Part shown: piece after piece, positions 1 to 64,000 of the stretch | Position numbering within the stretch: position 1 is the stretch's first letter | How the letters are laid out: every line of letters begins with the position of its first letter | NCBI RefSeq assembly: GCF_026651875.1 | Contig: NZ_CP104067.1 | Span: forward strand, 1,984,001-2,048,000 | Source: Alicyclobacillus fastidiosus | GTDB taxonomy: Bacteria > Bacillota > Bacilli > Alicyclobacillales > Alicyclobacillaceae | Reading direction: 5' to 3' | Length of the DNA: 64,000 bases | Program-made: the position numbers and the translations under genes | Notes under the pieces: generated by a model | Database searches by the model: none | What the model was told of the DNA's origin: nothing | The model's input: the letters and a program-made list of their open reading frames with translations, nothing else

Positions 1-817
1 GACGACTGGAGACGTTGACACTCATGCGCACGCGGTACCCGTCCTGCAGCCATCTGGCCCCTTGTTCGCAGACAGAGCGCAACACGTACTCGTCGATTGG
101 CAGAATCAAGTCGCTCGACTCTGCGACCGGAATAAATCGATGTGGGGGAATTTCACCGAATTCGGAGTGACGCCAGCGGCAGAGCGCTTCCGCGCCCACC
201 ACCTGCATGGATTTGGCTTGGATCTTTGGTTGATAGTAAATCTCCAAGTCCTTGTTGCGCAGCGCATTGCGCAACATCGTCTCCACGATAAGTGGGGTGA
301 GCATTCCCTCAGAAACAGCGTTTGAACTGACGCACACTTGGTTTCGCCCGGCGTCTTTCGCGCACTTCGAGGCGGATTCGGCGAGAACGAGCGCGCGCTC
401 GCAGAGGGAGCCTTCGGATGGTTGCGTGGCGACACCGATACTGGCCGTCACGACGACATCCCTGTTTTCAACTCGATGTGGTTCCGCAAGTGCGTGGAGA
501 ATGCGTTCGGCGAGCGTGTAGACTGCGTCACCGTCCATGTTGAAGCATGCGACCACGAACTCGTCGCCGCCAAAGCGGCCGACGAGGGATTCACTCGGGA
601 CGTGGTGAACAATTCGGCGGGCAATCTCCTGTAATATTGTGTCGCCGACGCCGTATGTAAAATTCTCGTTAATTTGTCGGAATCGATCCAGGTTGATGAA
701 CACAATCGACGACGACGAAATATTGGGCATTTGAGTGCCCACAGCGAGCAGGAACTGACTGCGGGAGAGCAGGTTGGTCAACGGATCTCGATTGACCGCA
801 ATGGATTCATAGCCCAC
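1..817 (-). CDS. GGDEF-EAL domain c-di-GMP protein (3' part outside the window)
   Basis: Reading the minus strand from about 817 to the window edge gives an open frame with a GGDEF domain (GRFGGDEFVVA, roughly residues 90-100) followed by the start of an EAL domain (EALCRW near residue 200, then the NVS motif at the window edge). The family makes (GGDEF) and breaks (EAL) the second messenger cyclic di-GMP. The GGDEF signature is intact, so cyclase activity is possible; no RxxD inhibitory site is visible just before it. The EAL catalytic glutamate motif is present, but the rest of the domain is cut off. An in-frame TGA lies just upstream of the GTG at 815-817, so no N-terminal sensor or membrane domain precedes the GGDEF domain here unless the gene is itself truncated. 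The start is uncertain because the ribosome binding site is weak. Confidence 0.85.
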   Translation of the reverse strand, partial: MGYESIAVNRDPLTNLLSRSQFLLAVGTQMPNISSSSIVFINLDRFRQINENFTYGVGDTILQEIARRIVHHVPSESLVGRFGGDEFVVACFNMDGDAVYTLAERILHALAEPHRVENRDVVVTASIGVATQPSEGSLCERALVLAESASKCAKDAGRNQVCVSSNAVSEGMLTPLIVETMLRNALRNKDLEIYYQPKIQAKSMQVVGAEALCRWRHSEFGEIPPHRFIPVAESSDLILPIDEYVLRSVCEQGARWLQDGYRVRMSVNVSSR

Positions 818-931
818 GAAGTCACCGCCTAATCATGAGGTCGAATGTGAAAAAGGTGACAAAATTTACGAGATTCATCCAACTTCCTGCTTCGACATGA
901 ATCCTTGAAAATCCTTTCGATTCGACCACAC

Positions 932-965
932 AAAAAAGGGCGCAATGCGGGGAACACATTGCGCC
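932..965 (-). terminator. Rho-independent terminator of the antiporter gene
   Basis: A perfect 9-bp stem (939-947 with 957-965, GGCGCAATG/CATTGCGCC) is followed on the minus strand by six T residues (932-937). It lies about 70 bases past the stop of the minus-strand antiporter gene. Confidence 0.85.
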
Positions 966-1032
966 AAACGGAGTAAGGGGTCTTGCACGACCTTATGATG
1001 CCACGCAATCATTGAATAACGCTTGAAAGCCG

Positions 1033-2220
1033 TCATGAAGATATATCTGCTGACCGCTGTTTTGAGAGGATTGCCACGAAGGCGATGGGTGACAGCATAC
1101 TGGTGAACACCGCGACGAGGATGATACAGTCCGCAAACTGCTGTGACATCGTTCCGATTTGTACACCGATTTGTGCAGCGGCCGCGATGAGGCTCAGTCG
1201 TGCCGAAAGCAAAATGCCTCCCCCCATCGCCTTGCGCCACCCAAACTGCCGCACGAGGTGTAGGGAAGGGATGAGCTTGACGACGAAGGCCACCACGGTG
1301 AGAACGGGAATCCAGACAAGCGTGTCGCGGGATAGGACGGATCGAAAATCGAAGTCGAGTCCGACCGAGATGAAGAATAGTGGAATGAAGAAGCCATAGC
1401 CAATCCCGTGGCTGTAGTCGCGCAGTTTGTCCTTGAAAGAAAACGGGAGTGCCGACACTAACATCCCGACCAAAAAACTGCCTAGAATCGGTTCAGCGCC
1501 AGTGAAATCGGCGAGGGTGACAGTGACGGAGAGCAGGGCCACGACGGCTCGGATGCGAACTTGTACGTCGCCTGCGAGGCGGCGCAGCGCGGGCAGCCGC
1601 TGCACGCTGCGAAGCACGCCATAGACGAGGATGGTAAATGGAATGATGGCGCAGGTGAGGAGCACCCGGGTGAAACTGCCTGATATCTGAATCGTAATAA
1701 ACATGGAGAGTAAAAACATCGTGAGAAAGTCGGCCAGCAGGGCGCTGACGAGGAGCGTCTGTCCAAACGTCGATTTGAGGAGTCCGGTTTCTTCCAAAAT
1801 CGGTAAGATGACGCCGAGTGACGTAGTCGAAAACAGCAGTGCCAACATGTAAGGGTTCGTCGGAGGTGGGGTCAAGTGGCACAGCCACAATGAGATGCCG
1901 AAACTGAGTAAGAGCGTCCCGCAAAAAATAGACAGTCCGGTGGCGACGGTTGGAGAATGCCTGCCAACTGGGCGGAGCTGCCTGATGTCGATTTCCATCC
2001 CCGAGATGTACATCAGGAACAAGAGCCCAAAGTCGGCCAGATGGTTTAGCCAATCCACCTCTGTCCCTGTGATGTGCAACCTGGGTGCTTGAAGGAGAAC
2101 ACCGAACAGCAAGTAACCGACCGTCGATGGGATGCGCAGGAGTGGAATCCGGCTCAACGACGCACTGAACACGAATGATGCGGCGAGTATTAGAAGAAAG
2201 ACGAACAACGTGTCGCTCAC
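1033..2220 (-). CDS. Monovalent cation:proton antiporter, CPA2 family
   Basis: About 395 residues, almost wholly hydrophobic, with 11-13 predicted membrane segments. The opening segment, the conserved DFGLLFLMYISGMEID stretch near residue 65 and the GSFLVGML-type segment near residue 250 are typical of CPA2 (KefB/NapA-like) sodium or potassium/proton exchangers. No C-terminal TrkA-N nucleotide-binding domain follows, so this is a membrane core only. It would exchange Na+ or K+ for protons across the cytoplasmic membrane; the ion cannot be told from sequence. GTG at 2220 is preferred over the GTG at 2229 because GGGAGG sits at the correct distance. A terminator follows, so the gene is probably monocistronic. 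Confidence 0.85.
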   Translation of the reverse strand: MSDTLFVFLLILAASFVFSASLSRIPLLRIPSTVGYLLFGVLLQAPRLHITGTEVDWLNHLADFGLLFLMYISGMEIDIRQLRPVGRHSPTVATGLSIFCGTLLLSFGISLWLCHLTPPPTNPYMLALLFSTTSLGVILPILEETGLLKSTFGQTLLVSALLADFLTMFLLSMFITIQISGSFTRVLLTCAIIPFTILVYGVLRSVQRLPALRRLAGDVQVRIRAVVALLSVTVTLADFTGAEPILGSFLVGMLVSALPFSFKDKLRDYSHGIGYGFFIPLFFISVGLDFDFRSVLSRDTLVWIPVLTVVAFVVKLIPSLHLVRQFGWRKAMGGGILLSARLSLIAAAAQIGVQIGTMSQQFADCIILVAVFTSMLSPIAFVAILSKQRSADISS

Positions 2221-2264
2221 GAACGGCACCTCCCGCAGTCCATCTTATGTTCTGCGGGACAAGT

Positions 2265-2798
2265 CTAGCACTGGTCTTCATGCGGCAATTCGCGATAGGT
2301 GCGTATGTCCATCGCGTAGAGGTGGACAAGTGTTCCTCGAAACACCGTATCGCGCTGATGTTGCATCCCGATCTTTTGAGCGACCCGAATGGAGCGTACA
2401 TTGTTTGGTTGAATCAAGCTGACGATCTCGCTCTGATGGAGTTGCTCAAAGGCGAGATTGCGGAAGAATAGCGCTGCCTCTGTCGCGAGACCTCGCCCCC
2501 AGTGGCGTTTTGCCACCCAATAACCGAGTTCCATGTGCAATCTGCCGTCTATCTCAATCGGGACCAAACCTGCGTGTCCAACTGGTTGCTGGGTCGCTTT
2601 TAAGACCATGACGAGTACGCCCTTACCGAGTTCAGACCTCGAGAGCCAATACGGGTAGTTCATCTTTAAATGTGCTTTTTCGTGCACTTCTCCTGACCCG
2701 ATAAACCGCACGACGTCTGGGTCTTGCCAGAGACTTAAATAAAATAGGAAATCGTCGACACGGTACGGGCGGAACCAAAGCCTAGCTGTTTCGAGCAT
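2265..2798 (-). CDS. GNAT-family N-acetyltransferase (RimJ/RimL type)
   Basis: 177 residues with the RimJ/RimL layout: an N-terminal LETARLWFRPYRVDD start, a central GYWVAKRHWGRGLATEA acetyl-CoA-binding motif A (residues about 93-110), and the late NVRSIRVAQKIGM element. The family transfers acetyl from acetyl-CoA to an amine, often a protein N-terminus or small molecule; the substrate here is unknown. It lies between the antiporter and the TauE exporter on the same strand, with short gaps, but nothing links their functions. Confidence 0.85.
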   Translation of the reverse strand: MLETARLWFRPYRVDDFLFYLSLWQDPDVVRFIGSGEVHEKAHLKMNYPYWLSRSELGKGVLVMVLKATQQPVGHAGLVPIEIDGRLHMELGYWVAKRHWGRGLATEAALFFRNLAFEQLHQSEIVSLIQPNNVRSIRVAQKIGMQHQRDTVFRGTLVHLYAMDIRTYRELPHEDQC

Positions 2799-2816
2799 GT
2801 TTTTGCCCCACTTTTC

Positions 2817-3593
2817 TCAGTCCGCAAGCAGCGTATACAGTTGCTGAGCGATGACAAAACAAGTGACCGCAATGAAGATTGGACGTACGTACTTGGCCCC
2901 GCGACGGATGGCGAACTGTGAACCGAGTATCGCCCCAATCACCATACCGGCACCGAGAATCAGACCGGCCAGGTAGTGTACCGCGTCGAGGGTGACAAAT
3001 GCGGACAACGCGCCCAAATTGGTTCCAAAATTCAGGGTGCGGGCGTTGCCGCTGGCGTTCACGAAGTCAAAACCCAAGAGGACAAAAATCATCATCAAAA
3101 ACGAGCCTGTCCCAGGGCCGAAGAACCCGTCGTAGAAGCCCACCACGAGGGCCGCCAGACATGCGAACAGAAAGACTGAGCGCGTCAGCGACTCCCGGTT
3201 CGGGTTCAATCCGAGCCGCTTGTTCCAGAGCGTGTAGCCGGCTACGAGGATGAGGAGAATCAGGACGAGCGGGCGGAGAAACGTCGACGGCAGGTGATGG
3301 ACGACCACGGCGCCGCTCGCGCCGCCAAGGACAGCAAGTGGGAACGAAAGGCCGACCACGCGGTAGGTGACTTTTCCAGAGCGAAGGTATGAGAGCGTGC
3401 TCGTCAGCGAGCCCATGGTTCCAGCCAGCTTATTGGTCCCCAATGCAGCTGCGGGCGGAAACCCTACGAACAGGAGTGCCGGAAGAGAGACGAGCCCACC
3501 GCCGCCGACTGTCGAATCGATGAAGCCTGACAAGAGTCCGGATACAGCAAGCGTGATCCAGACCGTTACGTGATGTTCGTAAAGCAAGTTCAT
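2817..3593 (-). CDS. TauE/SafE-family sulfite or anion exporter
   Basis: 258 residues from the ATG at 3593, which has GAAAGG in front; a longer open frame upstream lacks membrane character and is not used. There are about eight hydrophobic segments and the two family repeats: SGFIDSTVGGGGLVSLPALL near the N-terminus and a second copy, GFYDGFFGPGTGSFLMM, in the middle. TauE/SafE proteins export sulfite, sulfoacetate or related organic anions; the actual substrate is not predictable. Length is normal for the family. Confidence 0.85.
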   Translation of the reverse strand: MNLLYEHHVTVWITLAVSGLLSGFIDSTVGGGGLVSLPALLFVGFPPAAALGTNKLAGTMGSLTSTLSYLRSGKVTYRVVGLSFPLAVLGGASGAVVVHHLPSTFLRPLVLILLILVAGYTLWNKRLGLNPNRESLTRSVFLFACLAALVVGFYDGFFGPGTGSFLMMIFVLLGFDFVNASGNARTLNFGTNLGALSAFVTLDAVHYLAGLILGAGMVIGAILGSQFAIRRGAKYVRPIFIAVTCFVIAQQLYTLLAD

Positions 3594-3707
3594 CCGGCCT
3601 TTCTCGTCAAATACAACCCATTGTAGCGCTCTATGAATAGTGTGGCAATCAGAGGTTTTGAAGAGAATTTGATGCATCGTCGGTACGGTAGTGCTGTGTT
3701 GCCGTCC

Positions 3708-3740
3708 GGGAGCAGACCTCTGTGGTCGCTCCCTCTTTTT
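3708..3740 (+). terminator. Orphan Rho-independent terminator
   Basis: GGGAGC plus GACC (3708-3718, one bulged A) pairs with GGTC plus GCTCCC (3724-3733), followed by TCTTTTT. It points along the plus strand, but no plus-strand gene lies upstream of it; the 300-base gap 3594-3893 otherwise holds only the promoter of the next gene. It may end a short untranslated RNA. Confidence 0.55.
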
Positions 3741-3819
3741 ATGCTGTGCACACGTCTTTTTTGGAGGCGATTGGGGCTTTGCTGTAGGCAAACCTAGCTC
3801 ACGCCCGTGGCCGAATTTT

Positions 3820-3828
3820 TGTTATAAT
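3820..3828 (+). promoter_or_regulatory. Extended -10 promoter for the 3894 acetyltransferase
   Basis: TG-T-TATAAT: a perfect TATAAT at 3823-3828 with a TG one base upstream. No good -35 box is seen, which is common for extended -10 promoters. Confidence 0.5.
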
Positions 3829-3893
3829 GATGGTGGCCTGGAGAACTGCCGGGCCATCGCCCGCGTTCTTCCAGGCTGTATTCGAGGGGAGGA

Positions 3894-4472
3894 ATGCGAA
3901 GCGTTATGAGCATTGTCAAAGATGTACCTGTGCCGTCGTATTACCGCAAGTTGGCCAGTTATTTCCCAGCTCACGAGATGAAGCACGTTCGCCAATTGCA
4001 GGCGCTCGTGGAGGATGTACCGTACTACGGTTTACTGGAGACGAGAGAGTACCTGGTTCTCTACGGGGATTTCTCAGATTTTTTGTTCATCGATTATCTT
4101 TTGGTGAATCGAGACCAACGGGGGAGTGGCGTGGGTAGTCGATTGCTGAAGCAGCTTCAATCCAGACATGTTCCTATCCTCTTAGAAGTTGAGCCCGTCG
4201 ACCCAAACGATGTGGATACCGAAAAACGACGCCGTTTTTATGAGCGCAACGGGTTTGCGATGGCGCATGGTGTTCAGTACGAACGGGAAGACCGGCACGG
4301 TGAGCCGTACACGATGGATCTTCTGTACTGGTCTCCGTCGCAAAAGATAAGCGATGACCGCGTCCTGCGCATGATGACGACCGTGTGCCATCGCATTCAC
4401 AACTATCGTGCAATGCAGTTTTACGACCGAATTCCCGCACAGCCAGAAGAAGTTCTTTCGCTCGTCAAATAA
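3894..4472 (+). CDS. GNAT-family N-acetyltransferase
   Basis: 192 residues. The motif A stretch FIDYLLVNRDQRGSGVGSRL (about residues 65-84) binds the pyrophosphate of acetyl-CoA, and RRRFYERNGF (about 112-121) is the usual motif B end. It is distantly related to the 2265 gene and belongs to a different GNAT subgroup. The substrate is unknown. An AGGGGAGG stretch is very close to the ATG at 3894; the in-frame ATG at 3906 is an alternative start. A strong terminator follows at 4523. Confidence 0.8.
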   Translation: MRSVMSIVKDVPVPSYYRKLASYFPAHEMKHVRQLQALVEDVPYYGLLETREYLVLYGDFSDFLFIDYLLVNRDQRGSGVGSRLLKQLQSRHVPILLEVEPVDPNDVDTEKRRRFYERNGFAMAHGVQYEREDRHGEPYTMDLLYWSPSQKISDDRVLRMMTTVCHRIHNYRAMQFYDRIPAQPEEVLSLVK

Positions 4473-4522
4473 ACTCGTCAGATAAATTGGTACATCCGTG
4501 AATGCAAATCTCGGCGGACTCG

Positions 4523-4566
4523 GGGTGTCCAGCAAGTGTCCCCCACACTTGCTGGACACCCTTTTT
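4523..4566 (+). terminator. Strong Rho-independent terminator
   Basis: A perfect 17-bp stem (4523-4539 with 4545-4561) around a five-C loop, then TTTTT. It ends the acetyltransferase transcript and separates it from the lipoprotein gene. Confidence 0.9.
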
Positions 4567-4707
4567 CGCGTTGGCGAGCGTGTGCGCCGCGTGGCGCCAG
4601 CCCAGTGTTCGCGGGAACCACTCGTGTTCTGGTGCACGTATGGAAACTGTAGTGTCAGACAAGCTACCAGAAGACGAGAATGGAACGTCGGAGAGGGAGC
4701 GTACATC

Positions 4708-5991
4708 ATGCGGTTCACAGGTGCAGTGTTGATTGTGGTGATACTCGCGATGGGCGTGGTCGGGTGCGGTAGCCCACATCGCCTGCAGGCGCTCGCCTCG
4801 AACCGCGAACCATCTGTGAGTGTGCGGCTTTCGCGCGAGCGGATCACAGCTTCTGTCACGAGCATTCGCCCCGAACGCGCCGTACCTGCGCCCGTGCACC
4901 TGAGTCAGTTAAAGCGCAGCAACACGTGGGACAACCTCCATTTTTCATCCGATCTCACAGGCTATCGATGGGGGTTCATGGACGGCAACTTCAACATGCA
5001 GAGGACGACCGACGGCGGCCGTCGTTGGCTTGACCTCAGCCTACCCGCTGCGTACTCTTCAGCGCTTGAAAGTCGGGGGCCGAACCCGACGCCCTTCGTC
5101 GAAGTGGCGGATGGAGCATCCATCTATGTCTTGACGAACGACTCTAAACAGTTCACCGTCTTGCAGGCGGATGACTCCGGGCGCCATTGGCGTGTACATA
5201 AATTCGCATTACCCAGATCTGAATTCGCGTTGGAGAGCGTGACGATGGTTCGGGGCGGCGTGGGCTGGGCCATTTTCCGCGATGCGGCGGCAGGGACGTC
5301 GCACGATCTCGTCCGATTTCAGACGCGGGCGCCAAAAATGCAGATTCAGCACGTTGCGCCAGGATCACGAGACGCTGGACTGGTCGGCACTACGCAAGCT
5401 ACTGTGAAATTTCGTGACGAGCGCTGTGGGTGGATTGTCGCCGTCGCGGCGGATGGAAAGTTGCACGATTATCTCACGTCAGATGGGGGGGCTACTTGGC
5501 ACGCCAGAACGATTCCCGCGCCATCCGGTTTGACGCACTTTATGTGTGTTCGGGCGTACAAACCGGTAATGCACGAGCAAGAGGGGACGTTTGTAGCGCG
5601 CTATCTCGGTACAGACGCCGGACACGCAGTGGTCAGAACGGTCGTCTATCATACGAACGACGGCGGAACCCATCTTCAAGCGACGGTCGCACAGACACTC
5701 GACGACGCCACGTCAGACTACATGGGGCACCCTGTACACTGGCTAGATTCAGATTCAGGTTATGCGATTCGGGATGGCCGACTGACGGTGACGAACGACT
5801 CCGGCCGGCTGTGGCACAACGTGCCTTCGCCGGCGCTCGAAACGGCTTTGCCTCGCTACCCTCGCGTCTTGGCGATTCAATTCCTGTCGCAGACGGAGGG
5901 ATTTGTCCATTTGCAGTCACGCGACTACGCACACACCGTGCTGCTGAAAACGGTGGATGGCGGAACGACCTGGGACAGGATGTGCGAGTGA
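4708..5991 (+). CDS. Lipoprotein with Asp-box (BNR-like) beta-propeller repeats
   Basis: 427 residues. The N-terminus has a basic start, a hydrophobic core and a lipobox (VVGC, Cys at about residue 20), so it should be lipid-anchored outside the membrane. The body contains at least five Asp-box-like motifs of the S/T-x-D-x-G-x-x-W form (TTDGGRRW, DDSGRHW, SDGGATW, NDSGRLW, TVDGGTTW), which mark beta-propeller folds such as YCF48/sialidase-type repeats. No sialidase catalytic residues are evident, so a binding or assembly role is more likely than an enzyme. Start: ATG at 4708 with GGAGAGGGAG nine bases upstream; the longer upstream frame would run through the terminator. Its stop lies one base from the convergent hemY stop. 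Confidence 0.75.
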   Translation: MRFTGAVLIVVILAMGVVGCGSPHRLQALASNREPSVSVRLSRERITASVTSIRPERAVPAPVHLSQLKRSNTWDNLHFSSDLTGYRWGFMDGNFNMQRTTDGGRRWLDLSLPAAYSSALESRGPNPTPFVEVADGASIYVLTNDSKQFTVLQADDSGRHWRVHKFALPRSEFALESVTMVRGGVGWAIFRDAAAGTSHDLVRFQTRAPKMQIQHVAPGSRDAGLVGTTQATVKFRDERCGWIVAVAADGKLHDYLTSDGGATWHARTIPAPSGLTHFMCVRAYKPVMHEQEGTFVARYLGTDAGHAVVRTVVYHTNDGGTHLQATVAQTLDDATSDYMGHPVHWLDSDSGYAIRDGRLTVTNDSGRLWHNVPSPALETALPRYPRVLAIQFLSQTEGFVHLQSRDYAHTVLLKTVDGGTTWDRMCE

Positions 5992-5992
5992 A

Positions 5993-7426
5993 CTACCGCG
6001 CAACCCGTTGCGAACAGAGATAGGAGAGCGTCTCTGCCGCCACTTCTTCGCCATGTGCAATGCAATCTGGCAGCCCGAGGCCCCGATAGCCGCCACCAGC
6101 TACGCGAATGCCAGGCAGTGTGGCGCGAATGTCCTCTTGCAACTGGTGCCATTGCTCTACGTGACCTACCGGGTAGTTTGGCATCGCTCGTTCCCATCTC
6201 GTCACCTTGTGAAACACAGGAGACGGCGTCAACCCGATCAAGTCGCGTACCTCGCCGTGTACGACTCGAGCCATTTCCGAGTCGTCGAGCGCCAGGTGCT
6301 GCTCTTGTCCAGCGCGACCGACGTAACAGCGAAGGATGACAAACCGATCATCTGTGGTGTGCGGCCATTTGCTCGACACCCATGTGCTGGCAGTGATGGC
6401 GCGATGCTCAGAGCGCGGAACCAAGAAGCCGGACGCATGCTTCAGGCTTACGTTCACGGCATCTGCAGGGTAGCCGAGGATGACCGTGGCCGTGGAGACG
6501 TACGGGACGTCAAACGCCTTCGATCGCTGTGGCAGATGTCCCCTCAGCAACTCATTCATCGCGTGGACTGGCGTGCAGATGATGACCGCGTCAAACGCCG
6601 CCGCGCGCTCTTCGCCCATCGATTCAACGGTCAACTCGTAGCCGTTTGGCCGGCGCTCGAGTCGGGTGACTCGGTGGGAGAGTCGCAGTTTAACAGTCGG
6701 TCCGAGTTCGTCAGCCAACCGCCCGATCACGGTTTCCAGACCGCCCTTCACCGTGATAAACGCACTTCGTCCACTTTGGTTGATTGGTTGTTTTTGCCGC
6801 GTCGTGCGCGCGCCGATGATGAGACTGCGGTATCTCTTTGCAAGTTCTCCGAATTGCGGCCAAGTGGCGCCGAGGCTCAAATCGTCAATTTTGCCCGCGT
6901 AGATACCTGCGAGGAGCGGTTCGGCCAAGCTGTCGACCCATTCGTCGCCGAGGCGGGCCCTGAGGAACGCCCCCAGTGAGATGTCGTGGGAGAGGTCGGT
7001 TTTCGGGAGGACGAGATCGAACAGGGTCCGCAGTTTTCCCTGAGGAGACAACACATCGGTTTCCATAAATGTGGAAACGTCCATTGGAATCGCCATGTGC
7101 GTACCTCGAGGCATGGACGACAGTTGCCCGTGCTTGACGATGTACGTGTGCGTGGAGCTAGGATTTTGATGCACGATTTCCGATTCGAGGCCAAGTTCCT
7201 TGAGGAGCTTTACGCCTGCAGGTTTCCTCGCAAGCATCGAGTCGGGCCCCGCCTCGAGGGTGAGACCCCCCTCGCGATACGTCATCACTTTGCCGCCGAT
7301 CCGTCTATCTTCCTCGTATACGGTGATATCGAGCGGGAGTTGGTCGCGTTTTGCACTGTTAGCGAGGCGGCGGGCGGCGGTGAGACCGGTAATTCCAGCG
7401 CCGATCACGGCGACGCGAAAGGTCAT
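5993..7426 (-). CDS. hemY: Coproporphyrinogen III oxidase (HemY/CgoX type)
   Basis: 477 residues with an N-terminal FAD-binding GAGITGLTAARRL motif (residues 9-21), the EAGPDSML segment of HemY proteins and a C-terminal RVAGGGYRGLGLPDCI FAD site. In Bacillota this flavoenzyme oxidises coproporphyrinogen III to coproporphyrin III in the coproporphyrin-dependent haem pathway. It is the last gene of hemE-hemH-hemY; its ATG overlaps the hemH stop by one base (TAATG), so translation is probably coupled. The length is usual. Confidence 0.95.
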   Translation of the reverse strand: MTFRVAVIGAGITGLTAARRLANSAKRDQLPLDITVYEEDRRIGGKVMTYREGGLTLEAGPDSMLARKPAGVKLLKELGLESEIVHQNPSSTHTYIVKHGQLSSMPRGTHMAIPMDVSTFMETDVLSPQGKLRTLFDLVLPKTDLSHDISLGAFLRARLGDEWVDSLAEPLLAGIYAGKIDDLSLGATWPQFGELAKRYRSLIIGARTTRQKQPINQSGRSAFITVKGGLETVIGRLADELGPTVKLRLSHRVTRLERRPNGYELTVESMGEERAAAFDAVIICTPVHAMNELLRGHLPQRSKAFDVPYVSTATVILGYPADAVNVSLKHASGFLVPRSEHRAITASTWVSSKWPHTTDDRFVILRCYVGRAGQEQHLALDDSEMARVVHGEVRDLIGLTPSPVFHKVTRWERAMPNYPVGHVEQWHQLQEDIRATLPGIRVAGGGYRGLGLPDCIAHGEEVAAETLSYLCSQRVAR

Positions 7427-8355
7427 TACTCCTCGACTCCTTGCCGTTCACATTTTCTCACAGCGTCTGCCAGCGCCTGGAGAAACGCCTTGTCGTCGTT
7501 CATCTGGCGGGTGCGTACGAGGTGGATGCCGAGTTCCTTCGCCACCTGTTGAGCTTCAATGTCGATGTCGTAGAGGACTTCCAAGTGATCTGCGACAAAC
7601 CCTTGCGAACACGACACCACTTCCTCATAGCCCTCTTCCTTCAGGCTGCGAAGCACGTCGAGGATATCCGGCCCCATCCACGGCTCACCCGTCTGGCCCG
7701 CGCTCTGCCATCCGAACCGGTAGTGTTTGAGCTCAAGCCGCCGCGCGACTTCCTCTCCGGATTCGTGAAGTTGTGTGACGTATGGGTCGTTCATCTGGAG
7801 AATTCGCTCAGGCAAGCTGTGCGCCGAGAAGACGACCACCGCTTTGCTTGGGTCGGAACAGGCGGCGAGCGCCTCTCGCACTCGACTGGTCAAAATGTCG
7901 AGAAAGGCGGGTTCCAGATGCCACTGGTTCACGAGTTTTAGCTTCGGGCCTTCTAGCTGTTCTGCCTTCTCCCTCGCCGCCTTTTGGTAGCCGCCGACGC
8001 TCATATGCGAGTAGTGCGGAGCGAGAACGATGCCTATCGCTTCGTCCAACCCGTCGGCATGCATCGCTGCGACGGCGTCTTCGATGTATGGCGCGGTGTG
8101 TTTCATTCCCTGATATAGCCTCACTGGACGGCCCCCGTCAGAGTTCAGGATGGCGGCTATCCCGCGAGCTTGCGCGTCCGTGATCTGCGTCAGCGGAGAT
8201 ACCCCGCCGATGGCCTGATAGCGCCCGACCAGATCTGCCAATTGTTCGTCTGACGGGGCGCGTCCCCGCCGAATATGTGTGTAGTAAGGCAACACTTCGT
8301 CCAAATTGCGAGGTGTACCGTACGCCATTACGAGAAGCCCGAGTGGCTTTGTCAT
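7426..8355 (-). CDS. hemH: Ferrochelatase (coproporphyrin ferrochelatase, CpfC type)
   Basis: 309 residues. It inserts Fe2+ into coproporphyrin III. Visible signatures are GLLVMAYGTP at the start, VVFSAHSLPERIL with the metal-site histidine near residue 185, and VSCSQGFVADHLEVLYDID with the matching glutamate near 265. Start ATG at 8355 is supported by GAAGGGGG eight bases away; a longer frame upstream lacks this. It lies between hemE and hemY, with a gap of about 110 bases to hemE. Confidence 0.95.
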   Translation of the reverse strand: MTKPLGLLVMAYGTPRNLDEVLPYYTHIRRGRAPSDEQLADLVGRYQAIGGVSPLTQITDAQARGIAAILNSDGGRPVRLYQGMKHTAPYIEDAVAAMHADGLDEAIGIVLAPHYSHMSVGGYQKAAREKAEQLEGPKLKLVNQWHLEPAFLDILTSRVREALAACSDPSKAVVVFSAHSLPERILQMNDPYVTQLHESGEEVARRLELKHYRFGWQSAGQTGEPWMGPDILDVLRSLKEEGYEEVVSCSQGFVADHLEVLYDIDIEAQQVAKELGIHLVRTRQMNDDKAFLQALADAVRKCERQGVEE

Positions 8356-8465
8356 GAGGGCACCCCCTTCTGTTATCTCTCTATCCCTGTTCACGGTCCC
8401 AGGCGTCCGGCTCGCGGCGACATCCGATGCAGCCGCAAGCGGGTCGCACAGGGTCGATGCGACGT

Positions 8466-9518
8466 CTAACCCGCCAGTGGGTCAAACGCGTGCACGACGT
8501 CGACGAGAAACTTCAGCGCGTCGATGTCCGTGGTCGGTTTGACGCCGTGTCCCAAGTTGAAGACAAAACCAGGATCTTTCGCGCCTTGTTTTAGAATCTC
8601 CAACGCCCGACGCTCCATTTCGGACCGCGGCGCAAATAGCATCGCCGGGTCAAAATTGCCTTGGAGCGCCACGCCGCCGCCGACGCGCTCGCGCGCTCGC
8701 GCAAGTGGAACCCGCCAATCCACACCGACGACACTCGCGCCGGTCGCGGCGAATTCGCCGAGGAGCTCGCCCGTGTTCACGCCAAAGTAGATGAGCGGTA
8801 CAGACAGTGGCTTCAGCCCTTCGAAAATGCGTTGCATGGTGGGTTTGACATAGCGCACGAAATCCCCTGGCGCTAAACTTCCGACCCAAGAGTCAAACAC
8901 CTGCAGCGCCTTGGCACCCGCTTCAACTTGTTCTCGACCATAGCGGATGATCATGTCTGCCAGCTTGTCCATTAACTGTTGCCAGAGGTCCGGGCGGCTG
9001 ACCATCATCTGTTTGGTTTGCAGATAGTCTCGAGATGGACCGCCTTCGACCATGTAACTTGCAAGTGTGAATGGCGCCCCCATAAAACCGATGAGAGGGA
9101 CGCTTAATTCATTGGAAAGAAGGCGGATGGTTTCGAGCACGTGCGGAAGTTTTTCCTGTGCGTCGAACACTTGCAATCGTTCGACATCCCGCTCGTGGCG
9201 GATGGGCGACGCAATCACAGGGCCCACGTTCTCGCGAATTTCAAATGGCAATCCCATGGCACCCACGGGGATCATGATGTCAGAAAAGAGGATGGCCGCA
9301 TCGACGCCCAACTTGTCGACAGGCATTTTTGTGACTTCGACAGCGACCTCAGGGTGCTCACAGATTTCGACGAGGCTGTAACGCTCGCGAATTGCCCGAT
9401 AATCTGCATCGTAGCGGCCGGCTTGGCGCATAAACCAAACTGGCACCGTCTTCGTCTGTTCGAGTCGGCATGCACGTAGAAATGTATCATTGAACAAGGT
9501 TAACGAACTCCGTTTCAC
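8466..9518 (-). CDS. hemE: Uroporphyrinogen decarboxylase
   Basis: About 350 residues. It decarboxylates the four acetate side chains of uroporphyrinogen III to give coproporphyrinogen III. Hallmarks: VWFMRQAGRYDADYR near the N-terminus with the substrate-binding arginines, AAILFSDIM with the key Asp, and FNLGHGVKPTTD near the end. The start is uncertain: GTG at 9518 gives the family's usual length but has no clear Shine-Dalgarno sequence, while the in-frame TTG at 9497 has CGGAG about ten bases upstream. It is first in the haem operon. Confidence 0.93.
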   Translation of the reverse strand: MKRSSLTLFNDTFLRACRLEQTKTVPVWFMRQAGRYDADYRAIRERYSLVEICEHPEVAVEVTKMPVDKLGVDAAILFSDIMIPVGAMGLPFEIRENVGPVIASPIRHERDVERLQVFDAQEKLPHVLETIRLLSNELSVPLIGFMGAPFTLASYMVEGGPSRDYLQTKQMMVSRPDLWQQLMDKLADMIIRYGREQVEAGAKALQVFDSWVGSLAPGDFVRYVKPTMQRIFEGLKPLSVPLIYFGVNTGELLGEFAATGASVVGVDWRVPLARARERVGGGVALQGNFDPAMLFAPRSEMERRALEILKQGAKDPGFVFNLGHGVKPTTDIDALKFLVDVVHAFDPLAG

Positions 9519-9564
9519 GCGAACTTTGCGAGGATTGTCGATTCCTGTAACTCTATCCTCTCCA

Positions 9565-9594
9565 GTTATAGCCGACGCGAGAAGCCGCATGCAA
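9565..9594 (-). promoter_or_regulatory. Candidate promoter of hemE-hemH-hemY
   Basis: On the minus strand TTGCAT (9589-9594), an 18-base spacer and TATAAC (9565-9570) form a plausible sigma-A promoter about 50 bases before the hemE start. Confidence 0.5.
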
Positions 9595-9664
9595 ATTCTT
9601 TGCGCGATCTTCTTCACAAATTTGTACGACGTTCGCCAAACTGTCATTTGCTCGCGCACCGGGG

Positions 9665-9670
9665 TATAAT
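9665..9670 (+). promoter_or_regulatory. -10 box of the bacilliredoxin gene
   Basis: A perfect TATAAT 34 bases before the start codon. The -35 region is weak (CTGTCA-like around 9641), so only the -10 is reported. Confidence 0.45.
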
Positions 9671-9703
9671 GAAAAGGGATGATCTAACAAGGAGGTCTTG
9701 CTC

Positions 9704-10147
9704 GTGAGTTTGGAACTGGATTTCTATCAGATGATGATTCAACCGATGCGTGACGAATTGACACAAGTCGGTTTTCGTGAACTCCGCAGTGCGCAAGAAG
9801 TGGACGAAGTCATGGCCGAGCAGAGCGGCACGACGCTGTTTGTCGTAAACTCAGTCTGTGGCTGCGCCGGGGGCATCGCGCGCCCGGGTGTGGCGATGGC
9901 TCTGGAAAACAGCAAGCTGCCAGACCGTTTGGTCACTGTCTTCGCCGGACAAGATAAGGATGCGACGGAACGCGCGCGCTCCTTTTTCACGAACATGCCG
10001 CCATCCTCGCCATCGATGTTCCTGTTCAAGGACGGGGAATTGGTCGGGGTTCTTCATCGCAGCGACATTGAAGGATCGACGGCGGAAGCAGTGGCTTCCA
10101 AATTAAAGGCCCTGTTCGACGAATACTGTACAGCGAAAGCAAACTGA
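9704..10147 (+). CDS. Bacilliredoxin, BrxA/BrxB (YphP/YqiW) family
   Basis: 147 residues with the family active site VCGCAGG (Cys about 52 and 54). Bacilliredoxins remove bacillithiol from S-bacillithiolated cytosolic proteins after oxidative stress, using a CGC motif in a thioredoxin-like fold. AAGGAGG lies eight bases upstream of GTG 9704, which fixes the start. It is single and divergent from the haem operon. BrxA and BrxB cannot be told apart by eye. Confidence 0.92.
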   Translation: MSLELDFYQMMIQPMRDELTQVGFRELRSAQEVDEVMAEQSGTTLFVVNSVCGCAGGIARPGVAMALENSKLPDRLVTVFAGQDKDATERARSFFTNMPPSSPSMFLFKDGELVGVLHRSDIEGSTAEAVASKLKALFDEYCTAKAN

Positions 10148-10297
10148 GACTGAGTCATGCACGGGGCCAGCGCCAACGCGTGAATTCTCTGGACCACCTC
10201 TCGAGTCGGGCGCCTTGCTCGGCTCGTTTTGTGTACCAGGTCGAGTTACCATCCACTGTGGTAAACTAGCTGCAAAAGCAGACGAGGGGAATCTGGA

Positions 10298-10978
10298 TTG
10301 GGAGAATTTAGACACTGGTGTTCTGCAGAGGACTCATTTCAGGAGATCCGCAATATTTTTTGCGTCGGCCGCAACTATCGAGATCACGCCAGTGAACTGG
10401 GCAACGCGGTTCCGAGCGAGCCGATGATTTTTGCGAAGCCCACGCACGCGCTCGTCGCGGCGCGAGGGACCGTGGCTCTCCCGGCTTCGCGGCAAGAAAT
10501 CCACCATGAATTGGAAATTGTATTATACATCGACAAGCCTGTGGCACCCTCATCCACCGCTCGTGACGTAGTAGGGGCAGTGGCGCTCGGCTTGGATTTG
10601 ACGGATCGAGCTGCACAGACGAAGTTGAAGGAAAAGGGGCATCCCTGGGAGTACGCCAAAGGTTTTGTCGGTTCGGCCATCCTCAGTGACTTCTACCGGT
10701 TTCAAGACTTTCGCGACGTCGAAGGATGCCACTTTGCATTTGATGTCAACGGCGTGACAGTGCAGTCCGGGAATCCCCGCGATATGGTGTTTGATTTCGA
10801 CGCCCTCATCCAGCACGTGCGACGCCACTTCGGTTTGAACCGAGGAGACGTTCTGTTTACTGGTACGCCGGCCGGTGTCGGTCCGCTGCGCGATGGAGAT
10901 CAATGTGTGTTTCAAATGAATCAGGAGACGTGGGCGGAGTTTCAAATTCAACACGTATTCGGCGGCGAGGGGGAATGA
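10298..10978 (+). CDS. Fumarylacetoacetate hydrolase (FAH) family protein
   Basis: 226 residues from a TTG start with GAGGGG just upstream. The family core is present: IFCVGRNYRDHASELG, a metal-binding EIHHELEIVL near residue 70, LDLTDRAAQ, and GDVLFTGTPAGVGPL near the C-terminus. Members include acylpyruvate hydrolases and oxaloacetate decarboxylases/tautomerases; the exact reaction cannot be assigned. The stop overlaps the next gene's potential ATG (ATGA), so it is likely co-translated with the DtxR-type regulator. Confidence 0.85.
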   Translation: MGEFRHWCSAEDSFQEIRNIFCVGRNYRDHASELGNAVPSEPMIFAKPTHALVAARGTVALPASRQEIHHELEIVLYIDKPVAPSSTARDVVGAVALGLDLTDRAAQTKLKEKGHPWEYAKGFVGSAILSDFYRFQDFRDVEGCHFAFDVNGVTVQSGNPRDMVFDFDALIQHVRRHFGLNRGDVLFTGTPAGVGPLRDGDQCVFQMNQETWAEFQIQHVFGGEGE

Positions 10979-10980
10979 GT

Positions 10981-11646
10981 GTGTCGCGGACAAACGCCAT
11001 GGATGCGTATCTCGAAGCGATCTACGTGATTAAGGCCGAAGGCGAAACCGTTCTAGCATCCAAGATCGCGGACTATTTGAACGTGTCTCGACCGACGGTT
11101 TCTCAGACGTTACAACGGATGAATACGGCAGGATACGTGACCACTGGTGACGGCAAGGAAGTCGTTCTGACGGAGGCCGGCCTCGCGCAGGCAGAGAAAA
11201 TCGTTCGCAGACACAGGCTGTTAGAACGGTGGTTGACGGATCAGTTGGGACTCGACTGGGCGGATGCCCACGTCGAGGCGGGGCGGCTCGAGAACAGCGT
11301 TTCGCCGCTGGTCGAGGAACGACTCGCAAAGATGTTGGGAAACCCGACGACGTGTCCACATGGCAACGTGATTCCGGGGACCGGATACGCGCAGCCCAAG
11401 GGCATCCCGCTGTCCGATGCACGGCCGGACAGAACCGTCGAGGTCATTCGCATCGTGGAATTGGCCGAGGAAGATCTGGATCTCCTCCGGTACCTGTACA
11501 AGACCGGCTTCGTCCCCGGCGCCCGCTTGAAGGTCGAGTCGCAAAACCGCTTTCAGGCGGGGGTTCCGGTCGAGGTGCGGGGAGAGGTCATCTCCCTAGA
11601 TCCGGCCGTCGCCTTGCGCATACTGGTTCGCGAGGTCGAAGCATAA
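10981..11646 (+). CDS. DtxR/MntR-family metal-dependent repressor with C-terminal SH3-like domain
   Basis: About 222 residues. The N-terminal winged helix (AYLEAIYVI...SRPTVSQTLQRM, residues about 8-50) is typical of DtxR/MntR proteins, followed by the metal-binding dimerisation region (RRHRLLERWL, HVEAGRLENSVS, CPHGNVIPG). A further FeoA/SH3-like domain occupies about residues 150-222, which Bacillus MntR (about 142 residues) lacks, so the domain plan resembles DtxR/IdeR. The metal (Mn2+ or Fe2+) is not certain. The start could be ATG 10975 (overlapping the FAH stop) or GTG 10981, which has better spacing from GAGGGGG. Confidence 0.85.
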   Translation: MSRTNAMDAYLEAIYVIKAEGETVLASKIADYLNVSRPTVSQTLQRMNTAGYVTTGDGKEVVLTEAGLAQAEKIVRRHRLLERWLTDQLGLDWADAHVEAGRLENSVSPLVEERLAKMLGNPTTCPHGNVIPGTGYAQPKGIPLSDARPDRTVEVIRIVELAEEDLDLLRYLYKTGFVPGARLKVESQNRFQAGVPVEVRGEVISLDPAVALRILVREVEA

Positions 11647-11660
11647 AATTTGACCCAATT

Positions 11661-11700
11661 GCCCACCTTACCGTTTGAGAATGCGGAAAGGTGGGCTTTT
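11661..11700 (+). terminator. Terminator of the FAH-DtxR pair
   Basis: GCCCACCTT (11661-11669) pairs with AAGGTGGGC (11688-11696), followed by TTTT. The right arm also contains the only Shine-Dalgarno-like sequence of the next gene. Confidence 0.8.
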
Positions 11701-11702
11701 GC

Positions 11703-12593
11703 ATGCGACGAGACATGCGATCCCGACGGTGGATTCGACGCATCACTGCGCTATGCGCAGCACTTGTCGCCATGGTTGGGATATCGGTCGCTGGCGGCGA
11801 GACGGTGTGCGCACAGACCTCTGCGCCGTCAGGTCCATACGTAAATGCCAAGGCCGCCATTGTCTACGATGCCACGACGAAACGAGTCCTCTACGACAAG
11901 CGGGCGGACGAAGCGATGTACCCAGCGAGTACGACTAAGCTGATGACGGCTATTCTCTTAGTTCAGCACATGCACCCGGATGACCCGATCTATGTGGGGA
12001 CGGAGGCAGCGCACCAACCGAAGGTTCGGCTCGGTGTCCAACCCGGGACGGAAATTCCTGCAGATGACGCTCTGCGGGCGCTCCTGATGAAGAGCGCCAA
12101 CGACGTCGCGTACGGGATCGCCCAAACCGTGGGCGGATCGCAAGCGGGGTTTGCGCGGATGATGAACGTGGAGGCGCGGGTGTTGGGTTGTACGCACACC
12201 CAATTTGTCACCCCGAACGGCCTTCATGCTGAAGCGCATGCCACATCGGCGAAAGACATTGCACTGATCTTGGCAGAAGCCATCAAGTATCCTCGAATTG
12301 TCGAAGCGATGCAGACGCAACAGCACACGGTGGCCGGGAAGGCCATTCGCAACACGAATCGACTCGTCTACGGTCACGCGACGCCCATCGGTGAATATAT
12401 CGGCGGCAAGACCGGATTTACTTCGAAAGCGATGTACTGTCTGGCGACTGCAGTCAAACAGGGCGCGGACGTGCGCATTAGCGTCGTGCTTGGCGCTCCT
12501 CGCAAGAGCCTGATGTACCGCGAAACCATTCGCCTTCTGTCGTGGTCAAACCGGGCGTTTGACACTTCTCAGCACACAGGCGAGGCTGAATGA
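11703..12593 (+). CDS. D-alanyl-D-alanine carboxypeptidase (DacF/PBP5-type, S11 family)
   Basis: 296 residues with a signal peptide (RRWIRRITALCAALVAMVGIS, cleavage likely after VCAQ or nearby). The penicillin-binding triad is complete: SxxK at about residues 76-79 (ASTTK), SxN at about 131-133 (SAND) and KTG near 235. It trims the terminal D-Ala from peptidoglycan stem peptides outside the membrane. It is shorter than PBP5: there is no C-terminal beta domain or anchoring helix, as in a secreted version. The start is set by AAAGGTGGG seven bases before ATG 11703, lying inside the preceding terminator hairpin. Confidence 0.9.
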   Translation: MRRDMRSRRWIRRITALCAALVAMVGISVAGGETVCAQTSAPSGPYVNAKAAIVYDATTKRVLYDKRADEAMYPASTTKLMTAILLVQHMHPDDPIYVGTEAAHQPKVRLGVQPGTEIPADDALRALLMKSANDVAYGIAQTVGGSQAGFARMMNVEARVLGCTHTQFVTPNGLHAEAHATSAKDIALILAEAIKYPRIVEAMQTQQHTVAGKAIRNTNRLVYGHATPIGEYIGGKTGFTSKAMYCLATAVKQGADVRISVVLGAPRKSLMYRETIRLLSWSNRAFDTSQHTGEAE

Positions 12594-12670
12594 CGTTTGT
12601 GTAAGTAGAGCGTGGTGCACGACACGCGAGTCGCGGTCAGCGCCAGCCCACATTAATGTACGGGCGCACG

Positions 12671-12714
12671 CAGGGTTACAGTCGGCACTTCTGTTGTCGA
12701 CCGTAACCCTGTTT
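12671..12714 (+). terminator. Terminator after the carboxypeptidase gene
   Basis: A 14-bp stem with one mismatch (12671-12684 with 12698-12711), starting CAGGGTTAC, then TTT. The rest of the gap 12594-12851 shows nothing convincing. Confidence 0.65.
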
Positions 12715-12851
12715 GGCATGATGGGTGTTTCAGCGGTTGCTGTATCAAATGTCGCAGTGGAGGTTCGCGAACCAGACAGCCGTCCTCGTGTGCAAGTTGA
12801 CAAGCGGTGGCGGCATAACTTGTATCAACGCACGGCTGTGGGGGCGATATG

Positions 12852-13085
12852 ATGCAAAAGTCTGTGGCACTCGCGTACGTTCTTTGGTTTTTCCTCGGCT
12901 ATTTAGGGATTCATCGCATGTACTGTGGTCGTGTCGGAAGCGGTGTGGCGATGCTGGCCCTAACGGTGTTTGGTACGCTCACAGTGGGCATTTTGATTGG
13001 CCATATCCTCATGATGATCGTGGGGATTTGGTGGCTCATCGACTTGTTTTTGACCGCCAAAATGGCTGGCTTTCCGCTGCGCTGA
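12852..13085 (+). CDS. TM2-domain membrane protein
   Basis: 77 residues forming the TM2 domain: a first membrane helix, the conserved WFFLGYLGIHRMYCGRVGSG linker with the D/H-R-F/Y motif, and a second long hydrophobic stretch ending in WWLIDLF. TM2 proteins are small two-pass membrane proteins of unknown function in bacteria. Two adjacent ATGs exist; 12852 has the better distance to GGGGG. No link to neighbours is evident. Confidence 0.8.
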   Translation: MQKSVALAYVLWFFLGYLGIHRMYCGRVGSGVAMLALTVFGTLTVGILIGHILMMIVGIWWLIDLFLTAKMAGFPLR

Positions 13086-13125
13086 AGAAAACATCTGTGG
13101 CATCCCCGCAAGCTTTTTGCATCGG

Positions 13126-13154
13126 TTGATACCGAACGAAATGGCGCGTATAAT
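13126..13154 (+). promoter_or_regulatory. Sigma-A promoter of dusB
   Basis: TTGATA (13126-13131), a 17-base spacer and a perfect TATAAT (13149-13154) make a near-consensus vegetative promoter. It leaves a leader of about 95 bases before dusB. Confidence 0.7.
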
Positions 13155-13257
13155 TAAAATCATTGTCCTCAGGATGTCACTTGGCAGTTTATCGTGTTTT
13201 GAGGCCACACGTGGAACGACGCGTTTCCGATTCAGTGAAAAGGAGCGTTTTGTATAG

Positions 13258-14244
13258 ATGAAAGTGAACATTGCGGGTGTGACACTCGCCAATCCTGTCG
13301 TTTTGGCGCCAATGGCGGGCGTCTGCAATCCACCGTTCCGAATTTTAGCCAAGGAACTTGGAGCTGGCATGGTATGCGCGGAAATGGTCAGCGATAAGGC
13401 GCTGATTCACGGAAGTGCCAAGAGTCAGCGAATGTTGACGATTCTGCCAGACGAACGGCCAGTCTCATTGCAGTTGATGGGCTATGACAAAGATTCGATG
13501 GAGAAAGCCGCTGCGATGGTCGGCGAGACGAACGCGGACCTCATCGACATCAACATGGGCTGTCCTGTATTAAAAATTTACAAGAACGGATCCGGTGCGG
13601 CACTCGCGAGGGATCCGAAGTACGCCGCAGAGATCGTCCGCGCCGTCGCCAGCCACGTGGACAAGCCAGTGACCGTGAAGTTCCGCAAAGGCTGGGACGA
13701 CGATCACGTCAATGCGGTCGAAGTGGCACTTGCCGTGCAGGAGGCAGGTGCACAGGCAGTCGCCGTGCACGGGCGGACGGCGAAGCAGTTGTACACGGGG
13801 CGCGCGGATTGGGACATCATTCGACGCGTGAAAGAGGCGGTCAAGATTCCCGTCATCGGAAACGGGGACGTGGCCGAGCCCGAAGACGCCAAACGTCTCA
13901 TGGAAGAGACGGGATGCGACGCGGTGATGGTCGGGCGTGCCGCGCTCGGAAATCCGTGGATTTTTCGCGAGATTGCCCACTTCCTCGACACGGGCGAGAA
14001 ACTCGACGCGCCGAGCGTGCAAGAGCGGCTTGAGGTCACGCTGCGCCATATGAAATTGCTCGTCGAACACAAAGGCGAGGTCATCGGCGTCAAGGAAATG
14101 CGTAAACACGCCGCGTGGTATATCAAGGGACTGCCGGGTTCAGCCGATATGCGGACCATCATCAATCAACAGGTCACGATGGCGGGCATGGAAAACGCGT
14201 TGCTCTCCTATCTGCATGAGACGCTGAGCCAACGAAGTGCTTGA
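13258..14244 (+). CDS. dusB: tRNA-dihydrouridine synthase B
   Basis: 328 residues. A flavin enzyme that reduces uridines to dihydrouridine in tRNA D-loops using NADPH. The TIM-barrel signatures are clear: LAPMAGVCNPPFR at the N-terminus, IDINMGCPV with the catalytic Cys near residue 102, VHGRTAKQLYTGRADW, and GNGDVAEPEDA/VGRAALGNPWIF for FMN binding. ATG 13258 is preceded by AAAAGGAG with a slightly long spacer. It is probably a single transcription unit. Confidence 0.95.
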   Translation: MKVNIAGVTLANPVVLAPMAGVCNPPFRILAKELGAGMVCAEMVSDKALIHGSAKSQRMLTILPDERPVSLQLMGYDKDSMEKAAAMVGETNADLIDINMGCPVLKIYKNGSGAALARDPKYAAEIVRAVASHVDKPVTVKFRKGWDDDHVNAVEVALAVQEAGAQAVAVHGRTAKQLYTGRADWDIIRRVKEAVKIPVIGNGDVAEPEDAKRLMEETGCDAVMVGRAALGNPWIFREIAHFLDTGEKLDAPSVQERLEVTLRHMKLLVEHKGEVIGVKEMRKHAAWYIKGLPGSADMRTIINQQVTMAGMENALLSYLHETLSQRSA

Positions 14245-14383
14245 TCGCTTGTGAGTTTTCGACGTTTCGCCCAATGCGAAGTCTGTGAACCTTTTGGAAC
14301 AAAGTCGAGAATTGCTCACCAAAGGCACCCTACGATGGTGCTCTTTGTGGTAGATTGGTGAGGTAAAGGATGTGAACTGTCGC

Positions 14384-14920
14384 ATGGGCCAACGAAAACG
14401 GCAGAATTGGTTTACGGGATGGTTAATGCCGATTGTGATTGGTGTAGCCATCGCACTTTGTATTCGCCAATGGGTGGTCAGTGCGGCATATGTACCTTCC
14501 GAGTCAATGTACCCTGCCATTCCAAATCCGTGTTACATTCTCGTCAATAAATTGGCGACTGAAATCCACGGAGTGCAGCGCGGAGACGTCGTCGTCTTTC
14601 ACTTTCCTGACGACCCTTCGCAGTTGTATGTCAAACGCGTCATCGGGTTACCAGGTGACACGGTCAAGGTCACGTACGATGCCGTCTACATTAATGGCAA
14701 GAAACTCAATGAACCGATTATCACTCAGCCGAACGAAAATGGGCTGGGCACCTATCACGTGCCAGCGGGACACTATTTTATGATGGGTGACAATCGCCCG
14801 GTATCTGACGATAGCAGGTACTGGACTCACAAGTACGTCGCGAGGTCCGCGATTGTCGGAGAGGCAGACTTTGTTCTCTTCCCGTTTACAAAGATGAAGA
14901 GTATTCCACAACACGTGTAG
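14384..14920 (+). CDS. lepB: Signal peptidase I
   Basis: 178 residues: a short basic N-terminus, one membrane segment (WLMPIVIGVAIALCI) and an extracytoplasmic catalytic domain. The nucleophile Ser lies in PSESMYP (about residue 41) and the general-base Lys in YVKRVIGLPGD (about 84); the box E motif GDNRPVSDDSRYW is present. It cleaves signal peptides of secreted pre-proteins, as Bacillus Sip proteins do. A GTG twelve bases earlier is an alternative start, but its AAAGG is too close. Confidence 0.93.
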   Translation: MGQRKRQNWFTGWLMPIVIGVAIALCIRQWVVSAAYVPSESMYPAIPNPCYILVNKLATEIHGVQRGDVVVFHFPDDPSQLYVKRVIGLPGDTVKVTYDAVYINGKKLNEPIITQPNENGLGTYHVPAGHYFMMGDNRPVSDDSRYWTHKYVARSAIVGEADFVLFPFTKMKSIPQHV

Positions 14921-14933
14921 TCACAGCCAACGA

Positions 14934-14960
14934 AACAGCCGGCCCACAGGGTCGGCTGTT
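14934..14960. terminator. Bidirectional terminator between lepB and the MFS gene
   Basis: AACAGCCGGCC (14934-14944) pairs, with one mismatch, with GGTCGGCTGTT (14950-14960). T residues follow on the plus strand and the arm ends in A/T on both sides, so it can serve both convergent genes. Confidence 0.75.
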
Positions 14961-14984
14961 TTGGTCTGCCGCGGACCTTTTCCG

Positions 14985-15521
14985 TCAGTGAATATCCTTG
15001 CCTCTTGTCTCGTAGCCAAGCGTCACGACGATGACGAAGCCGACGAGCAATATGGCGAAGAACAGTCCGAAGATCCAGCCGTATCCCAGATGAACGCCCA
15101 GCAGCCAACCAGTGATGAACGGCGCGAGGGCACTGCCTATGCGCCCGAAGCCCGCGGCCCATCCCATGCCCGTAGCGCGTGCGACGGTCGGGAATTGCTC
15201 CACCGTAAAGATATAGGTGCCGGCAAATGCGGCGAGCATGAAGTAAGAGAGAAATAGCCCGCAAACGATGAGCATCGCCGTGCTGTTGGCAAGGCCAAAC
15301 AGCAGAGCGGCGACGGCGGCGAGAATCATGGCAGTGACCAGTGTCTTTTTGCGCCCCCAACGTTCCACCAACCACGCGGCAGTGAGGTATCCCGGGACTT
15401 GCGCCAAGGTCATCACGAGTACGTATCCAAGGCTGTGCACGAGTGAGTAGCCCTTCTCTGAGAGCACAGAGGGAAGCCAGAGAAACATGCCGTAGTAGGT
15501 GTAATTCATGACGAACCACAA
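14985..15521 (-). pseudogene. MFS transporter, 3' half (gene split by the recombinase element)
   Basis: Encodes the last 178 or so residues of a 12-helix major facilitator: LWFVMNYTYYGMFLWLPS at the split, a second-half loop motif VERWGRKK, and GRIGSALAPFITGWLLG near the end. The 5' half is at 18785-19478. Removing 3,276 bases (one 13-bp repeat plus the element) joins the two into one 405-codon frame with no frameshift or stop. The split falls at the start of the seventh membrane helix. As it stands, the gene cannot give a full transporter. The intact protein would resemble the YceI/NaiP or aromatic-acid symporter group; the substrate is unknown. Confidence 0.9.
15509..15521. repeat. Left attachment-site core (13-bp direct repeat)
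   Basis: TGACGAACCACAA, identical to 18785-18797. The identity stops on both sides, and this copy joins the 3' half of the MFS gene. It is the expected footprint of site-specific recombination by the adjacent serine recombinase. Confidence 0.9.
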
Positions 15522-15537
15522 CACCTAAGAGGGCGTA

Positions 15538-16920
15538 TTAAACGTTCCATTCAAGCGCGACTTGCTTGTCGGGAAAAACTCGGATGTTTCTGATCAAGAG
15601 CCGAATTATCTGCCGCTGTTCGGCAAATGTCAAGTCATCCCACAAGAATTGAACGGAGTCGAACGCGCCTTCGACTTGTGTGTCGTCTCGTTTGGTGCTG
15701 GCCGGTGCAGTTCCATCTTCGATTTGAACCAGGACGGCGCGACGCGACTGCTCCAGTTTTTCGAGGCGATCCTTGACCAGTCCGACCGGTAGTGCCCCCG
15801 TCTGAATCGCATCGACTAACCGGTCCCGCTGTGCCTCGAGTTGGTCCAGTTCACGTTGCAATTTGGGCAAGTGACTTGCGTTTTGCTTCGAATCTACTGG
15901 TAGCGTCCACAGATCCTCGGCTAACTCCAGGGATCGAATTCTTTCGATCACCAGCTCCTCGATTTGGTGATGGACGAAGCTGCGAGTCTTGCAGTCACCT
16001 CTGCGTTTGTTGCGGCAAACCACGCGAACGTATGTGTACACTTTCCCGGTCGCTTTCTTTTGTCGCGTGGTGATGTAATGAACCGGGCCACCGCATACGG
16101 CGCACGTCATGAGCCCGCTCAATAGATAAGGTCCGCGCGCGCCTTTGCGTGCGAGCCGCGAGTTCAACTCCCGCTGTGCAGCACGAAATGTCTCCTCGTC
16201 GATAATCGGCTCGTGCTTTCCCGCGAACTCACATCCCTTCATCACCAGTGAACCGACGTACGTGCGACGCTGAATCATCTTCAGGATGAAGGTGGGATCG
16301 ACATAGCGGCTGGTGGTGCGTTTCGCCAACCATTTGGCAATGGAACGACGGGATTCTCCGGCGATGAACTTCGCGAAAACCTCGCGAACCAGCGCCGCCT
16401 CGTCTGGGATGACCTCCAATATCCCGCGTTCGTTCATTTGGTACCCAAACGGATAGCTGGCACCGTGCCAGAGTCCGCGCCGCGCGCGCTGTTGCAAACC
16501 AAATTTCGTGCGTTCGATGATGGTGTCGCGCTCTAACTGGCCGAAGACAGCGAGAATGCCTAACATGGCACGACCTAGCGGCGTGGACGTATCAAATGGC
16601 TCTGTGGCGCTTTTAAACGCCACCTCGTGTCGGTCGAATACGTCCTCCAACAAAAACAGTACGTCTTTCTGTTTCCGCCCGAGCCTGTCCAGCTTGTAGA
16701 CTACGACCGCCTCCACCTGCCCGCGTTCCACGCAGCCAAGAAGGCGCTGCAATGCTGGCCTGTCCATGCTGGTACCTGAGTAGCCATCGTCTGTGAAGTG
16801 TTCAAAATCGGACCAGCCTTGCGATTTACAGTAGGCTTCGAGGCGTTCTATTTGGGCATCGAGCGAAAACCCGTGCGTGGATTGTTCCTCGGTCGACACC
16901 CGTTCGTACAGAGCGATCAC
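15538..16920 (-). CDS. Large serine recombinase (site-specific integrase)
   Basis: 460 residues from GTG 16920 (GGGAG eight bases upstream; the longer upstream frame is unlikely). Domains in order: the resolvase catalytic domain with the nucleophile in ALYERVSTEEQ (Ser 9), the DGYSGTSMDRP segment and LDRLGR; the Recombinase domain (about residues 150-250, including GYQMNERG and RRTYVG); a zinc ribbon with CAVCGGP near 271 and CRNKRRGDC near 300; a coiled coil rich in Leu/Arg/Glu around 345-395; and a basic C-terminus. This is the architecture of phage integrases and SpoIVCA-like recombinases. It cuts and rejoins short attP/attB sites through a Ser-DNA link and needs a directionality factor to excise. 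It lies directly at the left element end. Confidence 0.95.
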   Translation of the reverse strand: MIALYERVSTEEQSTHGFSLDAQIERLEAYCKSQGWSDFEHFTDDGYSGTSMDRPALQRLLGCVERGQVEAVVVYKLDRLGRKQKDVLFLLEDVFDRHEVAFKSATEPFDTSTPLGRAMLGILAVFGQLERDTIIERTKFGLQQRARRGLWHGASYPFGYQMNERGILEVIPDEAALVREVFAKFIAGESRRSIAKWLAKRTTSRYVDPTFILKMIQRRTYVGSLVMKGCEFAGKHEPIIDEETFRAAQRELNSRLARKGARGPYLLSGLMTCAVCGGPVHYITTRQKKATGKVYTYVRVVCRNKRRGDCKTRSFVHHQIEELVIERIRSLELAEDLWTLPVDSKQNASHLPKLQRELDQLEAQRDRLVDAIQTGALPVGLVKDRLEKLEQSRRAVLVQIEDGTAPASTKRDDTQVEGAFDSVQFLWDDLTFAEQRQIIRLLIRNIRVFPDKQVALEWNV

Positions 16921-17109
16921 GGAGCCTCTACTCCCAACGCCTCGCAGGTACCTGACATCGCCTGATAGATAGACATTCGACGCGCCCCCTTGAATGGCAT
17001 CACCACTAATACATATGAGCGGGACGCGAGTGGCCAACCCTCATGGCATGTCGCGCGCAAGCGGACAATCCAGGCCGTCATAGGCTCTATCGAAGGAGGA
17101 GTGGGGCTC

Positions 17110-17250
17110 ATGGACCAAGAGAGGTCACCATCGCTGAAAGACTTTCCGAAGCCGATTCGAGATCAGGTTATGAAGATGCTTCGTACCGCGGTAAAGCGTC
17201 GCAAAGGACGAGCAGAAGAGGAGGCTTCGCATCGGCCCGACCCCAGATAG
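17110..17250 (+). CDS. Small basic protein divergent from the recombinase
   Basis: 46 residues starting at ATG 17110, with AAGGAGGA nine bases upstream. It is strongly charged: a middle IRDQVMKMLRTAVKRRKGR helix-like stretch with many Lys/Arg, then an acidic-to-basic tail. No family is recognised. Its place, divergent from the recombinase with about 190 bases between the starts, would suit a recombination directionality factor or a small regulator, but nothing in the sequence proves this. Confidence 0.5.
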   Translation: MDQERSPSLKDFPKPIRDQVMKMLRTAVKRRKGRAEEEASHRPDPR

Positions 17251-17825
17251 CTTCAGGGGCGGTCGGCGCGCAGAGGAGTTCCTTTCGGGGCTTGGTCGCG
17301 TGCGTTTGTAGCCCGCGTGAACCTCTGGGATGAGGCGGACGCGAGCTCGCAATCGACGACGTATGTACCCGCCTGCAGGGACGACCATAACCCTCTTTGG
17401 TGTTTGCCGCTTGAACCCCTACAGACGTATTTGACCGTGGGACTTGAACTTCGAGATGAATCTCATTCACCTGGTCCCAGCGGATGATCTAGTGTAATCG
17501 GAATGTGTAAAACGAGAGACGGACAGGTGCTGAGGATGGCGCACAGAAAGTGAGATCCGGGACATGTACGTCCGCTGAAGCGGGAGTACGGGGATAGACA
17601 CCTGTGACTGAGTCCCGAATTTTGTTGCAGTCGTGCTTCCCCGCAGTCCTGATGTAGAGTATGCAGGGCCTTTAGGAGTGTGTTACCAGAGGCGTTGAGC
17701 GCCAAAGCTGAACGTATCAGTAACACGGCGATGTTTTGTCCGTCAACCGGAATAATAAGGAACATAGGAAAATATGTATGAGAACAGGAGACGCTGGGCC
17801 CCCTGACTGAGAGGGGAAACCAACA
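17251..17825. other. Non-coding stretch within the element
   Basis: 575 bases with no reading frame that I trust; a 136-codon minus-strand frame (17463-17873) has no ribosome binding site and an unconvincing composition. It holds one nested inverted repeat (17680-17726) shortly before the 38-residue gene. It may contain an RNA or control region. Confidence 0.4.
17680..17726 (+). promoter_or_regulatory. Nested inverted repeat upstream of the 38-residue gene
   Basis: GTGTTAC (17680-17686) pairs perfectly with GTAACAC (17720-17726) and encloses a small GGCG/CGCC hairpin. It could be an RNA structure or a protein-binding site. Confidence 0.4.
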
Positions 17826-17942
17826 TTGAAAGACACCATGTTCGCCCTGAAAATCGCGTTCTTGCTGCTTCAAGTCGCTTCAGGCTCAATCCAACTGGTG
17901 CGTCAATGGAAGCGCAAAAAATCGAAAAGATCTCGTGTGTAA
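17826..17942 (+). CDS. 38-residue membrane peptide with basic tail (type I toxin-like)
   Basis: TTG start at 17826 with GAGGGG nine bases upstream. The peptide has one hydrophobic helix (FALKIAFLLLQVASG) and a tail of Lys/Arg (RQWKRKKSKRSR). A terminator hairpin begins at its stop codon, so it looks like a real short gene with its own transcript end. This shape is shared by type I toxins and small holin-like peptides of Bacillota mobile elements. No antisense RNA promoter was identified by eye, so the toxin reading is only a hypothesis. Confidence 0.55.
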   Translation: MKDTMFALKIAFLLLQVASGSIQLVRQWKRKKSKRSRV

Positions 17943-17962
17943 GGTGCAGCTTACACCACTTT
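17937..17962 (+). terminator. Terminator of the 38-residue gene
   Basis: GTGTAAG (17937-17943) pairs perfectly with CTTACAC (17950-17956); a T-rich run (CACTTTTG) follows. The stem includes the TAA stop. Confidence 0.65.
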
Positions 17963-18179
17963 TGATTTAGCGAATTCTAGGGGGCTAGCGCCTTCTGCAC
18001 TCATCTTCACAGCGTGGTGCGGACAATCTTCAAGAGTTTCGTAACACTTTAACTGTATGCAGGTTCGATCCTCGATAGCACCCGGATACCGGAGCTCACG
18101 ATGGGCCTAAATCGTTTGAAACATTCCTGTGTGGCGGCTCGTCTAATTCAGTAACAACCCGAAAACGGAGGGCCTCACC

Positions 18180-18278
18180 ATGAAGAGATACCAATTCCGA
18201 GATTTTGTCTGGGTAGCGACGGGAACAGCCATCATCTGTTGCATCATCGCCGCGAGCGTCGCTCGACTGATGTTATAA
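18180..18278 (+). CDS. 32-residue single-pass membrane peptide
   Basis: ATG 18180 with GGAGGG seven bases upstream, 33 codons including the stop. The N-terminus is charged (KRYQFRD), then one hydrophobic helix (VWVATGTAIICCIIAASVA) and a short RLML end. Two adjacent Cys lie in the helix. No family is recognised. The strong ribosome binding site and clean membrane profile argue that it is translated. It may act with, or resemble, the 38-residue peptide upstream. Confidence 0.5.
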   Translation: MKRYQFRDFVWVATGTAIICCIIAASVARLML

Positions 18279-18279
18279 A

Positions 18280-18323
18280 GCACGCGCTCGGCCTGCGTGG
18301 CCCCACTACACCATGGCGCGTGC
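18280..18323 (+). repeat. 8-bp inverted repeat after the 32-residue gene
   Basis: GCACGCGC (18280-18287) and GCGCGTGC (18316-18323) are perfect complements 28 bases apart, directly after the stop. There is no T run, so it is not a classic terminator. Confidence 0.4.
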
Positions 18324-18477
18324 ATACCGTTTAGCGGTACATATCGAAACTCGACTCTGCATCCATCAGGCAATCTCGCTTCTTCACAATATCGATATAT
18401 TTGCCGTTCTCTCTCTGTCGAGATAGTGCATACGCTGTTTGGTCTGCGCTTATCACCCGACATAAAGGAGAGCATGC

Positions 18478-18675
18478 ATGAGACAACATGATTATGTCAC
18501 ACAGTTGATGTTGCGACATCAACAAGCACGCTTGGAGAGAGTCAATCGAACGCATTGGATGTATAGGGACTTGCCGACATCCGGTTCCTTTGCGAGGAGG
18601 TGGGTGGCGCGCCTGCGGAAGCGGCCGTTCATTCGCAATGGGTTCGTCCATCCAGTCGGAGCCGACAGTGAATGA
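18478..18675 (+). CDS. 65-residue basic protein of the element
   Basis: ATG 18478 with AAAGGAGA seven bases upstream. The protein is rich in Arg and His (HQQARLERVNRTH, RRWVARLRKRPF) and has no hydrophobic segment. No family is recognised; a nucleic-acid-binding role would suit the charge but is a guess. It is the last gene before the right-end terminator and attachment site. Confidence 0.5.
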   Translation: MRQHDYVTQLMLRHQQARLERVNRTHWMYRDLPTSGSFARRWVARLRKRPFIRNGFVHPVGADSE

Positions 18676-18714
18676 CGCAACGCATCTGATATTCGCCACC
18701 TAGACAGGAAAGAA

Positions 18715-18761
18715 GCCCCCTCTACCAGTGGGTTGCGCCATGCGTTTCCGCTAGAGGGGGC
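18715..18761 (+). terminator. Right-end terminator of the element
   Basis: GCCCCCTCTA (18715-18724) pairs perfectly with TAGAGGGGGC (18752-18761) across a 27-base loop, followed by a short T-rich GGTTTATG. It lies 24 bases inside the right core and would insulate the MFS half from the element. Confidence 0.65.
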
Positions 18762-18784
18762 GGTTTATGTATGTAGTGGGTGCC

Positions 18785-18797
18785 TGACGAACCACAA
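18785..18797. repeat. Right attachment-site core (13-bp direct repeat)
   Basis: TGACGAACCACAA, the partner of 15509-15521. It joins the 5' half of the MFS gene. Confidence 0.9.
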
Positions 18798-19478
18798 AAT
18801 CCAGGTCACAACCGACCGACGGGCGATACCTTTCTTCCAGACTTGGCGCAAGGCGGTCCCCATGGAAGGTCGCTGTTCGAGTCTCGCGTACTTCGGTGTT
18901 TCCGGAAGGGCGAAGCGAAGGACGATAGTGTACAGCGCTGGGATTGCACCTAACAGAAATACGACCCGCCAACCAGAGTGAGGGATGACAAAGAACGAAA
19001 CGAGTGCGGCCACGAGCGAACCAAACGCCCAGAACATCTCGAGAAAGACGACGCGGCGGCCGCGCACCTTCTCCGGCGACGACTCGAGTACATAGGTGGT
19101 CGCTACCGGCAGTTCGCCTCCAAGCCCCAGTCCGACGAAGAACCGCAGGACACAGAAGATCCCTATCCCCGCGGCAAAGGCCGACAACCCCGTTGCAATA
19201 CTGTAGATCAACAAGGTGAACAGGAAGATGTTTCGGCGTCCAAATTTATCCGCTAGCGAACCTGCAAAGGCGGATCCGACCGCCATACCAATCGAACTGA
19301 CGCTGCCAATCAACCCAGTGACGGTGGTGGACAGGTGCCAATCCTTGGAAAGCGACACGAGTACGTAGGACAGGAGTCCGACGTCAAACGAGTCGAACAA
19401 CAAGCCGAAGCCGGAAGACGTGAGAATCCGGGCGGCCGAGACCGGCTTTGGCCCGACGAGTGTCGATGTACTTGCCAT
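18785..19478 (-). pseudogene. MFS transporter, 5' half (gene split by the recombinase element)
   Basis: Encodes residues 1-231 of the transporter; the frame then runs six codons into the element before a stop at 18765. It contains helices 1-6, the FDSFDVGLLSYVL segment of helix 1, and the cytoplasmic signature GSLADKFGRRN near residue 74. ATG 19478 has GAGGAGCG about ten bases upstream. Both halves are otherwise undamaged, which means the insertion is recent or is still removed at times. The YceI/NaiP-like or aromatic-acid symporter-like N-terminus suggests uptake of a small organic acid (inference). Confidence 0.9.
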
Positions 19479-19631
19479 CTGTGGTTCACGCTCCTCTCAA
19501 CTGAACTTCTAGACCCATATATGAGCGCGCCCAAACTTCTGTGCATGCCAAAGCGCAAGGAATTTTGCGATCGGTGTCGAATCTGTCATGATTGAACCGA
19601 ACGTATGTTTTGTTTCGAAGGGGAGGACCAG

Positions 19632-20921
19632 ATGCTTCGCATCCTACATACGGCAGATCTTCATGTCGGGACGCCGTTTAAGCTTCGGGCTTCGCAATTG
19701 CCTGACGGTGCGTTTGAACAACTTCGCCTCGCGGCTGGAACCGTGTTGCAGCGGATTGTCGACTACGCTATCGACCAACGCGTAGATGCGGTCATCATCG
19801 CGGGGGATCTGTTCGATGAGGCGGATCCTCCAGTGAGCGTGCAGTACGATGTTCTTCGCCAATTTCGGAGATTGTCCGAACTAGACATCCCCGTCATCTT
19901 GTCGCACGGCAACCACGACCCCGTGGGGGCGGCGTCGTTATTTCCGTGGCCCAGTACGGTACACGTGTTGGGCACAGGGGCGACCGGGGAACGCGTGTGT
20001 GACATCGTCCTGCCACTTAGCGGCTACCAGGTCCAGTTTTCCGGGTTTTCATACCTCACGCGCGAAGTGTACGGCTCAAAGGTCGCGCAGTTCGCGCGGC
20101 GCGACGACGTGGATATCGCGATTGCCCTCTATCACGGCCAGGTTGGTTCGGCCTCCGGGCCACACGCGCCGTACGCCGCCACCTCGCTAGGGGAAATCCT
20201 CACACACGGCGATTTCGACGTGTGGGCTTTGGGCCATATTCACGGCTATCGAGTGCTACACGAAGGCCGTCCCTTTGTCGCGTATCCAGGTTCACCGCAG
20301 GGGCGCGACGCCGGGGAGATCGGACGGCATGGCGGAATCCTGCTCGCGTGGGACGAGCATCTGACGTTTTCGCACTCGTTCATCCCGTTCTCGACGGTCG
20401 AATGGCAGCGGGTGGACGTCGACGTGACGGGACTGGCGACGTTTGAAGCCGTGTGGGCAGCCACCGCAGCGAAGCTTTCCAGGGACTCAACGCTTTGCCT
20501 CATCGACTTGCATCTGTCTGGTCAAAGCCCGTTGTCTGCGAGCCTCAATCTCCCTGAGGCACGGAGTATTTTTCAACAGGCCGCAATCGACGATGGCTAT
20601 CCCGTGTGGATTCATCGCTACGCCAGTGCGGTGGAGGCCGAGATCGACTGGAGTGTGTGGGAGGCGTCTGACGGCTACGTGGGTCAACTGATGGCTTTGT
20701 TGCGCCAAGTCGAAGAGCGTCCAGAGGTATCGCTCAGCCTCTTACAAGGCGTTTGGTCGAAAGACGAGATAGCTGTCGTGGAGGAGGCGCTAGAAGGCGA
20801 CCCCGAGTCCGTGATGGAGCAGGTGCGGCAAATCTTACTAAGCCAGATGAGACCGGGGCAAGAGGCCTTTGAACTGGTAGAATGGAGGGGTGTGCATGCG
20901 GCTACAGGCTCTGCGGATTGA
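19632..20921 (+). CDS. yhaO: DNA double-strand-break repair phosphoesterase, SbcD-like (YhaO)
   Basis: 429 residues; ATG 19632 with GGGGAGGA in front. All metallophosphoesterase motifs are present: HTADLHVG (6-13), GDLFDE (near 57), GNHDP (near 92), the YHGQ histidine (near 168) and GHIHGY (near 200). The family cuts DNA ends with Mn2+ and works with an SMC-like ATPase, here the next gene, which overlaps its end by 26 bases. B. subtilis has the same yhaO-yhaN pairing. Confidence 0.9.
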   Translation: MLRILHTADLHVGTPFKLRASQLPDGAFEQLRLAAGTVLQRIVDYAIDQRVDAVIIAGDLFDEADPPVSVQYDVLRQFRRLSELDIPVILSHGNHDPVGAASLFPWPSTVHVLGTGATGERVCDIVLPLSGYQVQFSGFSYLTREVYGSKVAQFARRDDVDIAIALYHGQVGSASGPHAPYAATSLGEILTHGDFDVWALGHIHGYRVLHEGRPFVAYPGSPQGRDAGEIGRHGGILLAWDEHLTFSHSFIPFSTVEWQRVDVDVTGLATFEAVWAATAAKLSRDSTLCLIDLHLSGQSPLSASLNLPEARSIFQQAAIDDGYPVWIHRYASAVEAEIDWSVWEASDGYVGQLMALLRQVEERPEVSLSLLQGVWSKDEIAVVEEALEGDPESVMEQVRQILLSQMRPGQEAFELVEWRGVHAATGSAD

Positions 20922-23900
20922 CCACTTTGGCCCGTATCGCAATCAGACGTGGACCTTCCACAACCACGGCTTACACATCCTGTTCGGCCCCAATGAAGCG
21001 GGCAAGAGCAGCCTGCTAGCCGCCATTCGCGGAGGTCTCTTCGGAAACACTCGATTGGCCGAGGGGACAGCGCACGCGCAGCCCGGCGCACATGTCGGGA
21101 TGCAGCTGTGCCAAGAATCCGGGTCGGTCGTTACACTCGAACGGAGTCTCACGAAAAAGACTGCGCCCCATCTTTGCGATGAGGATGGGCGTAAAGCCAC
21201 GGGCCAGGCGGAGCTCGCGGCCTTGTTCCCCGAACTCCGGCAAGTGGAACAGCTGCTGTACGAGACGTTTTTCACGCTTCAATTGGCCGATTTAGTGGCG
21301 TTTTCCGATAAACCCAACGCGCTGCTCTCGCAGTTATTTGGATTGCGGGCGCTGCTCGTCAATCCCTACGCGCTGGAAGAGGCGGTCGAGAAGGCGGCCA
21401 TGGAGGTCTACAACCCGCACCGGAGGGCAAGTCGGCCACGCCTAAATCAGGCCCTGCGCGCTTGGCGTGAGGTCAGGGGGGCGCTCCAGGCCTCGCCGGA
21501 TCAAGCTGCGTGGTATCGCCACGCAAAGCGGCGCCGGGAAGAACTCGCCCTCCGTCTAGCGGACGAGCGGCGGGCGCTTGAGGCAGTTGGAGCAGAACTG
21601 GGCTTTGTCGAGCGCGTCGCGTCTCTGCGCCCGACGGTGCTGGAACTGATTGAGACAGAAGCGGCCATGGCGGCCCTCGGGGCGGTTCCTCCCGGACGCT
21701 ATGACACCTGGTTACAGGTTCCTGACTGGCAACACAGGTTAGAGGAACTCGAAGGCGAGCGCAAAGAAGCGGCGGCTCAAATCGCGCGCCTGGAGAGCGA
21801 CATTCGCCAGTTGACGACGACCGTGTCCCAGGCCGAGCTTCGCGGTGACGTGCAGGCGTGGCGCTTGCGCGCAAAGGAACTGCAGATGAGCATCCAGCAG
21901 TGGGAGGAGGCAGTGAAACTCTCCCTTCGCGCGGAGGATGAGGGCGCGAAGGTGCTTCATCGCATCCCCTTCGAAGTCGACGCCGCGGGGTTGGCGTACC
22001 TCGCCTCGCTGACGGCGGGAGGGGAGCTGCAACAATCGGCAAGGGCGTATGAGCAGGCGGCCTCGGCACGGTCAGAAGCAACCCGTCAACTGGATGTTGC
22101 ACTGAGTTGGGAAGGGGAGCAGCGCCAGTCGTTTGAGTCGCATGCCAGGCTGGGGTCTGCGAGCGACCAGGATGCCCGGTTGGCCATCGAGGCGCGCGAC
22201 GTCGAACTGCGCGACGCCGAGCACGGGTATCGCACAGACTTCGAACGTTTGCTCGACTGGCGCGACGCGGCAGGCCGCGAGTCTCAGCCTGATTTGCAGG
22301 TGCCGCAAGCTGCGCGGTGGATCCGGCCCGCAATCGTGTTGGTCAGCGCCGCAGGTGTCGCCATTGAAGCGGTGTCGCATCAGTTTTTCGCATCGGGCGT
22401 CCTCGCCGTCGCGCTTCTTTTGTCGCTCATTTTGACGCTTTCCAGCCTGCGGTCGGCCAGGGCGGCGTCCGAGCGAAGCCGACCGAACCCACCCTATCTG
22501 ACGCGGTGGAAGGGCGCCGTCGCGTTCGACACGGTCGATACAATCCTCGAGCAGATCTCCAGGGAGATCCGGGACGTGGAATTGGAGCGCAGGCATCTCG
22601 AGCGCACCAAATCCCTGTTGCGAGATTACGAGGAAGCGGTCTACCGACGCCGACTCTGTGAGTCGGAGTGCGATGCGGCGCTCAAAACTTACCGCGAGGC
22701 CGAGTCGTCGTATAAAGCGTCGCTAAAAGACCTGCACCTTCCCGCTGGTCTGTGGACGAGCACCGAACTCGTTCAGTTCGCCGAATCCGCTCGCGCGCGG
22801 TTGCACTGGAAGGGTGTACAGGACGAGTCGGAACAGGTGGTCAAGGAAGCCTCAGAGCGCGTTTTCTCGCAGCTTCTGAAACTCCAGGCGTGGCTTTCTG
22901 CGAGCGAGCACTTGGACGAGCCCGACCTCGAGGGCGCCGTCGCCTACGCGCTTTGCCAGCGGGATTCCTGTTCGGCGGCGCATTTCGCAATTGACACGCT
23001 GGTTCAGGTGTTGGCGCGGTGGGAACAGATGGTTGAGACGGCCTTGCAGGACGCCATGAGCTGTGAGCGCCTGAAGGAGAAGCGGGAAGCGCTGTTGTCC
23101 GAGGTCGAGCGGATGGACTCGGAGATTGCCGCATGCGACCAAAGCGTTCGGCGAGTCTACCGCGAACTCGGCGTTGTCGGCGCGGAGGATTACCGTTTCT
23201 GCATGGAACGCGAGGCGAAGCGGCGCACGTTGCAACAGCGGCGCGAGCGCGCGCTGCAGACGCTTGTCGTGGAGTGCAGCGGCGAGCGACGGGCGTTTCG
23301 AGTTGTGCAAAAGGCATCGAAATCGACGCTTGCGACCTTGCAGGCGGAGGTGTCGGCGCTTCGCGATACGCTCGACCGCAGGGACGAAACAGTCAAATCG
23401 CTCCAAGAAGAACTTTGGACCATCGACCGCTCGCTCGAGGAGAGTCAACTCGGGCTGGCGGGGGACGACCTCCGGTGGCAAGCGCAACAGCTCGAGGGCG
23501 AAATCGCGGAGCTGAAACGGAACTTTGCAGCCATGGCTATCGTCAAATCACTTAGCGTCCGCGCCAGAGTGGCCGTCGAATCCGAACAGTCGTCGCCCCT
23601 TCTCGCCAGGGCGTCCGAATACTTGGCGTCCATCACCGGAAATCGGTATCCACTGTTGCGCGTACCGTTGGGATCGGATGGATTACAGCACGTCTATCTG
23701 GTGAACGGCGCGGGACAGACGTTTACCATGACCGAAGTGTCTCGAGGTACCCGCGAGCAGGTGTACCTCGCGCTGCGGCTGGCGGTGATTTCACAGTATC
23801 GCGAACAAGGGGTCATTTTACCCGTGGTTCTCGATGATCCACTGGTGAACTTCGACGACGAACGCGCGCAAAAGGTGATGGACTTGCTCGTCGAAGAAGG

Positions 23901-23994
23901 CAGAGAACAACCGATTATCTATCTCACTTGTCACGAGCGCCGCTTGTCCGACGTGCAGTCACGAGCAGGCGTACACTTGATTCCGATGAAATAA
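20896..23994 (+). CDS. yhaN: SbcC/Rad50-like ATPase (YhaN)
   Basis: 1032 residues; ATG 20896 with GGAGGGG in front. Walker A GPNEAGKSS is at 31-39 and the C-terminal signature and Walker B (SRGTREQVYLALRL, then LPVVLDDPLVNFDDE) at about 955-990; between them are long coiled coils. Near residues 474-520 there are two hydrophobic segments (IVLVSAAGVAIEAV, FASGVLAVALLLSLILTL) where Rad50 proteins carry a zinc hook; this membrane-type insert is a YhaN feature. The ATPase partners the upstream nuclease in DNA end processing, possibly at the membrane. Confidence 0.9.
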   Translation: MRLQALRIDHFGPYRNQTWTFHNHGLHILFGPNEAGKSSLLAAIRGGLFGNTRLAEGTAHAQPGAHVGMQLCQESGSVVTLERSLTKKTAPHLCDEDGRKATGQAELAALFPELRQVEQLLYETFFTLQLADLVAFSDKPNALLSQLFGLRALLVNPYALEEAVEKAAMEVYNPHRRASRPRLNQALRAWREVRGALQASPDQAAWYRHAKRRREELALRLADERRALEAVGAELGFVERVASLRPTVLELIETEAAMAALGAVPPGRYDTWLQVPDWQHRLEELEGERKEAAAQIARLESDIRQLTTTVSQAELRGDVQAWRLRAKELQMSIQQWEEAVKLSLRAEDEGAKVLHRIPFEVDAAGLAYLASLTAGGELQQSARAYEQAASARSEATRQLDVALSWEGEQRQSFESHARLGSASDQDARLAIEARDVELRDAEHGYRTDFERLLDWRDAAGRESQPDLQVPQAARWIRPAIVLVSAAGVAIEAVSHQFFASGVLAVALLLSLILTLSSLRSARAASERSRPNPPYLTRWKGAVAFDTVDTILEQISREIRDVELERRHLERTKSLLRDYEEAVYRRRLCESECDAALKTYREAESSYKASLKDLHLPAGLWTSTELVQFAESARARLHWKGVQDESEQVVKEASERVFSQLLKLQAWLSASEHLDEPDLEGAVAYALCQRDSCSAAHFAIDTLVQVLARWEQMVETALQDAMSCERLKEKREALLSEVERMDSEIAACDQSVRRVYRELGVVGAEDYRFCMEREAKRRTLQQRRERALQTLVVECSGERRAFRVVQKASKSTLATLQAEVSALRDTLDRRDETVKSLQEELWTIDRSLEESQLGLAGDDLRWQAQQLEGEIAELKRNFAAMAIVKSLSVRARVAVESEQSSPLLARASEYLASITGNRYPLLRVPLGSDGLQHVYLVNGAGQTFTMTEVSRGTREQVYLALRLAVISQYREQGVILPVVLDDPLVNFDDERAQKVMDLLVEEGREQPIIYLTCHERRLSDVQSRAGVHLIPMK

Positions 23995-24012
23995 GAGAGC
24001 GAGGAATGCGGT

Positions 24013-27000
24013 TTGACCGACGTACGGTTTTGGCTGGGTCCGACGGGGAGTGGGAAATCTCAAACCATCGTGCGAGAACTGCGACAGGAGACGGAGCGAA
24101 CCCCCATCGGTTCGACTCTGTTTTGGGTCGTCCCGGACGATGTGGCGTTCGCCGCCGAACAAATGCTCATGGCGCAGATTCCGTCGACGTTGCGCTGTGA
24201 AGTCATTACACTGCCTCGCCTGGCCGAGAGAATTCGCCGAGCTGCGGGCGACAATGACGAGCAGCCGATCAACGCCTCCGGGAAGCAACTGCTCTTTGCT
24301 GCCGTGTACCGCGAGTTGCGCGATACGCTGGGGCCGCTCAAGCGGGCAGAGGCAAACGTCGGCTTCCATCGCATGGTGCTCGACACATTTGACGAGATGT
24401 CCCAATATCGGGTGAATCTGTCCGCGCTGGAAGGGGCGCTCGAATCGGCCGCAGCTTCACTCGATGTCAGTGTACCACGGGCTCAGATGTCCGTAGGGAG
24501 ATCCCTCATCGGGAAACTGCGTGACCTAGTTGTGTTGTACATTCGATACCGGGAGCGCCTCGCAGAAAAAGGATTTTTCGATCCGGCGCTGTCGCTCGCG
24601 AGCGCGGCCCAATCGGTGACTGACGTACCTTTTGTCGCCGAGTCCACCTTTTATTTTGACGGATTTCACACCTTGACCCCGGAACAGGTTGAACTCATGG
24701 CGGAAATCGCACGCCACGCCACGCAGTGCACGTTTACCTTTCCTCTGTCACAGGTCTCTACGCCGGACGAGGTGGCACTGTCTCAAGCGAGCGCCCAGTG
24801 GCCGCAGTCCGAACGACTCGCACGCTGGTTGCCAGACTTTGAGCACAACTACAGCGGCGAACTACCGGGCGTCGTGTATAGCGTATTCCAATTGTCAGCT
24901 TGTCTCTTGCACAAGGGCGTGCAGTGGACGTGCACGTCGATGGAGCCGGACGCGCAGGAGCGCCCGTCGTTAGCGTCGTTGGAAAGGGTGTTTCGAGGCG
25001 TTGAAGTTGCCCGGGTGAATGGTCTCGCCGACGTCCTCAGCGTGTGGGAAGCGGAGGACGACGAGTCGGAGGCGTACGCCTTGGCAGACGACATTTTGCG
25101 TCTCGTCGAACAACAGGGCGTATCCTTTCGCGATATCGCGATACTCGTCCCTTCCTTAAACGAGGAGGGCAATCGAATCCACGAAGTGCTCGAGCGATAC
25201 GATGTTCCGCACTCGATGGATACGTTTCCGCCACTTGCCGCCCACGCCTTGGGGAGGTTTATTCTCGCAGCGCTACGGGCAGTCATCGAAGATCTGTCCA
25301 CCGATTCGATGGCGCGCCTGTTGCGCACGGAGTTCCACGGAATCGACCAAGCGACGGTCGACTGGTTCGACATGTACTTGCGCTCCTGTGGGGTCGCTTC
25401 CGCGCAGTTGTGGTTCCAGGATGAAGACTGGTCATTTCTTCAACAGCAGGCGGAAGAACCGCAGTTGGCGAAGGCGAAGCGGGATGACGAACGGGCCAAC
25501 CGCATCCGGAAGTCCCTCACTTCGTTTTTACAGCCGTTCTACGACGCGCTGTGCGACGAGATCTTGACGCCGCTCGCCTTCGCACAGGCGCTCTGGCAAC
25601 TACTCACCGCCGTCGACGCCAAATCCGCGATTGCAGAGTCAGTCGTCCGGGAGGACGTCGACAACAATCCACTGCAGGCGAGCCAACATGAACAGGCTTG
25701 GCAACTCACAATCGGTCTCTTGAACGATCTCGCTTCCGTGTACGCCGACGCACAATTCGTTCGCGAGGACCTGTTTGAACTGGTGACGTGCGCCCTAATC
25801 GACGAGAAACAATCTACCATTCCAAGTGGTCTCGACGAAGTTCTCATCCGTCCCTACGCTCATGCACACGGCTGGACGCGCCCATACGTATTTGTCCTCG
25901 GGGCGTCCGACCACGCGCTGCCGACCAAGGTCCAGTCCAGCGGTTTGCTGCAGGACGACGAACGGGAGATGTTTGCGACTCTGTTTGGCATTCCGATTGG
26001 GTTTACCTCACAGGAGTTGATGGCTGTGGACCAGCTGTTGCCCTACATGCTGTTCACGCGTGCGACAGGGCGCTTGACCATCAGTTTTGCGCGGACGCGA
26101 GGCGGCGCGGAACAGCGGCCGTCGCCGTACGTGACACGGATTTGTCAGGCGTGTGACGTGTGGCCACAACGCGTGCGGACGATGGGCGAAGAAGGTCTTC
26201 AGTCGAGTGGCCGCGATGACGTCCTGATCATGCGCTCGTCTGTGGCGCTCGATTTGGTGGTTCAACTTCTGTCACAGGCGAAGCACGGTGGCGAGCAGGC
26301 TCTGCTCGAACGCGCTGAACTGGCGGATATCGCCGCTTGGTTTTGTGCCACAGAGGAGCGTAAAGAGCGACTGCACCGCGCCATTGCAGGTCTGTATCAC
26401 AGGTTGCCAGCGGGCGTGATCGAGCGCGGGTTGGCTCGACGGCTCTACGGTGCACCTTTGGTGACAAGTGTTCATCGATTGGAGACGTATGCAGTTTGTC
26501 CGTATCAATACTTTATTCGCTTCGGCTTGCGGGTGGAGCCGGACGTGCAGCACGCCACACAGGCTGCCGAGGTCGGGAACCTTCTTCACGACACCGTCTT
26601 TGAACTCGCAGATCTGCATCGCCGTAAGGACGTTCGGTTTGATCAACTGTCACTCTCTGACATGGTTGAGCTCGCCGAGCGCGTGTTTGCAGAGAAGCTG
26701 CTCGAGAGTCGCCACATGGCGTTTCAGAGTGGGATTCGCGGGGCTCGTGCAGACGACTTGCGAAATTACCTCCAGGCGATCGCAGAGGCATTGTGGCTGC
26801 AGGCGACGAACGGATCTTACGAACCCTACCAGTTGGAGTGGTCGTTCGGCATGCCAAACGATGAGGCCCCTGCGTTTCCAGTTGACCTTCCAAAGGGAGA
26901 GCAGGTGCTGATTCGCGGGCGGGTGGACAGGCTAGATCTGTACGAGGACGGCGACACGACCTGGTATCGAATTTTTGATTACAAGAGTGGCAGCAGTTAC

Positions 27001-27591
27001 AAGCTCGATGCTACGCGCATGTATTTTGGACTTCAAATCCAACTCATGGTGTACCTCGCCGTGGTCCAGGCGAGTTTGGCGGAGCTGGGGAAGCGACCGC
27101 GGCCCGCAGGCGCGTTTTACATGCCCTTGCTTCGTCTGCCCGGGATTTCCGAGGTTCCTCAGGCGGAAGACCTGGCGAAAGCTGAGTTGCGCAAGGCATA
27201 CCGGCCAGAAGGGTACTTGAATACGGATGCGCGCGCGATAGCGGCCATGGACAGGCATTTGCCGGGGGCCAAGTCGGAGCTGTTTGGAGACCTATATAAA
27301 AAGGATGGTGCATTCCGCCAGACGGCGAAGGTGTGGACGGACGACGAGTGGGAGGCGGCCATCGACTTCACGCTGAATTCCGTTCGGGACATTGCCACAC
27401 AGCTTGGTGAGGGCAAAATCCCGGTCCGGCCCTATGTCTTTGCCCACAACGACAGAGGGTGCACAAATTGCGCATTCAAGGGTGTCTGTCATTTTGAGCC
27501 GATGGACCACGCAAGTGCGTACCGCGTTTTGACGTCGAAGCGCTTTGCCGACATCGTCCGCAAAAGCGCCGAGGAGAGTGAATTGCGATGA
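24013..27591 (+). CDS. addB: ATP-dependent helicase/nuclease subunit AddB
   Basis: 1192 residues from a TTG start with GAGG at proper distance. Walker A GPTGSGKS lies at 8-15. The C-terminal RecB-type nuclease domain has GNLLHDTVFE, FDYKSG (near 988), and the iron-sulfur cysteines: one in YAVCPYQYF (near 828) and three in CTNCAFKGVC (about 1149-1158). AddB with AddA resects broken DNA to a Chi site in most Bacillota. It follows yhaN by 18 bases and overlaps addA by 4. Confidence 0.95.
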   Translation: MTDVRFWLGPTGSGKSQTIVRELRQETERTPIGSTLFWVVPDDVAFAAEQMLMAQIPSTLRCEVITLPRLAERIRRAAGDNDEQPINASGKQLLFAAVYRELRDTLGPLKRAEANVGFHRMVLDTFDEMSQYRVNLSALEGALESAAASLDVSVPRAQMSVGRSLIGKLRDLVVLYIRYRERLAEKGFFDPALSLASAAQSVTDVPFVAESTFYFDGFHTLTPEQVELMAEIARHATQCTFTFPLSQVSTPDEVALSQASAQWPQSERLARWLPDFEHNYSGELPGVVYSVFQLSACLLHKGVQWTCTSMEPDAQERPSLASLERVFRGVEVARVNGLADVLSVWEAEDDESEAYALADDILRLVEQQGVSFRDIAILVPSLNEEGNRIHEVLERYDVPHSMDTFPPLAAHALGRFILAALRAVIEDLSTDSMARLLRTEFHGIDQATVDWFDMYLRSCGVASAQLWFQDEDWSFLQQQAEEPQLAKAKRDDERANRIRKSLTSFLQPFYDALCDEILTPLAFAQALWQLLTAVDAKSAIAESVVREDVDNNPLQASQHEQAWQLTIGLLNDLASVYADAQFVREDLFELVTCALIDEKQSTIPSGLDEVLIRPYAHAHGWTRPYVFVLGASDHALPTKVQSSGLLQDDEREMFATLFGIPIGFTSQELMAVDQLLPYMLFTRATGRLTISFARTRGGAEQRPSPYVTRICQACDVWPQRVRTMGEEGLQSSGRDDVLIMRSSVALDLVVQLLSQAKHGGEQALLERAELADIAAWFCATEERKERLHRAIAGLYHRLPAGVIERGLARRLYGAPLVTSVHRLETYAVCPYQYFIRFGLRVEPDVQHATQAAEVGNLLHDTVFELADLHRRKDVRFDQLSLSDMVELAERVFAEKLLESRHMAFQSGIRGARADDLRNYLQAIAEALWLQATNGSYEPYQLEWSFGMPNDEAPAFPVDLPKGEQVLIRGRVDRLDLYEDGDTTWYRIFDYKSGSSYKLDATRMYFGLQIQLMVYLAVVQASLAELGKRPRPAGAFYMPLLRLPGISEVPQAEDLAKAELRKAYRPEGYLNTDARAIAAMDRHLPGAKSELFGDLYKKDGAFRQTAKVWTDDEWEAAIDFTLNSVRDIATQLGEGKIPVRPYVFAHNDRGCTNCAFKGVCHFEPMDHASAYRVLTSKRFADIVRKSAEESELR

Positions 27592-30500
27592 AATGGTCAG
27601 ATGCACAGGAGCGCGCGATTGCGACGACGGACAGAAATCTAATTGTCTCAGCGGGTGCAGGGTCTGGTAAAACCGCAGTGCTCGTCGAGCGCGTCCTTCA
27701 CCTTCTCGAGATCGATGCAAAGCTTAACGTGGACAATATTTTGGTGATGACGTTTACTGAGGCGGCCGCTGGCGAAATGCGCCAGCGCATCTCCGCGCGC
27801 TTAGAGGAGCGCATGGATGAGTACAAGCGCACGGGACAACCGGCGCAAGCAGAGCGATTGCGGCGTCAGTCGTCGTCGCTCTGGCAAGCCCAGATTTCGA
27901 CAATTCACAGCTTCTGTCTGGAAGTGGTGCGGCAGAACCTCTTATATCTCGAATTGCCGCCCGACTTTCGACTGCTCGACGCGAATGAACAGAGCTTGCT
28001 GCTACTCAGCGCGGTCGACGAGTGCATCGAGGCGGCACTCACTGGTCCACAAGCGGCGGCCGCGCGGGAGATGATGATCGGACTGCGCCTCGCGGACGCC
28101 CGAGCGCTCGGGCAGATACTCGTTCGGCTGTATCATTTGGCGAACAGCCAGGTTGAGCCAACACAGTGGTTGAACGACGTCGCCAATGCGTATCCCGACA
28201 GCTACCGAGCGTGGAACGAAACGGTGTTTTCGGGTGCCTTCCAAAACTGGGTGGGCCAACATCTCGAGATGGCACAGAAGTACTTCAAACTTGCGTACGC
28301 GCTGGCAGAGCCCATTCCGGAACTGGAGAAGTATACGGAGTGGTTGAGGGAAGCGGTGAATTGCGTCGAGGCGGCAAAGGGCGCACTGACAAACGACGGG
28401 ATCGATTTCGCGCGACTGTCTGCGAGTATCCATCTGTGGACGGCGCCCAAGTCGCCGAGGAGTTCGTATAAAGGTCCAGAATTGCAACAGGTCAAAGCGC
28501 TCCGGGACGAGGGGAACGACAGTATGAATGCCATCGCGCCTGTCCTCGCCCGTGGTGTTGAAGCACTGTCGGACGACCTTGTGGGCCTGTCTGCACACAT
28601 CCGCGTTCTCGTACGTCTCGTAGAGGATCTGATGGCCAGTGTCCGGGTGAAAAAACAGCGCGATGGCACCATCGATTTTCAAGATTTGGAACACTTGGCG
28701 TTCCGCGCGATGGCGGACTCGGCCACTGGTGCCTTGCCCCGACTGAAAGAACGTTATCGCCACGCGTTCGTCGATGAATACCAAGATACGAGTCCCATTC
28801 AAGATGCCATTGTCGATCTCGTTACCGCAAAAGCAGACAACCTGTTTGCGGTGGGCGACGTGAAGCAGAGTATCTATCGATTTCGCATGGCTGAACCGGG
28901 CCTGTTTCTCGGGCGGTACAACAGGTATCAGCGCGATGACGGTGGAATGGCCATCGATTTGACCGAAAACTATCGCAGTCGCGATGCCATCGTCCACTTT
29001 GTCAACTTCGCGTTCGGGCAACTGTTCAGTCGGGAGACCACTGGCTTTGCGTACGACGACCGAGCGCGAATGCAGGTCGGCGCATCCTACCCACCGGCAC
29101 AGCCGTCGTCGCCGCTCGTCGAGGTCCACTTTCTAGATCGGTCTTCGTCACTCGCGCAAGCCGCAACGGACGAACAGCCTGAGGCGGCCCCATTGGAGGA
29201 CGTCGAGGTGTCTGCCTTGGAGCGCGAGGCGCGGGTCGTCGCTAAGCGAATTCAGGAAATGATGACCACCGAGATGGTCCAAGTGTGGGACAAGAAGGCA
29301 GGGGCGAACCGACCGCTCGCGTATGGTGATATCGCGGTGCTGTTGAGATCTGGCCGGGGGGCGCTTAACACGGTTGTCGATGCGCTGCAAGGTTCTGGAA
29401 TCCCTGTCTCGGCGGCCACGTCGACAGGATTTTTTGAGGCGCTCGAGGTGCAATGGCTCGTCGCGTGTCTGTTTGTCATCGACAATCCTCGAGACGACCT
29501 GCGGTTGGTCACACTCCTTCGCTCTCCGTTCGTCGGATGGGACGAGAATATGCTCGCCCGCGTCCGGCTCGCATCTCGCGGTGCGATGTGGGATGGCGTG
29601 CGCAGGATTGCGTCGGAGGAAGGAATACTGGCCGGGGGTGAGGGGGAACCGTCTTCACAAGACGTCGATACCACAACCCGCGCAAGGGATTTTATCGGTA
29701 AGCTTTCGGCCTGGAGGGCGTATGCGCGCGAGGTTGGTGTCGTAGACATGCTTCGGCGGGTCATGGAAGATGTGGACTTTCTCCGCTACGTGCGGGGCAT
29801 GTCGCGCGGTAAGATCCGTCGAGCCAACGTACAAAAATTGTTGCAACTGGCGAGAGCGTACGATGAACGCACAGGTTACGGCGGAATTTACGGGTTTCTA
29901 CAACAGTGGCAACGGGAAGACGACGCCAATCTCGACCTCGGCGCCGCGAACGTGAGCGAGCCGGATGCCGTACAGGTGATGACGATTCACCGCAGTAAGG
30001 GGCTTGAGTACCCGGTCGTGTTTGTCGTCGATTTAGGCAAGCAATTTCGACTCACTCAAGACATCCTCTATTTAAACCGAGAGTACGGTATTGGCGCAGT
30101 GGCGTATGACCCTCGCACGCATCAGAGGTGGCGCACGGTTGCTTCCATTTCCGTAGCATACGCAGAGCGCCGTGACACGCTCGCGGAAGAGGCGAGAGTG
30201 CTCTACGTCGCGTTCACTCGCGCGCGCGAGCGCCTCATCGTGGTCGGATCGGTACAAAACCTTGCTCGTCAGGTGAATAAGGCGGTCTACGCCCACGATT
30301 TCGAGCAGGCGAAGCTCCTGTCTGGGGCTTTCATGAATGCAAAGTCGTTTATGGATTGGATGTTGCCGGTCATGTTGCGCCACCCCGCGGCTGGGGCTCT
30401 ACAGAAGCTTGTGGATCCAGATACGTGGGACGGACACGTCTTTGTGACGGAATCAAACCCGCTCGCGTTGTACGTGTATGACATGAATCAAGTACAAAGT

Positions 30501-31346
30501 GTGCAGCCCGGAGAGCGTGCGGTTGCGCAGCCGTCTGACCATCTCGATTGGCAAGCGGTGCTCGCGAACCTTGCGGAACAGCCGAGGGAGAGGCCGTCCG
30601 TCCGGATTGTCGATCGGCCGGATCACTCGCTCGAGGTCCTCTTTGGCAAAGTATCTGCGACGGATATGCGGCGGTTGCACGTGGCGCTGATGGCCGATAC
30701 GCGGTCAGGAAAGCGCAAAGAGGCCGCTTCCTCGCTCTTGGAAGACCCGGCGTTCGCCCGTCCGGGAAAGGTGACGCCGCGCGAGGAGGGGATTGCGTTC
30801 CACGCCTTTATGCAGCGTTTTCACCCACCCATCGGGGACGACGAGTCGTCCGTGAGACGGGAAATCGAACGGCTTGTATTGCAAAAACAGCTGGATGCAG
30901 AGACTGCAAATGCCGTCAATGTGCCTCAGGTGTCGGCGTTTCTTCAATCCCCTCTCGGACATCGGATGCAGCGGGGGATACGGCTGTTTCGGGAGCAGCC
31001 GTTTTTCCACCGGATCGACGTGCCGATAGAGGATGGCAAAAGAACGGTTCCGATTGTGGCTCAGGGTGTCATTGACTGTTTGGTGGAAGAGGACGACGGG
31101 TGGCTTGTCATCGATTATAAAACCGACCACGTCGACGAGTCGGGCGTCCAATCTGCGGCGCGGGATTACGAGGCACAAGTCGCGACGTACTTGGAGGCCC
31201 TGCGCCCGCTTACCGCACAAAAGCCGGTGCGCGCCTACTTGTACTTCGTTCGACCGAACGTCGCCACGGAGGTTCAGTCGATGTCGCTTCCGGACATCTT
31301 TGTCGAACTTCTGCGCCGACATCAAGCGGTGCTCCCGAGCGAGTAG
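27588..31346 (+). CDS. addA: ATP-dependent helicase/nuclease subunit AddA
   Basis: 1252 residues. UvrD-type helicase motifs: Walker A AGAGSGKT (about 22-29), FVDEYQDTSPIQ (near 395), DVKQSIYRFR, HRSKGLEYPVVFV and VAFTRARERL. The C-terminal nuclease has GIAFHAFMQRF and VIDYKTDHV (near 1175). It forms the AddAB complex with the preceding product and shares an ATGA overlap, so translation is coupled. It is the last gene of the yhaO-yhaN-addB-addA set. Confidence 0.96.
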   Translation: MKWSDAQERAIATTDRNLIVSAGAGSGKTAVLVERVLHLLEIDAKLNVDNILVMTFTEAAAGEMRQRISARLEERMDEYKRTGQPAQAERLRRQSSSLWQAQISTIHSFCLEVVRQNLLYLELPPDFRLLDANEQSLLLLSAVDECIEAALTGPQAAAAREMMIGLRLADARALGQILVRLYHLANSQVEPTQWLNDVANAYPDSYRAWNETVFSGAFQNWVGQHLEMAQKYFKLAYALAEPIPELEKYTEWLREAVNCVEAAKGALTNDGIDFARLSASIHLWTAPKSPRSSYKGPELQQVKALRDEGNDSMNAIAPVLARGVEALSDDLVGLSAHIRVLVRLVEDLMASVRVKKQRDGTIDFQDLEHLAFRAMADSATGALPRLKERYRHAFVDEYQDTSPIQDAIVDLVTAKADNLFAVGDVKQSIYRFRMAEPGLFLGRYNRYQRDDGGMAIDLTENYRSRDAIVHFVNFAFGQLFSRETTGFAYDDRARMQVGASYPPAQPSSPLVEVHFLDRSSSLAQAATDEQPEAAPLEDVEVSALEREARVVAKRIQEMMTTEMVQVWDKKAGANRPLAYGDIAVLLRSGRGALNTVVDALQGSGIPVSAATSTGFFEALEVQWLVACLFVIDNPRDDLRLVTLLRSPFVGWDENMLARVRLASRGAMWDGVRRIASEEGILAGGEGEPSSQDVDTTTRARDFIGKLSAWRAYAREVGVVDMLRRVMEDVDFLRYVRGMSRGKIRRANVQKLLQLARAYDERTGYGGIYGFLQQWQREDDANLDLGAANVSEPDAVQVMTIHRSKGLEYPVVFVVDLGKQFRLTQDILYLNREYGIGAVAYDPRTHQRWRTVASISVAYAERRDTLAEEARVLYVAFTRARERLIVVGSVQNLARQVNKAVYAHDFEQAKLLSGAFMNAKSFMDWMLPVMLRHPAAGALQKLVDPDTWDGHVFVTESNPLALYVYDMNQVQSVQPGERAVAQPSDHLDWQAVLANLAEQPRERPSVRIVDRPDHSLEVLFGKVSATDMRRLHVALMADTRSGKRKEAASSLLEDPAFARPGKVTPREEGIAFHAFMQRFHPPIGDDESSVRREIERLVLQKQLDAETANAVNVPQVSAFLQSPLGHRMQRGIRLFREQPFFHRIDVPIEDGKRTVPIVAQGVIDCLVEEDDGWLVIDYKTDHVDESGVQSAARDYEAQVATYLEALRPLTAQKPVRAYLYFVRPNVATEVQSMSLPDIFVELLRRHQAVLPSE

Positions 31347-31364
31347 GTCGGTTGCGAAGCGGAG

Positions 31365-31414
31365 AAGGGGCTGCAGCAAAAGCGCGTCACACATGCGCCT
31401 TTCTGCAGCCCCTT
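31365..31414. terminator. Bidirectional terminator between addA and galU
   Basis: AAGGGGCTGCAG (31365-31376) pairs perfectly with CTGCAGCCCCTT (31403-31414), with further inner pairing of AAAGCGC with GCGCCTTT. It serves both convergent genes. Confidence 0.75.
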
Positions 31415-31453
31415 CGCTTGTACTTGTACGTCAGTTGCGTGCTTTGCGCGGTG

Positions 31454-32344
31454 TTACAGCGCAGCCAACTGATTTTTAAAGTGTTCGTCAGATAGCCAGT
31501 TGCGAATGGAATCTGCCAGCTTCGGTTCGGCGAGGCCGAACGAGAGATTTGCACGCAACCAACCCTCTAGATTCCCGATGTCGTGCCGAACCCCTTCGAA
31601 TCGATGGCCATCGACTAGGCCGAGAGCAGCCAATTGTTGAATTGCGTCGGTCAGTTGCAGTTCCCCGCCGTGCCCGAGAGGAGTCTCTTCCAAGGCATCG
31701 AAAATCGAAGGAGGAAGAATGTAGCGCCCGAGTACTGCCAAGTTGGACGGGGCTTCACTTTCCTTTGGCTTCTCGACCACGCGCTCGACGTGGATGAGAT
31801 CTGCGTTCGCATCTGCTTTCGCGGGCTCTACGATGCCGTACTTTGAAACGTCCTTTTGGGGAACCGGCTGAATGCCGAGAAGCGCCCTGTTGCCTTCTTC
31901 GTAATGCTGCATCAGTTGTCGAGTTACGGGTGAACTCGACTGGATGATGTCGTCGCCGAGCAATACCGCGAACGGTTCTTGTCCGGTAAACGATTTCGCA
32001 CAGAGAATGGCATGTCCGAGTCCCAGTGGTGTCTTTTGACGAGTATAGTGAATGTCCACCAAATCCGAAATGGCTTTCACTTCTGTGAGCATGTTGGCCT
32101 TGCGACTCTGCTCCAAATGAAGTTCAAGTTCCGGCGATCGGTCAAAGTGATCTTCAATTGCCTTTTTTGCACGACCGGTGATGATCAGAATCTCCTCAAT
32201 CCCGGCGTACACCGCTTCTTCTACGATGTACTGAATACACGGCTTATTGAGGATTGGCAGCATTTCCTTTGGAACAGCTTTGGTGGCTGGCAGCATGCGC
32301 GTGCCAAACCCGGCAGCCGGGATGACCGCCTTGCGTACTTTCAT
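31454..32344 (-). CDS. galU: UTP-glucose-1-phosphate uridylyltransferase
   Basis: 296 residues; ATG 32344 with AGGGGTGA six bases upstream. It makes UDP-glucose for wall and capsule sugars. The nucleotidyltransferase signature AVIPAAGFGTRMLPATKAVPKEM is at the N-terminus, with LGDDIIQ, VEKPKESEAPSNLAVLGRYI and GHGGELQLTDAI further on. The size is normal. It is transcribed alone toward addA. Confidence 0.95.
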   Translation of the reverse strand: MKVRKAVIPAAGFGTRMLPATKAVPKEMLPILNKPCIQYIVEEAVYAGIEEILIITGRAKKAIEDHFDRSPELELHLEQSRKANMLTEVKAISDLVDIHYTRQKTPLGLGHAILCAKSFTGQEPFAVLLGDDIIQSSSPVTRQLMQHYEEGNRALLGIQPVPQKDVSKYGIVEPAKADANADLIHVERVVEKPKESEAPSNLAVLGRYILPPSIFDALEETPLGHGGELQLTDAIQQLAALGLVDGHRFEGVRHDIGNLEGWLRANLSFGLAEPKLADSIRNWLSDEHFKNQLAAL

Positions 32345-32398
32345 TTGATTCACCCCTGGCAATTCAATCGAACCCAATCATGTATGTTAACACAAAAG

Positions 32399-32404
32399 AT
32401 TATA
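32399..32404 (-). promoter_or_regulatory. -10 box of galU
   Basis: TATAAT on the minus strand, 55 bases before the galU start codon, preceded by TG. The -35 match is poor. Confidence 0.4.
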
Positions 32405-32466
32405 CACGCTTCGGACAGTTTCTGCATGCTGTCCACGGGATAGTCTCCACGAGCGCAAGACCTAGC

Positions 32467-32987
32467 ATGCGCATGTTAGGTCCTGTTTTAGTCGTACCGA
32501 ACACCTGCACATTCCCCGTATATCGCTTGGACATAGAGTAGTTTGACCTCGCGCGAATTGACGGGCGACCGTTCGACATTCGCGTCATGATGCAACGGGA
32601 GAAACCGGGAGTTGCGTGGCGATACTCGGGCATGCTGGCGAAAATCGCCGGAGGAGGCAGCGTCGTCACCAACACCGCGCTCAGCCGCGGACGAGTCATG
32701 GATGTCGACAAGTCCTTGATGGCGGCACTGAATTGGAATCGTGTGCGGGCCGAGCGCACCGGTTGGGTCACGAATGGGCGCGACATTTCGACAGCTATCA
32801 GCTATATCGGGAGCTTGGATTTGACGTCGCGATCGATCACGCCGGAAGCATCTGGCTCATCGAACAGAATACCGCGCCGAGCCACGCGCTGTTCGCGCGC
32901 AATAAACAGAATCTGGCCCCCTATCGGCGCATTCAGTACCGGTGGGGCGTCTTTCAGCGCGCGCTCAAGGCGAACAAGCGGGCCTAA
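32467..32987 (+). pseudogene. YheC/YheD-like ATP-grasp pseudogene
   Basis: A broken relative of the intact 43649 gene. From ATG 32467 the frame gives an N-terminal fragment (MLGPVLVVPNTCTFP), then a TAG at 32539-32541; the same frame continues as FDLARIDGRPFDIRVMMQ and AKIAGGGSVVTNT, matching the ATP-grasp core. Around 32750-32765 the coding sense moves to another frame, giving LYRELGFDVAIDHAGSIWLIEQNTAP, the metal-binding end of the domain, to a stop at 32985. So there is a large internal loss, a stop and a frameshift. YheC/D proteins are linked to the spore coat. Its end overlaps moeA by four bases. Confidence 0.75.
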
Positions 32988-34219
32988 AACAGGCGCCCGT
33001 TCGCGGTTTTGGTCAACAGGACTGGGACGTGTTCCCCGCGCTCGTACACCTGCTTGTCCAATCGTATGATGGCGTTGACATTGGACAGACCTGTGACGAG
33101 TCCGGACGACTGGCCCGCTTGTGGAAGGACACTCAACTGGGATTTAGAGAGGCTCGCAGTGGCCCTGTGAAAGCGAACGTGTTTCACAGGCTTGAGGCGG
33201 ATGGGCTCCGCGAGGACCGCATGATCGGCAAACAAGGGTGCGTCCATTCCGAGTGACTTGCGGATCACGGGGAGCGCGAGCACGTGAAATTGGACGAAAC
33301 AGGCGGCGGGATTGCCGGACATCCCGAAGATAGTGGTGGAACCTGCCCGGGCTGCGAGAAAGGGAGAACCGGGTCGCATCCACACGCGCTCGATTGGAAG
33401 GGACGGTGAACCGCTCACCTTCCGGATGACGGAGGTGGCGTAGTCCGTATCTCCGACCGATGCACCCCCCGTAATCAGGATGTAGTCGACGGCATCGACA
33501 TACTTGGAGACAGCGTGTTCGATGCGCGCAGGATGGTCATCGATATACGTTACATCCGTGACGATGACACCGAGCTGCCGCAAGGTGGATTGCAAAAACG
33601 CGTCACTTGCGGCGTATACCTGTCCCGCACCCAAGGTGGACGTGGCACTCGTCACCAGTTCGCTGCCGGTGCTTACAATCGCCACGCGCACAGGTGCAAA
33701 CACGGGGATATTGCGGACGCCAGCGGCGCGCAACACCGTTCTTGTCTGACCGTCCACAACCGCGCCTCGCGCGAGCAGCACGTCGCCCGCCTTGGCGTCT
33801 TCGCCCTGCAATTGAATCGACTCGCCTGGAGCCACTTGCCGCAACAGTCGGATGGACGTTTCGGACGTCCATTCCACCCACTCTTTGCGAACCACGGCAG
33901 AGGTGTTCGGAGGCACGGGTGCTCCTGTCCGGATCTCGACCACGGTCCCGGGACAGATGACGCTCGCCGACCGCTCGCCTGCGTGAATGTCGTCGATGAC
34001 CAGCAATTCCTCTGTGCTCTCCAAGTCATCCTGGTGCACCGCAAAGCCGTCCATCATGGCGCGATGGAAGGGCGGTAGGTCGACGAACGCGCGAACGGCA
34101 TCCGCCAGAACTGTCGGCGTGCCGCTAGCGGCCCAGACATCCTGGTGAGTTTGGCCTTGAGGTGCCGCCAAGGACAAGGCGATGGCGTACGCTTCGTCGT
34201 ACGTGCAAATGGTCCTCAC
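32984..34219 (-). CDS. moeA: Molybdopterin molybdotransferase
   Basis: 411 residues; GTG 34219 with GGAGAG eight bases upstream, preferred over TTG 34234. It inserts molybdate into adenylated molybdopterin to give the molybdenum cofactor. Typical parts: LPPFHRAMMDGFAV near the N-terminus, EIRTGAPVPPN, IVSTGSELV, LITGGASVGDTDY (about residue 255) and FGMSGNPAACFV. No other moa/moe gene is near, which is unusual but not rare. Confidence 0.93.
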   Translation of the reverse strand: MRTICTYDEAYAIALSLAAPQGQTHQDVWAASGTPTVLADAVRAFVDLPPFHRAMMDGFAVHQDDLESTEELLVIDDIHAGERSASVICPGTVVEIRTGAPVPPNTSAVVRKEWVEWTSETSIRLLRQVAPGESIQLQGEDAKAGDVLLARGAVVDGQTRTVLRAAGVRNIPVFAPVRVAIVSTGSELVTSATSTLGAGQVYAASDAFLQSTLRQLGVIVTDVTYIDDHPARIEHAVSKYVDAVDYILITGGASVGDTDYATSVIRKVSGSPSLPIERVWMRPGSPFLAARAGSTTIFGMSGNPAACFVQFHVLALPVIRKSLGMDAPLFADHAVLAEPIRLKPVKHVRFHRATASLSKSQLSVLPQAGQSSGLVTGLSNVNAIIRLDKQVYERGEHVPVLLTKTANGRLF

Positions 34220-34362
34220 GAGTGTTCTCTCCAATCAGCGAGAGAAGGCGCCGGCTTCCCGACGCCCTCTTTGTTTGTCTTCCGTTCCCGTTGTTTCACC
34301 ATCGTTTACGTTGCGTGAACGCTCAAACAGCGCACGACGCAAAGGAAGGGCGCGCGCAAAAC

Positions 34363-35316
34363 CTACGCCAACACGGCCTCGATGTCGCCAAGGATGTCTT
34401 CGTTCAACTTCACACCTGAAGCCTTCACGTTTTCCAGCACTTGTTCTGGGCGGCTCGCACCGATGAGCGCGCTCGCGACATTGGGTTGGCGCAGAATCCA
34501 CTCGAGTGCCAGCTGAGGCAGGCTCAGTTCCGCTTTCGTTGCAATCGCTGACAACTGCTCCACCTTGTCGAGGACCTCTTCCGTGAGCGCTCCCTCGAGG
34601 AACCGGTTAACACCTGGTGTCGCAGCGCGCGAACCCTCGGGGGCTGCAGTTCCTTTACGATATTTACCAGTTAGTACACCCTGCGCGAGTGGGGAGAAGA
34701 CCACCTGACCAATGCCCGCGTCTTCACAGATGGGGATGATGGCAGGTTCGATGTAGCGTTCCAACATGTTGTATTTGGGCTGACTCGCCGCGAATTTGTG
34801 CAAGCCAAGTTCTTTTTGGAGATGGATCCCTGCAGCAATTCTATCCGCCGACCACTCGCTGAGTCCCCCGTAGAGGACCTTTCCTTGTGAGATCAGGTCA
34901 TCTAGTGCGCGAAGGCTCTCCTCGAGGTCTGTTTCCGCGTCGTAGCGGTGGAAATAGAAGATGTCGACGTAGTCGACGCCAAGTGACTTGAGACTTTGCT
35001 CCACTTGCGACACGATGTGCTTGCGGCTGAGGCCTCTGTCATTTGGGCCGTTGCCGACTGGCCAAAACGCCTTCGTCGTGATGACGTAGCTGTCGCGCGC
35101 ATAGGGCTTCAAGGCCTCCTGCATGACCTCTTCCGCGGCGTGCGGACGCGCGCCGTATACGTTAGCGCAGTCGAAGTGGTTGATGCCGAGATCGTAAGCT
35201 TGTTTTACACAGGCAATCGCCTGTTCCCGCTCGGTGACCGTACCGTATGTAAGCCAACTGCCCAGTGCAATTTCCGAAACTTTAAGACCACTTTTGCCAA
35301 GTCTGCGATATTCCAT
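34363..35316 (-). CDS. Aldo/keto reductase (Kv-beta/YghZ-like)
   Basis: 317 residues; ATG 35316 with GGAGGTG nine bases upstream. The start EYRRLGKSGLKVSEIALGSW and the tetrad (Asp in HFDCANVYG, the Tyr beside it, Lys in VITTKAFWP, His in FYFHRYD) are all present. NADPH binding is shown by LIGASRPEQVLENV near the end. It reduces aldehydes or ketones with NADPH; the natural substrate is not known. It is probably monocistronic, divergent from ppiB. Confidence 0.9.
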   Translation of the reverse strand: MEYRRLGKSGLKVSEIALGSWLTYGTVTEREQAIACVKQAYDLGINHFDCANVYGARPHAAEEVMQEALKPYARDSYVITTKAFWPVGNGPNDRGLSRKHIVSQVEQSLKSLGVDYVDIFYFHRYDAETDLEESLRALDDLISQGKVLYGGLSEWSADRIAAGIHLQKELGLHKFAASQPKYNMLERYIEPAIIPICEDAGIGQVVFSPLAQGVLTGKYRKGTAAPEGSRAATPGVNRFLEGALTEEVLDKVEQLSAIATKAELSLPQLALEWILRQPNVASALIGASRPEQVLENVKASGVKLNEDILGDIEAVLA

Positions 35317-35534
35317 TTCGTCGACACCTCCAAGGACTATTCTACTGAAGAAAGAGAAGTGGACGCAACGATGTGGCGCTCTTTTTACAATCTCGTGGAC
35401 AAACTTTGGTTGATCCGAGGGCTGTGGTAAGCTATGAAGACCGAGCACACGCCTCCCAACCGAGACGTGTCGCTCTCAATCCGCAAGGATGGCGCCGAAT
35501 GCGAATCTATCGGCAGCATGAATGAGGTGAATCG

Positions 35535-36083
35535 ATGGCAGAACAAAAGCAGTACAAGCACGAACCAGAGATGCAACTGACCGAGGGAGCTCGGTACGAG
35601 GCGATTGTACATACGGGGCTCGGCGAATTTACGATTGAACTCCTGGCGAAGGAAGCGCCGAGAACGGTCAATAACTTTGTCTTTCTCGCGCGCGACGGAT
35701 ACTTTACCGACGTCATTTTTCACCGCGTCATTCGCGAGTTTATGATTCAGGGTGGAGATCCGACGGGCACCGGGCGGGGTGGACCGGGCTACCGGTTTCA
35801 AGATGAATTGCCCCCTGCGCTCCCCTATGAGCCGGGCGTCGTCGCGATGGCAAATGCGGGGCCGAACACGAACGGATCGCAATTTTTCATCTGCACTGGC
35901 GACATGAGCCGCAATCTGAACCAACAACCAAACTATACGGTGTTTGGGAAAGTGAAGGCGGGCATGGAGACGGTCATGGCTATCGCGTCCGAACCTGTTC
36001 AGCGCAGTGCCATGGGAGAACCGAGCCAACCAGTGGATCCAGTTCACATCCAGTCTGTCGAGATAATAGAGTACAACGCCTAG
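35535..36083 (+). CDS. ppiB: Peptidyl-prolyl cis-trans isomerase, cyclophilin type
   Basis: 182 residues; ATG 35535 with GAGGTGA in front. The cyclophilin core is complete: TVNNFVFLARDGYFTDVIFHRVI with the catalytic Arg, FMIQGGDPTGTGRGGPGY, MANAGPNTNGSQFFI, and YTVFGKVKAGM. There is no signal peptide, so it is cytosolic, assisting proline isomerisation in protein folding. A 30-residue leader before the core is somewhat long. Confidence 0.93.
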   Translation: MAEQKQYKHEPEMQLTEGARYEAIVHTGLGEFTIELLAKEAPRTVNNFVFLARDGYFTDVIFHRVIREFMIQGGDPTGTGRGGPGYRFQDELPPALPYEPGVVAMANAGPNTNGSQFFICTGDMSRNLNQQPNYTVFGKVKAGMETVMAIASEPVQRSAMGEPSQPVDPVHIQSVEIIEYNA

Positions 36084-36168
36084 TTTTCGAGAACACATAG
36101 ACACCGGTCCATCCGATTTGTACTCCTTCGCCGTAGAGTAAAGCAAACGCGCGAGGGAGAGGATGGAC

Positions 36169-36453
36169 ATGTCAAATATTCGTGCTTTGGCTATGCAACA
36201 CGTCGGTCGACCCGTCATTGTACACTCGACCTACGGGGTTCACCGTGGCATCTTACATCACGTCGACAATAACGGGATGTATCTACAGATGTACGGTGCA
36301 AACCGGACCGTCAGCGCATCGCAGGAGGCGTCGGCACAAACACTAGGCTCGCTCAAGGGCGCTGGTGTGGAAGCGGAGGAAGTCTTCTGGCCACTTTTCT
36401 TTATCCCATTTGTCGCAGCATTCGCACTGAGTGCTTGGTATTGGTACTGGTGA
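36169..36453 (+). CDS. Small protein with LSm/SH3-like barrel and C-terminal membrane helix
   Basis: 94 residues; ATG 36169 fits GGAGAGG better than the ATG at 36163. The first half (VGRPVIVHSTYGVHRGILHHVDNNGMYLQMY) reads like one small beta-barrel of the LSm/SH3 kind; the end (FFIPFVAAFALSAWYWYW) is a membrane helix rich in aromatics. Similar short proteins occur in spore-forming Bacillota, but I cannot name a function. It lies between ppiB and an SDR gene on the same strand. Confidence 0.65.
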   Translation: MSNIRALAMQHVGRPVIVHSTYGVHRGILHHVDNNGMYLQMYGANRTVSASQEASAQTLGSLKGAGVEAEEVFWPLFFIPFVAAFALSAWYWYW

Positions 36454-36599
36454 CGAAGATGGCGAGTTGCATGGGGCGATGCGTGCGCTTTCAAGGGTGA
36501 CGCGCCCGTGGGACGTTGCGGAATAAGCGGTCGGATAACCGCTTATTTCGCAACCCGACATGGGTGCTGTCACGATCATCGTCGAAAGGGGGACAAGCT

Positions 36600-37391
36600 G
36601 TGTTATCGAGAACGGCCTTTGTGACGTCTGCTGGAAAGGGACTCGGGCACGCGATGGTGCTCGCGCTCGCGAGAGCTGGGTGGAACGTCTCGTTTACCTA
36701 TGGGGGCAGTGAGGAAGAAGCTAAGCGGCTGGAGGCGCAAATCACGGCCGCGGGAGGCGCTGCGCTGGCCATCCACTGCGACCTGTTCGACCGCGCGTCT
36801 GTCTTGCAGGCGGTGGCTGTAGCGAAACAGCGGTTTGAGTCCATCGATGCACTCGTTCACAACTTCGGCCCGTTTGTCTTCGAGCGCAAGCCGCTGGCCG
36901 ACTACGACGAAGATATGTGGCAGCGCATGATGCACGGGAATCTCACCAATTTTTTCTGGTTGTACACCGAACTGATTCACGACATGCGATCGCGCCGCTT
37001 TGGGCGCTTTGTGACGATCGGCTACGACGGTGCTGGCGAGGCTCGCGGATGGCGGTTTCGAGCCGCGTATGCTGCAGCCAAAGCAGGGTTGGCGGCCTTG
37101 ACGAGATCCGTTGCAAGGGAAGAGCGAACGTTTGGCATCACTGCCAACATGGTGTGTCCTGGTGATATTCGGGGCACAGATAAGATGAAGATGTTCGACG
37201 ACGTCACAGGACAGGTCACAGAGGAGGGCCTTCGGCCTGCGGTTGGCGAAGATATTGCGCGGGCGGTCGCTTGGCTGTGCCATGCGGATAGTCAAGAAGT
37301 GAATGGAACGGTGCTCGAAATCACAGGGGCTCGTGAGATCTTGGCTCGTGACACACTTGGCGGGACCAATCGGGCGGGGGACAGGGACTAG
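36600..37391 (+). CDS. Short-chain dehydrogenase/reductase with altered active site
   Basis: 263 residues; GTG 36600 with AAAGGGGG eight bases upstream. The Rossmann glycine motif is TSAGKGLG (near residue 8), and YAAAK carries the catalytic Tyr and Lys (near 157-161). The usual Ser 13 residues before the Tyr is replaced: the stretch is VTIGYDGAGEARGWRFRAAY, with Gly at that place. The rest (VCPGDIRGTDKM, NGTVLEITG) is regular. It may still reduce a carbonyl compound, or may have a changed role; an enoyl-ACP or 3-oxoacyl reductase relation is possible. Confidence 0.85.
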   Translation: MLSRTAFVTSAGKGLGHAMVLALARAGWNVSFTYGGSEEEAKRLEAQITAAGGAALAIHCDLFDRASVLQAVAVAKQRFESIDALVHNFGPFVFERKPLADYDEDMWQRMMHGNLTNFFWLYTELIHDMRSRRFGRFVTIGYDGAGEARGWRFRAAYAAAKAGLAALTRSVAREERTFGITANMVCPGDIRGTDKMKMFDDVTGQVTEEGLRPAVGEDIARAVAWLCHADSQEVNGTVLEITGAREILARDTLGGTNRAGDRD

Positions 37392-37424
37392 ACCATCTTC
37401 TCCCAAAGTTCCCCCCGACTGGAC

Positions 37425-37553
37425 TTATTCGCGTTCAAGTTGGTCTGTTTCCGGTGTGCGCTTCATCGTTTTGCGAACCGCGCTGGTCACGCGCCACGTG
37501 AGGTAGATGGCAAACATGACGGCGAGCGCGAAATAGATTGCACTCTGACGCAC
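37425..37553 (-). CDS. 42-residue membrane peptide
   Basis: GTG 37553 with a perfect AGGAGG six bases upstream. One hydrophobic helix (IYFALAVMFAIYLTW) is followed by a basic then mixed-charge tail (RKTMKRTPETDQLERE). It lies 33 bases downstream of the DUF4097 gene on the same strand, so it is probably the last gene of the DUF2089-DUF4097 operon. No family is recognised; a membrane partner of the DUF4097 protein is a reasonable guess. Confidence 0.6.
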   Translation of the reverse strand: MRQSAIYFALAVMFAIYLTWRVTSAVRKTMKRTPETDQLERE

Positions 37554-37586
37554 AGACAACCTCCTAGCGTACGATTGGGAATAGAG

Positions 37587-38552
37587 TCACTGCTGTACGC
37601 TAATTTTTCCGCTTTTTGTCTCCAGGTATACAGAGATGAACGATGAAGTCTCCTCTGGCTCTTCTTTCAACCGGAATGTGCACGAATTTGGACGGTGTTC
37701 AGAGTCGTACACCACATCAAGCTCCGGATGGGATACCTGAACCGTCCCCACTGAGGACAATGCCTTTCCGCGAAGGGCCCTGTCGCTTGGCAACCCCCGA
37801 AGTTGAATCGTCCCGTTTTTCGACTCCGCATAAAGTTCACTCGTGCTGGTTTGCAGCGCGTCGTGCAACTGAATCAATCCGTTTTGCGACGTTGCCCTGA
37901 CGACCTCTGCCCTGGCGTGGTGCACGTGAATCTGTCCGTTGGTCGAATCCAGTTCCAAAGTTTGGACCGTGGCGCGATGGACGAAGATGTCGCCGTTGCG
38001 GGTGTGAACGACGAGGTTTTGCAGGTGATCAGGTACGTATAGGTCGATGCGACCGCCCGCGACGCGCGCACCGTCGACGCGTTGGAGGAATCGCAGGTCA
38101 ACTTCCTGTCCTGTTTCGGTCACCTGGATTGCCTGCTCAAGCAGTTCTTTCGCCTTGTCTTGCTCATCCACGCGGACGTCTGCCTGTACGTACATTCGGA
38201 TGTGAGGTCCCGAGCACCGTTCGACGCGGATACGCCCGTTCGTGGTCTCGACGCGCAGCGCCTTCATGTCGGCTGAGAATTCCCGTTCCACGGACGCGGC
38301 GATGTGGTCTCCAAACGACAGGTTGGAGAGGTTGGTCTCAAGTCCGCGGCGCAATTCGGTCATACTTTGGGCGATCACGCTCGACAATTGTGATCCGATG
38401 CCCTTCAGGTCGTTCGCCGCCTTGTCCCACGCCGTCTTCCCATCCGCTTTCCCCTTGCTTTTATCGGTTAGCGCTTCAAGCAATAAATCCGCCTGTTCAG
38501 CAGTGAGTTTCCCTTCGGCGACAAGTTCGAGAATTTTCAATCGCTCTTGCAT
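37587..38552 (-). CDS. DUF4097 beta-repeat protein with SHOCT-like N-terminus (YvlB-like)
   Basis: 321 residues. An N-terminal short helical domain (LKILELVAEGKLTAEQADLLLEAL) is of the SHOCT-like type that precedes DUF4097. The rest holds repeated short strands such as VETTNGRIRVERC, VHTRNGDIFVHR, LDSTNGQIHVHH and ESKNGTIQLRG, which make a beta-helix-like fold. Members such as YvlB and LiaX belong to envelope-stress loci; the function here is not settled. It is paired with a DUF2089 gene six bases upstream. Confidence 0.8.
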   Translation of the reverse strand: MQERLKILELVAEGKLTAEQADLLLEALTDKSKGKADGKTAWDKAANDLKGIGSQLSSVIAQSMTELRRGLETNLSNLSFGDHIAASVEREFSADMKALRVETTNGRIRVERCSGPHIRMYVQADVRVDEQDKAKELLEQAIQVTETGQEVDLRFLQRVDGARVAGGRIDLYVPDHLQNLVVHTRNGDIFVHRATVQTLELDSTNGQIHVHHARAEVVRATSQNGLIQLHDALQTSTSELYAESKNGTIQLRGLPSDRALRGKALSSVGTVQVSHPELDVVYDSEHRPNSCTFRLKEEPEETSSFISVYLETKSGKISVQQ

Positions 38553-38558
38553 TACGTT

Positions 38559-38924
38559 TCAACCCTTTCGAAGTTTTTCGAGTGTTTCTTCAAAACTGAG
38601 TTCACCGTTTTCGAATTGTCGAATCGCGTCCAAGCCGGCAGTCGATTCATCCGACTTTGACGGGGCGTAACCGAGGCTTTGTACGACTTCGTCGAGGCGA
38701 GCGCGCACGGTTGGGTAGGAGACACCGAGCTCCCGCTCGACTTCGCGAATGTTCCCGCGACATTTTAAAAACACCTCGACAAACGCGAGCTGTGAAACGG
38801 GCAAGTGGAGAATAGGGGTCACGGAAAAGTGACCTTGGACGCGGGTGTCACAGGAAGGACACTGTAGCTCAGTCACGTGCATCGCAGCCTCGCAGGATGG
38901 ACAACGTAACGGAATGTTTGCCAC
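38559..38924 (-). CDS. DUF2089 zinc-ribbon and helix-turn-helix protein
   Basis: 121 residues; GTG start with AAGGAG about nine bases upstream. Two CPSC motifs near residues 9-12 and 22-25 form a zinc ribbon; a helix-turn-helix-like part follows (FVEVFLKCRGNIREVERELGVSYPTVRARLDEVV). A short C-terminal part (LDAIRQFENGELSFEETLEKL) resembles the SHOCT-like domain of the next gene. It is likely a DNA-binding regulator of its own operon (inference). Confidence 0.82.
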   Translation of the reverse strand: MANIPLRCPSCEAAMHVTELQCPSCDTRVQGHFSVTPILHLPVSQLAFVEVFLKCRGNIREVERELGVSYPTVRARLDEVVQSLGYAPSKSDESTAGLDAIRQFENGELSFEETLEKLRKG

Positions 38925-38944
38925 TGATTACATCGCTCCTTATA

Positions 38945-38977
38945 AATGTTTAAATATACATTAACATATTCAATGTT
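38945..38977. promoter_or_regulatory. Cluster of ATGTT/AACAT half-sites
   Basis: AATGT (38945-38949) faces ACATT (38958-38962), and AACAT (38963-38967) faces ATGTT (38973-38977). They lie in the shared control region of the DUF2089 gene and the divergent hbd gene and could be an autoregulatory operator. Confidence 0.35.
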
Positions 38978-38988
38978 TTTGTTAAAAT
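38961..38988 (+). promoter_or_regulatory. Candidate promoter of the 39070 dehydrogenase
   Basis: TTAACA (38961-38966), 16 bases, TAAAAT (38983-38988). The spacer contains one of the inverted half-site pairs. Confidence 0.4.
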
Positions 38989-39069
38989 CGATGATACTGT
39001 TGAAAGCACAAAAATTTTCCGACGGTGGATGACGTTTGTGACATAATAGATCTACGGAGGGGTGTGCCC

Positions 39070-39924
39070 ATGGAGGTTACTTCAATCGGAGTTGTGGGCG
39101 CTGGGTTGATGGGCCGGGGAATCGCGCAGGTCGCCGCCACGAAGGGGTATGATGTGTACCTATACGACATTGACCCTGCTGTGGTGGATCACGCGCTGTT
39201 CAAGATTGGTCAGCGCCTGGCATCGGAGGCCCGCAAAGCGCGGATCTCACAAGATGAAAGCGAGCTTGCGCTTCGGCGCATTCGCGCATGCACGGACTTA
39301 TCTGATTTCATCGATGTTCATCTGGTCATCGAGGCGGTCCCGGAAAAAATGGAACACAAGCAGGCGGTGTTTCGAAGGTTAAGCACGATTTGTTCACCGC
39401 GTACCATCTTTGCAACCAATACTTCAGGCTTGTCCATCACGGAGATGGCAAGTGTGACGGACAGGCCTGAGTCGTTTCTCGGAATGCACTTCTTTCATCC
39501 GGTGCCCGTGATGAAACTGGTCGAGATCATCCGCGGGAGCGAAACGGAAGAGGAGGCGGTCGACGCCGCCAAGACGGTGTGTGAACGACTCGGGAAACGC
39601 GTGATTGAAGTGGGCGAGGCACCTCTGTTCGTCGTTAACCGGATTTTGGTTCCGATGCTCAACGAGGCTATCTTCGTGCTTCAAGAGGGTCTTGCCACCC
39701 CGGAGGATATCGACACGGGGATGAAGCTCGGAGCCAATCATCCGATTGGTCCGCTCGCACTTGCGGATATGGTGGGGCTTGATACACTCCTCGACACGTC
39801 GCTCACGCTCTTGTCTGAGACAGGCGATACGAAGTACCGCCCGCCTCAGTTGTTGCGCCAGATGGTGCGCGCTGGAAAACTCGGGCGCAAGTCGGGCGTT
39901 GGTTTTTATGATTACCGCGACTGA
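39070..39924 (+). CDS. 3-hydroxybutyryl-CoA dehydrogenase family protein
   Basis: 284 residues; ATG 39070 with GGAGGGG upstream. NAD-binding GAGLMGRGIA (about 10-19), the catalytic HFFHPVPVMKLVEII (His near 139), and the C-terminal dimer domain with NHPIGPLALADMVGLDTLL are all clear. It oxidises (S)-3-hydroxyacyl-CoA with NAD+, or the reverse, in fatty acid or butyrate metabolism. Its stop overlaps the convergent mdh stop by 13 bases. It is a paralogue of the 61504 gene. Confidence 0.92.
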   Translation: MEVTSIGVVGAGLMGRGIAQVAATKGYDVYLYDIDPAVVDHALFKIGQRLASEARKARISQDESELALRRIRACTDLSDFIDVHLVIEAVPEKMEHKQAVFRRLSTICSPRTIFATNTSGLSITEMASVTDRPESFLGMHFFHPVPVMKLVEIIRGSETEEEAVDAAKTVCERLGKRVIEVGEAPLFVVNRILVPMLNEAIFVLQEGLATPEDIDTGMKLGANHPIGPLALADMVGLDTLLDTSLTLLSETGDTKYRPPQLLRQMVRAGKLGRKSGVGFYDYRD

Positions 39925-40892
39925 ACTCGACTCGCTCGATTAAATGAATCGCGAGCAGTGGTATTCTTCCAAGTCTCGTAGGTGGCCTGCATGGAGGCGG
40001 CGGACCGTTTCAGCGCTTCGCGTTCGGCGGCGTCGATGGGCAGTTCCAGTACGTCCTCGATGCCGACCCGCGAGATGCGAACGGGTAGACCGATGAAGAC
40101 GTCTTCCGGAAGCCCGTACGCGCCGCCGCTTCGCACGGAAATCGGCCAGATTTGACTGACCGGGGAATGCAAGGCGTCAATCATCGCGACGACGGCGTAC
40201 GCCGGTGTGACGGCAGCTCCGTGCGTCTTGAATTTCTCCATAATTTCGCCACCGCCAAAACGGGTGCGCTCGACCGCATCCGCCCAATCTTCCTCCGACA
40301 GCAAGTTGAGTGCGGGTACGCCGTTGACCGATGCGAGTTGTCGTACTGGCACCATGTGGTCTCCATGTCCGCCCAGTACCATCGAGTGAATCTGTTTGTG
40401 GCTGACGCCTGCCAGGCGGCTGATCTGATGGGACAGTCGCGCGCTGTCGAGAATCCCGCCTTGGGCCATCACGCGATTCGATGGAAACCCTGTCTCCTCG
40501 AAGACGATTCGAGCCAAAATGTCGGCGGGATTGGTCAGGACGATGACGGTTGCGTTCGGGGCGAGCACAGATATGGAGCGACTGATCTGCTGCATCACCA
40601 GCGCGTTGGTAGCGATGAGATCCTCCCGGTTGAGTCCTGGTTTGCGGCCGATGCCAGCGGTGATGACCACCACGTCCGCCCCCGTCGCCAGTGCGGCGTC
40701 TGAGCCGCCCAGCACGCGCGTATCTGAACCGATCATCGCGCCAGACTGCACGATATCCAACGCCTTTCCCTCGGCCATGTCGCGTTGCACATCGATGAGC
40801 GAAACCTCTTCATATCCACGTTCCACGAGCAGTTCCGCGATCTCACCGCCGGTTCCGCCCGCCCCAAAAATACTCACTTTTGTCGAATACAT
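39912..40892 (-). CDS. mdh: Malate dehydrogenase (LDH-like type)
   Basis: 326 residues; ATG 40892 with GGAGGAGA upstream. GAGGTGGEIAE binds NAD; GRKPGLNREDLIATN has the two Arg-region residues that bind malate; GGILDSARL and LGGHGDHMVP hold the catalytic Asp/His pair. It converts malate to oxaloacetate in the citric acid cycle. Malate rather than lactate is supported by the RKPG segment. It overlaps the 3' end of hbd. Confidence 0.9.
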   Translation of the reverse strand: MYSTKVSIFGAGGTGGEIAELLVERGYEEVSLIDVQRDMAEGKALDIVQSGAMIGSDTRVLGGSDAALATGADVVVITAGIGRKPGLNREDLIATNALVMQQISRSISVLAPNATVIVLTNPADILARIVFEETGFPSNRVMAQGGILDSARLSHQISRLAGVSHKQIHSMVLGGHGDHMVPVRQLASVNGVPALNLLSEEDWADAVERTRFGGGEIMEKFKTHGAAVTPAYAVVAMIDALHSPVSQIWPISVRSGGAYGLPEDVFIGLPVRISRVGIEDVLELPIDAAEREALKRSAASMQATYETWKNTTARDSFNRASRVQSR

Positions 40893-40966
40893 GATTGCTC
40901 TCCTCCAATCCAAGCGCTCTATGACCAACAAATGCGAAGGATAGGCGTATGGTCATTCGAAAAGGT

Positions 40967-42415
40967 TCAAGTCGAAAGGGAGATCAGTCCCTGTTTTCGC
41001 CACCCTTTTGGATACAAATTGTTGACTCGACCAGGAACCGCCTTGGCAAAGCCCAGACACAGACCTGCGTGTTCCAATGCGACAAATCCGCGGAGCCCGT
41101 CGTCATTGGCGAGCGCATCTCCTGCCATATAGCGGATGGCCGCCTGTTCGTCGAGTGGCTTCACGTTGAAAAAGCGGTTCGGCGAACTCCGTAAAGCTAG
41201 CCCGTGGAGTGGCTCGATCCGGTTGCCCTCTCGCTTTGCGAGCGGCGTTCCCGGGCGCAATACGCGAATGCCGTCCACCGACAGCCCCAGAAGTTCGTCG
41301 CTGAAGTAAATATCCTTGTGTAAAATGGGCGTTTCGATAGAGGGGTCCGGACGCTTGCATATCTCCGCCAGCCAATTCTGCCAGTCCTTAAATCCCGTCC
41401 CTCTCAGGCCAACGCTTCGTCCTTCACCTCGGCGTTCGCGGCCAGCGCGCGCGCGCCGGCCACTATCCAGAGAGCTGTCCGATACACTTGTGGCAGCCCC
41501 CGGTTTTCGCAACCGCGCGACGAAGTGACCTTCGCCCTCGGCCAAATGCGGCCAAAGTCGCCGCGTCTTGGTGAGTGCGATGCGACCGTCGGCGAAGTCG
41601 GGCCGCCCAGGGCTCCATCGCGGCAAATTCGGGAGTTCCTCGACGACGAGTCCGAGCTCGTCCTCCATCCATGCGACGATTTGTTCGTTTTCCATCGGAT
41701 TGAACGTGCACGTGGAGTATATGAGTCGACCACCTGGCAAGAGCATTTCCACTGCCGAGCTAAGGATGTCCTTTTGCCTCGTCGCGCAGACGATGGGTGA
41801 GTCTTTCGACCATTCTTTCGCCGCCTGTGGATCCTTGCGGAACATTCCCTCGCCGGAGCAGGGCGCGTCGACGAGAATCGCGTGAAACGAGGCCGGCCAC
41901 GCCTTTGCCAAGGCCCCTGGAGATTCGTTCGTCACGGCGGCCGCGGCACCCATCCGTTCGAGGTTTTCCGCGAGAATTTTCACTCTCGTGGGATGGATTT
42001 CGTTGGCCACCAGGTGGCCGAGGTTGTTCATCAACCGTGCGATGGCCGTCGATTTGCCGCCGGGTGCGGCGCAGAGGTCGAGAATGCGTTCCCCTGGCTG
42101 CGGGTCAACCGCGAGTGCCACCGCCATGGCAGACGGTTCCTGAATGTAAAAAGCGCCCGCCTCGTGGTAAATGGTTTTGCCCAGGACAGATTCCTCGTCC
42201 ATGTAGAAACCGAATGGCATCCACGGCACCTGGCCGCGAAGATGGCGCAATACCGCATGCAAAATCGGGGGCCTCGACGGATCGTCGGCGCGAACGGACC
42301 ATCGGTCTATGCGCACCCCTCTACTCGGCGGTCTGTCGTAGGAGGCTTCGAACTCGGGCCAGGCGGGGCCGAGATGTGGTTTCATCATGTCGACGAATGC
42401 GTTTGGAAGCTGCAA
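40967..42415 (-). CDS. RsmF/NOP2-type RNA cytosine-5 methyltransferase
   Basis: 482 residues from a TTG start with GAAGGGA upstream. The SAM-binding DLCAAPGGKST (about residue 113), the DAPCSGEGMFRKD motif and the catalytic-Cys motif YSTCTFNPMENE are all intact, as in 16S rRNA m5C methyltransferases of the RsmF/YebU group. The C-terminal extension (YFSDELLGLSVDGIRVLRPG and beyond) is the RsmF RNA-binding part. It would methylate a cytosine in 16S rRNA; the exact base is not proven. Confidence 0.9.
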   Translation of the reverse strand: MQLPNAFVDMMKPHLGPAWPEFEASYDRPPSRGVRIDRWSVRADDPSRPPILHAVLRHLRGQVPWMPFGFYMDEESVLGKTIYHEAGAFYIQEPSAMAVALAVDPQPGERILDLCAAPGGKSTAIARLMNNLGHLVANEIHPTRVKILAENLERMGAAAAVTNESPGALAKAWPASFHAILVDAPCSGEGMFRKDPQAAKEWSKDSPIVCATRQKDILSSAVEMLLPGGRLIYSTCTFNPMENEQIVAWMEDELGLVVEELPNLPRWSPGRPDFADGRIALTKTRRLWPHLAEGEGHFVARLRKPGAATSVSDSSLDSGRRARAGRERRGEGRSVGLRGTGFKDWQNWLAEICKRPDPSIETPILHKDIYFSDELLGLSVDGIRVLRPGTPLAKREGNRIEPLHGLALRSSPNRFFNVKPLDEQAAIRYMAGDALANDDGLRGFVALEHAGLCLGFAKAVPGRVNNLYPKGWRKQGLISLST

Positions 42416-42630
42416 TTCGTTCTGTCCCTTCTCTATCAGCGTGATGGTGCGTCCGTTTTAGGATACCACGCTGCGCCTTGCCAATGAAAAGGTGCGGGTC
42501 GTGGCCGATGTTCGATTTGGCGGATGAAGGATTGCGCGTTTGGGTGGAGGTCTGTATATTGGTACGGGGCGAAGCCCAATCATCCGACTACCACGTCACG
42601 TTACTTCATGTATAGAGGGGATTGAATCAG

Positions 42631-42984
42631 ATGTTGACACAACCGACGAAAGAACTGGTCACGGTGCCGAATCCGCACCCAAACCGCGTCTACACGGTAG
42701 AAATGGACTGCGCGGAGTTTACGACGCTCTGCCCGATGACAGGGCAGCCGGACTTCGCTACGATTTATGTGGAATATCAGCCAGCGCAAAAGCTCGTCGA
42801 GCTGAAGTCCTTGAAACTCTATCTCTGGAGTTTCCGCAACGAAGCAAACTATCACGAGGATTGCGTGAACCGCATTCTCAACGATTTTGTGGCGGCCAGC
42901 GAGCCGCGCTACGCAAAAGTGGTTGGAGATTTCACCATTCGCGGCGGGATTCACACGAAAGTGACGGTCGAGTACACCGCGTAA
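42631..42984 (+). CDS. queF: NADPH-dependent 7-cyano-7-deazaguanine reductase
   Basis: 117 residues; ATG 42631 is better placed than TTG 42622 behind GAGGGG. It reduces the nitrile preQ0 to preQ1 in queuosine synthesis. The catalytic Cys lies in [12 protein letters not shown] (about residue 34), and the substrate-binding [16 protein letters not shown] and HEDCVN segments follow. This is the short unimodular type of Bacillota. No other que gene and no convincing preQ1 riboswitch lies nearby. Confidence 0.93.
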
Positions 42985-43126
42985 GCTCCGGTAGATGAGA
43001 ATGGGGCCTTCCCTAGAGCTGATCCAGCTAAATGGACGGGTTCTGGGGGAGGCCCTTGTCTGTTGCGGCAGTGTCCCCCTTTCCGGGCACGCGCCCGTTT
43101 CGTTTGAATCAGTTGAACGGCAGGGC

Positions 43127-43513
43127 CTATTCCGGCATTTCCTCAGAAGGCTTGTGCGTTACGACGGAAGCGATGCGGTTTTGGTCGTCGACGAAGACGA
43201 CCTTTGCCTCGAGCGATGCCCACTCTGGATCGTCCATCCACCCGATCGACAATACGATTATTTTATCACCTGGTTGGAAGAGTCTAGCCGGCGGGCCATT
43301 CAAGCAGACCGCACCGCTGCCTTCTCCGCCAGCGATGGCGTACGTGTGCCACAATTGACCGTTCGACAGATTCGTGATCTGGACCATCTCGTACGGGTGG
43401 ATGTCGGCCGCCTTCATGAGCAGCGGATCGAGTGTGATGCTCCCCATATAGTTCAAGTCCGCCTGAGTCACCGTCAGTCGGTGCAATTTCCCCTTGCATA
43501 TTTTGCGAAACAC
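43127..43513 (-). CDS. panD: Aspartate 1-decarboxylase
   Basis: 128 residues; GTG 43513 with AAGGAGG about twelve bases away. It is a pyruvoyl enzyme that makes beta-alanine for pantothenate. The self-cleavage site is YMGSITLD (Gly24-Ser25), with the Tyr of IHPYEMVQITN and the GDKIIVLSIG strand. The length is normal. It is separate from panB/panC. Confidence 0.93.
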   Translation of the reverse strand: MFRKICKGKLHRLTVTQADLNYMGSITLDPLLMKAADIHPYEMVQITNLSNGQLWHTYAIAGGEGSGAVCLNGPPARLFQPGDKIIVLSIGWMDDPEWASLEAKVVFVDDQNRIASVVTHKPSEEMPE

Positions 43514-43648
43514 GGCGTTAACAGCCTCCTTGGTGCATAGCGATGCTCGGGGCCTAGGCTGCCATCTGGCGCTCTAGACTCGTGCATTGACGCCACTTAG
43601 TCAACTCCACATATACTGTGCTGGGCATTGCATCGAGGTGATGAAATC

Positions 43649-44815
43649 GTGGCAGGTTCGGCAGGGTATATCGGTGTCGCAACAACCGCTTTGCCAAAAG
43701 GGCGATCGATTGGGGAGAAGCGGATCACCCGCCCGTCGATGCAGTATATTCGGCTAGCGGAGAACGCATTCGCCCGGGGTGTGACGCTGTATTTATTTCA
43801 TCCTCATCAGGTCGACTGGGGGAAGGGGAAAGTTCGTGCGTGGATGCCAGAGAATCGGGCTCGTCCACGGGGAAACTGGGTTGTCAAAATGGAGCGGTTG
43901 CCAGACGTCGTTTATGAGAACGTCTACGTCCATCTCGCCATGCAAGGGTACACGGGCGAACTGCGCAGAGAGGTGAGCAAGCGCAAGATCCCGCTGTACA
44001 ATCCGGTGCTGCCTGGGAAATGGCGGATGGTCGAGCTGCTGCGGGCACATGACATGTCGGACTTCACGCCGCAAACTGAACACCTTCGGAGTGCGAATCA
44101 AGCCATCGACCGACTGAATCAGTGGAACGTCGTCTACGTCAAACCGATCGGAGGTTATGGAGGCATGGACGTCACCCGTGTGGAGCGCCTGGGGGCGGGG
44201 CGCTACCGCGTGGGGATGGATCGGACGAAGGCACAGACCGCGCACATGCGGATGACGATGACGGAACCGGAATTGCGCAAGTGGATTGGCCCGCGCCTGC
44301 GCAAACCTCACATTATCCAACGCGGTCTTCGCCTGATCTCAGTGAGTGGGCGCAAAGTCGATTTTCGTGTGGTCCTGAACAGGGATCGTGCTGGCGAATG
44401 GCAACTGATTGGAATCGTGCCGAAGATGGCCGCGAGGGATGGCGTCGTGACGAACATCATCGCCGGTGGCGAGCGAACCGACGTCGAGAAGCTCGGCGCC
44501 ATCGCCGAGCGACAAGGCAAGCGAATTCCACTGGCGGAACTCGAAAGCAAGGCCAAGCAAATCGCGGGCGTCCTGTCGAAGCGCTACCCGACGATGGGAC
44601 TCGTAGGCTTCGATATGGCGGTCGAGGAAGATTTGAAGGTGTCGATGATCGAAATGAATCCGAAGCCAGCGAGATCCCTTCTGTCGAAGGTGATGCTGGA
44701 ACGCCTCGCCACGCATACGGTGGGCTTCGCGATGTACTTGGCGAAGCGGCGCGCGAACCATCCGTCGCTAGCCTCGGGTGCCGAGGTGGCAGACGAGGTT
44801 TCGCAGTTACTGTAA
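43649..44815 (+). CDS. YheC/YheD-family ATP-grasp protein (spore coat-associated)
   Basis: 388 residues; GTG 43649 with GAGGTGAT seven bases upstream. ATP-grasp parts: VVYVKPIGGYGGMDVTRVER (ATP-binding, near residue 165), KVDFRVVLNRDRAGEW, IGIVPKMAARDGVVTNII, and FDMAVEEDLKVSMIEMNPKP with the metal ligands. The family is known from Bacillus spore coat studies, but the reaction is unknown. An intact version of the decayed 32467 gene. Confidence 0.8.
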   Translation: MAGSAGYIGVATTALPKGRSIGEKRITRPSMQYIRLAENAFARGVTLYLFHPHQVDWGKGKVRAWMPENRARPRGNWVVKMERLPDVVYENVYVHLAMQGYTGELRREVSKRKIPLYNPVLPGKWRMVELLRAHDMSDFTPQTEHLRSANQAIDRLNQWNVVYVKPIGGYGGMDVTRVERLGAGRYRVGMDRTKAQTAHMRMTMTEPELRKWIGPRLRKPHIIQRGLRLISVSGRKVDFRVVLNRDRAGEWQLIGIVPKMAARDGVVTNIIAGGERTDVEKLGAIAERQGKRIPLAELESKAKQIAGVLSKRYPTMGLVGFDMAVEEDLKVSMIEMNPKPARSLLSKVMLERLATHTVGFAMYLAKRRANHPSLASGAEVADEVSQLL

Positions 44816-44981
44816 ATCAGCCTGCCGCCGATCCCGCCCGCCTTTGCCCGCGGATGTGGCGGCTTGAGTTCATGGTTGGATGGAAACTCCGGTGTCCCGC
44901 GGGCATCGGGCTATCGATTCCGCGCGGACGGGCCCACCTCCTTCAGAGAACTTCCGCAAACCCAAAATAAATGTTTTCCAG

Positions 44982-44996
44982 TTCCGTATGCGGGAA
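44982..44996 (+). promoter_or_regulatory. Candidate PraR operator upstream of praI
   Basis: TTCCGTATGCGGGAA, an inverted TTCC-N7-GGAA. It matches the praA promoter motif at 47245-47259 at 12 of 15 positions. IclR-type repressors commonly bind such 13-17-bp dyads. Confidence 0.55.
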
Positions 44997-45041
44997 TTTT
45001 TCGGTAGCCGCACGCGGCAGGAAAGTGATATTTTTTATATG

Positions 45042-45055
45042 TGTTAGCGCTTACA
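45042..45055 (+). promoter_or_regulatory. Catabolite-response element (cre)-like site
   Basis: TGTTAGCGCTTACA matches the ideal CcpA site TGAAAGCGCTTTCA at 11 of 14 positions, including the AGCGCT core and the TG/CA ends. It would place the aromatic pathway under carbon catabolite repression. Confidence 0.5.
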
Positions 45056-45182
45056 TATCGTCGTCCGTCGCGTTCTGTACATCTATCGCGCGCGGACTCG
45101 AGTCGTGGGCGGTCTTTGGACACGCTCACTTCTGCGTGCGCTCACCTCTGCAACCTTCGAATTCGCCACTGCACCAGATTGA

Positions 45183-46412
<1,230 letters not shown>

Positions 46413-47186
46413 TTATCGCCGTCGTTCGTAGTACCCAAGGCGACTGGAAATCTCCGCTGCGATGCCGCGCAAGGTCCGCGCAATCGACAGCATCTTCGCA
46501 TCGGTAAAGCGCTCGGCCGGTCCAACCACGGTGACCGCGCCGATGACGGCCCGCGTGTAGTCGCGAACGGGAACCGCTATGGAGTGCACTCCGCCGCGAA
46601 GTTCCCCGCGGCTCATCGCGTATCCGTCCTCGCGAACCCGCGCGAGCGACTGCAAGAGTGCGTCGGGATCGGCGATGGTATTCGGCGTGACTTTCTCGAG
46701 CCCGCGCCGCAGCACGTCGTCGACAAACTCGGGAGTCTGGTATGCCAAAATCGCCTTTCCGGAGCTCGTGCAGTGCAGTGGATTTTTGCGGCCCAAGTGC
46801 GTGAGGATCTGAATGGGGTGTTTGCATTCGAGTTTGCTGACATACACCGTGGAATAGTCTTCGAGCACGGCCAAATGGACGGTTTCGTCAAAGCGATTGA
46901 CAAACGATTCGAGCAGGTGCTGACCCTCGCGATAGATTTCGAGGTTGGACATGATAATGCCGCCGAGACTGAGCACAGAGAGCCCGAGCCGATAGCGATG
47001 CGTGCGTTCGTCTCGGCGGACAAACCCTTCCTCGGCCAATGTCGTCATCACCCGGTGGACCGTGCTTTTCGACAATCCAAGTTCCTCTGCTATCTCGGTA
47101 ATGCCCTTTTCGGGCCTATCCATGGTGAAGCAGTTGAGCACGTGCAAGGCGTTTTTCAAGGATGATAGGGTGCGGTAGTCGTGCAT
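46413..47186 (-). CDS. praR: IclR-family repressor of the protocatechuate 2,3-cleavage genes
   Basis: 257 residues; the ATG at 47186 has GGAG seven bases upstream, with an alternative ATG at 47198. The N-terminal winged helix (KGITEIAEELGLSKSTVHRVMTTL) and the C-terminal effector domain (LHCTSSGKAILAY, RGELRGGVHSIAVPVRD) are typical of IclR. It is divergent from praA and convergent with praI. By its place and the known JJ-1b system it should repress praA-H and probably praI, relieved by a pathway compound. Confidence 0.88.
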   Translation of the reverse strand: MHDYRTLSSLKNALHVLNCFTMDRPEKGITEIAEELGLSKSTVHRVMTTLAEEGFVRRDERTHRYRLGLSVLSLGGIIMSNLEIYREGQHLLESFVNRFDETVHLAVLEDYSTVYVSKLECKHPIQILTHLGRKNPLHCTSSGKAILAYQTPEFVDDVLRRGLEKVTPNTIADPDALLQSLARVREDGYAMSRGELRGGVHSIAVPVRDYTRAVIGAVTVVGPAERFTDAKMLSIARTLRGIAAEISSRLGYYERRR

Positions 47187-47225
47187 CTGATTCTCCATAC
47201 ATCACACTGCCCTCTACTGTATATT

Positions 47226-47259
47226 TTGATTTAATCGCGAGTTGTTCCGTATACAAGAA
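47226..47259 (+). promoter_or_regulatory. praA promoter with overlapping PraR operator
   Basis: TTGATT (47226-47231), 18 bases, TATACA (47250-47255). The motif TTCCGTATACAAGAA (47245-47259), shared with the praI region, covers the -10 box, so bound PraR would block RNA polymerase. Confidence 0.55.
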
Positions 47260-47378
47260 CCGCGCTATGTTGAAATCGGTTACTCAATGATAGCATTTTT
47301 CTAAGCCGGATGTTTTGAACCATCACTGGGTTACGGGGTTTACCGAACCTGTTGCCATTTGCGAGAGGAGGAAATCTG

Positions 47379-48185
47379 ATGAGTTTGGAATTGGCGATGA
47401 TATCGCCGCACACGCCGAGAATTTGCCATCAGGACAGGGTGCCAGAGTTTCAAAAGCCCATGGTGGAAGCGATGTATGAGGCGGCGAACGTGATCGACAG
47501 CGTGCATCCCGATGCCATCGTACTCGTGTCTTGCCACTGGATGTCCAGTTTTTTTCATTATGTAGATGCTACAGACCGTCACAAGGGCATTTTAACCGCT
47601 TTCGAATGTCCAGATCTGATCACCGACGTTCCATATGACCACCCTGGTGATTCGGCACTTGCCACGCAGTTTGTCGAGGCCGGGAAGGCAGCGGGTCTGT
47701 CGGTTGTCGGTATCAACGACCCGACCTACGTCTGGGATTACGGTACGGTTGTCCCCCTGCGCTACCTGTTAAAGCGCAAGGATATCCCCGTCGTCGACTT
47801 ATCTGTGTGCTGGGCAGCTTCCCTTGAGGAAACCGTCGAATGGGGGAAGGCGATTGGCGAGGTGATTCGCAACTCGCAAAAGCGAATCGTATTCGTTGCG
47901 AGCGGTGCGTTAGCGCACAATTTGGGCCGTCGCCCTGATCTGTGGCCGAATCTGACCGAACAGACGCTCGACCGCGAGTTTTGCAATCACTTGGTCAACG
48001 GGGACCGAACATCCGCGTTGGAAATGTTGCCGTCCTATGTGAGGGCGGCGGGTGTCGAGTCGGGCGGCAGACACGTCGCGATGCTCTTAGGCGTTCTGCA
48101 AAGCGACTTCCGGGGCGTCCTGCACGGATACGGGCCCTCTTCCGGCTCAGGCAACCCTGTCCTGACGATTTGCCACGCGAGTTAG
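47379..48185 (+). CDS. praA: Protocatechuate 2,3-dioxygenase (class III extradiol)
   Basis: 268 residues; ATG 47379 with AGAGGAGGA upstream. The LigB-type fold of class III extradiol dioxygenases is indicated by MISPHTPRICH near the N-terminus, VLVSCHWMSS, YGTVVPLRYL, and ASGALAHNLG; the two His and a Glu should hold Fe2+. It would open the protocatechuate ring between C2 and C3, giving 5-carboxy-2-hydroxymuconate-6-semialdehyde. The specific substrate is inferred from the gene set, which matches the known pra operon; homoprotocatechuate cleavage would be the main alternative. Confidence 0.85.
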   Translation: MSLELAMISPHTPRICHQDRVPEFQKPMVEAMYEAANVIDSVHPDAIVLVSCHWMSSFFHYVDATDRHKGILTAFECPDLITDVPYDHPGDSALATQFVEAGKAAGLSVVGINDPTYVWDYGTVVPLRYLLKRKDIPVVDLSVCWAASLEETVEWGKAIGEVIRNSQKRIVFVASGALAHNLGRRPDLWPNLTEQTLDREFCNHLVNGDRTSALEMLPSYVRAAGVESGGRHVAMLLGVLQSDFRGVLHGYGPSSGSGNPVLTICHAS

Positions 48186-48269
48186 GCGAGCGTCGAGGAT
48201 TGGGCCGACACGAGTCTATTCACAGACATCAATCATCCCGTTTGGGGTGTAGGAGAGAGGTCAGAGTCT

Positions 48270-49706
48270 ATGGAACAGGTATTGCATTTTATCGATGGTA
48301 AGTTTGTGCCATCTGCGGATGGTCGTACGTTTGACAATATCAATCCGGCTACCGGCGAGAAAATAGGCACCGTGGCAGAAGGCAGTGACGTCGAAATCAA
48401 CCAAGCGGTCACGGCGGCCCGCCGGGCGTTTCAGACGTGGGGCAAGACGTCGGCGGCCGAGCGGTCGACGGTGCTCAACCGTATCGCTCAACTGATGGAA
48501 GAACGACTAGAGGAGCTCGCGCTGCTAGAGACAATGGACACCGGCAAGCCGCTGTCGCTGTCAAAGAGCTTAGATATTCCGCGCGCTGCCTACAACTTTC
48601 GATTTTTCGCAGACTTCGTGAAGGGTTTGTCCACCGAATGTTTTGAAATGGAAGGCGTGGCGCTCAACTACGCGTTGCGGCGGCCTGTCGGGGTGGCGGG
48701 ACTGATCTCTCCGTGGAACTTGCCGCTCCTCCTGTTGACTTGGAAAGTTGCCCCGTGTCTCGCCGCAGGCAATACGTGCGTCATCAAACCGGCCGAGTTG
48801 ACGCCCATGACGGCGACGGTTCTGGCAGAGATATGCAAGGAAGCTGGACTGCCGGATGGCGTGCTCAACGTCGTGCACGGATTCGGGCCGGACGCGGCGG
48901 GGTCGGCGTTGACCGAACACCCGAACGTCGACCTGATCTCGCTCACCGGTGAAACATCGACTGGGCGCGCCGTGATGAAGGCGGCCTCGGCGACGCTCAA
49001 GGGACTGTCGTTCGAACTGGGCGGTAAGAATCCCAATCTCATCTTCGCCGATGCGGCTCTCGACGATGCCATCGAGACGACCCTCCGGTCGAGTTTTGCC
49101 AATCAAGGCGAAGTGTGTCTCTGCGGCTCCCGCATCTACGTCGAGCGCCCCATCTACGACACATTTGTCGAACGATTCGCCGCCAGAGCGGGCGAACTGG
49201 TCGTTGGAGATCCGCTGGACCCGAAGACGAATGTCGGGTCGCTCATCAGTCAGGAGCACCTGGAACGCGTCGAGGGGTTCATCGAGCGGGCCGTGCAGGA
49301 GGGAGGGCGCGTCATCCTCGGCGGAAAGCGCCCGGCACATTTGAGCAGAGGCGCCTTCCTCGAACCGACCATCATCGTCGACGTCGATTCTTCGTGCGAG
49401 ATCACGCGGCAAGAGGTATTCGGTCCCGTGGTGACCGTGCAACCGTTTGACACGGTCGAAGAGGTGATCGAAGTCGCCAACGACACGAGTTACGGCTTGA
49501 GCGCGACCGTTTGGACGACTGACTTGAAGCGGGCCCATCGCGTCGCTGCGGAGCTTCAGGCGGGCATCGTCTGGGTCAACACGTGGTTCCTGCGCGACCT
49601 GCGTACGCCGTTCGGCGGTTCCAAGCAAAGTGGCATCGGCCGCGAGGGTGGCGTTCACTCGTTCGAATTTTTCTCGGAACTAAAGAACATCTGCATCAAG
49701 CTGTAG
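48270..49706 (+). CDS. praB: 2-hydroxymuconate-6-semialdehyde dehydrogenase
   Basis: 478 residues. An aldehyde dehydrogenase with the NAD-binding ISPWNLPLLLLTWK region, the Glu motif FELGGKNPN (near 250) and the catalytic Cys in NQGEVCLCGSRI (near 285). XylG/DmpC-type sequences share the LGGKNPNLIFADA and GEVCLCGSR details. It oxidises 2-hydroxymuconate semialdehyde to 2-hydroxymuconate with NAD+. It follows praA in the same operon; the start has GGAGAGAGG upstream. Confidence 0.9.
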   Translation: MEQVLHFIDGKFVPSADGRTFDNINPATGEKIGTVAEGSDVEINQAVTAARRAFQTWGKTSAAERSTVLNRIAQLMEERLEELALLETMDTGKPLSLSKSLDIPRAAYNFRFFADFVKGLSTECFEMEGVALNYALRRPVGVAGLISPWNLPLLLLTWKVAPCLAAGNTCVIKPAELTPMTATVLAEICKEAGLPDGVLNVVHGFGPDAAGSALTEHPNVDLISLTGETSTGRAVMKAASATLKGLSFELGGKNPNLIFADAALDDAIETTLRSSFANQGEVCLCGSRIYVERPIYDTFVERFAARAGELVVGDPLDPKTNVGSLISQEHLERVEGFIERAVQEGGRVILGGKRPAHLSRGAFLEPTIIVDVDSSCEITRQEVFGPVVTVQPFDTVEEVIEVANDTSYGLSATVWTTDLKRAHRVAAELQAGIVWVNTWFLRDLRTPFGGSKQSGIGREGGVHSFEFFSELKNICIKL

Positions 49707-49761
49707 TTGGAAACAACGCACGTGCAGGGGTCATCGTACCAATGCGAAGGAGGAGGGCCCT

Positions 49762-50544
49762 GTGTCGATAGGGACATCATCGAGATACGCGGAGAGACTA
49801 TTTCAGGCCCAACAAAATCTCTCGCCGATACCACCCATCACGAGTGAAGGCGCCGAGATTACGATGGAAACGGCGTACGCCATCCAAATGCACAACGTGG
49901 AACGGCGCCTCGCGGCTGGCGACCGAGTGGTCGGTCACAAAATTGGTCTGACGAGCAAACCGATGCAGGCGATGCTTGGCGTCGATGAGCCGGATTTTGG
50001 CCACTTGTTCGCCTCCATGCAGTACCAGTCCGGGGACAGCGTGGACTATCCCCTCATTCAGCCTCGCGTCGAACCTGAGTTGGCCTTTCTGTTACAGGAT
50101 GATTTAATCGGCCCAAACGTGAGTGTTCAGGATGTTCTGCGGGCGACGCGCTACGTGCTGCCTGCCATTGAGATCATCGACAGCCGTATTGCCGACTGGC
50201 GAATTCAGTTGGCGGACACCATCGCCGACAATGCGTCCTTGGGTTGTTTCGTGCTTGGTGACGCGGTGCGCGCTCCCGAAGCGGTGAACCTTGCGACCAT
50301 CGGGGGTGTCCTGCGCGTCAATGGAGCCATTGTGCAGACCGGGGCTGGGGGCGCCGTCATGGGGCATCCAGCTGCGGCGGTGGCCTGGCTGGCCAACAAG
50401 CTATCCTCCCTCGGGACAGAACTCAAGGCGGGCGAGGTCATCCTCTCCGGAGCGATTAGCGCGGCGGTGCCCGTGCAACCGGGGGATCGCGTCTCGCTCT
50501 CGTTTGGCCCACTCGGCAAAGTGGATTTGATGATGAAGGCGTAG
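49762..50544 (+). CDS. praE: 2-hydroxypenta-2,4-dienoate hydratase
   Basis: 260 residues; GTG 49762 with AAGGAGGAGG upstream. The MhpD/DmpE family pattern is present: [40 protein letters not shown] (metal-binding Glu residues) and [21 protein letters not shown]. It adds water to 2-hydroxypentadienoate to give 4-hydroxy-2-oxovalerate. It is a paralogue of praD in the same operon; the position matches praE of JJ-1b. Confidence 0.88.
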
Positions 50545-50602
50545 CGACGGCGGCCACCTTGCGATGCCGTGTTGCTCGCGTTCGGATATGGGGGGAAACT
50601 TG

Positions 50603-51487
50603 ATGGCGAAGTTGAAAGCGATGATTGTCGGTTCGGGAAATATCGGTACCGACTTAATGATCAAGTTGAAGCGGAGTAACTGGATTGAGCCGGCGTGGAT
50701 GATCGGCATCGATCCCGCGTCAGATGGATTGAAGAGGGCGAAGGCGGCGGGTCTTGAGGTGTCTGCCGAGGGGCTGCACGCGGTGTTGGAAGCCGGCGCT
50801 CGACCAGATGTCGTATTCGATGCCACCAGTGCCAAGGCACACGTGAGACACGCGAAGCTGCTTCGCGAGGCCGGTATCCAGGCTATCGACTTAACGCCGG
50901 CGGCTCGCGGGCCATACGTCATAGCCGCCGTCAATCTCGAGGAGCATCTCGAGTCGAAAAACGTCAACATGGTGACCTGTGGTGGTCAGGCTACAGTCCC
51001 GATTGTGCACGCGGTCAGCCGCGTCGTCGGCGTCAGCTATGGCGAGATTGTCGCAACCATCGCTAGCAAAAGTGCTGGCCCGGGCACGCGTCAGAACATC
51101 GACGAGTTTACGGAGACGACCTCGCGGGCGATTGAGTCCATCGGCGGTGCAAAAAAGGGTAAGGCTATCATCATTTTGAATCCCGCAGACCCGCCCATCC
51201 TCATGCGCGATACGATTTATTGCCTGATGGAGGACAGCGGCCCGGCCATTTATCAGAAAGTGGAGGAGTCCATTCACCAGATGGTCGCGCATGTGCAGAC
51301 GTACGTGCCAGGTTACCGATTGAATCGGGATCCGATTTTTAAAGACAACATGGTAAGCGTCTCTATCGAAGTAGAGGGTCTCGGGGACTATCTGCCAGTC
51401 TACGCTGGAAATCTCGACATCATGACCGCTGCGGCGGTGAAGTTTAGTGAAGAGTACGCAAAACATCAATCGCCTGTGCACAAGTGA
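50603..51487 (+). CDS. praG: Acetaldehyde dehydrogenase (acylating)
   Basis: 294 residues; ATG 50603 with GGGGGGA upstream. [10 protein letters not shown] is the NAD site; the catalytic Cys is in [13 protein letters not shown] (near 127). It makes acetyl-CoA from acetaldehyde, NAD+ and CoA, and in the DmpFG/MhpEF systems forms a channelled complex with the aldolase, which is the next gene. Confidence 0.95.
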
Positions 51488-51503
51488 GGAAGGATGGTCG
51501 TAA

Positions 51504-52514
51504 ATGAAATACAAAATATCGCTCACTGACGTCACCTTGCGTGACGGGATGCATGCGGTCAGACATCAGTTCAGCGTGGATGACGCGTCGGCGATTGCGG
51601 GCGCACTCGATGGAACAGGCGTTGCGCTGATAGAGGCAACACATGGCGATGGACTTGGTGGCAGCTCGGTTCAGTATGGATTTTCCAAGGAGACCGAGGA
51701 GGATTATTTGCGGGCGGTCTGTGACACCGTGAAGTCCGCGCGCGTGGCTGCATTGCTGCTGCCGGGCATCGGCACGATATCGGAACTGAAAAAGGCGGTC
51801 GAATGGGGGATTCGGGCTGTTCGGGTCGCGACGCATTCGACGGAAGCCGACATCGCGGAGCAACACATCGGCGAGGCGCGAAAGCTCGGTTTAGACACGG
51901 TGGGCTTTCTGATGATGTCTCACATGACGCCGGTTGAAACGCTCGTCGAAGAGGCCAAGAAGATGGAGTCTTACGGAGCACATTGCGTCTATATCGTCGA
52001 CTCTGCAGGCGCCATGCTCATGGACGAGGTTCGAGCAAAGGTCTCGGCGTTGCGCAATGCTTTGTCGGCAGAGGTAGAAGTAGGTTTCCACGCGCACAAC
52101 AATTTGGGCGTTTCCGTGGCCAACTCCATCGCCGCTGTCGAGGAAGGGGCGTATCGCATCGACGCGAGTCTAGCAGGACTTGGTGCGGGTGCAGGGAATA
52201 CGCCGCTAGAAGTCTTTGTGGCGGCGTGTGAGAAGCACGGTATCGATACTGGCGTCCAATTGTACCCGGTAATGGACGCGGCTGAAGAGGTGGTCCGTCC
52301 GAGGATGCACCGTCCAATCGTCACCGATAAAATTAGTCTCACACTGGGATATGCGGGCGTCTATTCCAGTTTCCTGCTTCATGCCTTCCGAGCGGCGGAA
52401 CAGTTCCAGGTCGACCCGCGCGATGTGCTCGTCGAACTCGGTCGGCGAAAGGTTGTCGGCGGGCAGGAGGACATGATTGTCGACGTGGCGTGCGAGCTTT
52501 CCAAACAGGCTTAA
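51504..52514 (+). CDS. praF: 4-hydroxy-2-oxovalerate aldolase
   Basis: 336 residues; ATG 51504 with GAGGAAGGA upstream. The DmpG family shows [14 protein letters not shown], the metal-binding [13 protein letters not shown], and the C-terminal communication domain with [15 protein letters not shown]. It splits 4-hydroxy-2-oxovalerate into pyruvate and acetaldehyde, passing the latter to PraG. Confidence 0.95.
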
Positions 52515-52529
52515 TGGGAGTTGTGGACT

Positions 52530-53303
52530 GTGACCTTAGAGGCGATTGCAAACGAATTGTATGACCATCAAACATCCGCAGAGGAACTCGAGAAGCTCAC
52601 GCTTCGATACGACGGCCTCAGCGTGGAGGATGCGTATCAAATCCAGGCACTCCTCATGGAGCGGTACATGCGCGGAAACGACCGACTGATCGGCTGGAAA
52701 ATGGGTCTGACGAGCAAAGCAAAACAGCAGTCGGTGGGCGTGGACGAGGCCATTTACGGGCACCTGTTGAAATCGATGGAATTGGATAGCCCCGAGGTAT
52801 CTCTACAGGGGCTCATTCATCCGCGAGTGGAGCCGGAACTTGCGTTTGTGTTGAAGCGCCCGCTGGAGGGGCCGGATGTGACGCCTCGCGACGTGTGGCT
52901 CGCGACGGAGTGCATCATGCCTGCCATCGAGGTCATCGACAGCCGATACAAAAATTTCTCGTTCACACTGGTCGATGTGGTTGCAGATAACGCATCCAGT
53001 GCCAAATTCTATGTTGGGCCACAGGCATTTTCCCCATACCAATTCCAATGGGAGAACGTTGGTGTGGTGATGAAGCAAAACGGCGTAGTGGTGCAGACTG
53101 GCGCAGGTGCAGCGGTGCTTGGTCACCCGGTTCATTCCGTCGTGGAACAAGTGCGCATGTTGAGTCGAGTCGGCAAACGGATTGAGGCGGGAATGCTGGT
53201 GCTCACCGGAGGCATCACGGAGGCCATTCACATCTACGAAGGGGACTCCGTCTGTGTCGAGTTTGACGGTATCGGTGAGTTGAATTTGTCCGTGCGCGCC
53301 TAA
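52530..53303 (+). CDS. praD: 4-oxalocrotonate decarboxylase
   Basis: 257 residues; GTG 52530 with GGGAG nine bases upstream. It is the same fold family as praE ([52 protein letters not shown]). The order hydratase-dehydrogenase-aldolase-decarboxylase-tautomerase matches praEGFDC, which supports the decarboxylase call. It turns 4-oxalocrotonate into 2-hydroxypentadienoate with loss of CO2. Hydratase activity is the other option. Confidence 0.85.
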   Translation: MTLEAIANELYDHQTSAEELEKLTLRYDGLSVEDAYQIQALLMERYMRGNDRLIGWKMGLTSKAKQQSVGVDEAIYGHLLKSMELDSPEVSLQGLIHPRVEPELAFVLKRPLEGPDVTPRDVWLATECIMPAIEVIDSRYKNFSFTLVDVVADNASSAKFYVGPQAFSPYQFQWENVGVVMKQNGVVVQTGAGAAVLGHPVHSVVEQVRMLSRVGKRIEAGMLVLTGGITEAIHIYEGDSVCVEFDGIGELNLSVRA

Positions 53304-53329
53304 CGGTGCTAGAGAGGGGGAGAAGTGGG

Positions 53330-53524
53330 ATGCCGCTGATTCAGATGAGCATCATCGAAGGAAGGCCGCCTGAGCTGAAAAAGGAATTGATTCGGGAAGT
53401 GACAGATGCCGTCGTGCGCACCCTGGGTGCCAAACCGGAGGCGGTTCGCGTAATCCTTTACGAGGTGCCGCCCGAGCACTGGGGCGTTGGCGGGGTGTCG
53501 AAGGCGGATGAACACCATTCGTAA
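53330..53524 (+). CDS. praC: 4-oxalocrotonate tautomerase
   Basis: 64 residues; ATG 53330 with GGGGGAGAA upstream, followed at once by Pro, the catalytic base (Pro1 after Met removal). The sequence PLIQMSIIEGRPPELKKELI and the later VRVILYEVPPEHWGVGG are classic. It shifts 2-hydroxymuconate (enol) to 4-oxalocrotonate (keto). Confidence 0.93.
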   Translation: MPLIQMSIIEGRPPELKKELIREVTDAVVRTLGAKPEAVRVILYEVPPEHWGVGGVSKADEHHS

Positions 53525-53547
53525 GCAGACGGGAGAGGGGCCTTACC

Positions 53548-54486
53548 ATGTTTGATGTCCACTCGCATTTTGTGCCGAGACGCGTCTTGGAGTGGCTTGA
53601 GTTGAACCAGGCACGGGTGCCGATGACGCTTGATGAACGAGTTCCAGGAAAAGATCCATTTCTGACCGTCAATGGCAAATGGAGCTTCGAGCTCAAGCGA
53701 ACGTTTTTCGATCCCGCCGCCTACCTAGCGGAACAATCGGACGCGGGCATCACACATACGCTGGTCTCACCTATTCCGCAACTCTTTCTGTACGATTTCC
53801 CCGCGGACATCACGACCGCCGCGAGCGAACTGTACAACGGCGAACTCGCGGACTGGGTTCAGTCAAACGGGGAACGACTTTCTGGTTTGGGGACCATCCC
53901 GTTGAATGCGCCAGAACAGGCTGCGCAAACGCTGAGGGCCGCGCTCGACTTGGGGCTCAAAGGGGTCATTATCGGCCCCGGCCATCAGGGAATACCGCTC
54001 AGTGACGAGCGATTTCGTCCAGTCTGGGAAGCGGCCGACGACGCAGGCGCCATTGTGTTTATCCATCCACTGTTAAACGATGACCCGCGGATTCAGCGCT
54101 TGATGATGCCAAATTTAATCGGCGTTCCATGGGAGACGACAATTTGTGCACTCGATCTCATCTTGGGTGGTGTGTTAGATAAATACCCAAACGTAAAAGT
54201 TCTACTTGCGCACGGCGGTGGATTTCTTCCCTACCAAGTAGGCCGTCTTACCCAGGGTTACTCGGTTTGGCCTGCTATTCGAAATGCGATTCAGGCACCT
54301 CCCGCTGAATACTTGCGCCGCATGTGGTATGACAGTGTGCTCTGGGACGAGCGGTCACTCGATTACCTACAGAGCGTAGTGGGGGTGGAACGGGTTTTGC
54401 CGGGATCGGATTACCCGTTTGATTTGCGCGTTTGGCCACCGATGCTCACGAATGAGGACGCGGTACGCTCGTTCTTGAACATCTGA
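53548..54486 (+). CDS. praH: 5-carboxy-2-hydroxymuconate-6-semialdehyde decarboxylase
   Basis: 312 residues. It belongs to the amidohydrolase-2/ACMSD family: the metal-binding DVHSHFVP at the start, VFIHPL in the middle, LLAHGGGFLPYQVGR (near 225), and PGSDYPFDLR (near 290). In the pra pathway this enzyme removes the carboxyl group from the ring-cleavage product, giving 2-hydroxymuconate-6-semialdehyde. It is the last gene of the operon and is followed by a strong terminator. Confidence 0.88.
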   Translation: MFDVHSHFVPRRVLEWLELNQARVPMTLDERVPGKDPFLTVNGKWSFELKRTFFDPAAYLAEQSDAGITHTLVSPIPQLFLYDFPADITTAASELYNGELADWVQSNGERLSGLGTIPLNAPEQAAQTLRAALDLGLKGVIIGPGHQGIPLSDERFRPVWEAADDAGAIVFIHPLLNDDPRIQRLMMPNLIGVPWETTICALDLILGGVLDKYPNVKVLLAHGGGFLPYQVGRLTQGYSVWPAIRNAIQAPPAEYLRRMWYDSVLWDERSLDYLQSVVGVERVLPGSDYPFDLRVWPPMLTNEDAVRSFLNI

Positions 54487-54562
54487 TCCGCATATCATCC
54501 ACGCTTAGGATTTGACAGGAAAACAATACCGGTGACGAAGCGTCACAGGGTTCATCTCCCCG

Positions 54563-54603
54563 GGGGCAAACCACAGTCAGGTACACGGACTGTGGTTTGC
54601 CCC
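54563..54603 (+). terminator. Terminator of the praABEGFDCH operon
   Basis: A perfect 16-bp stem: GGGGCAAACCACAGTC (54563-54578) with GACTGTGGTTTGCCCC (54588-54603), followed by TATTG. The T run is weak, but the stem is very stable. Confidence 0.8.
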
Positions 54604-54709
54604 TATTGATCATGTTTGTCGAGTTTCCCCGAACGAGCGGAACGATTACAATGAAATGAGAATCTTTGACCGACGCAAAACAGCAAAGCCCAAGTGAAGG
54701 GAAGATGGC

Positions 54710-56731
54710 ATGAGAGCTCGAACGAGGCAACATGGACATCGGGGGAATCGACTACGGGCACGCCGGGTTCGTAATTCATGGTTCTCTGGTCTGCTCCTCT
54801 TGTGTACCGCGGCCTTCACGTCAGTGCTGCCAACCACGACGTTCGCCGCAACGGTGGACAAGCCTACGATGTACATGAGCGCATCTGCGGGATATGGCGG
54901 TTACTATATAAAGGAAGATTGGGTTCCGGTTGCGGTGACCATTCATCACGTGGGTCCTGCCCAAAACGCGACGCTCACCGTACACGTGAACGATGCGCTC
55001 GTCGGTGGTCGGCGCCTTGGTGGGTCCCTCAAATGGAACGTACGACTGCCGGCAAACGGCTGGACGACGACAGAAATTGACGTCCCCGGAGTCGTGCTCA
55101 GCGAGGGGGCATCGGTTACGTGTTCGGCAGGGGGCGTTCCGCTCTACACTTCTGCGCTCAGCGGGAACTCTGTGACGAACGTGGCGTTGGTCGCCGTGTT
55201 GGCCACGAGCAGTCAGGCGACGCAGTTTTTGGCGGGATCGAGTACAAGTGCCAACCCTGTGTTGGCCGTCGCGTTAAATCCGTCACTCGTACCGACGTCG
55301 GTCAATCTATTGGATGGACTGACAGCCGTCGTCACCTCGCTCGATACCCTGTCGAGGCTCAGCACGGCACAGCAGGAGGCCGTGCAGAACTGGGTAAAGC
55401 TGGGCGGCCTCTTGGTGATATCCGGAACGGACGAGGCGCCGGCGATGTGGCGGGCGAGCGTCCCGTTGGAGCCGGGCTCGGAAAAATCTGCACAGGGCAG
55501 TTTTCTGTCCCAATTTGCGAACAGCGCTGGCCTTGCCAACCGGATCGCGATTCGAGTTGGTGGCGTGGACGCGACAGCGCGGCTGTGGGCCGGGACGAAC
55601 CAGGCACCCATGCTGGCGAGCGAGAGTTTGGGGAGAGGTCAAATTTGGCAAACTGCCTTCTCGCCCATGGATCCGAATTTGCTCGGGTGGTCGGGGAATC
55701 CGTTGATGTGGACGGCCATCTTCAAACATGGCGTGGAGGGAGCGGACTCCGCCCTTGCCCCACTGTTTAGTAGCGATGGCGCAGAGAGTTTGGCGTCGGT
55801 CGGAGATGCCCTAGCTCCGCTGCGAGTTCCGTCTTTGCCTGTGTTTGCGGTGGTGTTTGCACTGTATCTAGTCGTCATCGGGCCGGTGCTCTTCCTCGTC
55901 TTACGGCGATTCCGACGGGCGCATTGGGCTTGGGGGCTCCTGCCGGTCTTCAGTGGTATCACGACCATCGGTATCTATCTCTTCGGCGGGACCGAGCGGC
56001 CGAGCGGGCTGTTGATGGATGGGGTCGGCGTGCTCGATCTCAGCGGCGACGGCCGGGCCGAGTCCTACGGCGTGGAGGCGTTCATGTCCCCTTATCCGGG
56101 CGGGCTCGACTTTTCTCTGCCGAGCCAGACGCTCGCGGTGCCGATGTCGGTGAAGGAGACGTTACCGGCGAGTGATGCGGTCGTGGGCTATACAAACCAG
56201 GCCACCAACGTTCAGTTCCGAAATGTCGGCCGTTGGCGCGTGCGTTACGTATATGCGGCACATCTAGACGAGAACAGCGGCCAGTTTGTCATGAACTTGA
56301 GCAGCGCCTATGGGCTGCTGTTTGGAACCGTCACGAATGACACCCCGTATGTTGTCGATCACGCCGCTATCGTCTGGCAAAGCCACATGTACCATCTCGG
56401 TACGATGAAACCGGGGCAAGTCGTCGAGTTGAATCCGACCGCGGCGACCGTGACAACGCAGTGGATCTCTGACTACGGAACGTACAATCGCGATTTGACG
56501 CACGGCATCGGCCGCTCGCTTGGAGCCTATTTGACGCAGTTCTCCTCGAGTTCAACCACCGCTTCGCAAGATGCCGACGCACCGACGGCGATGCTGATTG
56601 CAACGACTGACAAACGCACTTCCAGCTTGCCGGCACCAGCCAAGTCTCAGGATGTCAGCAGTGACAAGACGTTGGTCCTCGTGCGTCAATACGCCGATGT
56701 CAGCCCAGGCATAGGAGGGCCGTTGCCGTGA
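54710..56731 (+). CDS. Secreted/membrane protein co-encoded with an ABC-2 transporter
   Basis: 673 residues; ATG 54710 with AAGGGAAG upstream. A very basic N-terminus and a signal sequence (WFSGLLLLCTAAFTSVL, cleavage near TTFA-ATV) lead to a long extracytoplasmic part. Two membrane helices lie near residues 382-430 (FAVVFALYLVVIGPVLFLVL and WAWGLLPVFSGITTIGIYLF), then a second outside domain. The pattern resembles GldG-like or DUF4350-like auxiliary proteins of ABC-2 systems, but I do not recognise the family surely. It overlaps the ABC ATPase start (GTGA), so they are co-translated. Confidence 0.7.
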   Translation: MRARTRQHGHRGNRLRARRVRNSWFSGLLLLCTAAFTSVLPTTTFAATVDKPTMYMSASAGYGGYYIKEDWVPVAVTIHHVGPAQNATLTVHVNDALVGGRRLGGSLKWNVRLPANGWTTTEIDVPGVVLSEGASVTCSAGGVPLYTSALSGNSVTNVALVAVLATSSQATQFLAGSSTSANPVLAVALNPSLVPTSVNLLDGLTAVVTSLDTLSRLSTAQQEAVQNWVKLGGLLVISGTDEAPAMWRASVPLEPGSEKSAQGSFLSQFANSAGLANRIAIRVGGVDATARLWAGTNQAPMLASESLGRGQIWQTAFSPMDPNLLGWSGNPLMWTAIFKHGVEGADSALAPLFSSDGAESLASVGDALAPLRVPSLPVFAVVFALYLVVIGPVLFLVLRRFRRAHWAWGLLPVFSGITTIGIYLFGGTERPSGLLMDGVGVLDLSGDGRAESYGVEAFMSPYPGGLDFSLPSQTLAVPMSVKETLPASDAVVGYTNQATNVQFRNVGRWRVRYVYAAHLDENSGQFVMNLSSAYGLLFGTVTNDTPYVVDHAAIVWQSHMYHLGTMKPGQVVELNPTAATVTTQWISDYGTYNRDLTHGIGRSLGAYLTQFSSSSTTASQDADAPTAMLIATTDKRTSSLPAPAKSQDVSSDKTLVLVRQYADVSPGIGGPLP

Positions 56732-57657
56732 TTCTCACACAGAACCTAGTGAAAAAGTATGGAAAAATGGTCGCAGTCAACGAGATCAATCTCTCTGTGG
56801 AACGTGGAACGGTCTTCGGGCTGGTGGGTGAGAACGGGGCCGGGAAGACGTCTGCACTCTCGATGCTTGCGACCTTGTCGACGCCGACGTACGGATATGC
56901 CTACATCAACGGCTATGAGGTGTCGCGGAATCCGCGCGAGGTCCGTCGGTCGATAGGGTATATGCCAGACTCCTTTGGCGTGTACGACGATCTCACCGTG
57001 ATGGAATATCTCCGCTTTTTCGCCGATTGCTACGACGTCGACAAGCGTTTGATTCGCCCTCGCGCCGAGGAATTGATTGAGCGCGTGAGACTCACGGACA
57101 AGCGCGATACCTACGTGAACGCCTTGTCGAGAGGGATGCAACAGCGGTTGGAAATTGCGCGGTGTCTCATGCACGACCCGGAAGTGCTCATCTTGGACGA
57201 GCCATCGTCGGGCCTGGACCCGAGATCGCGTATCGAAATGAGGGCCGTGTTGCAAGGGCTGCGGGACACAGGCAAGACCATTCTCATCAGCACGCACATT
57301 CTCCACGAGTTGGCCGAAGTGGCGGACGAGATAGGGATCTTGCGCAGCGGAGAGCTGGTTGCAGTCGCCGCAATCCAGGTCATGCTCCAGCACTCCAATG
57401 CCTATCGGACCATTGTCCTGTGCGCCCGCGACGAGGGAAACGCGTTGGAGCGAGTGCTGCAAGCGGATAAACAGGTCTTGCGGATCGAAGAGGGACGCGA
57501 GGGGCTTGAGGTGTTGTACGCCGGCACGCATTCACAGCAGGCAGAGTTGCTGACAAAGCTCGTGGAAGCGGGCGTGCGTCTGACACAATTTACGGAAAAG
57601 CCAACGGACATCGAGGATTTGTTCTTGCGGCTTTCCGCAGTGCAGGAGGGTCAGTAG
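56728..57657 (+). CDS. ABC transporter ATP-binding protein
   Basis: 309 residues. Walker A GENGAGKTSA (about 37-46), the signature SRGMQQRLEIAR (near 135), Walker B VLILDEPSSGLDP (near 153) and the switch His in ISTHILHEL. The C-terminal part (about 220-309) is the extra domain common in ABC-2 exporters of the NatA/CcmA type. It powers the permease coded directly downstream (stop and start adjoin, TAGATG). Confidence 0.92.
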   Translation: MILTQNLVKKYGKMVAVNEINLSVERGTVFGLVGENGAGKTSALSMLATLSTPTYGYAYINGYEVSRNPREVRRSIGYMPDSFGVYDDLTVMEYLRFFADCYDVDKRLIRPRAEELIERVRLTDKRDTYVNALSRGMQQRLEIARCLMHDPEVLILDEPSSGLDPRSRIEMRAVLQGLRDTGKTILISTHILHELAEVADEIGILRSGELVAVAAIQVMLQHSNAYRTIVLCARDEGNALERVLQADKQVLRIEEGREGLEVLYAGTHSQQAELLTKLVEAGVRLTQFTEKPTDIEDLFLRLSAVQEGQ

Positions 57658-58497
57658 ATGCGGGCAAATCCACTACTCGCAAAGGAATTTCGGCAGCGGA
57701 TGCGCACGATGCGGACGCCGGTCATCATTACGGGATACGTGTTGTGCATGGTCGTTCTCACGTTTTTCTTGCTGTACGAAAACGTGCAGGGCCAATTATA
57801 CCTCGTCCAGCCGACGAAGAGTCAACAGGTATTTGTGATATTGAGCCTGCTCCAGATGGTGGTGGTTGCGTTTCTCACGCCGGCGTTTGCGGCGGGATCG
57901 GTGAGTGGTGAACGCGAGCGAAAGACGCTCGCAGTCCTACTCACGACCCCGGTGTCTCCAATTGGCATCCTGATTGGAAAAGTGCTTTCGTCGAGCGCTT
58001 TATTGGTGCTGTTGGTGGTCGTGACGCTCCCTGTGTACAGTCTCGTGTTTCTGTACGGCGGTGCTGTACCGCAGGAAGTGCTGGCAGTCCTTGCGTTCCA
58101 GTTGTTCACGATAGTCATCATCGCGACCTTGTGTGTACTCTTTTCGACCATCGCGCTTCGCTCGACCTGGAGCACCGTGCTGTGTTACGGAACCGTCTCT
58201 GTCATGATGGTCGTATTCGCGGCTATCGGGTATGGACTCAAGATGATGTACCAGCAGAACCCGATTGAACTGTTCAGTCTCCACTGGGCGAACTTTGTAT
58301 TGGCGCTCAATCCCCTTTACGTAGAGGCCGCGCTCGAGGGCGCCGTGCAGGGGACGGCGCGCGATTGGGCGACATTTGCGTGGTTTTATGTGCTCGTCAT
58401 CATGATTCTCTTGGTACCGAGTCTATGGCGGCTGCGTCCTCAATGGTTTGTGCGGCTTCCTGGCGGGAAAAGCCGGACGGAAAAGCAATACCAATAG
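57658..58497 (+). CDS. ABC-2 type permease
   Basis: 279 residues with six hydrophobic segments. It begins ANPLLAKEFRQRMR, an amphipathic start typical of ABC-2 permeases, and has the conserved VSGERERKTLAVLLTTPVSP element. It forms an exporter with the preceding ATPase; the substrate is unknown, and peptide, lipid or wall components are all possible. The start is immediately after the ATPase stop. Confidence 0.9.
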   Translation: MRANPLLAKEFRQRMRTMRTPVIITGYVLCMVVLTFFLLYENVQGQLYLVQPTKSQQVFVILSLLQMVVVAFLTPAFAAGSVSGERERKTLAVLLTTPVSPIGILIGKVLSSSALLVLLVVVTLPVYSLVFLYGGAVPQEVLAVLAFQLFTIVIIATLCVLFSTIALRSTWSTVLCYGTVSVMMVVFAAIGYGLKMMYQQNPIELFSLHWANFVLALNPLYVEAALEGAVQGTARDWATFAWFYVLVIMILLVPSLWRLRPQWFVRLPGGKSRTEKQYQ

Positions 58498-58604
58498 CGG
58501 CGGTCAGCCAACACAAAGCTGTGACGCCGCACAGGCTTGTCATATTCCAGGTAGGATGTGCGTACGGTCTATGGACGGGCGTGCTTTTGTCTGGAGGGAT
58601 GCAA

Positions 58605-59699
58605 GTGATTTGGGCGGTGCAAATGATCTTCTCCTTGGCCATGATTCTGTTTGGTGCGGAGTTGTTTACAAACGCCGTTGAATGGCTCGGTCGCAAACTC
58701 GGCTTGGGTCAGGGCGCTATCGGAAGCGTACTGGCCGCCGTGGGCACTGCCTTGCCAGAGACCGCCGTACCGGTGACCGCCATCCTCTTTGGCCGATCGC
58801 ACGAGGCACAGCAGGTCGGGATTGGCGGCATTCTCGGTGCTCCGTTTCTGCTCGCCACCTTGGGATCTCTGGTGATGGCTGTGGCCCTCCTCTCGTTTCG
58901 GGCAAAATCCACTGGGTATATATTGCACGTCGGTCACTCTTCCTACCGGCGTGATAACCTCTGCTTTCTCGTCGCTTATGCGCTGGCCATGGTCGCTGGT
59001 CTCGTACCCACGCACGCCGTTCACCAAGTGGTCCCGTTCCTCCTGATTCTTGTCTACCTGGCGTTTATTGTGATGACCGTCTGCGACAAGTCGGATAGGC
59101 TGGAGGAGGACGAGCTAAGACCGCTCTACATCCAGCCCAAATCGACCATCCCCAGCATCACACTCGTGTTTGTTCAATTGTTTTTCGCGTTAGCCCTGAT
59201 TGTCGGCGGTGCGCATACATTGACCGGCGGCGTGGAGCGAATCGCAGTGCGCGTGGGCCTTCCTACGTTCGTCTTGTCTGCACTGATCATTCCGCTGGCC
59301 ACAGAGCTCCCGGAAACGCTCAACAGCGTCGTGTGGATCCGACAGGGAAAAGACAGCCTGGCGGCGGGAAACATCACGGGCGCGATGGTCTTCCAGAGTA
59401 CGCTTGTGCCCGCACTTGGCATTTGGATGACTCCTTGGAACTTCACAGGTGATGCTTTACTCACGGCTTTCCTCACGCTGATGGCGGCGCTCTTCACGTT
59501 TGCCATGTCTCGGCTACATGGCCGTGTCACACCGTGGATGCTACTCGTGGCGTCGTCGCTCTACTGGGTCTTGCCGATGCAGACGATGGCCAGTCGGTAT
59601 GGTCTGCATCGATTCTACTGGTTGTTCGGCGTCGTCATTGGGTCAAGCCTATTGCTCGCGTTCATTTCTGATAGACGGGCAAACAAACTCCGATATTAG
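58605..59699 (+). CDS. Sodium/calcium exchanger (CaCA) family protein
   Basis: 364 residues, about ten membrane helices in two halves. The two alpha repeats carry the ion-binding glutamates: GTALPETAVPVTA (near residue 50) and ATELPETLNSV (near 234), in opposite membrane orientation, as in YrbG/NCX proteins. It exchanges Ca2+ or a similar cation for Na+ or H+. GTG 58605 is six bases from GGAGGG, while the ATG at 58599 is too close. Confidence 0.88.
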   Translation: MIWAVQMIFSLAMILFGAELFTNAVEWLGRKLGLGQGAIGSVLAAVGTALPETAVPVTAILFGRSHEAQQVGIGGILGAPFLLATLGSLVMAVALLSFRAKSTGYILHVGHSSYRRDNLCFLVAYALAMVAGLVPTHAVHQVVPFLLILVYLAFIVMTVCDKSDRLEEDELRPLYIQPKSTIPSITLVFVQLFFALALIVGGAHTLTGGVERIAVRVGLPTFVLSALIIPLATELPETLNSVVWIRQGKDSLAAGNITGAMVFQSTLVPALGIWMTPWNFTGDALLTAFLTLMAALFTFAMSRLHGRVTPWMLLVASSLYWVLPMQTMASRYGLHRFYWLFGVVIGSSLLLAFISDRRANKLRY

Positions 59700-59780
59700 T
59701 CACAGTTCTTTCATAGAGGGAACCGCCGAATTTCGCGGGCGAATTCTTTATGTGGGAAATATATGATCTCGAGGGTGTTG

Positions 59781-59789
59781 TGGTACAAT
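59781..59789 (+). promoter_or_regulatory. Extended -10 promoter of trxA
   Basis: TG-G-TACAAT (59781-59789), about 37 bases before the TTG start; there is no clear -35 box. Confidence 0.45.
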
Positions 59790-59825
59790 AAGCCCCGTGG
59801 TCATTTCGAGAAGGGAGCGAGCATA

Positions 59826-60143
59826 TTGGCAACGCAAAAAGTAACGGATGCCGACTTCGCGTCGTTTATTCAATCTGATAAACCGGTCCTCGTGGACTTC
59901 TGGGCTACGTGGTGCGGACCTTGCAAAATGATGGCGCCCGTGCTCGAAGAAGTGTCTGACGAGTACGCTGACAAGCTTGTCGTCGGTAAGTTGGACGTGG
60001 ATGAGAACCCACAGACAGCCGGTCAATTCGGAATCATGAGCATTCCGACCTTGCTCCTATTCAAGGACGGACAGGTGGTTAAACAACTGATCGGTTATAA
60101 GCCGAAGGACGACTTGCTCGCACAGTTGAGCGACGTCATTTAA
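59826..60143 (+). CDS. trxA: Thioredoxin
   Basis: 105 residues from TTG 59826 (AAGGGAG upstream at the right distance). The active site is [14 protein letters not shown] (Cys 30 and 33); the cis-Pro is in [11 protein letters not shown]. It is a general protein disulfide reductase of the cytosol. The length matches bacterial TrxA exactly with this start. Confidence 0.96.
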
Positions 60144-60182
60144 GCGAAGCCGCGTACACCACGCCTGTCGTGGGCACAGACG

Positions 60183-60222
60183 GGGGCGCAATCCACCACG
60201 CCGTGGTCAAAGGCGCCCCTTT
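60183..60222 (+). terminator. Terminator of trxA
   Basis: GGGGCGC (60183-60189) pairs with GCGCCCC (near 60213-60219), with further inner pairs around CCACGCCGTGG, then TTTG. Confidence 0.65.
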
Positions 60223-60581
60223 GTCATTGTGAAATGGCTCATCCCCTCAATCCCTCGCTCTGTTTTTTCTCCACATCGACAAAGTGTAAATTCTCTTGCG
60301 CAGATAAAGCCTGTTAAAACTTCTGATAGCCCCCTTTTTTGAAATAGAAGGAATGTTTTTGCCATTCCGGTGACCCGTGTACGATTCAAACCTCCGACAT
60401 CCGCAACGTATTCCTCAGTGTCCAGCACCAGAGCTGTCGCAACACCTTGGTTGTGGGAAACCCAGTGGATCACCAGGTGCCCGAAGCAGGTGTTATCGCC
60501 TTCGCGACAACCTCTCATCGAATATTGACAGCGCTTTCAACTGCTCGCTAAAATTGACGTAGAGTTCATATTTTTAACATT
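60223..60581. other. Intergenic region between trxA and the second IclR gene
   Basis: About 360 bases with no gene I can support. A 103-codon minus-strand frame (60207-60518) has no ribosome binding site and includes the trxA terminator. A small hairpin GGAATG/CATTCC lies at 60350-60368. Nothing else is clear. Confidence 0.4.
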
Positions 60582-60597
60582 GTTTCATATATGAAAC
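60582..60597. promoter_or_regulatory. Perfect 16-bp palindrome, likely IclR operator
   Basis: GTTTCATATATGAAAC, 39 bases before the start of an IclR-family gene. The form (GTTTC/GAAAC dyad) is usual for IclR repressors, so autoregulation is likely. Confidence 0.6.
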
Positions 60598-60636
60598 TAA
60601 GGGCAGCCATCCGTTTTGAAGGAACGAGGTGAATTC

Positions 60637-61413
60637 ATGGATTACTATGTTCCGTCTGTCGCGCTCTCTGCCCGCATGTTGAAGTTGTTGAGCCGTTACA
60701 AGTATCGAGCATGTTCGCTCACGCAGATTTCGGAACTGACGGGCGCCAACAAGACGACTTGTTTGCGCGTGTTGCGAACCTTGGAGGCGGAGGACTTGAT
60801 TAAGTACGACGCACAGACCAAGCAGTACAGCCTCGGGCAGTATTTAATTCCGCTTGGTTACCGCGCCTTGCAGTTGAACGATTCGGTGTCGCTTGCGACA
60901 GCGGAACTCCGTTCCGTCGCGAGCGCCACAGGCCTGACGACCGTGCTCATCGAGCGCCTGCGCGATGATCACCTGATTTATATCGCATCTGAAGAGCCGG
61001 TGGGGGAAGTGCACATATCTGTCTCCATCGGTCAGCAATTTCCGATTATCGGCGCGGGTTTTGGCCGGTGCTTCCTCGCCTATGACGACGAGTCCCTGTG
61101 GCCTCGATGGATCGAACAGGGCCTCGTCGAGTACACGCCGCACTCCATCACGGATTCACAGCTGTTCGTGAGTACCCTGCGGGAAATTCGCCGCACGGGA
61201 TATCACGTGTCTCATGGCGGGCTCATGCAAGGGGTGTCGTCCGTCGCGGCGCCTATTTTTGGCAAGCAGGGGAAGGTTGAATGGGTCATGGCCTGTTTGG
61301 CGACCACATCCGAACTTCAGGCAGAAAGGGCAGAGTCGGTGGCCCGTAAGCTGGTCAACAAGACACAGGCGCTGTCTGAGTGGAACGGGTATCACACAGG
61401 CGAATCGATGTGA
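60637..61413 (+). CDS. IclR-family transcriptional regulator
   Basis: 258 residues; ATG 60637 with GAGGTGA upstream. The winged helix (CSLTQISELTGANKTTCLRVLRTLEAEDLI) is followed by the IclR effector domain (IYIASEEPVGEVHIS, SHGGLMQGVSSVAAPIFG). It precedes a run of beta-oxidation-type genes on the same strand, 90 bases away, and probably controls them, perhaps in response to an acyl-CoA or an aromatic breakdown product (inference). Confidence 0.88.
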   Translation: MDYYVPSVALSARMLKLLSRYKYRACSLTQISELTGANKTTCLRVLRTLEAEDLIKYDAQTKQYSLGQYLIPLGYRALQLNDSVSLATAELRSVASATGLTTVLIERLRDDHLIYIASEEPVGEVHISVSIGQQFPIIGAGFGRCFLAYDDESLWPRWIEQGLVEYTPHSITDSQLFVSTLREIRRTGYHVSHGGLMQGVSSVAAPIFGKQGKVEWVMACLATTSELQAERAESVARKLVNKTQALSEWNGYHTGESM

Positions 61414-61503
61414 GTTCAGCGTGACTGCACCGCATGTTGGTGAGAAGTAGGCTGTGTGACTCATTTGGGGTTCACGAATTCCACAAAGAAGGCGGAGGAT
61501 ACG

Positions 61504-62364
61504 ATGCGTGTTGACAGAATTGCCGTGATCGGCGCCGGAACCATGGGCAGAGGTATCGCTTATACCGCGATACTCGCCGGATTTCAAGTCGCCTTACACG
61601 ACATTGACAGCAAACAATTGACGCGCGCTACCGAGGATATGAATCGATTGATGGAGAGAAGAATTGAGCTCCAAGAGATGACCCCTGACGACCGGGGCGC
61701 CGTGATGGCCCGACTTCGGACTACCACAGATTTAAAAGTGGCGGTGGGGGACGCCGACGTGGTGATTGAAGCCGTCCTCGAGAGAATGGAAGTAAAGGTC
61801 GACGTGTTCGCGCAGCTCGACGCGCTGTGTCCACCTCATACAATTTTCGCAACGAATACCTCGACGATGAGTCCGACGGAAATTGGCGCCGCTACGACAC
61901 GCCCGCGACAAACGATTGCCATGCACTTTTTCAATCCGGTACACAGGATGAAACTGGTTGAAATCGTGCGGGGACTTGATACGGATGACGACACCTTTGA
62001 AACCGCCAAACGCCTTGCCACGAGGATGGGAAAGGAGTCGGTTGAGGTCAATGAGTTCCCTGGGTTTGTGACCAGCCGAATTAGTTGCCTAGTTGGAAAC
62101 GAGGCGATGAAGATGCTTCAGGAAGGTGTCGCCTCTGCACAAGACATCGACAAGGCTATTCAGTTGGGGCTGAATTACCCGATGGGACCGCTTGCGCTGG
62201 CAGATTTGGTGGGCCTCGATTCACGGCTGCGGAATATGCAGTATCTGCATCAAAAGTTGGGAGAGACGTACCGCCCGGCACCTATTCTTGAGAAATATGT
62301 AAAAGCAGGGCGGTTGGGGAGAAAAACGGGTAGGGGATTTTTCGATTACGCTTCGAAGTCGTAA
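61504..62364 (+). CDS. 3-hydroxyacyl-CoA dehydrogenase
   Basis: 286 residues; ATG 61504 with GGCGGAGG upstream. NAD-binding GAGTMGRGIA, the catalytic HFFNPVHRMKLVEIV (His near 140), and NYPMGPLALADLVGLDSRL are all present. It oxidises 3-hydroxyacyl-CoA with NAD+. It is a paralogue of the 39070 gene, with the dimer domain ending in GRGFFDY. Second gene of the cluster, before an acyl-CoA dehydrogenase. Confidence 0.92.
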   Translation: MRVDRIAVIGAGTMGRGIAYTAILAGFQVALHDIDSKQLTRATEDMNRLMERRIELQEMTPDDRGAVMARLRTTTDLKVAVGDADVVIEAVLERMEVKVDVFAQLDALCPPHTIFATNTSTMSPTEIGAATTRPRQTIAMHFFNPVHRMKLVEIVRGLDTDDDTFETAKRLATRMGKESVEVNEFPGFVTSRISCLVGNEAMKMLQEGVASAQDIDKAIQLGLNYPMGPLALADLVGLDSRLRNMQYLHQKLGETYRPAPILEKYVKAGRLGRKTGRGFFDYASKS

Positions 62365-62435
62365 ACCAGTTGACCCACATGCGAACGAATTCGGCTGGGC
62401 GAAGGAACTATCTAAGCTTTGAGGGGGCATCGAGG

Positions 62436-63593
62436 TTGGATTTTCGGTTGTCACAAGATATCGTAAGAATGAAGGAGACCGTCAGACAGTTTGTCGAAAA
62501 CGAAGTAGAACCTTTGGCGATGAGGATAGAAGAGGAAGATGATGTGCCGCAAGCGCTACTCGACAAGTCCAAGGCACTTGGGTTGTTCGGCCTGAGCATT
62601 CCGGAAGAATACGGCGGTATGGGTGTGAACATGGTCGGGAAATGCGCGCTCTACGAGGAACTTGGCAAAACTATCAACGGATATACCACCATTCTTGGGG
62701 CACACAACGGAATCGGGTCGGTCGGCCTCGTCGAACTCTCGAACGAGGAGCAAAAGATGCGGTACCTGCCGAGGATGGCCAGCGGCGAGTGGATTGGCGC
62801 GTTTGCGCTGACGGAGCCGCAGGCGGGATCGAATGCCGCGAACCTGCGGACGACGGCCGTGAAAAAGGGCGACAGGTACGTCTTGAATGGTCAGAAAATT
62901 TACATTACAAACGCACCCATCGCACACGTGTTCACAGTGATGGCTGTGACCGATTCGGCGCTGGGAGCAAAGGGCATCACGTCCTTCATCGTCGAGCGGG
63001 ACTTCCCTGGTTTTCAAGTGGGGAGCATTGAGAAGAAGATGGGCTTACATGGATCGCACACGGCGCAGCTGTACTTTGAGGATGTCGAGGTGCCTGAAGA
63101 AAATGTCCTTGGGACCGCGGGTGCTGGGTATGTAAACGCTTTAAAAATTCTGGCGAACGGGCGAGCGGGATTGGCCGCGCGCTGCTTAGGGTCCTGTCAG
63201 TACCTGCTCGAAAAATCGGTCGCGTATGCGATGGAGCGAGAGCAATTTGGAAAGCCCATCTTTGAGCAACAGATCATCCAGCACTACCTGGCTGAAATGG
63301 CGCTGGAAATCGAGACGCTGCGCTCGATGACCTACCGCGTGGCGTGGATGTGCGACGAGGGACACAGCGTGATCAAGGAGGCCGCCATGCTGAAACTGTA
63401 CGGTTCGGAGGTGTACAACCGGATTGCCGACAAAGCGGTTCAAATCCATGGAGGCGTCGGTTATATCGCGGAGTATCCCATCGAGCGATTTTACCGGGAC
63501 GCACGCATCACCCGAATCTACGAGGGCACATCGGAAATTCAAAAGAATATCATCGCGGCACAACTGAAAAAGGAATATGCGGCGCGCGCTTAG
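62436..63593 (+). CDS. Acyl-CoA dehydrogenase
   Basis: 385 residues from TTG 62436, chosen for family length and the GAGGGGG eight or so bases upstream; an earlier ATG at 62370 would add 22 unusual residues. FAD- and substrate-binding signatures: ALTEPQAGSNAANLRTTA, GLHGSHTAQLYFEDV, EREQFGKPIFEQQ, and the C-terminal QIHGGVGYIAEYPIERFYRDARI; the catalytic Glu is in IYEGTSEIQKN. It introduces the 2,3 double bond in acyl-CoA, passing electrons to ETF. The chain length is not predictable. Confidence 0.93.
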   Translation: MDFRLSQDIVRMKETVRQFVENEVEPLAMRIEEEDDVPQALLDKSKALGLFGLSIPEEYGGMGVNMVGKCALYEELGKTINGYTTILGAHNGIGSVGLVELSNEEQKMRYLPRMASGEWIGAFALTEPQAGSNAANLRTTAVKKGDRYVLNGQKIYITNAPIAHVFTVMAVTDSALGAKGITSFIVERDFPGFQVGSIEKKMGLHGSHTAQLYFEDVEVPEENVLGTAGAGYVNALKILANGRAGLAARCLGSCQYLLEKSVAYAMEREQFGKPIFEQQIIQHYLAEMALEIETLRSMTYRVAWMCDEGHSVIKEAAMLKLYGSEVYNRIADKAVQIHGGVGYIAEYPIERFYRDARITRIYEGTSEIQKNIIAAQLKKEYAARA

Positions 63594-63637
63594 CTTCGGG
63601 ATCTGACAAGGGTTGAACATGAGGGGAGAGGTTGTGC

Positions 63638-64000
63638 ATGGAGCAGGTTTGGCTTGTCGAATATGTTCGGACGCCCATCGGGCGCCAAGGTGGGGTGCTT
63701 AAGCGCATCCGCCCGGACGATCTCGCCGCCCACGTCATCCAATCCGTCGTCGCGCGAAGCGGCGTGAGTCCGGATGAGATTGACGAAGTCATTATGGGGT
63801 GCGTCAATCAGGCCGGCGAGGACAATCGGAATGTCGCGCGGATGGCCACACTGCTTGCCGGCTTGCCAGAGCATGTACCCGGTATCACCGTCAATCGCCT
63901 GTGTGCGTCCGGGCTCGACGCGGTGAATCAAGCGGCGCGAGCGATTGCCCTTGGCGAAATCCAGATGGCCGTCGCAGGTGGCGTCGAGAGCATGACCCGC
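63638..64000 (+). CDS. Thiolase (acetyl-CoA acyltransferase), N-terminal part
   Basis: 121 codons before the window ends; ATG 63638 with GAGGGGAGAGG upstream. VEYVRTPIGRQGGVLKRIRPDDLA and the nucleophile motif NRLCASGLDAV (Cys near 89) followed by GGVESMTR are typical of thiolase/acetyl-CoA acetyltransferase. It would cleave 3-oxoacyl-CoA with CoA, the last beta-oxidation step, consistent with the two preceding genes. In aromatic pathways a beta-ketoadipyl-CoA thiolase looks the same at this end. Confidence 0.9.
   Translation, partial: MEQVWLVEYVRTPIGRQGGVLKRIRPDDLAAHVIQSVVARSGVSPDEIDEVIMGCVNQAGEDNRNVARMATLLAGLPEHVPGITVNRLCASGLDAVNQAARAIALGEIQMAVAGGVESMTR

Follow-up and report, generated by a model that had tools for sequence, protein, structure and literature searches.

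The window analysed here, a 64,000-nucleotide stretch of the Alicyclobacillus fastidiosus genome (G000), carries an MFS transporter gene that is interrupted by an element of 3,276 bp, measured from repeat copy to repeat copy (Table 1). We compared it with related genomes of the genus, including G004, G013, G007, and G002. The exact 13-mer TGACGAACCACAA occurs at each end of the element, and no further match exists in the window at up to two mismatches; since ~1.9 matches are expected by chance at two mismatches, the weight of the repeats lies in their exactness and position. At the DNA level, homology with the whole gene in G007 ends and restarts exactly at the repeats, and this location at the homology borders rules out a chance repeat. 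An assembly artefact is likewise ruled out, as the same split is present in three separate genomes. Each half of the gene is an open frame, one corresponding to the N-terminal and the other to the C-terminal part of MFS_1/Sugar_tr. When the flanks were joined by script with the element removed, an open MFS frame of 405 amino acids was restored in silico, with the joint reading ..WILWFVMNYTYYG.. The original prediction of a serine-recombinase element, flanked by 13-bp repeats and removable exactly in frame from an MFS gene with intact halves, is confirmed on these points.

Table 1. Features of the interrupted transporter gene and its element, in window positions
Feature	Position	Strand	Remarks
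MFS gene, C-terminal part	14985-15524	-	174 codons from MNYTYYG
Attachment site, MFS C-half end of element	15509-15521	-	13-bp repeat copy
Large serine recombinase, 460 aa, GTG start	15538-16920	-	Pfam PF00239/PF07508/PF13408; PHROG 95 integrase
Candidate recombination directionality factor, a basic protein of 46 aa encoded divergently from the recombinase	17110-17250	+	Homologues in G004 and G013; strong Shine-Dalgarno (-12.2)
Repeated module	17721-18081	+	Found in 5 of 41 family genomes (10 copies, 9 aligned)
38-aa hydrophobic + KRKK peptide ORF, TTG start, inside repeated module	17826-17942	+	
32-aa hydrophobic ORF	18180-18278	+	Shine-Dalgarno -10.0; no relative found, no Pfam or PHROG match
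65-aa ORF	18478-18675	+	Shine-Dalgarno -8.8; no relative found, no Pfam or PHROG match
MFS gene, N-terminal part	18765-19478	-	228 codons to WIL, then core, then 7-aa tail from element
Attachment site, MFS N-half end of element	18785-18797	-	13-bp repeat copy
Promoter-like AC-N17-CATA motif, upstream of MFS gene	19520-19542	-	Position shared by all 15 genus genomes

The recombinase contains Resolvase, Recombinase, and Zn_ribbon_recom domains, and alignment with its relatives indicates the GTG at 16920 as the start codon, not the TTG at 17037. Its frame is open and its catalytic serine region is conserved. With frames aligned, the divergent 46-aa gene adjoins the recombinase gene in all three elements, and among 41 family genomes (E ≤ 1e-5) homologues in this divergent position occur only in G004 and G013; the protein has no match in phages at E ≤ 1 and none in PHROGs. 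Its conserved position, together with a small size like that of the 42-aa GirX of the gin element, makes it a candidate excision or directionality factor. The 38-aa peptide may be type I toxin-like. Searching the genus with the element DNA beyond the recombinase recovered only the module of this peptide and three short matches, with no second copy of the element, and Rfam gave no match at E ≤ 1 across positions 14900-19500.

The gene content argues against several familiar classes of mobile DNA. None of the eight further element ORFs searched, the recombinase aside, matched Pfam, so that phage structural, replication, and lysis genes were not found among them, and with four of these eight searched against PHROGs, the recombinase alone matched; a prophage is rejected on this content. 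Relaxase or transfer genes of an integrative conjugative or mobilizable element were found neither in the nine element ORFs searched nor in nine cargo ORFs of G004 and G013. The earlier statement that phage and conjugation genes are missing holds for the nine element ORFs. An SCC cassette chromosome is rejected by the scores of the recombinase, 163 bits against a cut-off of 900 for CcrB, with CcrA and CcrC also far below the equivalog cut-offs. A scan with the recombinase alignment found one relative in genome contigs, an A. suci record, and five in viral contigs, at 29-33% identity. The phage relatives (1,431 records) are all below 60% identity, as are all those listed among at least 5,000 plasmid records. 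Recombinase relatives of 41-42% identity in G007 and G002 have HTH and IrrE-like genes as neighbours and border directly on a 59-aa piece from the N terminus of SpoVR, a setting that supports a gene-intervening element.

Elements of 20.3 kb in G004 and 9.7 kb in G013 split the same MFS gene at the same codon, and the window recombinase is 61% and 59% identical to theirs, respectively. G004 and G013 have cargo genes in common, with their order kept. Between these two genomes, synonymous divergence is 0.25 for the recombinase and 0.23-0.42 for six cargo genes, close to the 0.22 and 0.25 of the MFS halves and the 0.22 of dpaA, as predicted by vertical inheritance; the insertion in G004 and G013 thus appears to predate their species split. 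The suggestion that the element had recently arrived is not supported, given that two sister species carry larger orthologues at this site which look vertically inherited there. Of the 15 genus genomes, 12 have an uninterrupted MFS gene, as do 47 of the 61 relatives searched; the uninterrupted homologue that the original prediction had proposed to look for does exist, spanning the junction in G007, the sister of the window genome by tree.

The attP of G004 and G013 is a palindrome at 20 of 24 positions, where the best of 5000 random sequences reached 16, and its centre is the TT within TGGTT, a 5-bp sequence common to all junctions in the three species. Transferring this position to the window, we propose the crossover dinucleotide TT (AA on the plus strand) at 18790-18791 in the N-half-end site and the crossover at 15514-15515 in the C-half-end site. 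The window's own attP shows a palindrome of 10/24, which is not above chance, and the activity of the window copy is accordingly less certain than that of its relatives, which have a clear palindrome.

Comparison of the MFS halves in G004 and G013 gives 34.0 + 26.5 silent and 3.0 + 2.5 amino-acid changes (omega 0.03), and whole-gene MFS pairs have omega values of 0.01-0.19 in the 18 comparisons listed. With ~60 silent changes against 5.5 amino-acid changes since the split of G004 and G013, the MFS gene, broken in the assembly, is still selected; both halves are under purifying selection in these sisters, from which it follows that excision probably takes place when the MFS gene is needed. The tail of the N half within the element has seven amino-acid changes and no silent change in 37 codons, in contrast to the 37 codons just before the core, which have one amino-acid and eight silent changes; part of the tail coincides with the end of a cargo gene on the opposite strand, and its changes may be shaped by that gene.

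An alternative is that a parasitic island reached the window lineage, killed the transporter gene, and decays with it. The whole MFS gene of G007, the window attP lacking a clear palindrome, and a second MFS gene of G000, a paralogue with 66% identity that could cover the loss, would all accord with this. Omega for G000 against G007 (N half, 0.11; C half, 0.05) is above the value for G004 against G013, a point against the excision reading. However, amino-acid changes relative to G004 are equal in G000 and G007 (35.5 and 36.0 in the N half; 30.2 and 29.2 in the C half), so there is no relaxation in G000 and decay of its MFS gene is rejected. In addition, the window recombinase retains its open frame and catalytic region, and the same site is held under selection in two sister species, making a dying island quite unlikely.

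Selection on both halves could also be maintained if they worked as separate chains, with the N half expressed from its own promoter, the C half translated behind the recombinase gene, and no need for excision. Split MFS permeases can function, as LacY fragments do; moreover, the C-half frame opens 14 nt past the recombinase stop on the same strand, and its Shine-Dalgarno value in G000 (-6.2) is close to that of the recombinase (-6.8). In G004 and G013, however, the C-half start is nearly devoid of a Shine-Dalgarno sequence (-3.5, where the N half has -11.8). Nor is there conservation of the N-half tail or of its stop, the tail having 7, 53, and 37 amino acids in the three elements. By position, the break would be expected in TM7, a helix that a hydropathy scan did not resolve. 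We regard this arrangement as very unlikely.

The timing of the predicted excision may be reflected upstream of the MFS gene. The AC-N17-CATA motif is also present in all 13 other family MFS upstream regions read (the readings leave out G015, G025, G020, and G019), and its spacing is that found upstream of dpaA in 15 of 15 genomes. Its -10 is without the final TA of the dpaA sites, and the motif departs in part from the sigma-K consensus. In a matrix test in G000, 298 of 2000 shuffles scored as high, so that the motif is not significant there taken alone, and the best matrix site lies elsewhere in G000, G004, and G013. When upstream regions were shuffled, 17% of them contained AC-N16-18-CATA, and the related genomes are not independent. 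Among sporulation genes, the motif was present in six of the 11 YabG upstream regions read (of 15), the SpoIVA upstream regions gave no clear motif for comparison, and GerPA, considered as a further sigma-K marker, was found in three of 15 genomes, none above the cut-off. The MFS upstream motif weakly resembles late sporulation promoters more than a vegetative one. To our knowledge, the known sporulation genes do not include this MFS gene, which counts against a link with sporulation.

A reversible switch, with the element moving out of the MFS gene and back again in growing cells on a signal, would account equally for the selection on both halves, and the identical 13-bp cores in G000 would permit either direction. 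Listeria phage A118 in comK performs such active lysogeny as a vegetative or intracellular switch, and an A118-type integrase, 32% identical to the window recombinase, is among the phage relatives listed. A118 likewise splits a host gene with a serine integrase, but it is a phage, it switches in vegetative or intracellular life, and the identity is low. Among the ORFs of the 3.3-kb element that were searched, none resembles a regulator or replication gene, which means that growing cells would lose a free circle, and the upstream motif is weakly nearer to late sporulation than to a vegetative promoter. A switch of this kind is therefore unlikely, and one-way excision confined to the mother cell would accord better with the literature, with the genus, and with the promoter-like motif.

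We consider that this is probably a pared-down gene-intervening element, of non-phage nature and akin to gin and skin, which the mother cell excises during sporulation. The recombinase and the 46-aa protein, as its putative directionality factor, would recombine the two attachment sites, whereupon the 3.3 kb would leave as a circle and the MFS transporter gene would be rejoined in frame. This would most likely occur late in sporulation in the mother cell, where the transporter would be needed. The forespore would keep the element, and its inheritance would thus be vertical, as with gin, skin, and SPbeta. More tentatively, it may be the smallest self-contained developmental gene-splitting cassette known, consisting of a recombinase, an excision factor of 46 aa, and a toxin-like peptide for stabilisation, set in a late mother-cell transporter gene and derived through cargo loss from a larger element that several Alicyclobacillus species have at one codon. 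If excision takes place as proposed, the targets of developmental DNA excision would include a membrane transporter as well as recognised sporulation regulators and coat genes, which would point to a mother-cell step of solute transport that has yet to be studied. The 20.3-, 9.7-, and 3.3-kb forms at one site constitute a natural size series showing what such an element can lose, and the 3.3-kb form could be cloned whole into Bacillus subtilis, where recombinase, directionality factor, and timing are testable in one construct.

Among known systems, gin in gerE of Bacillus cereus ATCC10987 is the closest in kind. As reported (PMC5595907), gin is a non-phage element of 31 genes with three recombinases, among them the serine recombinase GirC, a 42-aa excision factor GirX, a 9-bp core, and proven excision, and gerE encodes a mother-cell regulator. 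Like gin, the window element is non-phage, splits a coding gene, combines a serine recombinase with a tiny protein (42 aa in gin, 46 aa here), has a short core (9 bp in gin; 13 bp in the window and 5 bp across the three species), and belongs to a family whose cargo varies between strains. Unlike gin, it has one recombinase, is 3.3 kb long, and lies in a transporter gene, and its excision is predicted from sequence. The original assertion that no element of this type had been described was thus too strong, even allowing for the 31 genes reported for gin. In the case of skin (sigK), SPbeta (spsM), vfbin (spoVFB), and vrin (spoVR), the gene-intervening elements (PMC4191935 and PMC6957869) are prophages or prophage-derived and reside in recognised sporulation genes, unlike the window element. 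In the same genus, prophage MMB025 splits sigK of Alicyclobacillus acidoterrestris DSM 3922 in a rejoinable way (PMC13141910); MMB025 and the present element family both have a SpoIVCA-type integrase and inverted repeats around a short core, but MMB025 is a 105-kb infectious phage in another gene. Compared with these systems, the kind of element is already known, and what is new here is the target gene, an MFS transporter, and the unusually small size.

The two parts of the MFS transporter gene, in a genome (G000) of 6.04 Mb, are separated by 3,276 bp, and the borders are two exact copies of TGACGAACCACAA. The original prediction held that this insert can be removed in frame, and joining the flanks in silico indeed gave an open frame of 405 aa. 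In addition to the recombinase and the 46-aa gene, the element has three more small ORFs with fair Shine-Dalgarno sequences. Apart from the recombinase, eight element ORFs were searched; Pfam returned no match for any of them and PHROGs none for four. A recombinase search of G000 at E ≤ 0.001 matched 17 places, some with internal stops; serine recombinases are numerous in this genome, as genes or as remnants. Elsewhere in it, at G000:C1:5691693-5692874, lies an uninterrupted MFS paralogue with 66% identity to the split gene.

Features of the split gene, the element and the repeated module (window coordinates unless a contig is named)
Feature	Location	Strand
MFS transporter gene, N part	18765-19478	minus
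MFS transporter gene, C part	14985-15524	minus
Large serine recombinase, 460 aa	15538-16920	minus
46-aa gene, divergent from recombinase	17110-17250	
Repeated module	17721-18081	
Module ORF	17826-17942	
Module copy L063	G000:C1:984685-985049	
Module copy L064	G000:C1:3522436-3522680	
Module copies L065, L068	G004	
Module copies L066, L069	G006	
Module copy L070	G007	
Module copies L067, L054	G013	

The uninterrupted gene that was sought in relatives is present: it is whole in 12 of the 15 genus genomes (G000 included) and split in G000, G004 and G013. Across 61 relatives, 47 genes are whole, three are split and 11 genomes lack a match at E ≤ 1e-100; a repeat search at 1e-30 of those 11 and one more genome found no split gene in the 12, and only full-length homologues (29-33% identity) in six. 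The split codon is identical in G004 and G013, whose elements measure 20,300 and 9,675 bp; their recombinases (61% and 59% identical to the window's, respectively) lie at the C-half end, oriented as in the window. Both share a cargo order of beta-helix protein, DUF1796 protein, secreted 179-aa protein, fatty acid desaturase, YdjO-type protein and MFS exporter, and G004 has extra transposases and other genes, as read from its ORFs. The cargo (L058/L059 in G004, L060 in G013) includes the desaturase, a protein of the YdjO "cold-inducible" family and, in G013, a cold-shock protein; it is possibly a cold-adaptation set.

The MFS and dpaA trees are concordant, ((G004,G013),(G000,G007)) with G006 outside. 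Synonymous divergence between G004 and G013 is 0.22 for dpaA, 0.22 and 0.25 for the MFS halves, 0.25 for the recombinase and 0.23-0.42 for six cargo genes, and a single insertion predating the split of these species seems the simplest reading. Between them, the MFS halves show 34.0 + 26.5 silent and 3.0 + 2.5 amino-acid changes, against ~178 amino-acid changes calculated from the dS values for a gene not under selection; their omega (0.028, 0.026) is the same as in whole-gene pairs, and no intact copy of the gene was found in either genome at the search threshold. Beyond the core, 37 codons of the N-half frame differ by 7 amino-acid and 0 silent changes, vs. 1 and 8 in the 37 codons preceding them; the stop of this tail shifts between elements, and the tail partly overlaps an antisense cargo gene. 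G000 and its whole-gene sister G007 are equally distant from G004 in amino-acid changes (N half, 35.5 vs. 36.0; C half, 30.2 vs. 29.2), although the G000-G007 pairwise omega of the halves (0.11 and 0.05) is higher than that of G004-G013.

For G000-G004, dN is 0.33 in the recombinase vs. ~0.08 in MFS (ratio ~4), and for G004-G013 0.043 vs. 0.006 (~7). With such ratios, the element may have entered the common ancestor and been cleanly lost in G007; it may also have inserted twice independently.

TGGTT is common to all junctions when compared with the uninterrupted G007 site. The attP sites re-formed from G004 and G013 are 20/24 palindromes centered on the TT within TGGTT, and the best score among 5000 random sequences was 16. 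The window attP reaches only 10/24, the chance level, and, at 13 bp, its repeat exceeds the core common to its relatives; hence, the activity of the window's element appears less sure.

The motif AC-N17-CATA stands at the same place 5' of the MFS gene in all 15 genus genomes, and AC-N16-18-CATA in 13/13 other family upstreams properly read, a pattern also present in 17% of shuffles. In B. subtilis, dpaA is a late mother-cell gene; in the genus, its upstream carries AC-N17-CATANNNTA in 15/15 genomes, with a final TA that is absent from the MFS sites. For the same enzyme, spoVFB is named as a mother-cell gene (PMC6957869). A matrix built from 15 dpaA and six yabG sites chooses the aligned MFS site in 12 of 15 genomes, the three split ones being the exceptions, and its score in G000 is not significant. 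Mother-cell expression of the MFS gene is likely.

The repeated module encodes a hydrophobic peptide of 33-38 aa with a basic KRKK stretch at the end, open in all nine aligned copies (10 found) and followed by a GTGTAAG..CTTACAC inverted repeat; it resembles a type I toxin gene. One copy adjoins another serine recombinase, G000:C1:3523151-3524506.

Of 41 family genomes, G004 and G013 alone yielded homologues of the 46-aa protein at E ≤ 1e-5, each gene divergent from the recombinase; two further matches (E 0.06 and 0.09) probably represent noise. In gin, excision requires GirC and the 42-aa GirX (PMC5595907), comparable to the 46 aa of the candidate excision factor here. The 41% relatives of the recombinase in G007 and G002 adjoin HTH and IrrE-like genes; these recombinases also directly border an N-terminal piece of 59 aa with a Pfam SpoVR match (L071:8401-8654, L072:5126-5302), next to an intact YhbH gene. 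Read from this N-terminal piece alone, spoVR appears to be cut after 59 codons in both, so that this recombinase branch in the genus would also split a sporulation gene; vrin in Geobacillus splits spoVR likewise (PMC4191935). Titles and abstract openings of the papers listed mention no intervening element in a transporter gene and none of 3.3 kb. The element belongs to a known kind, with larger natural relatives; its target gene is new and its size unusually small.
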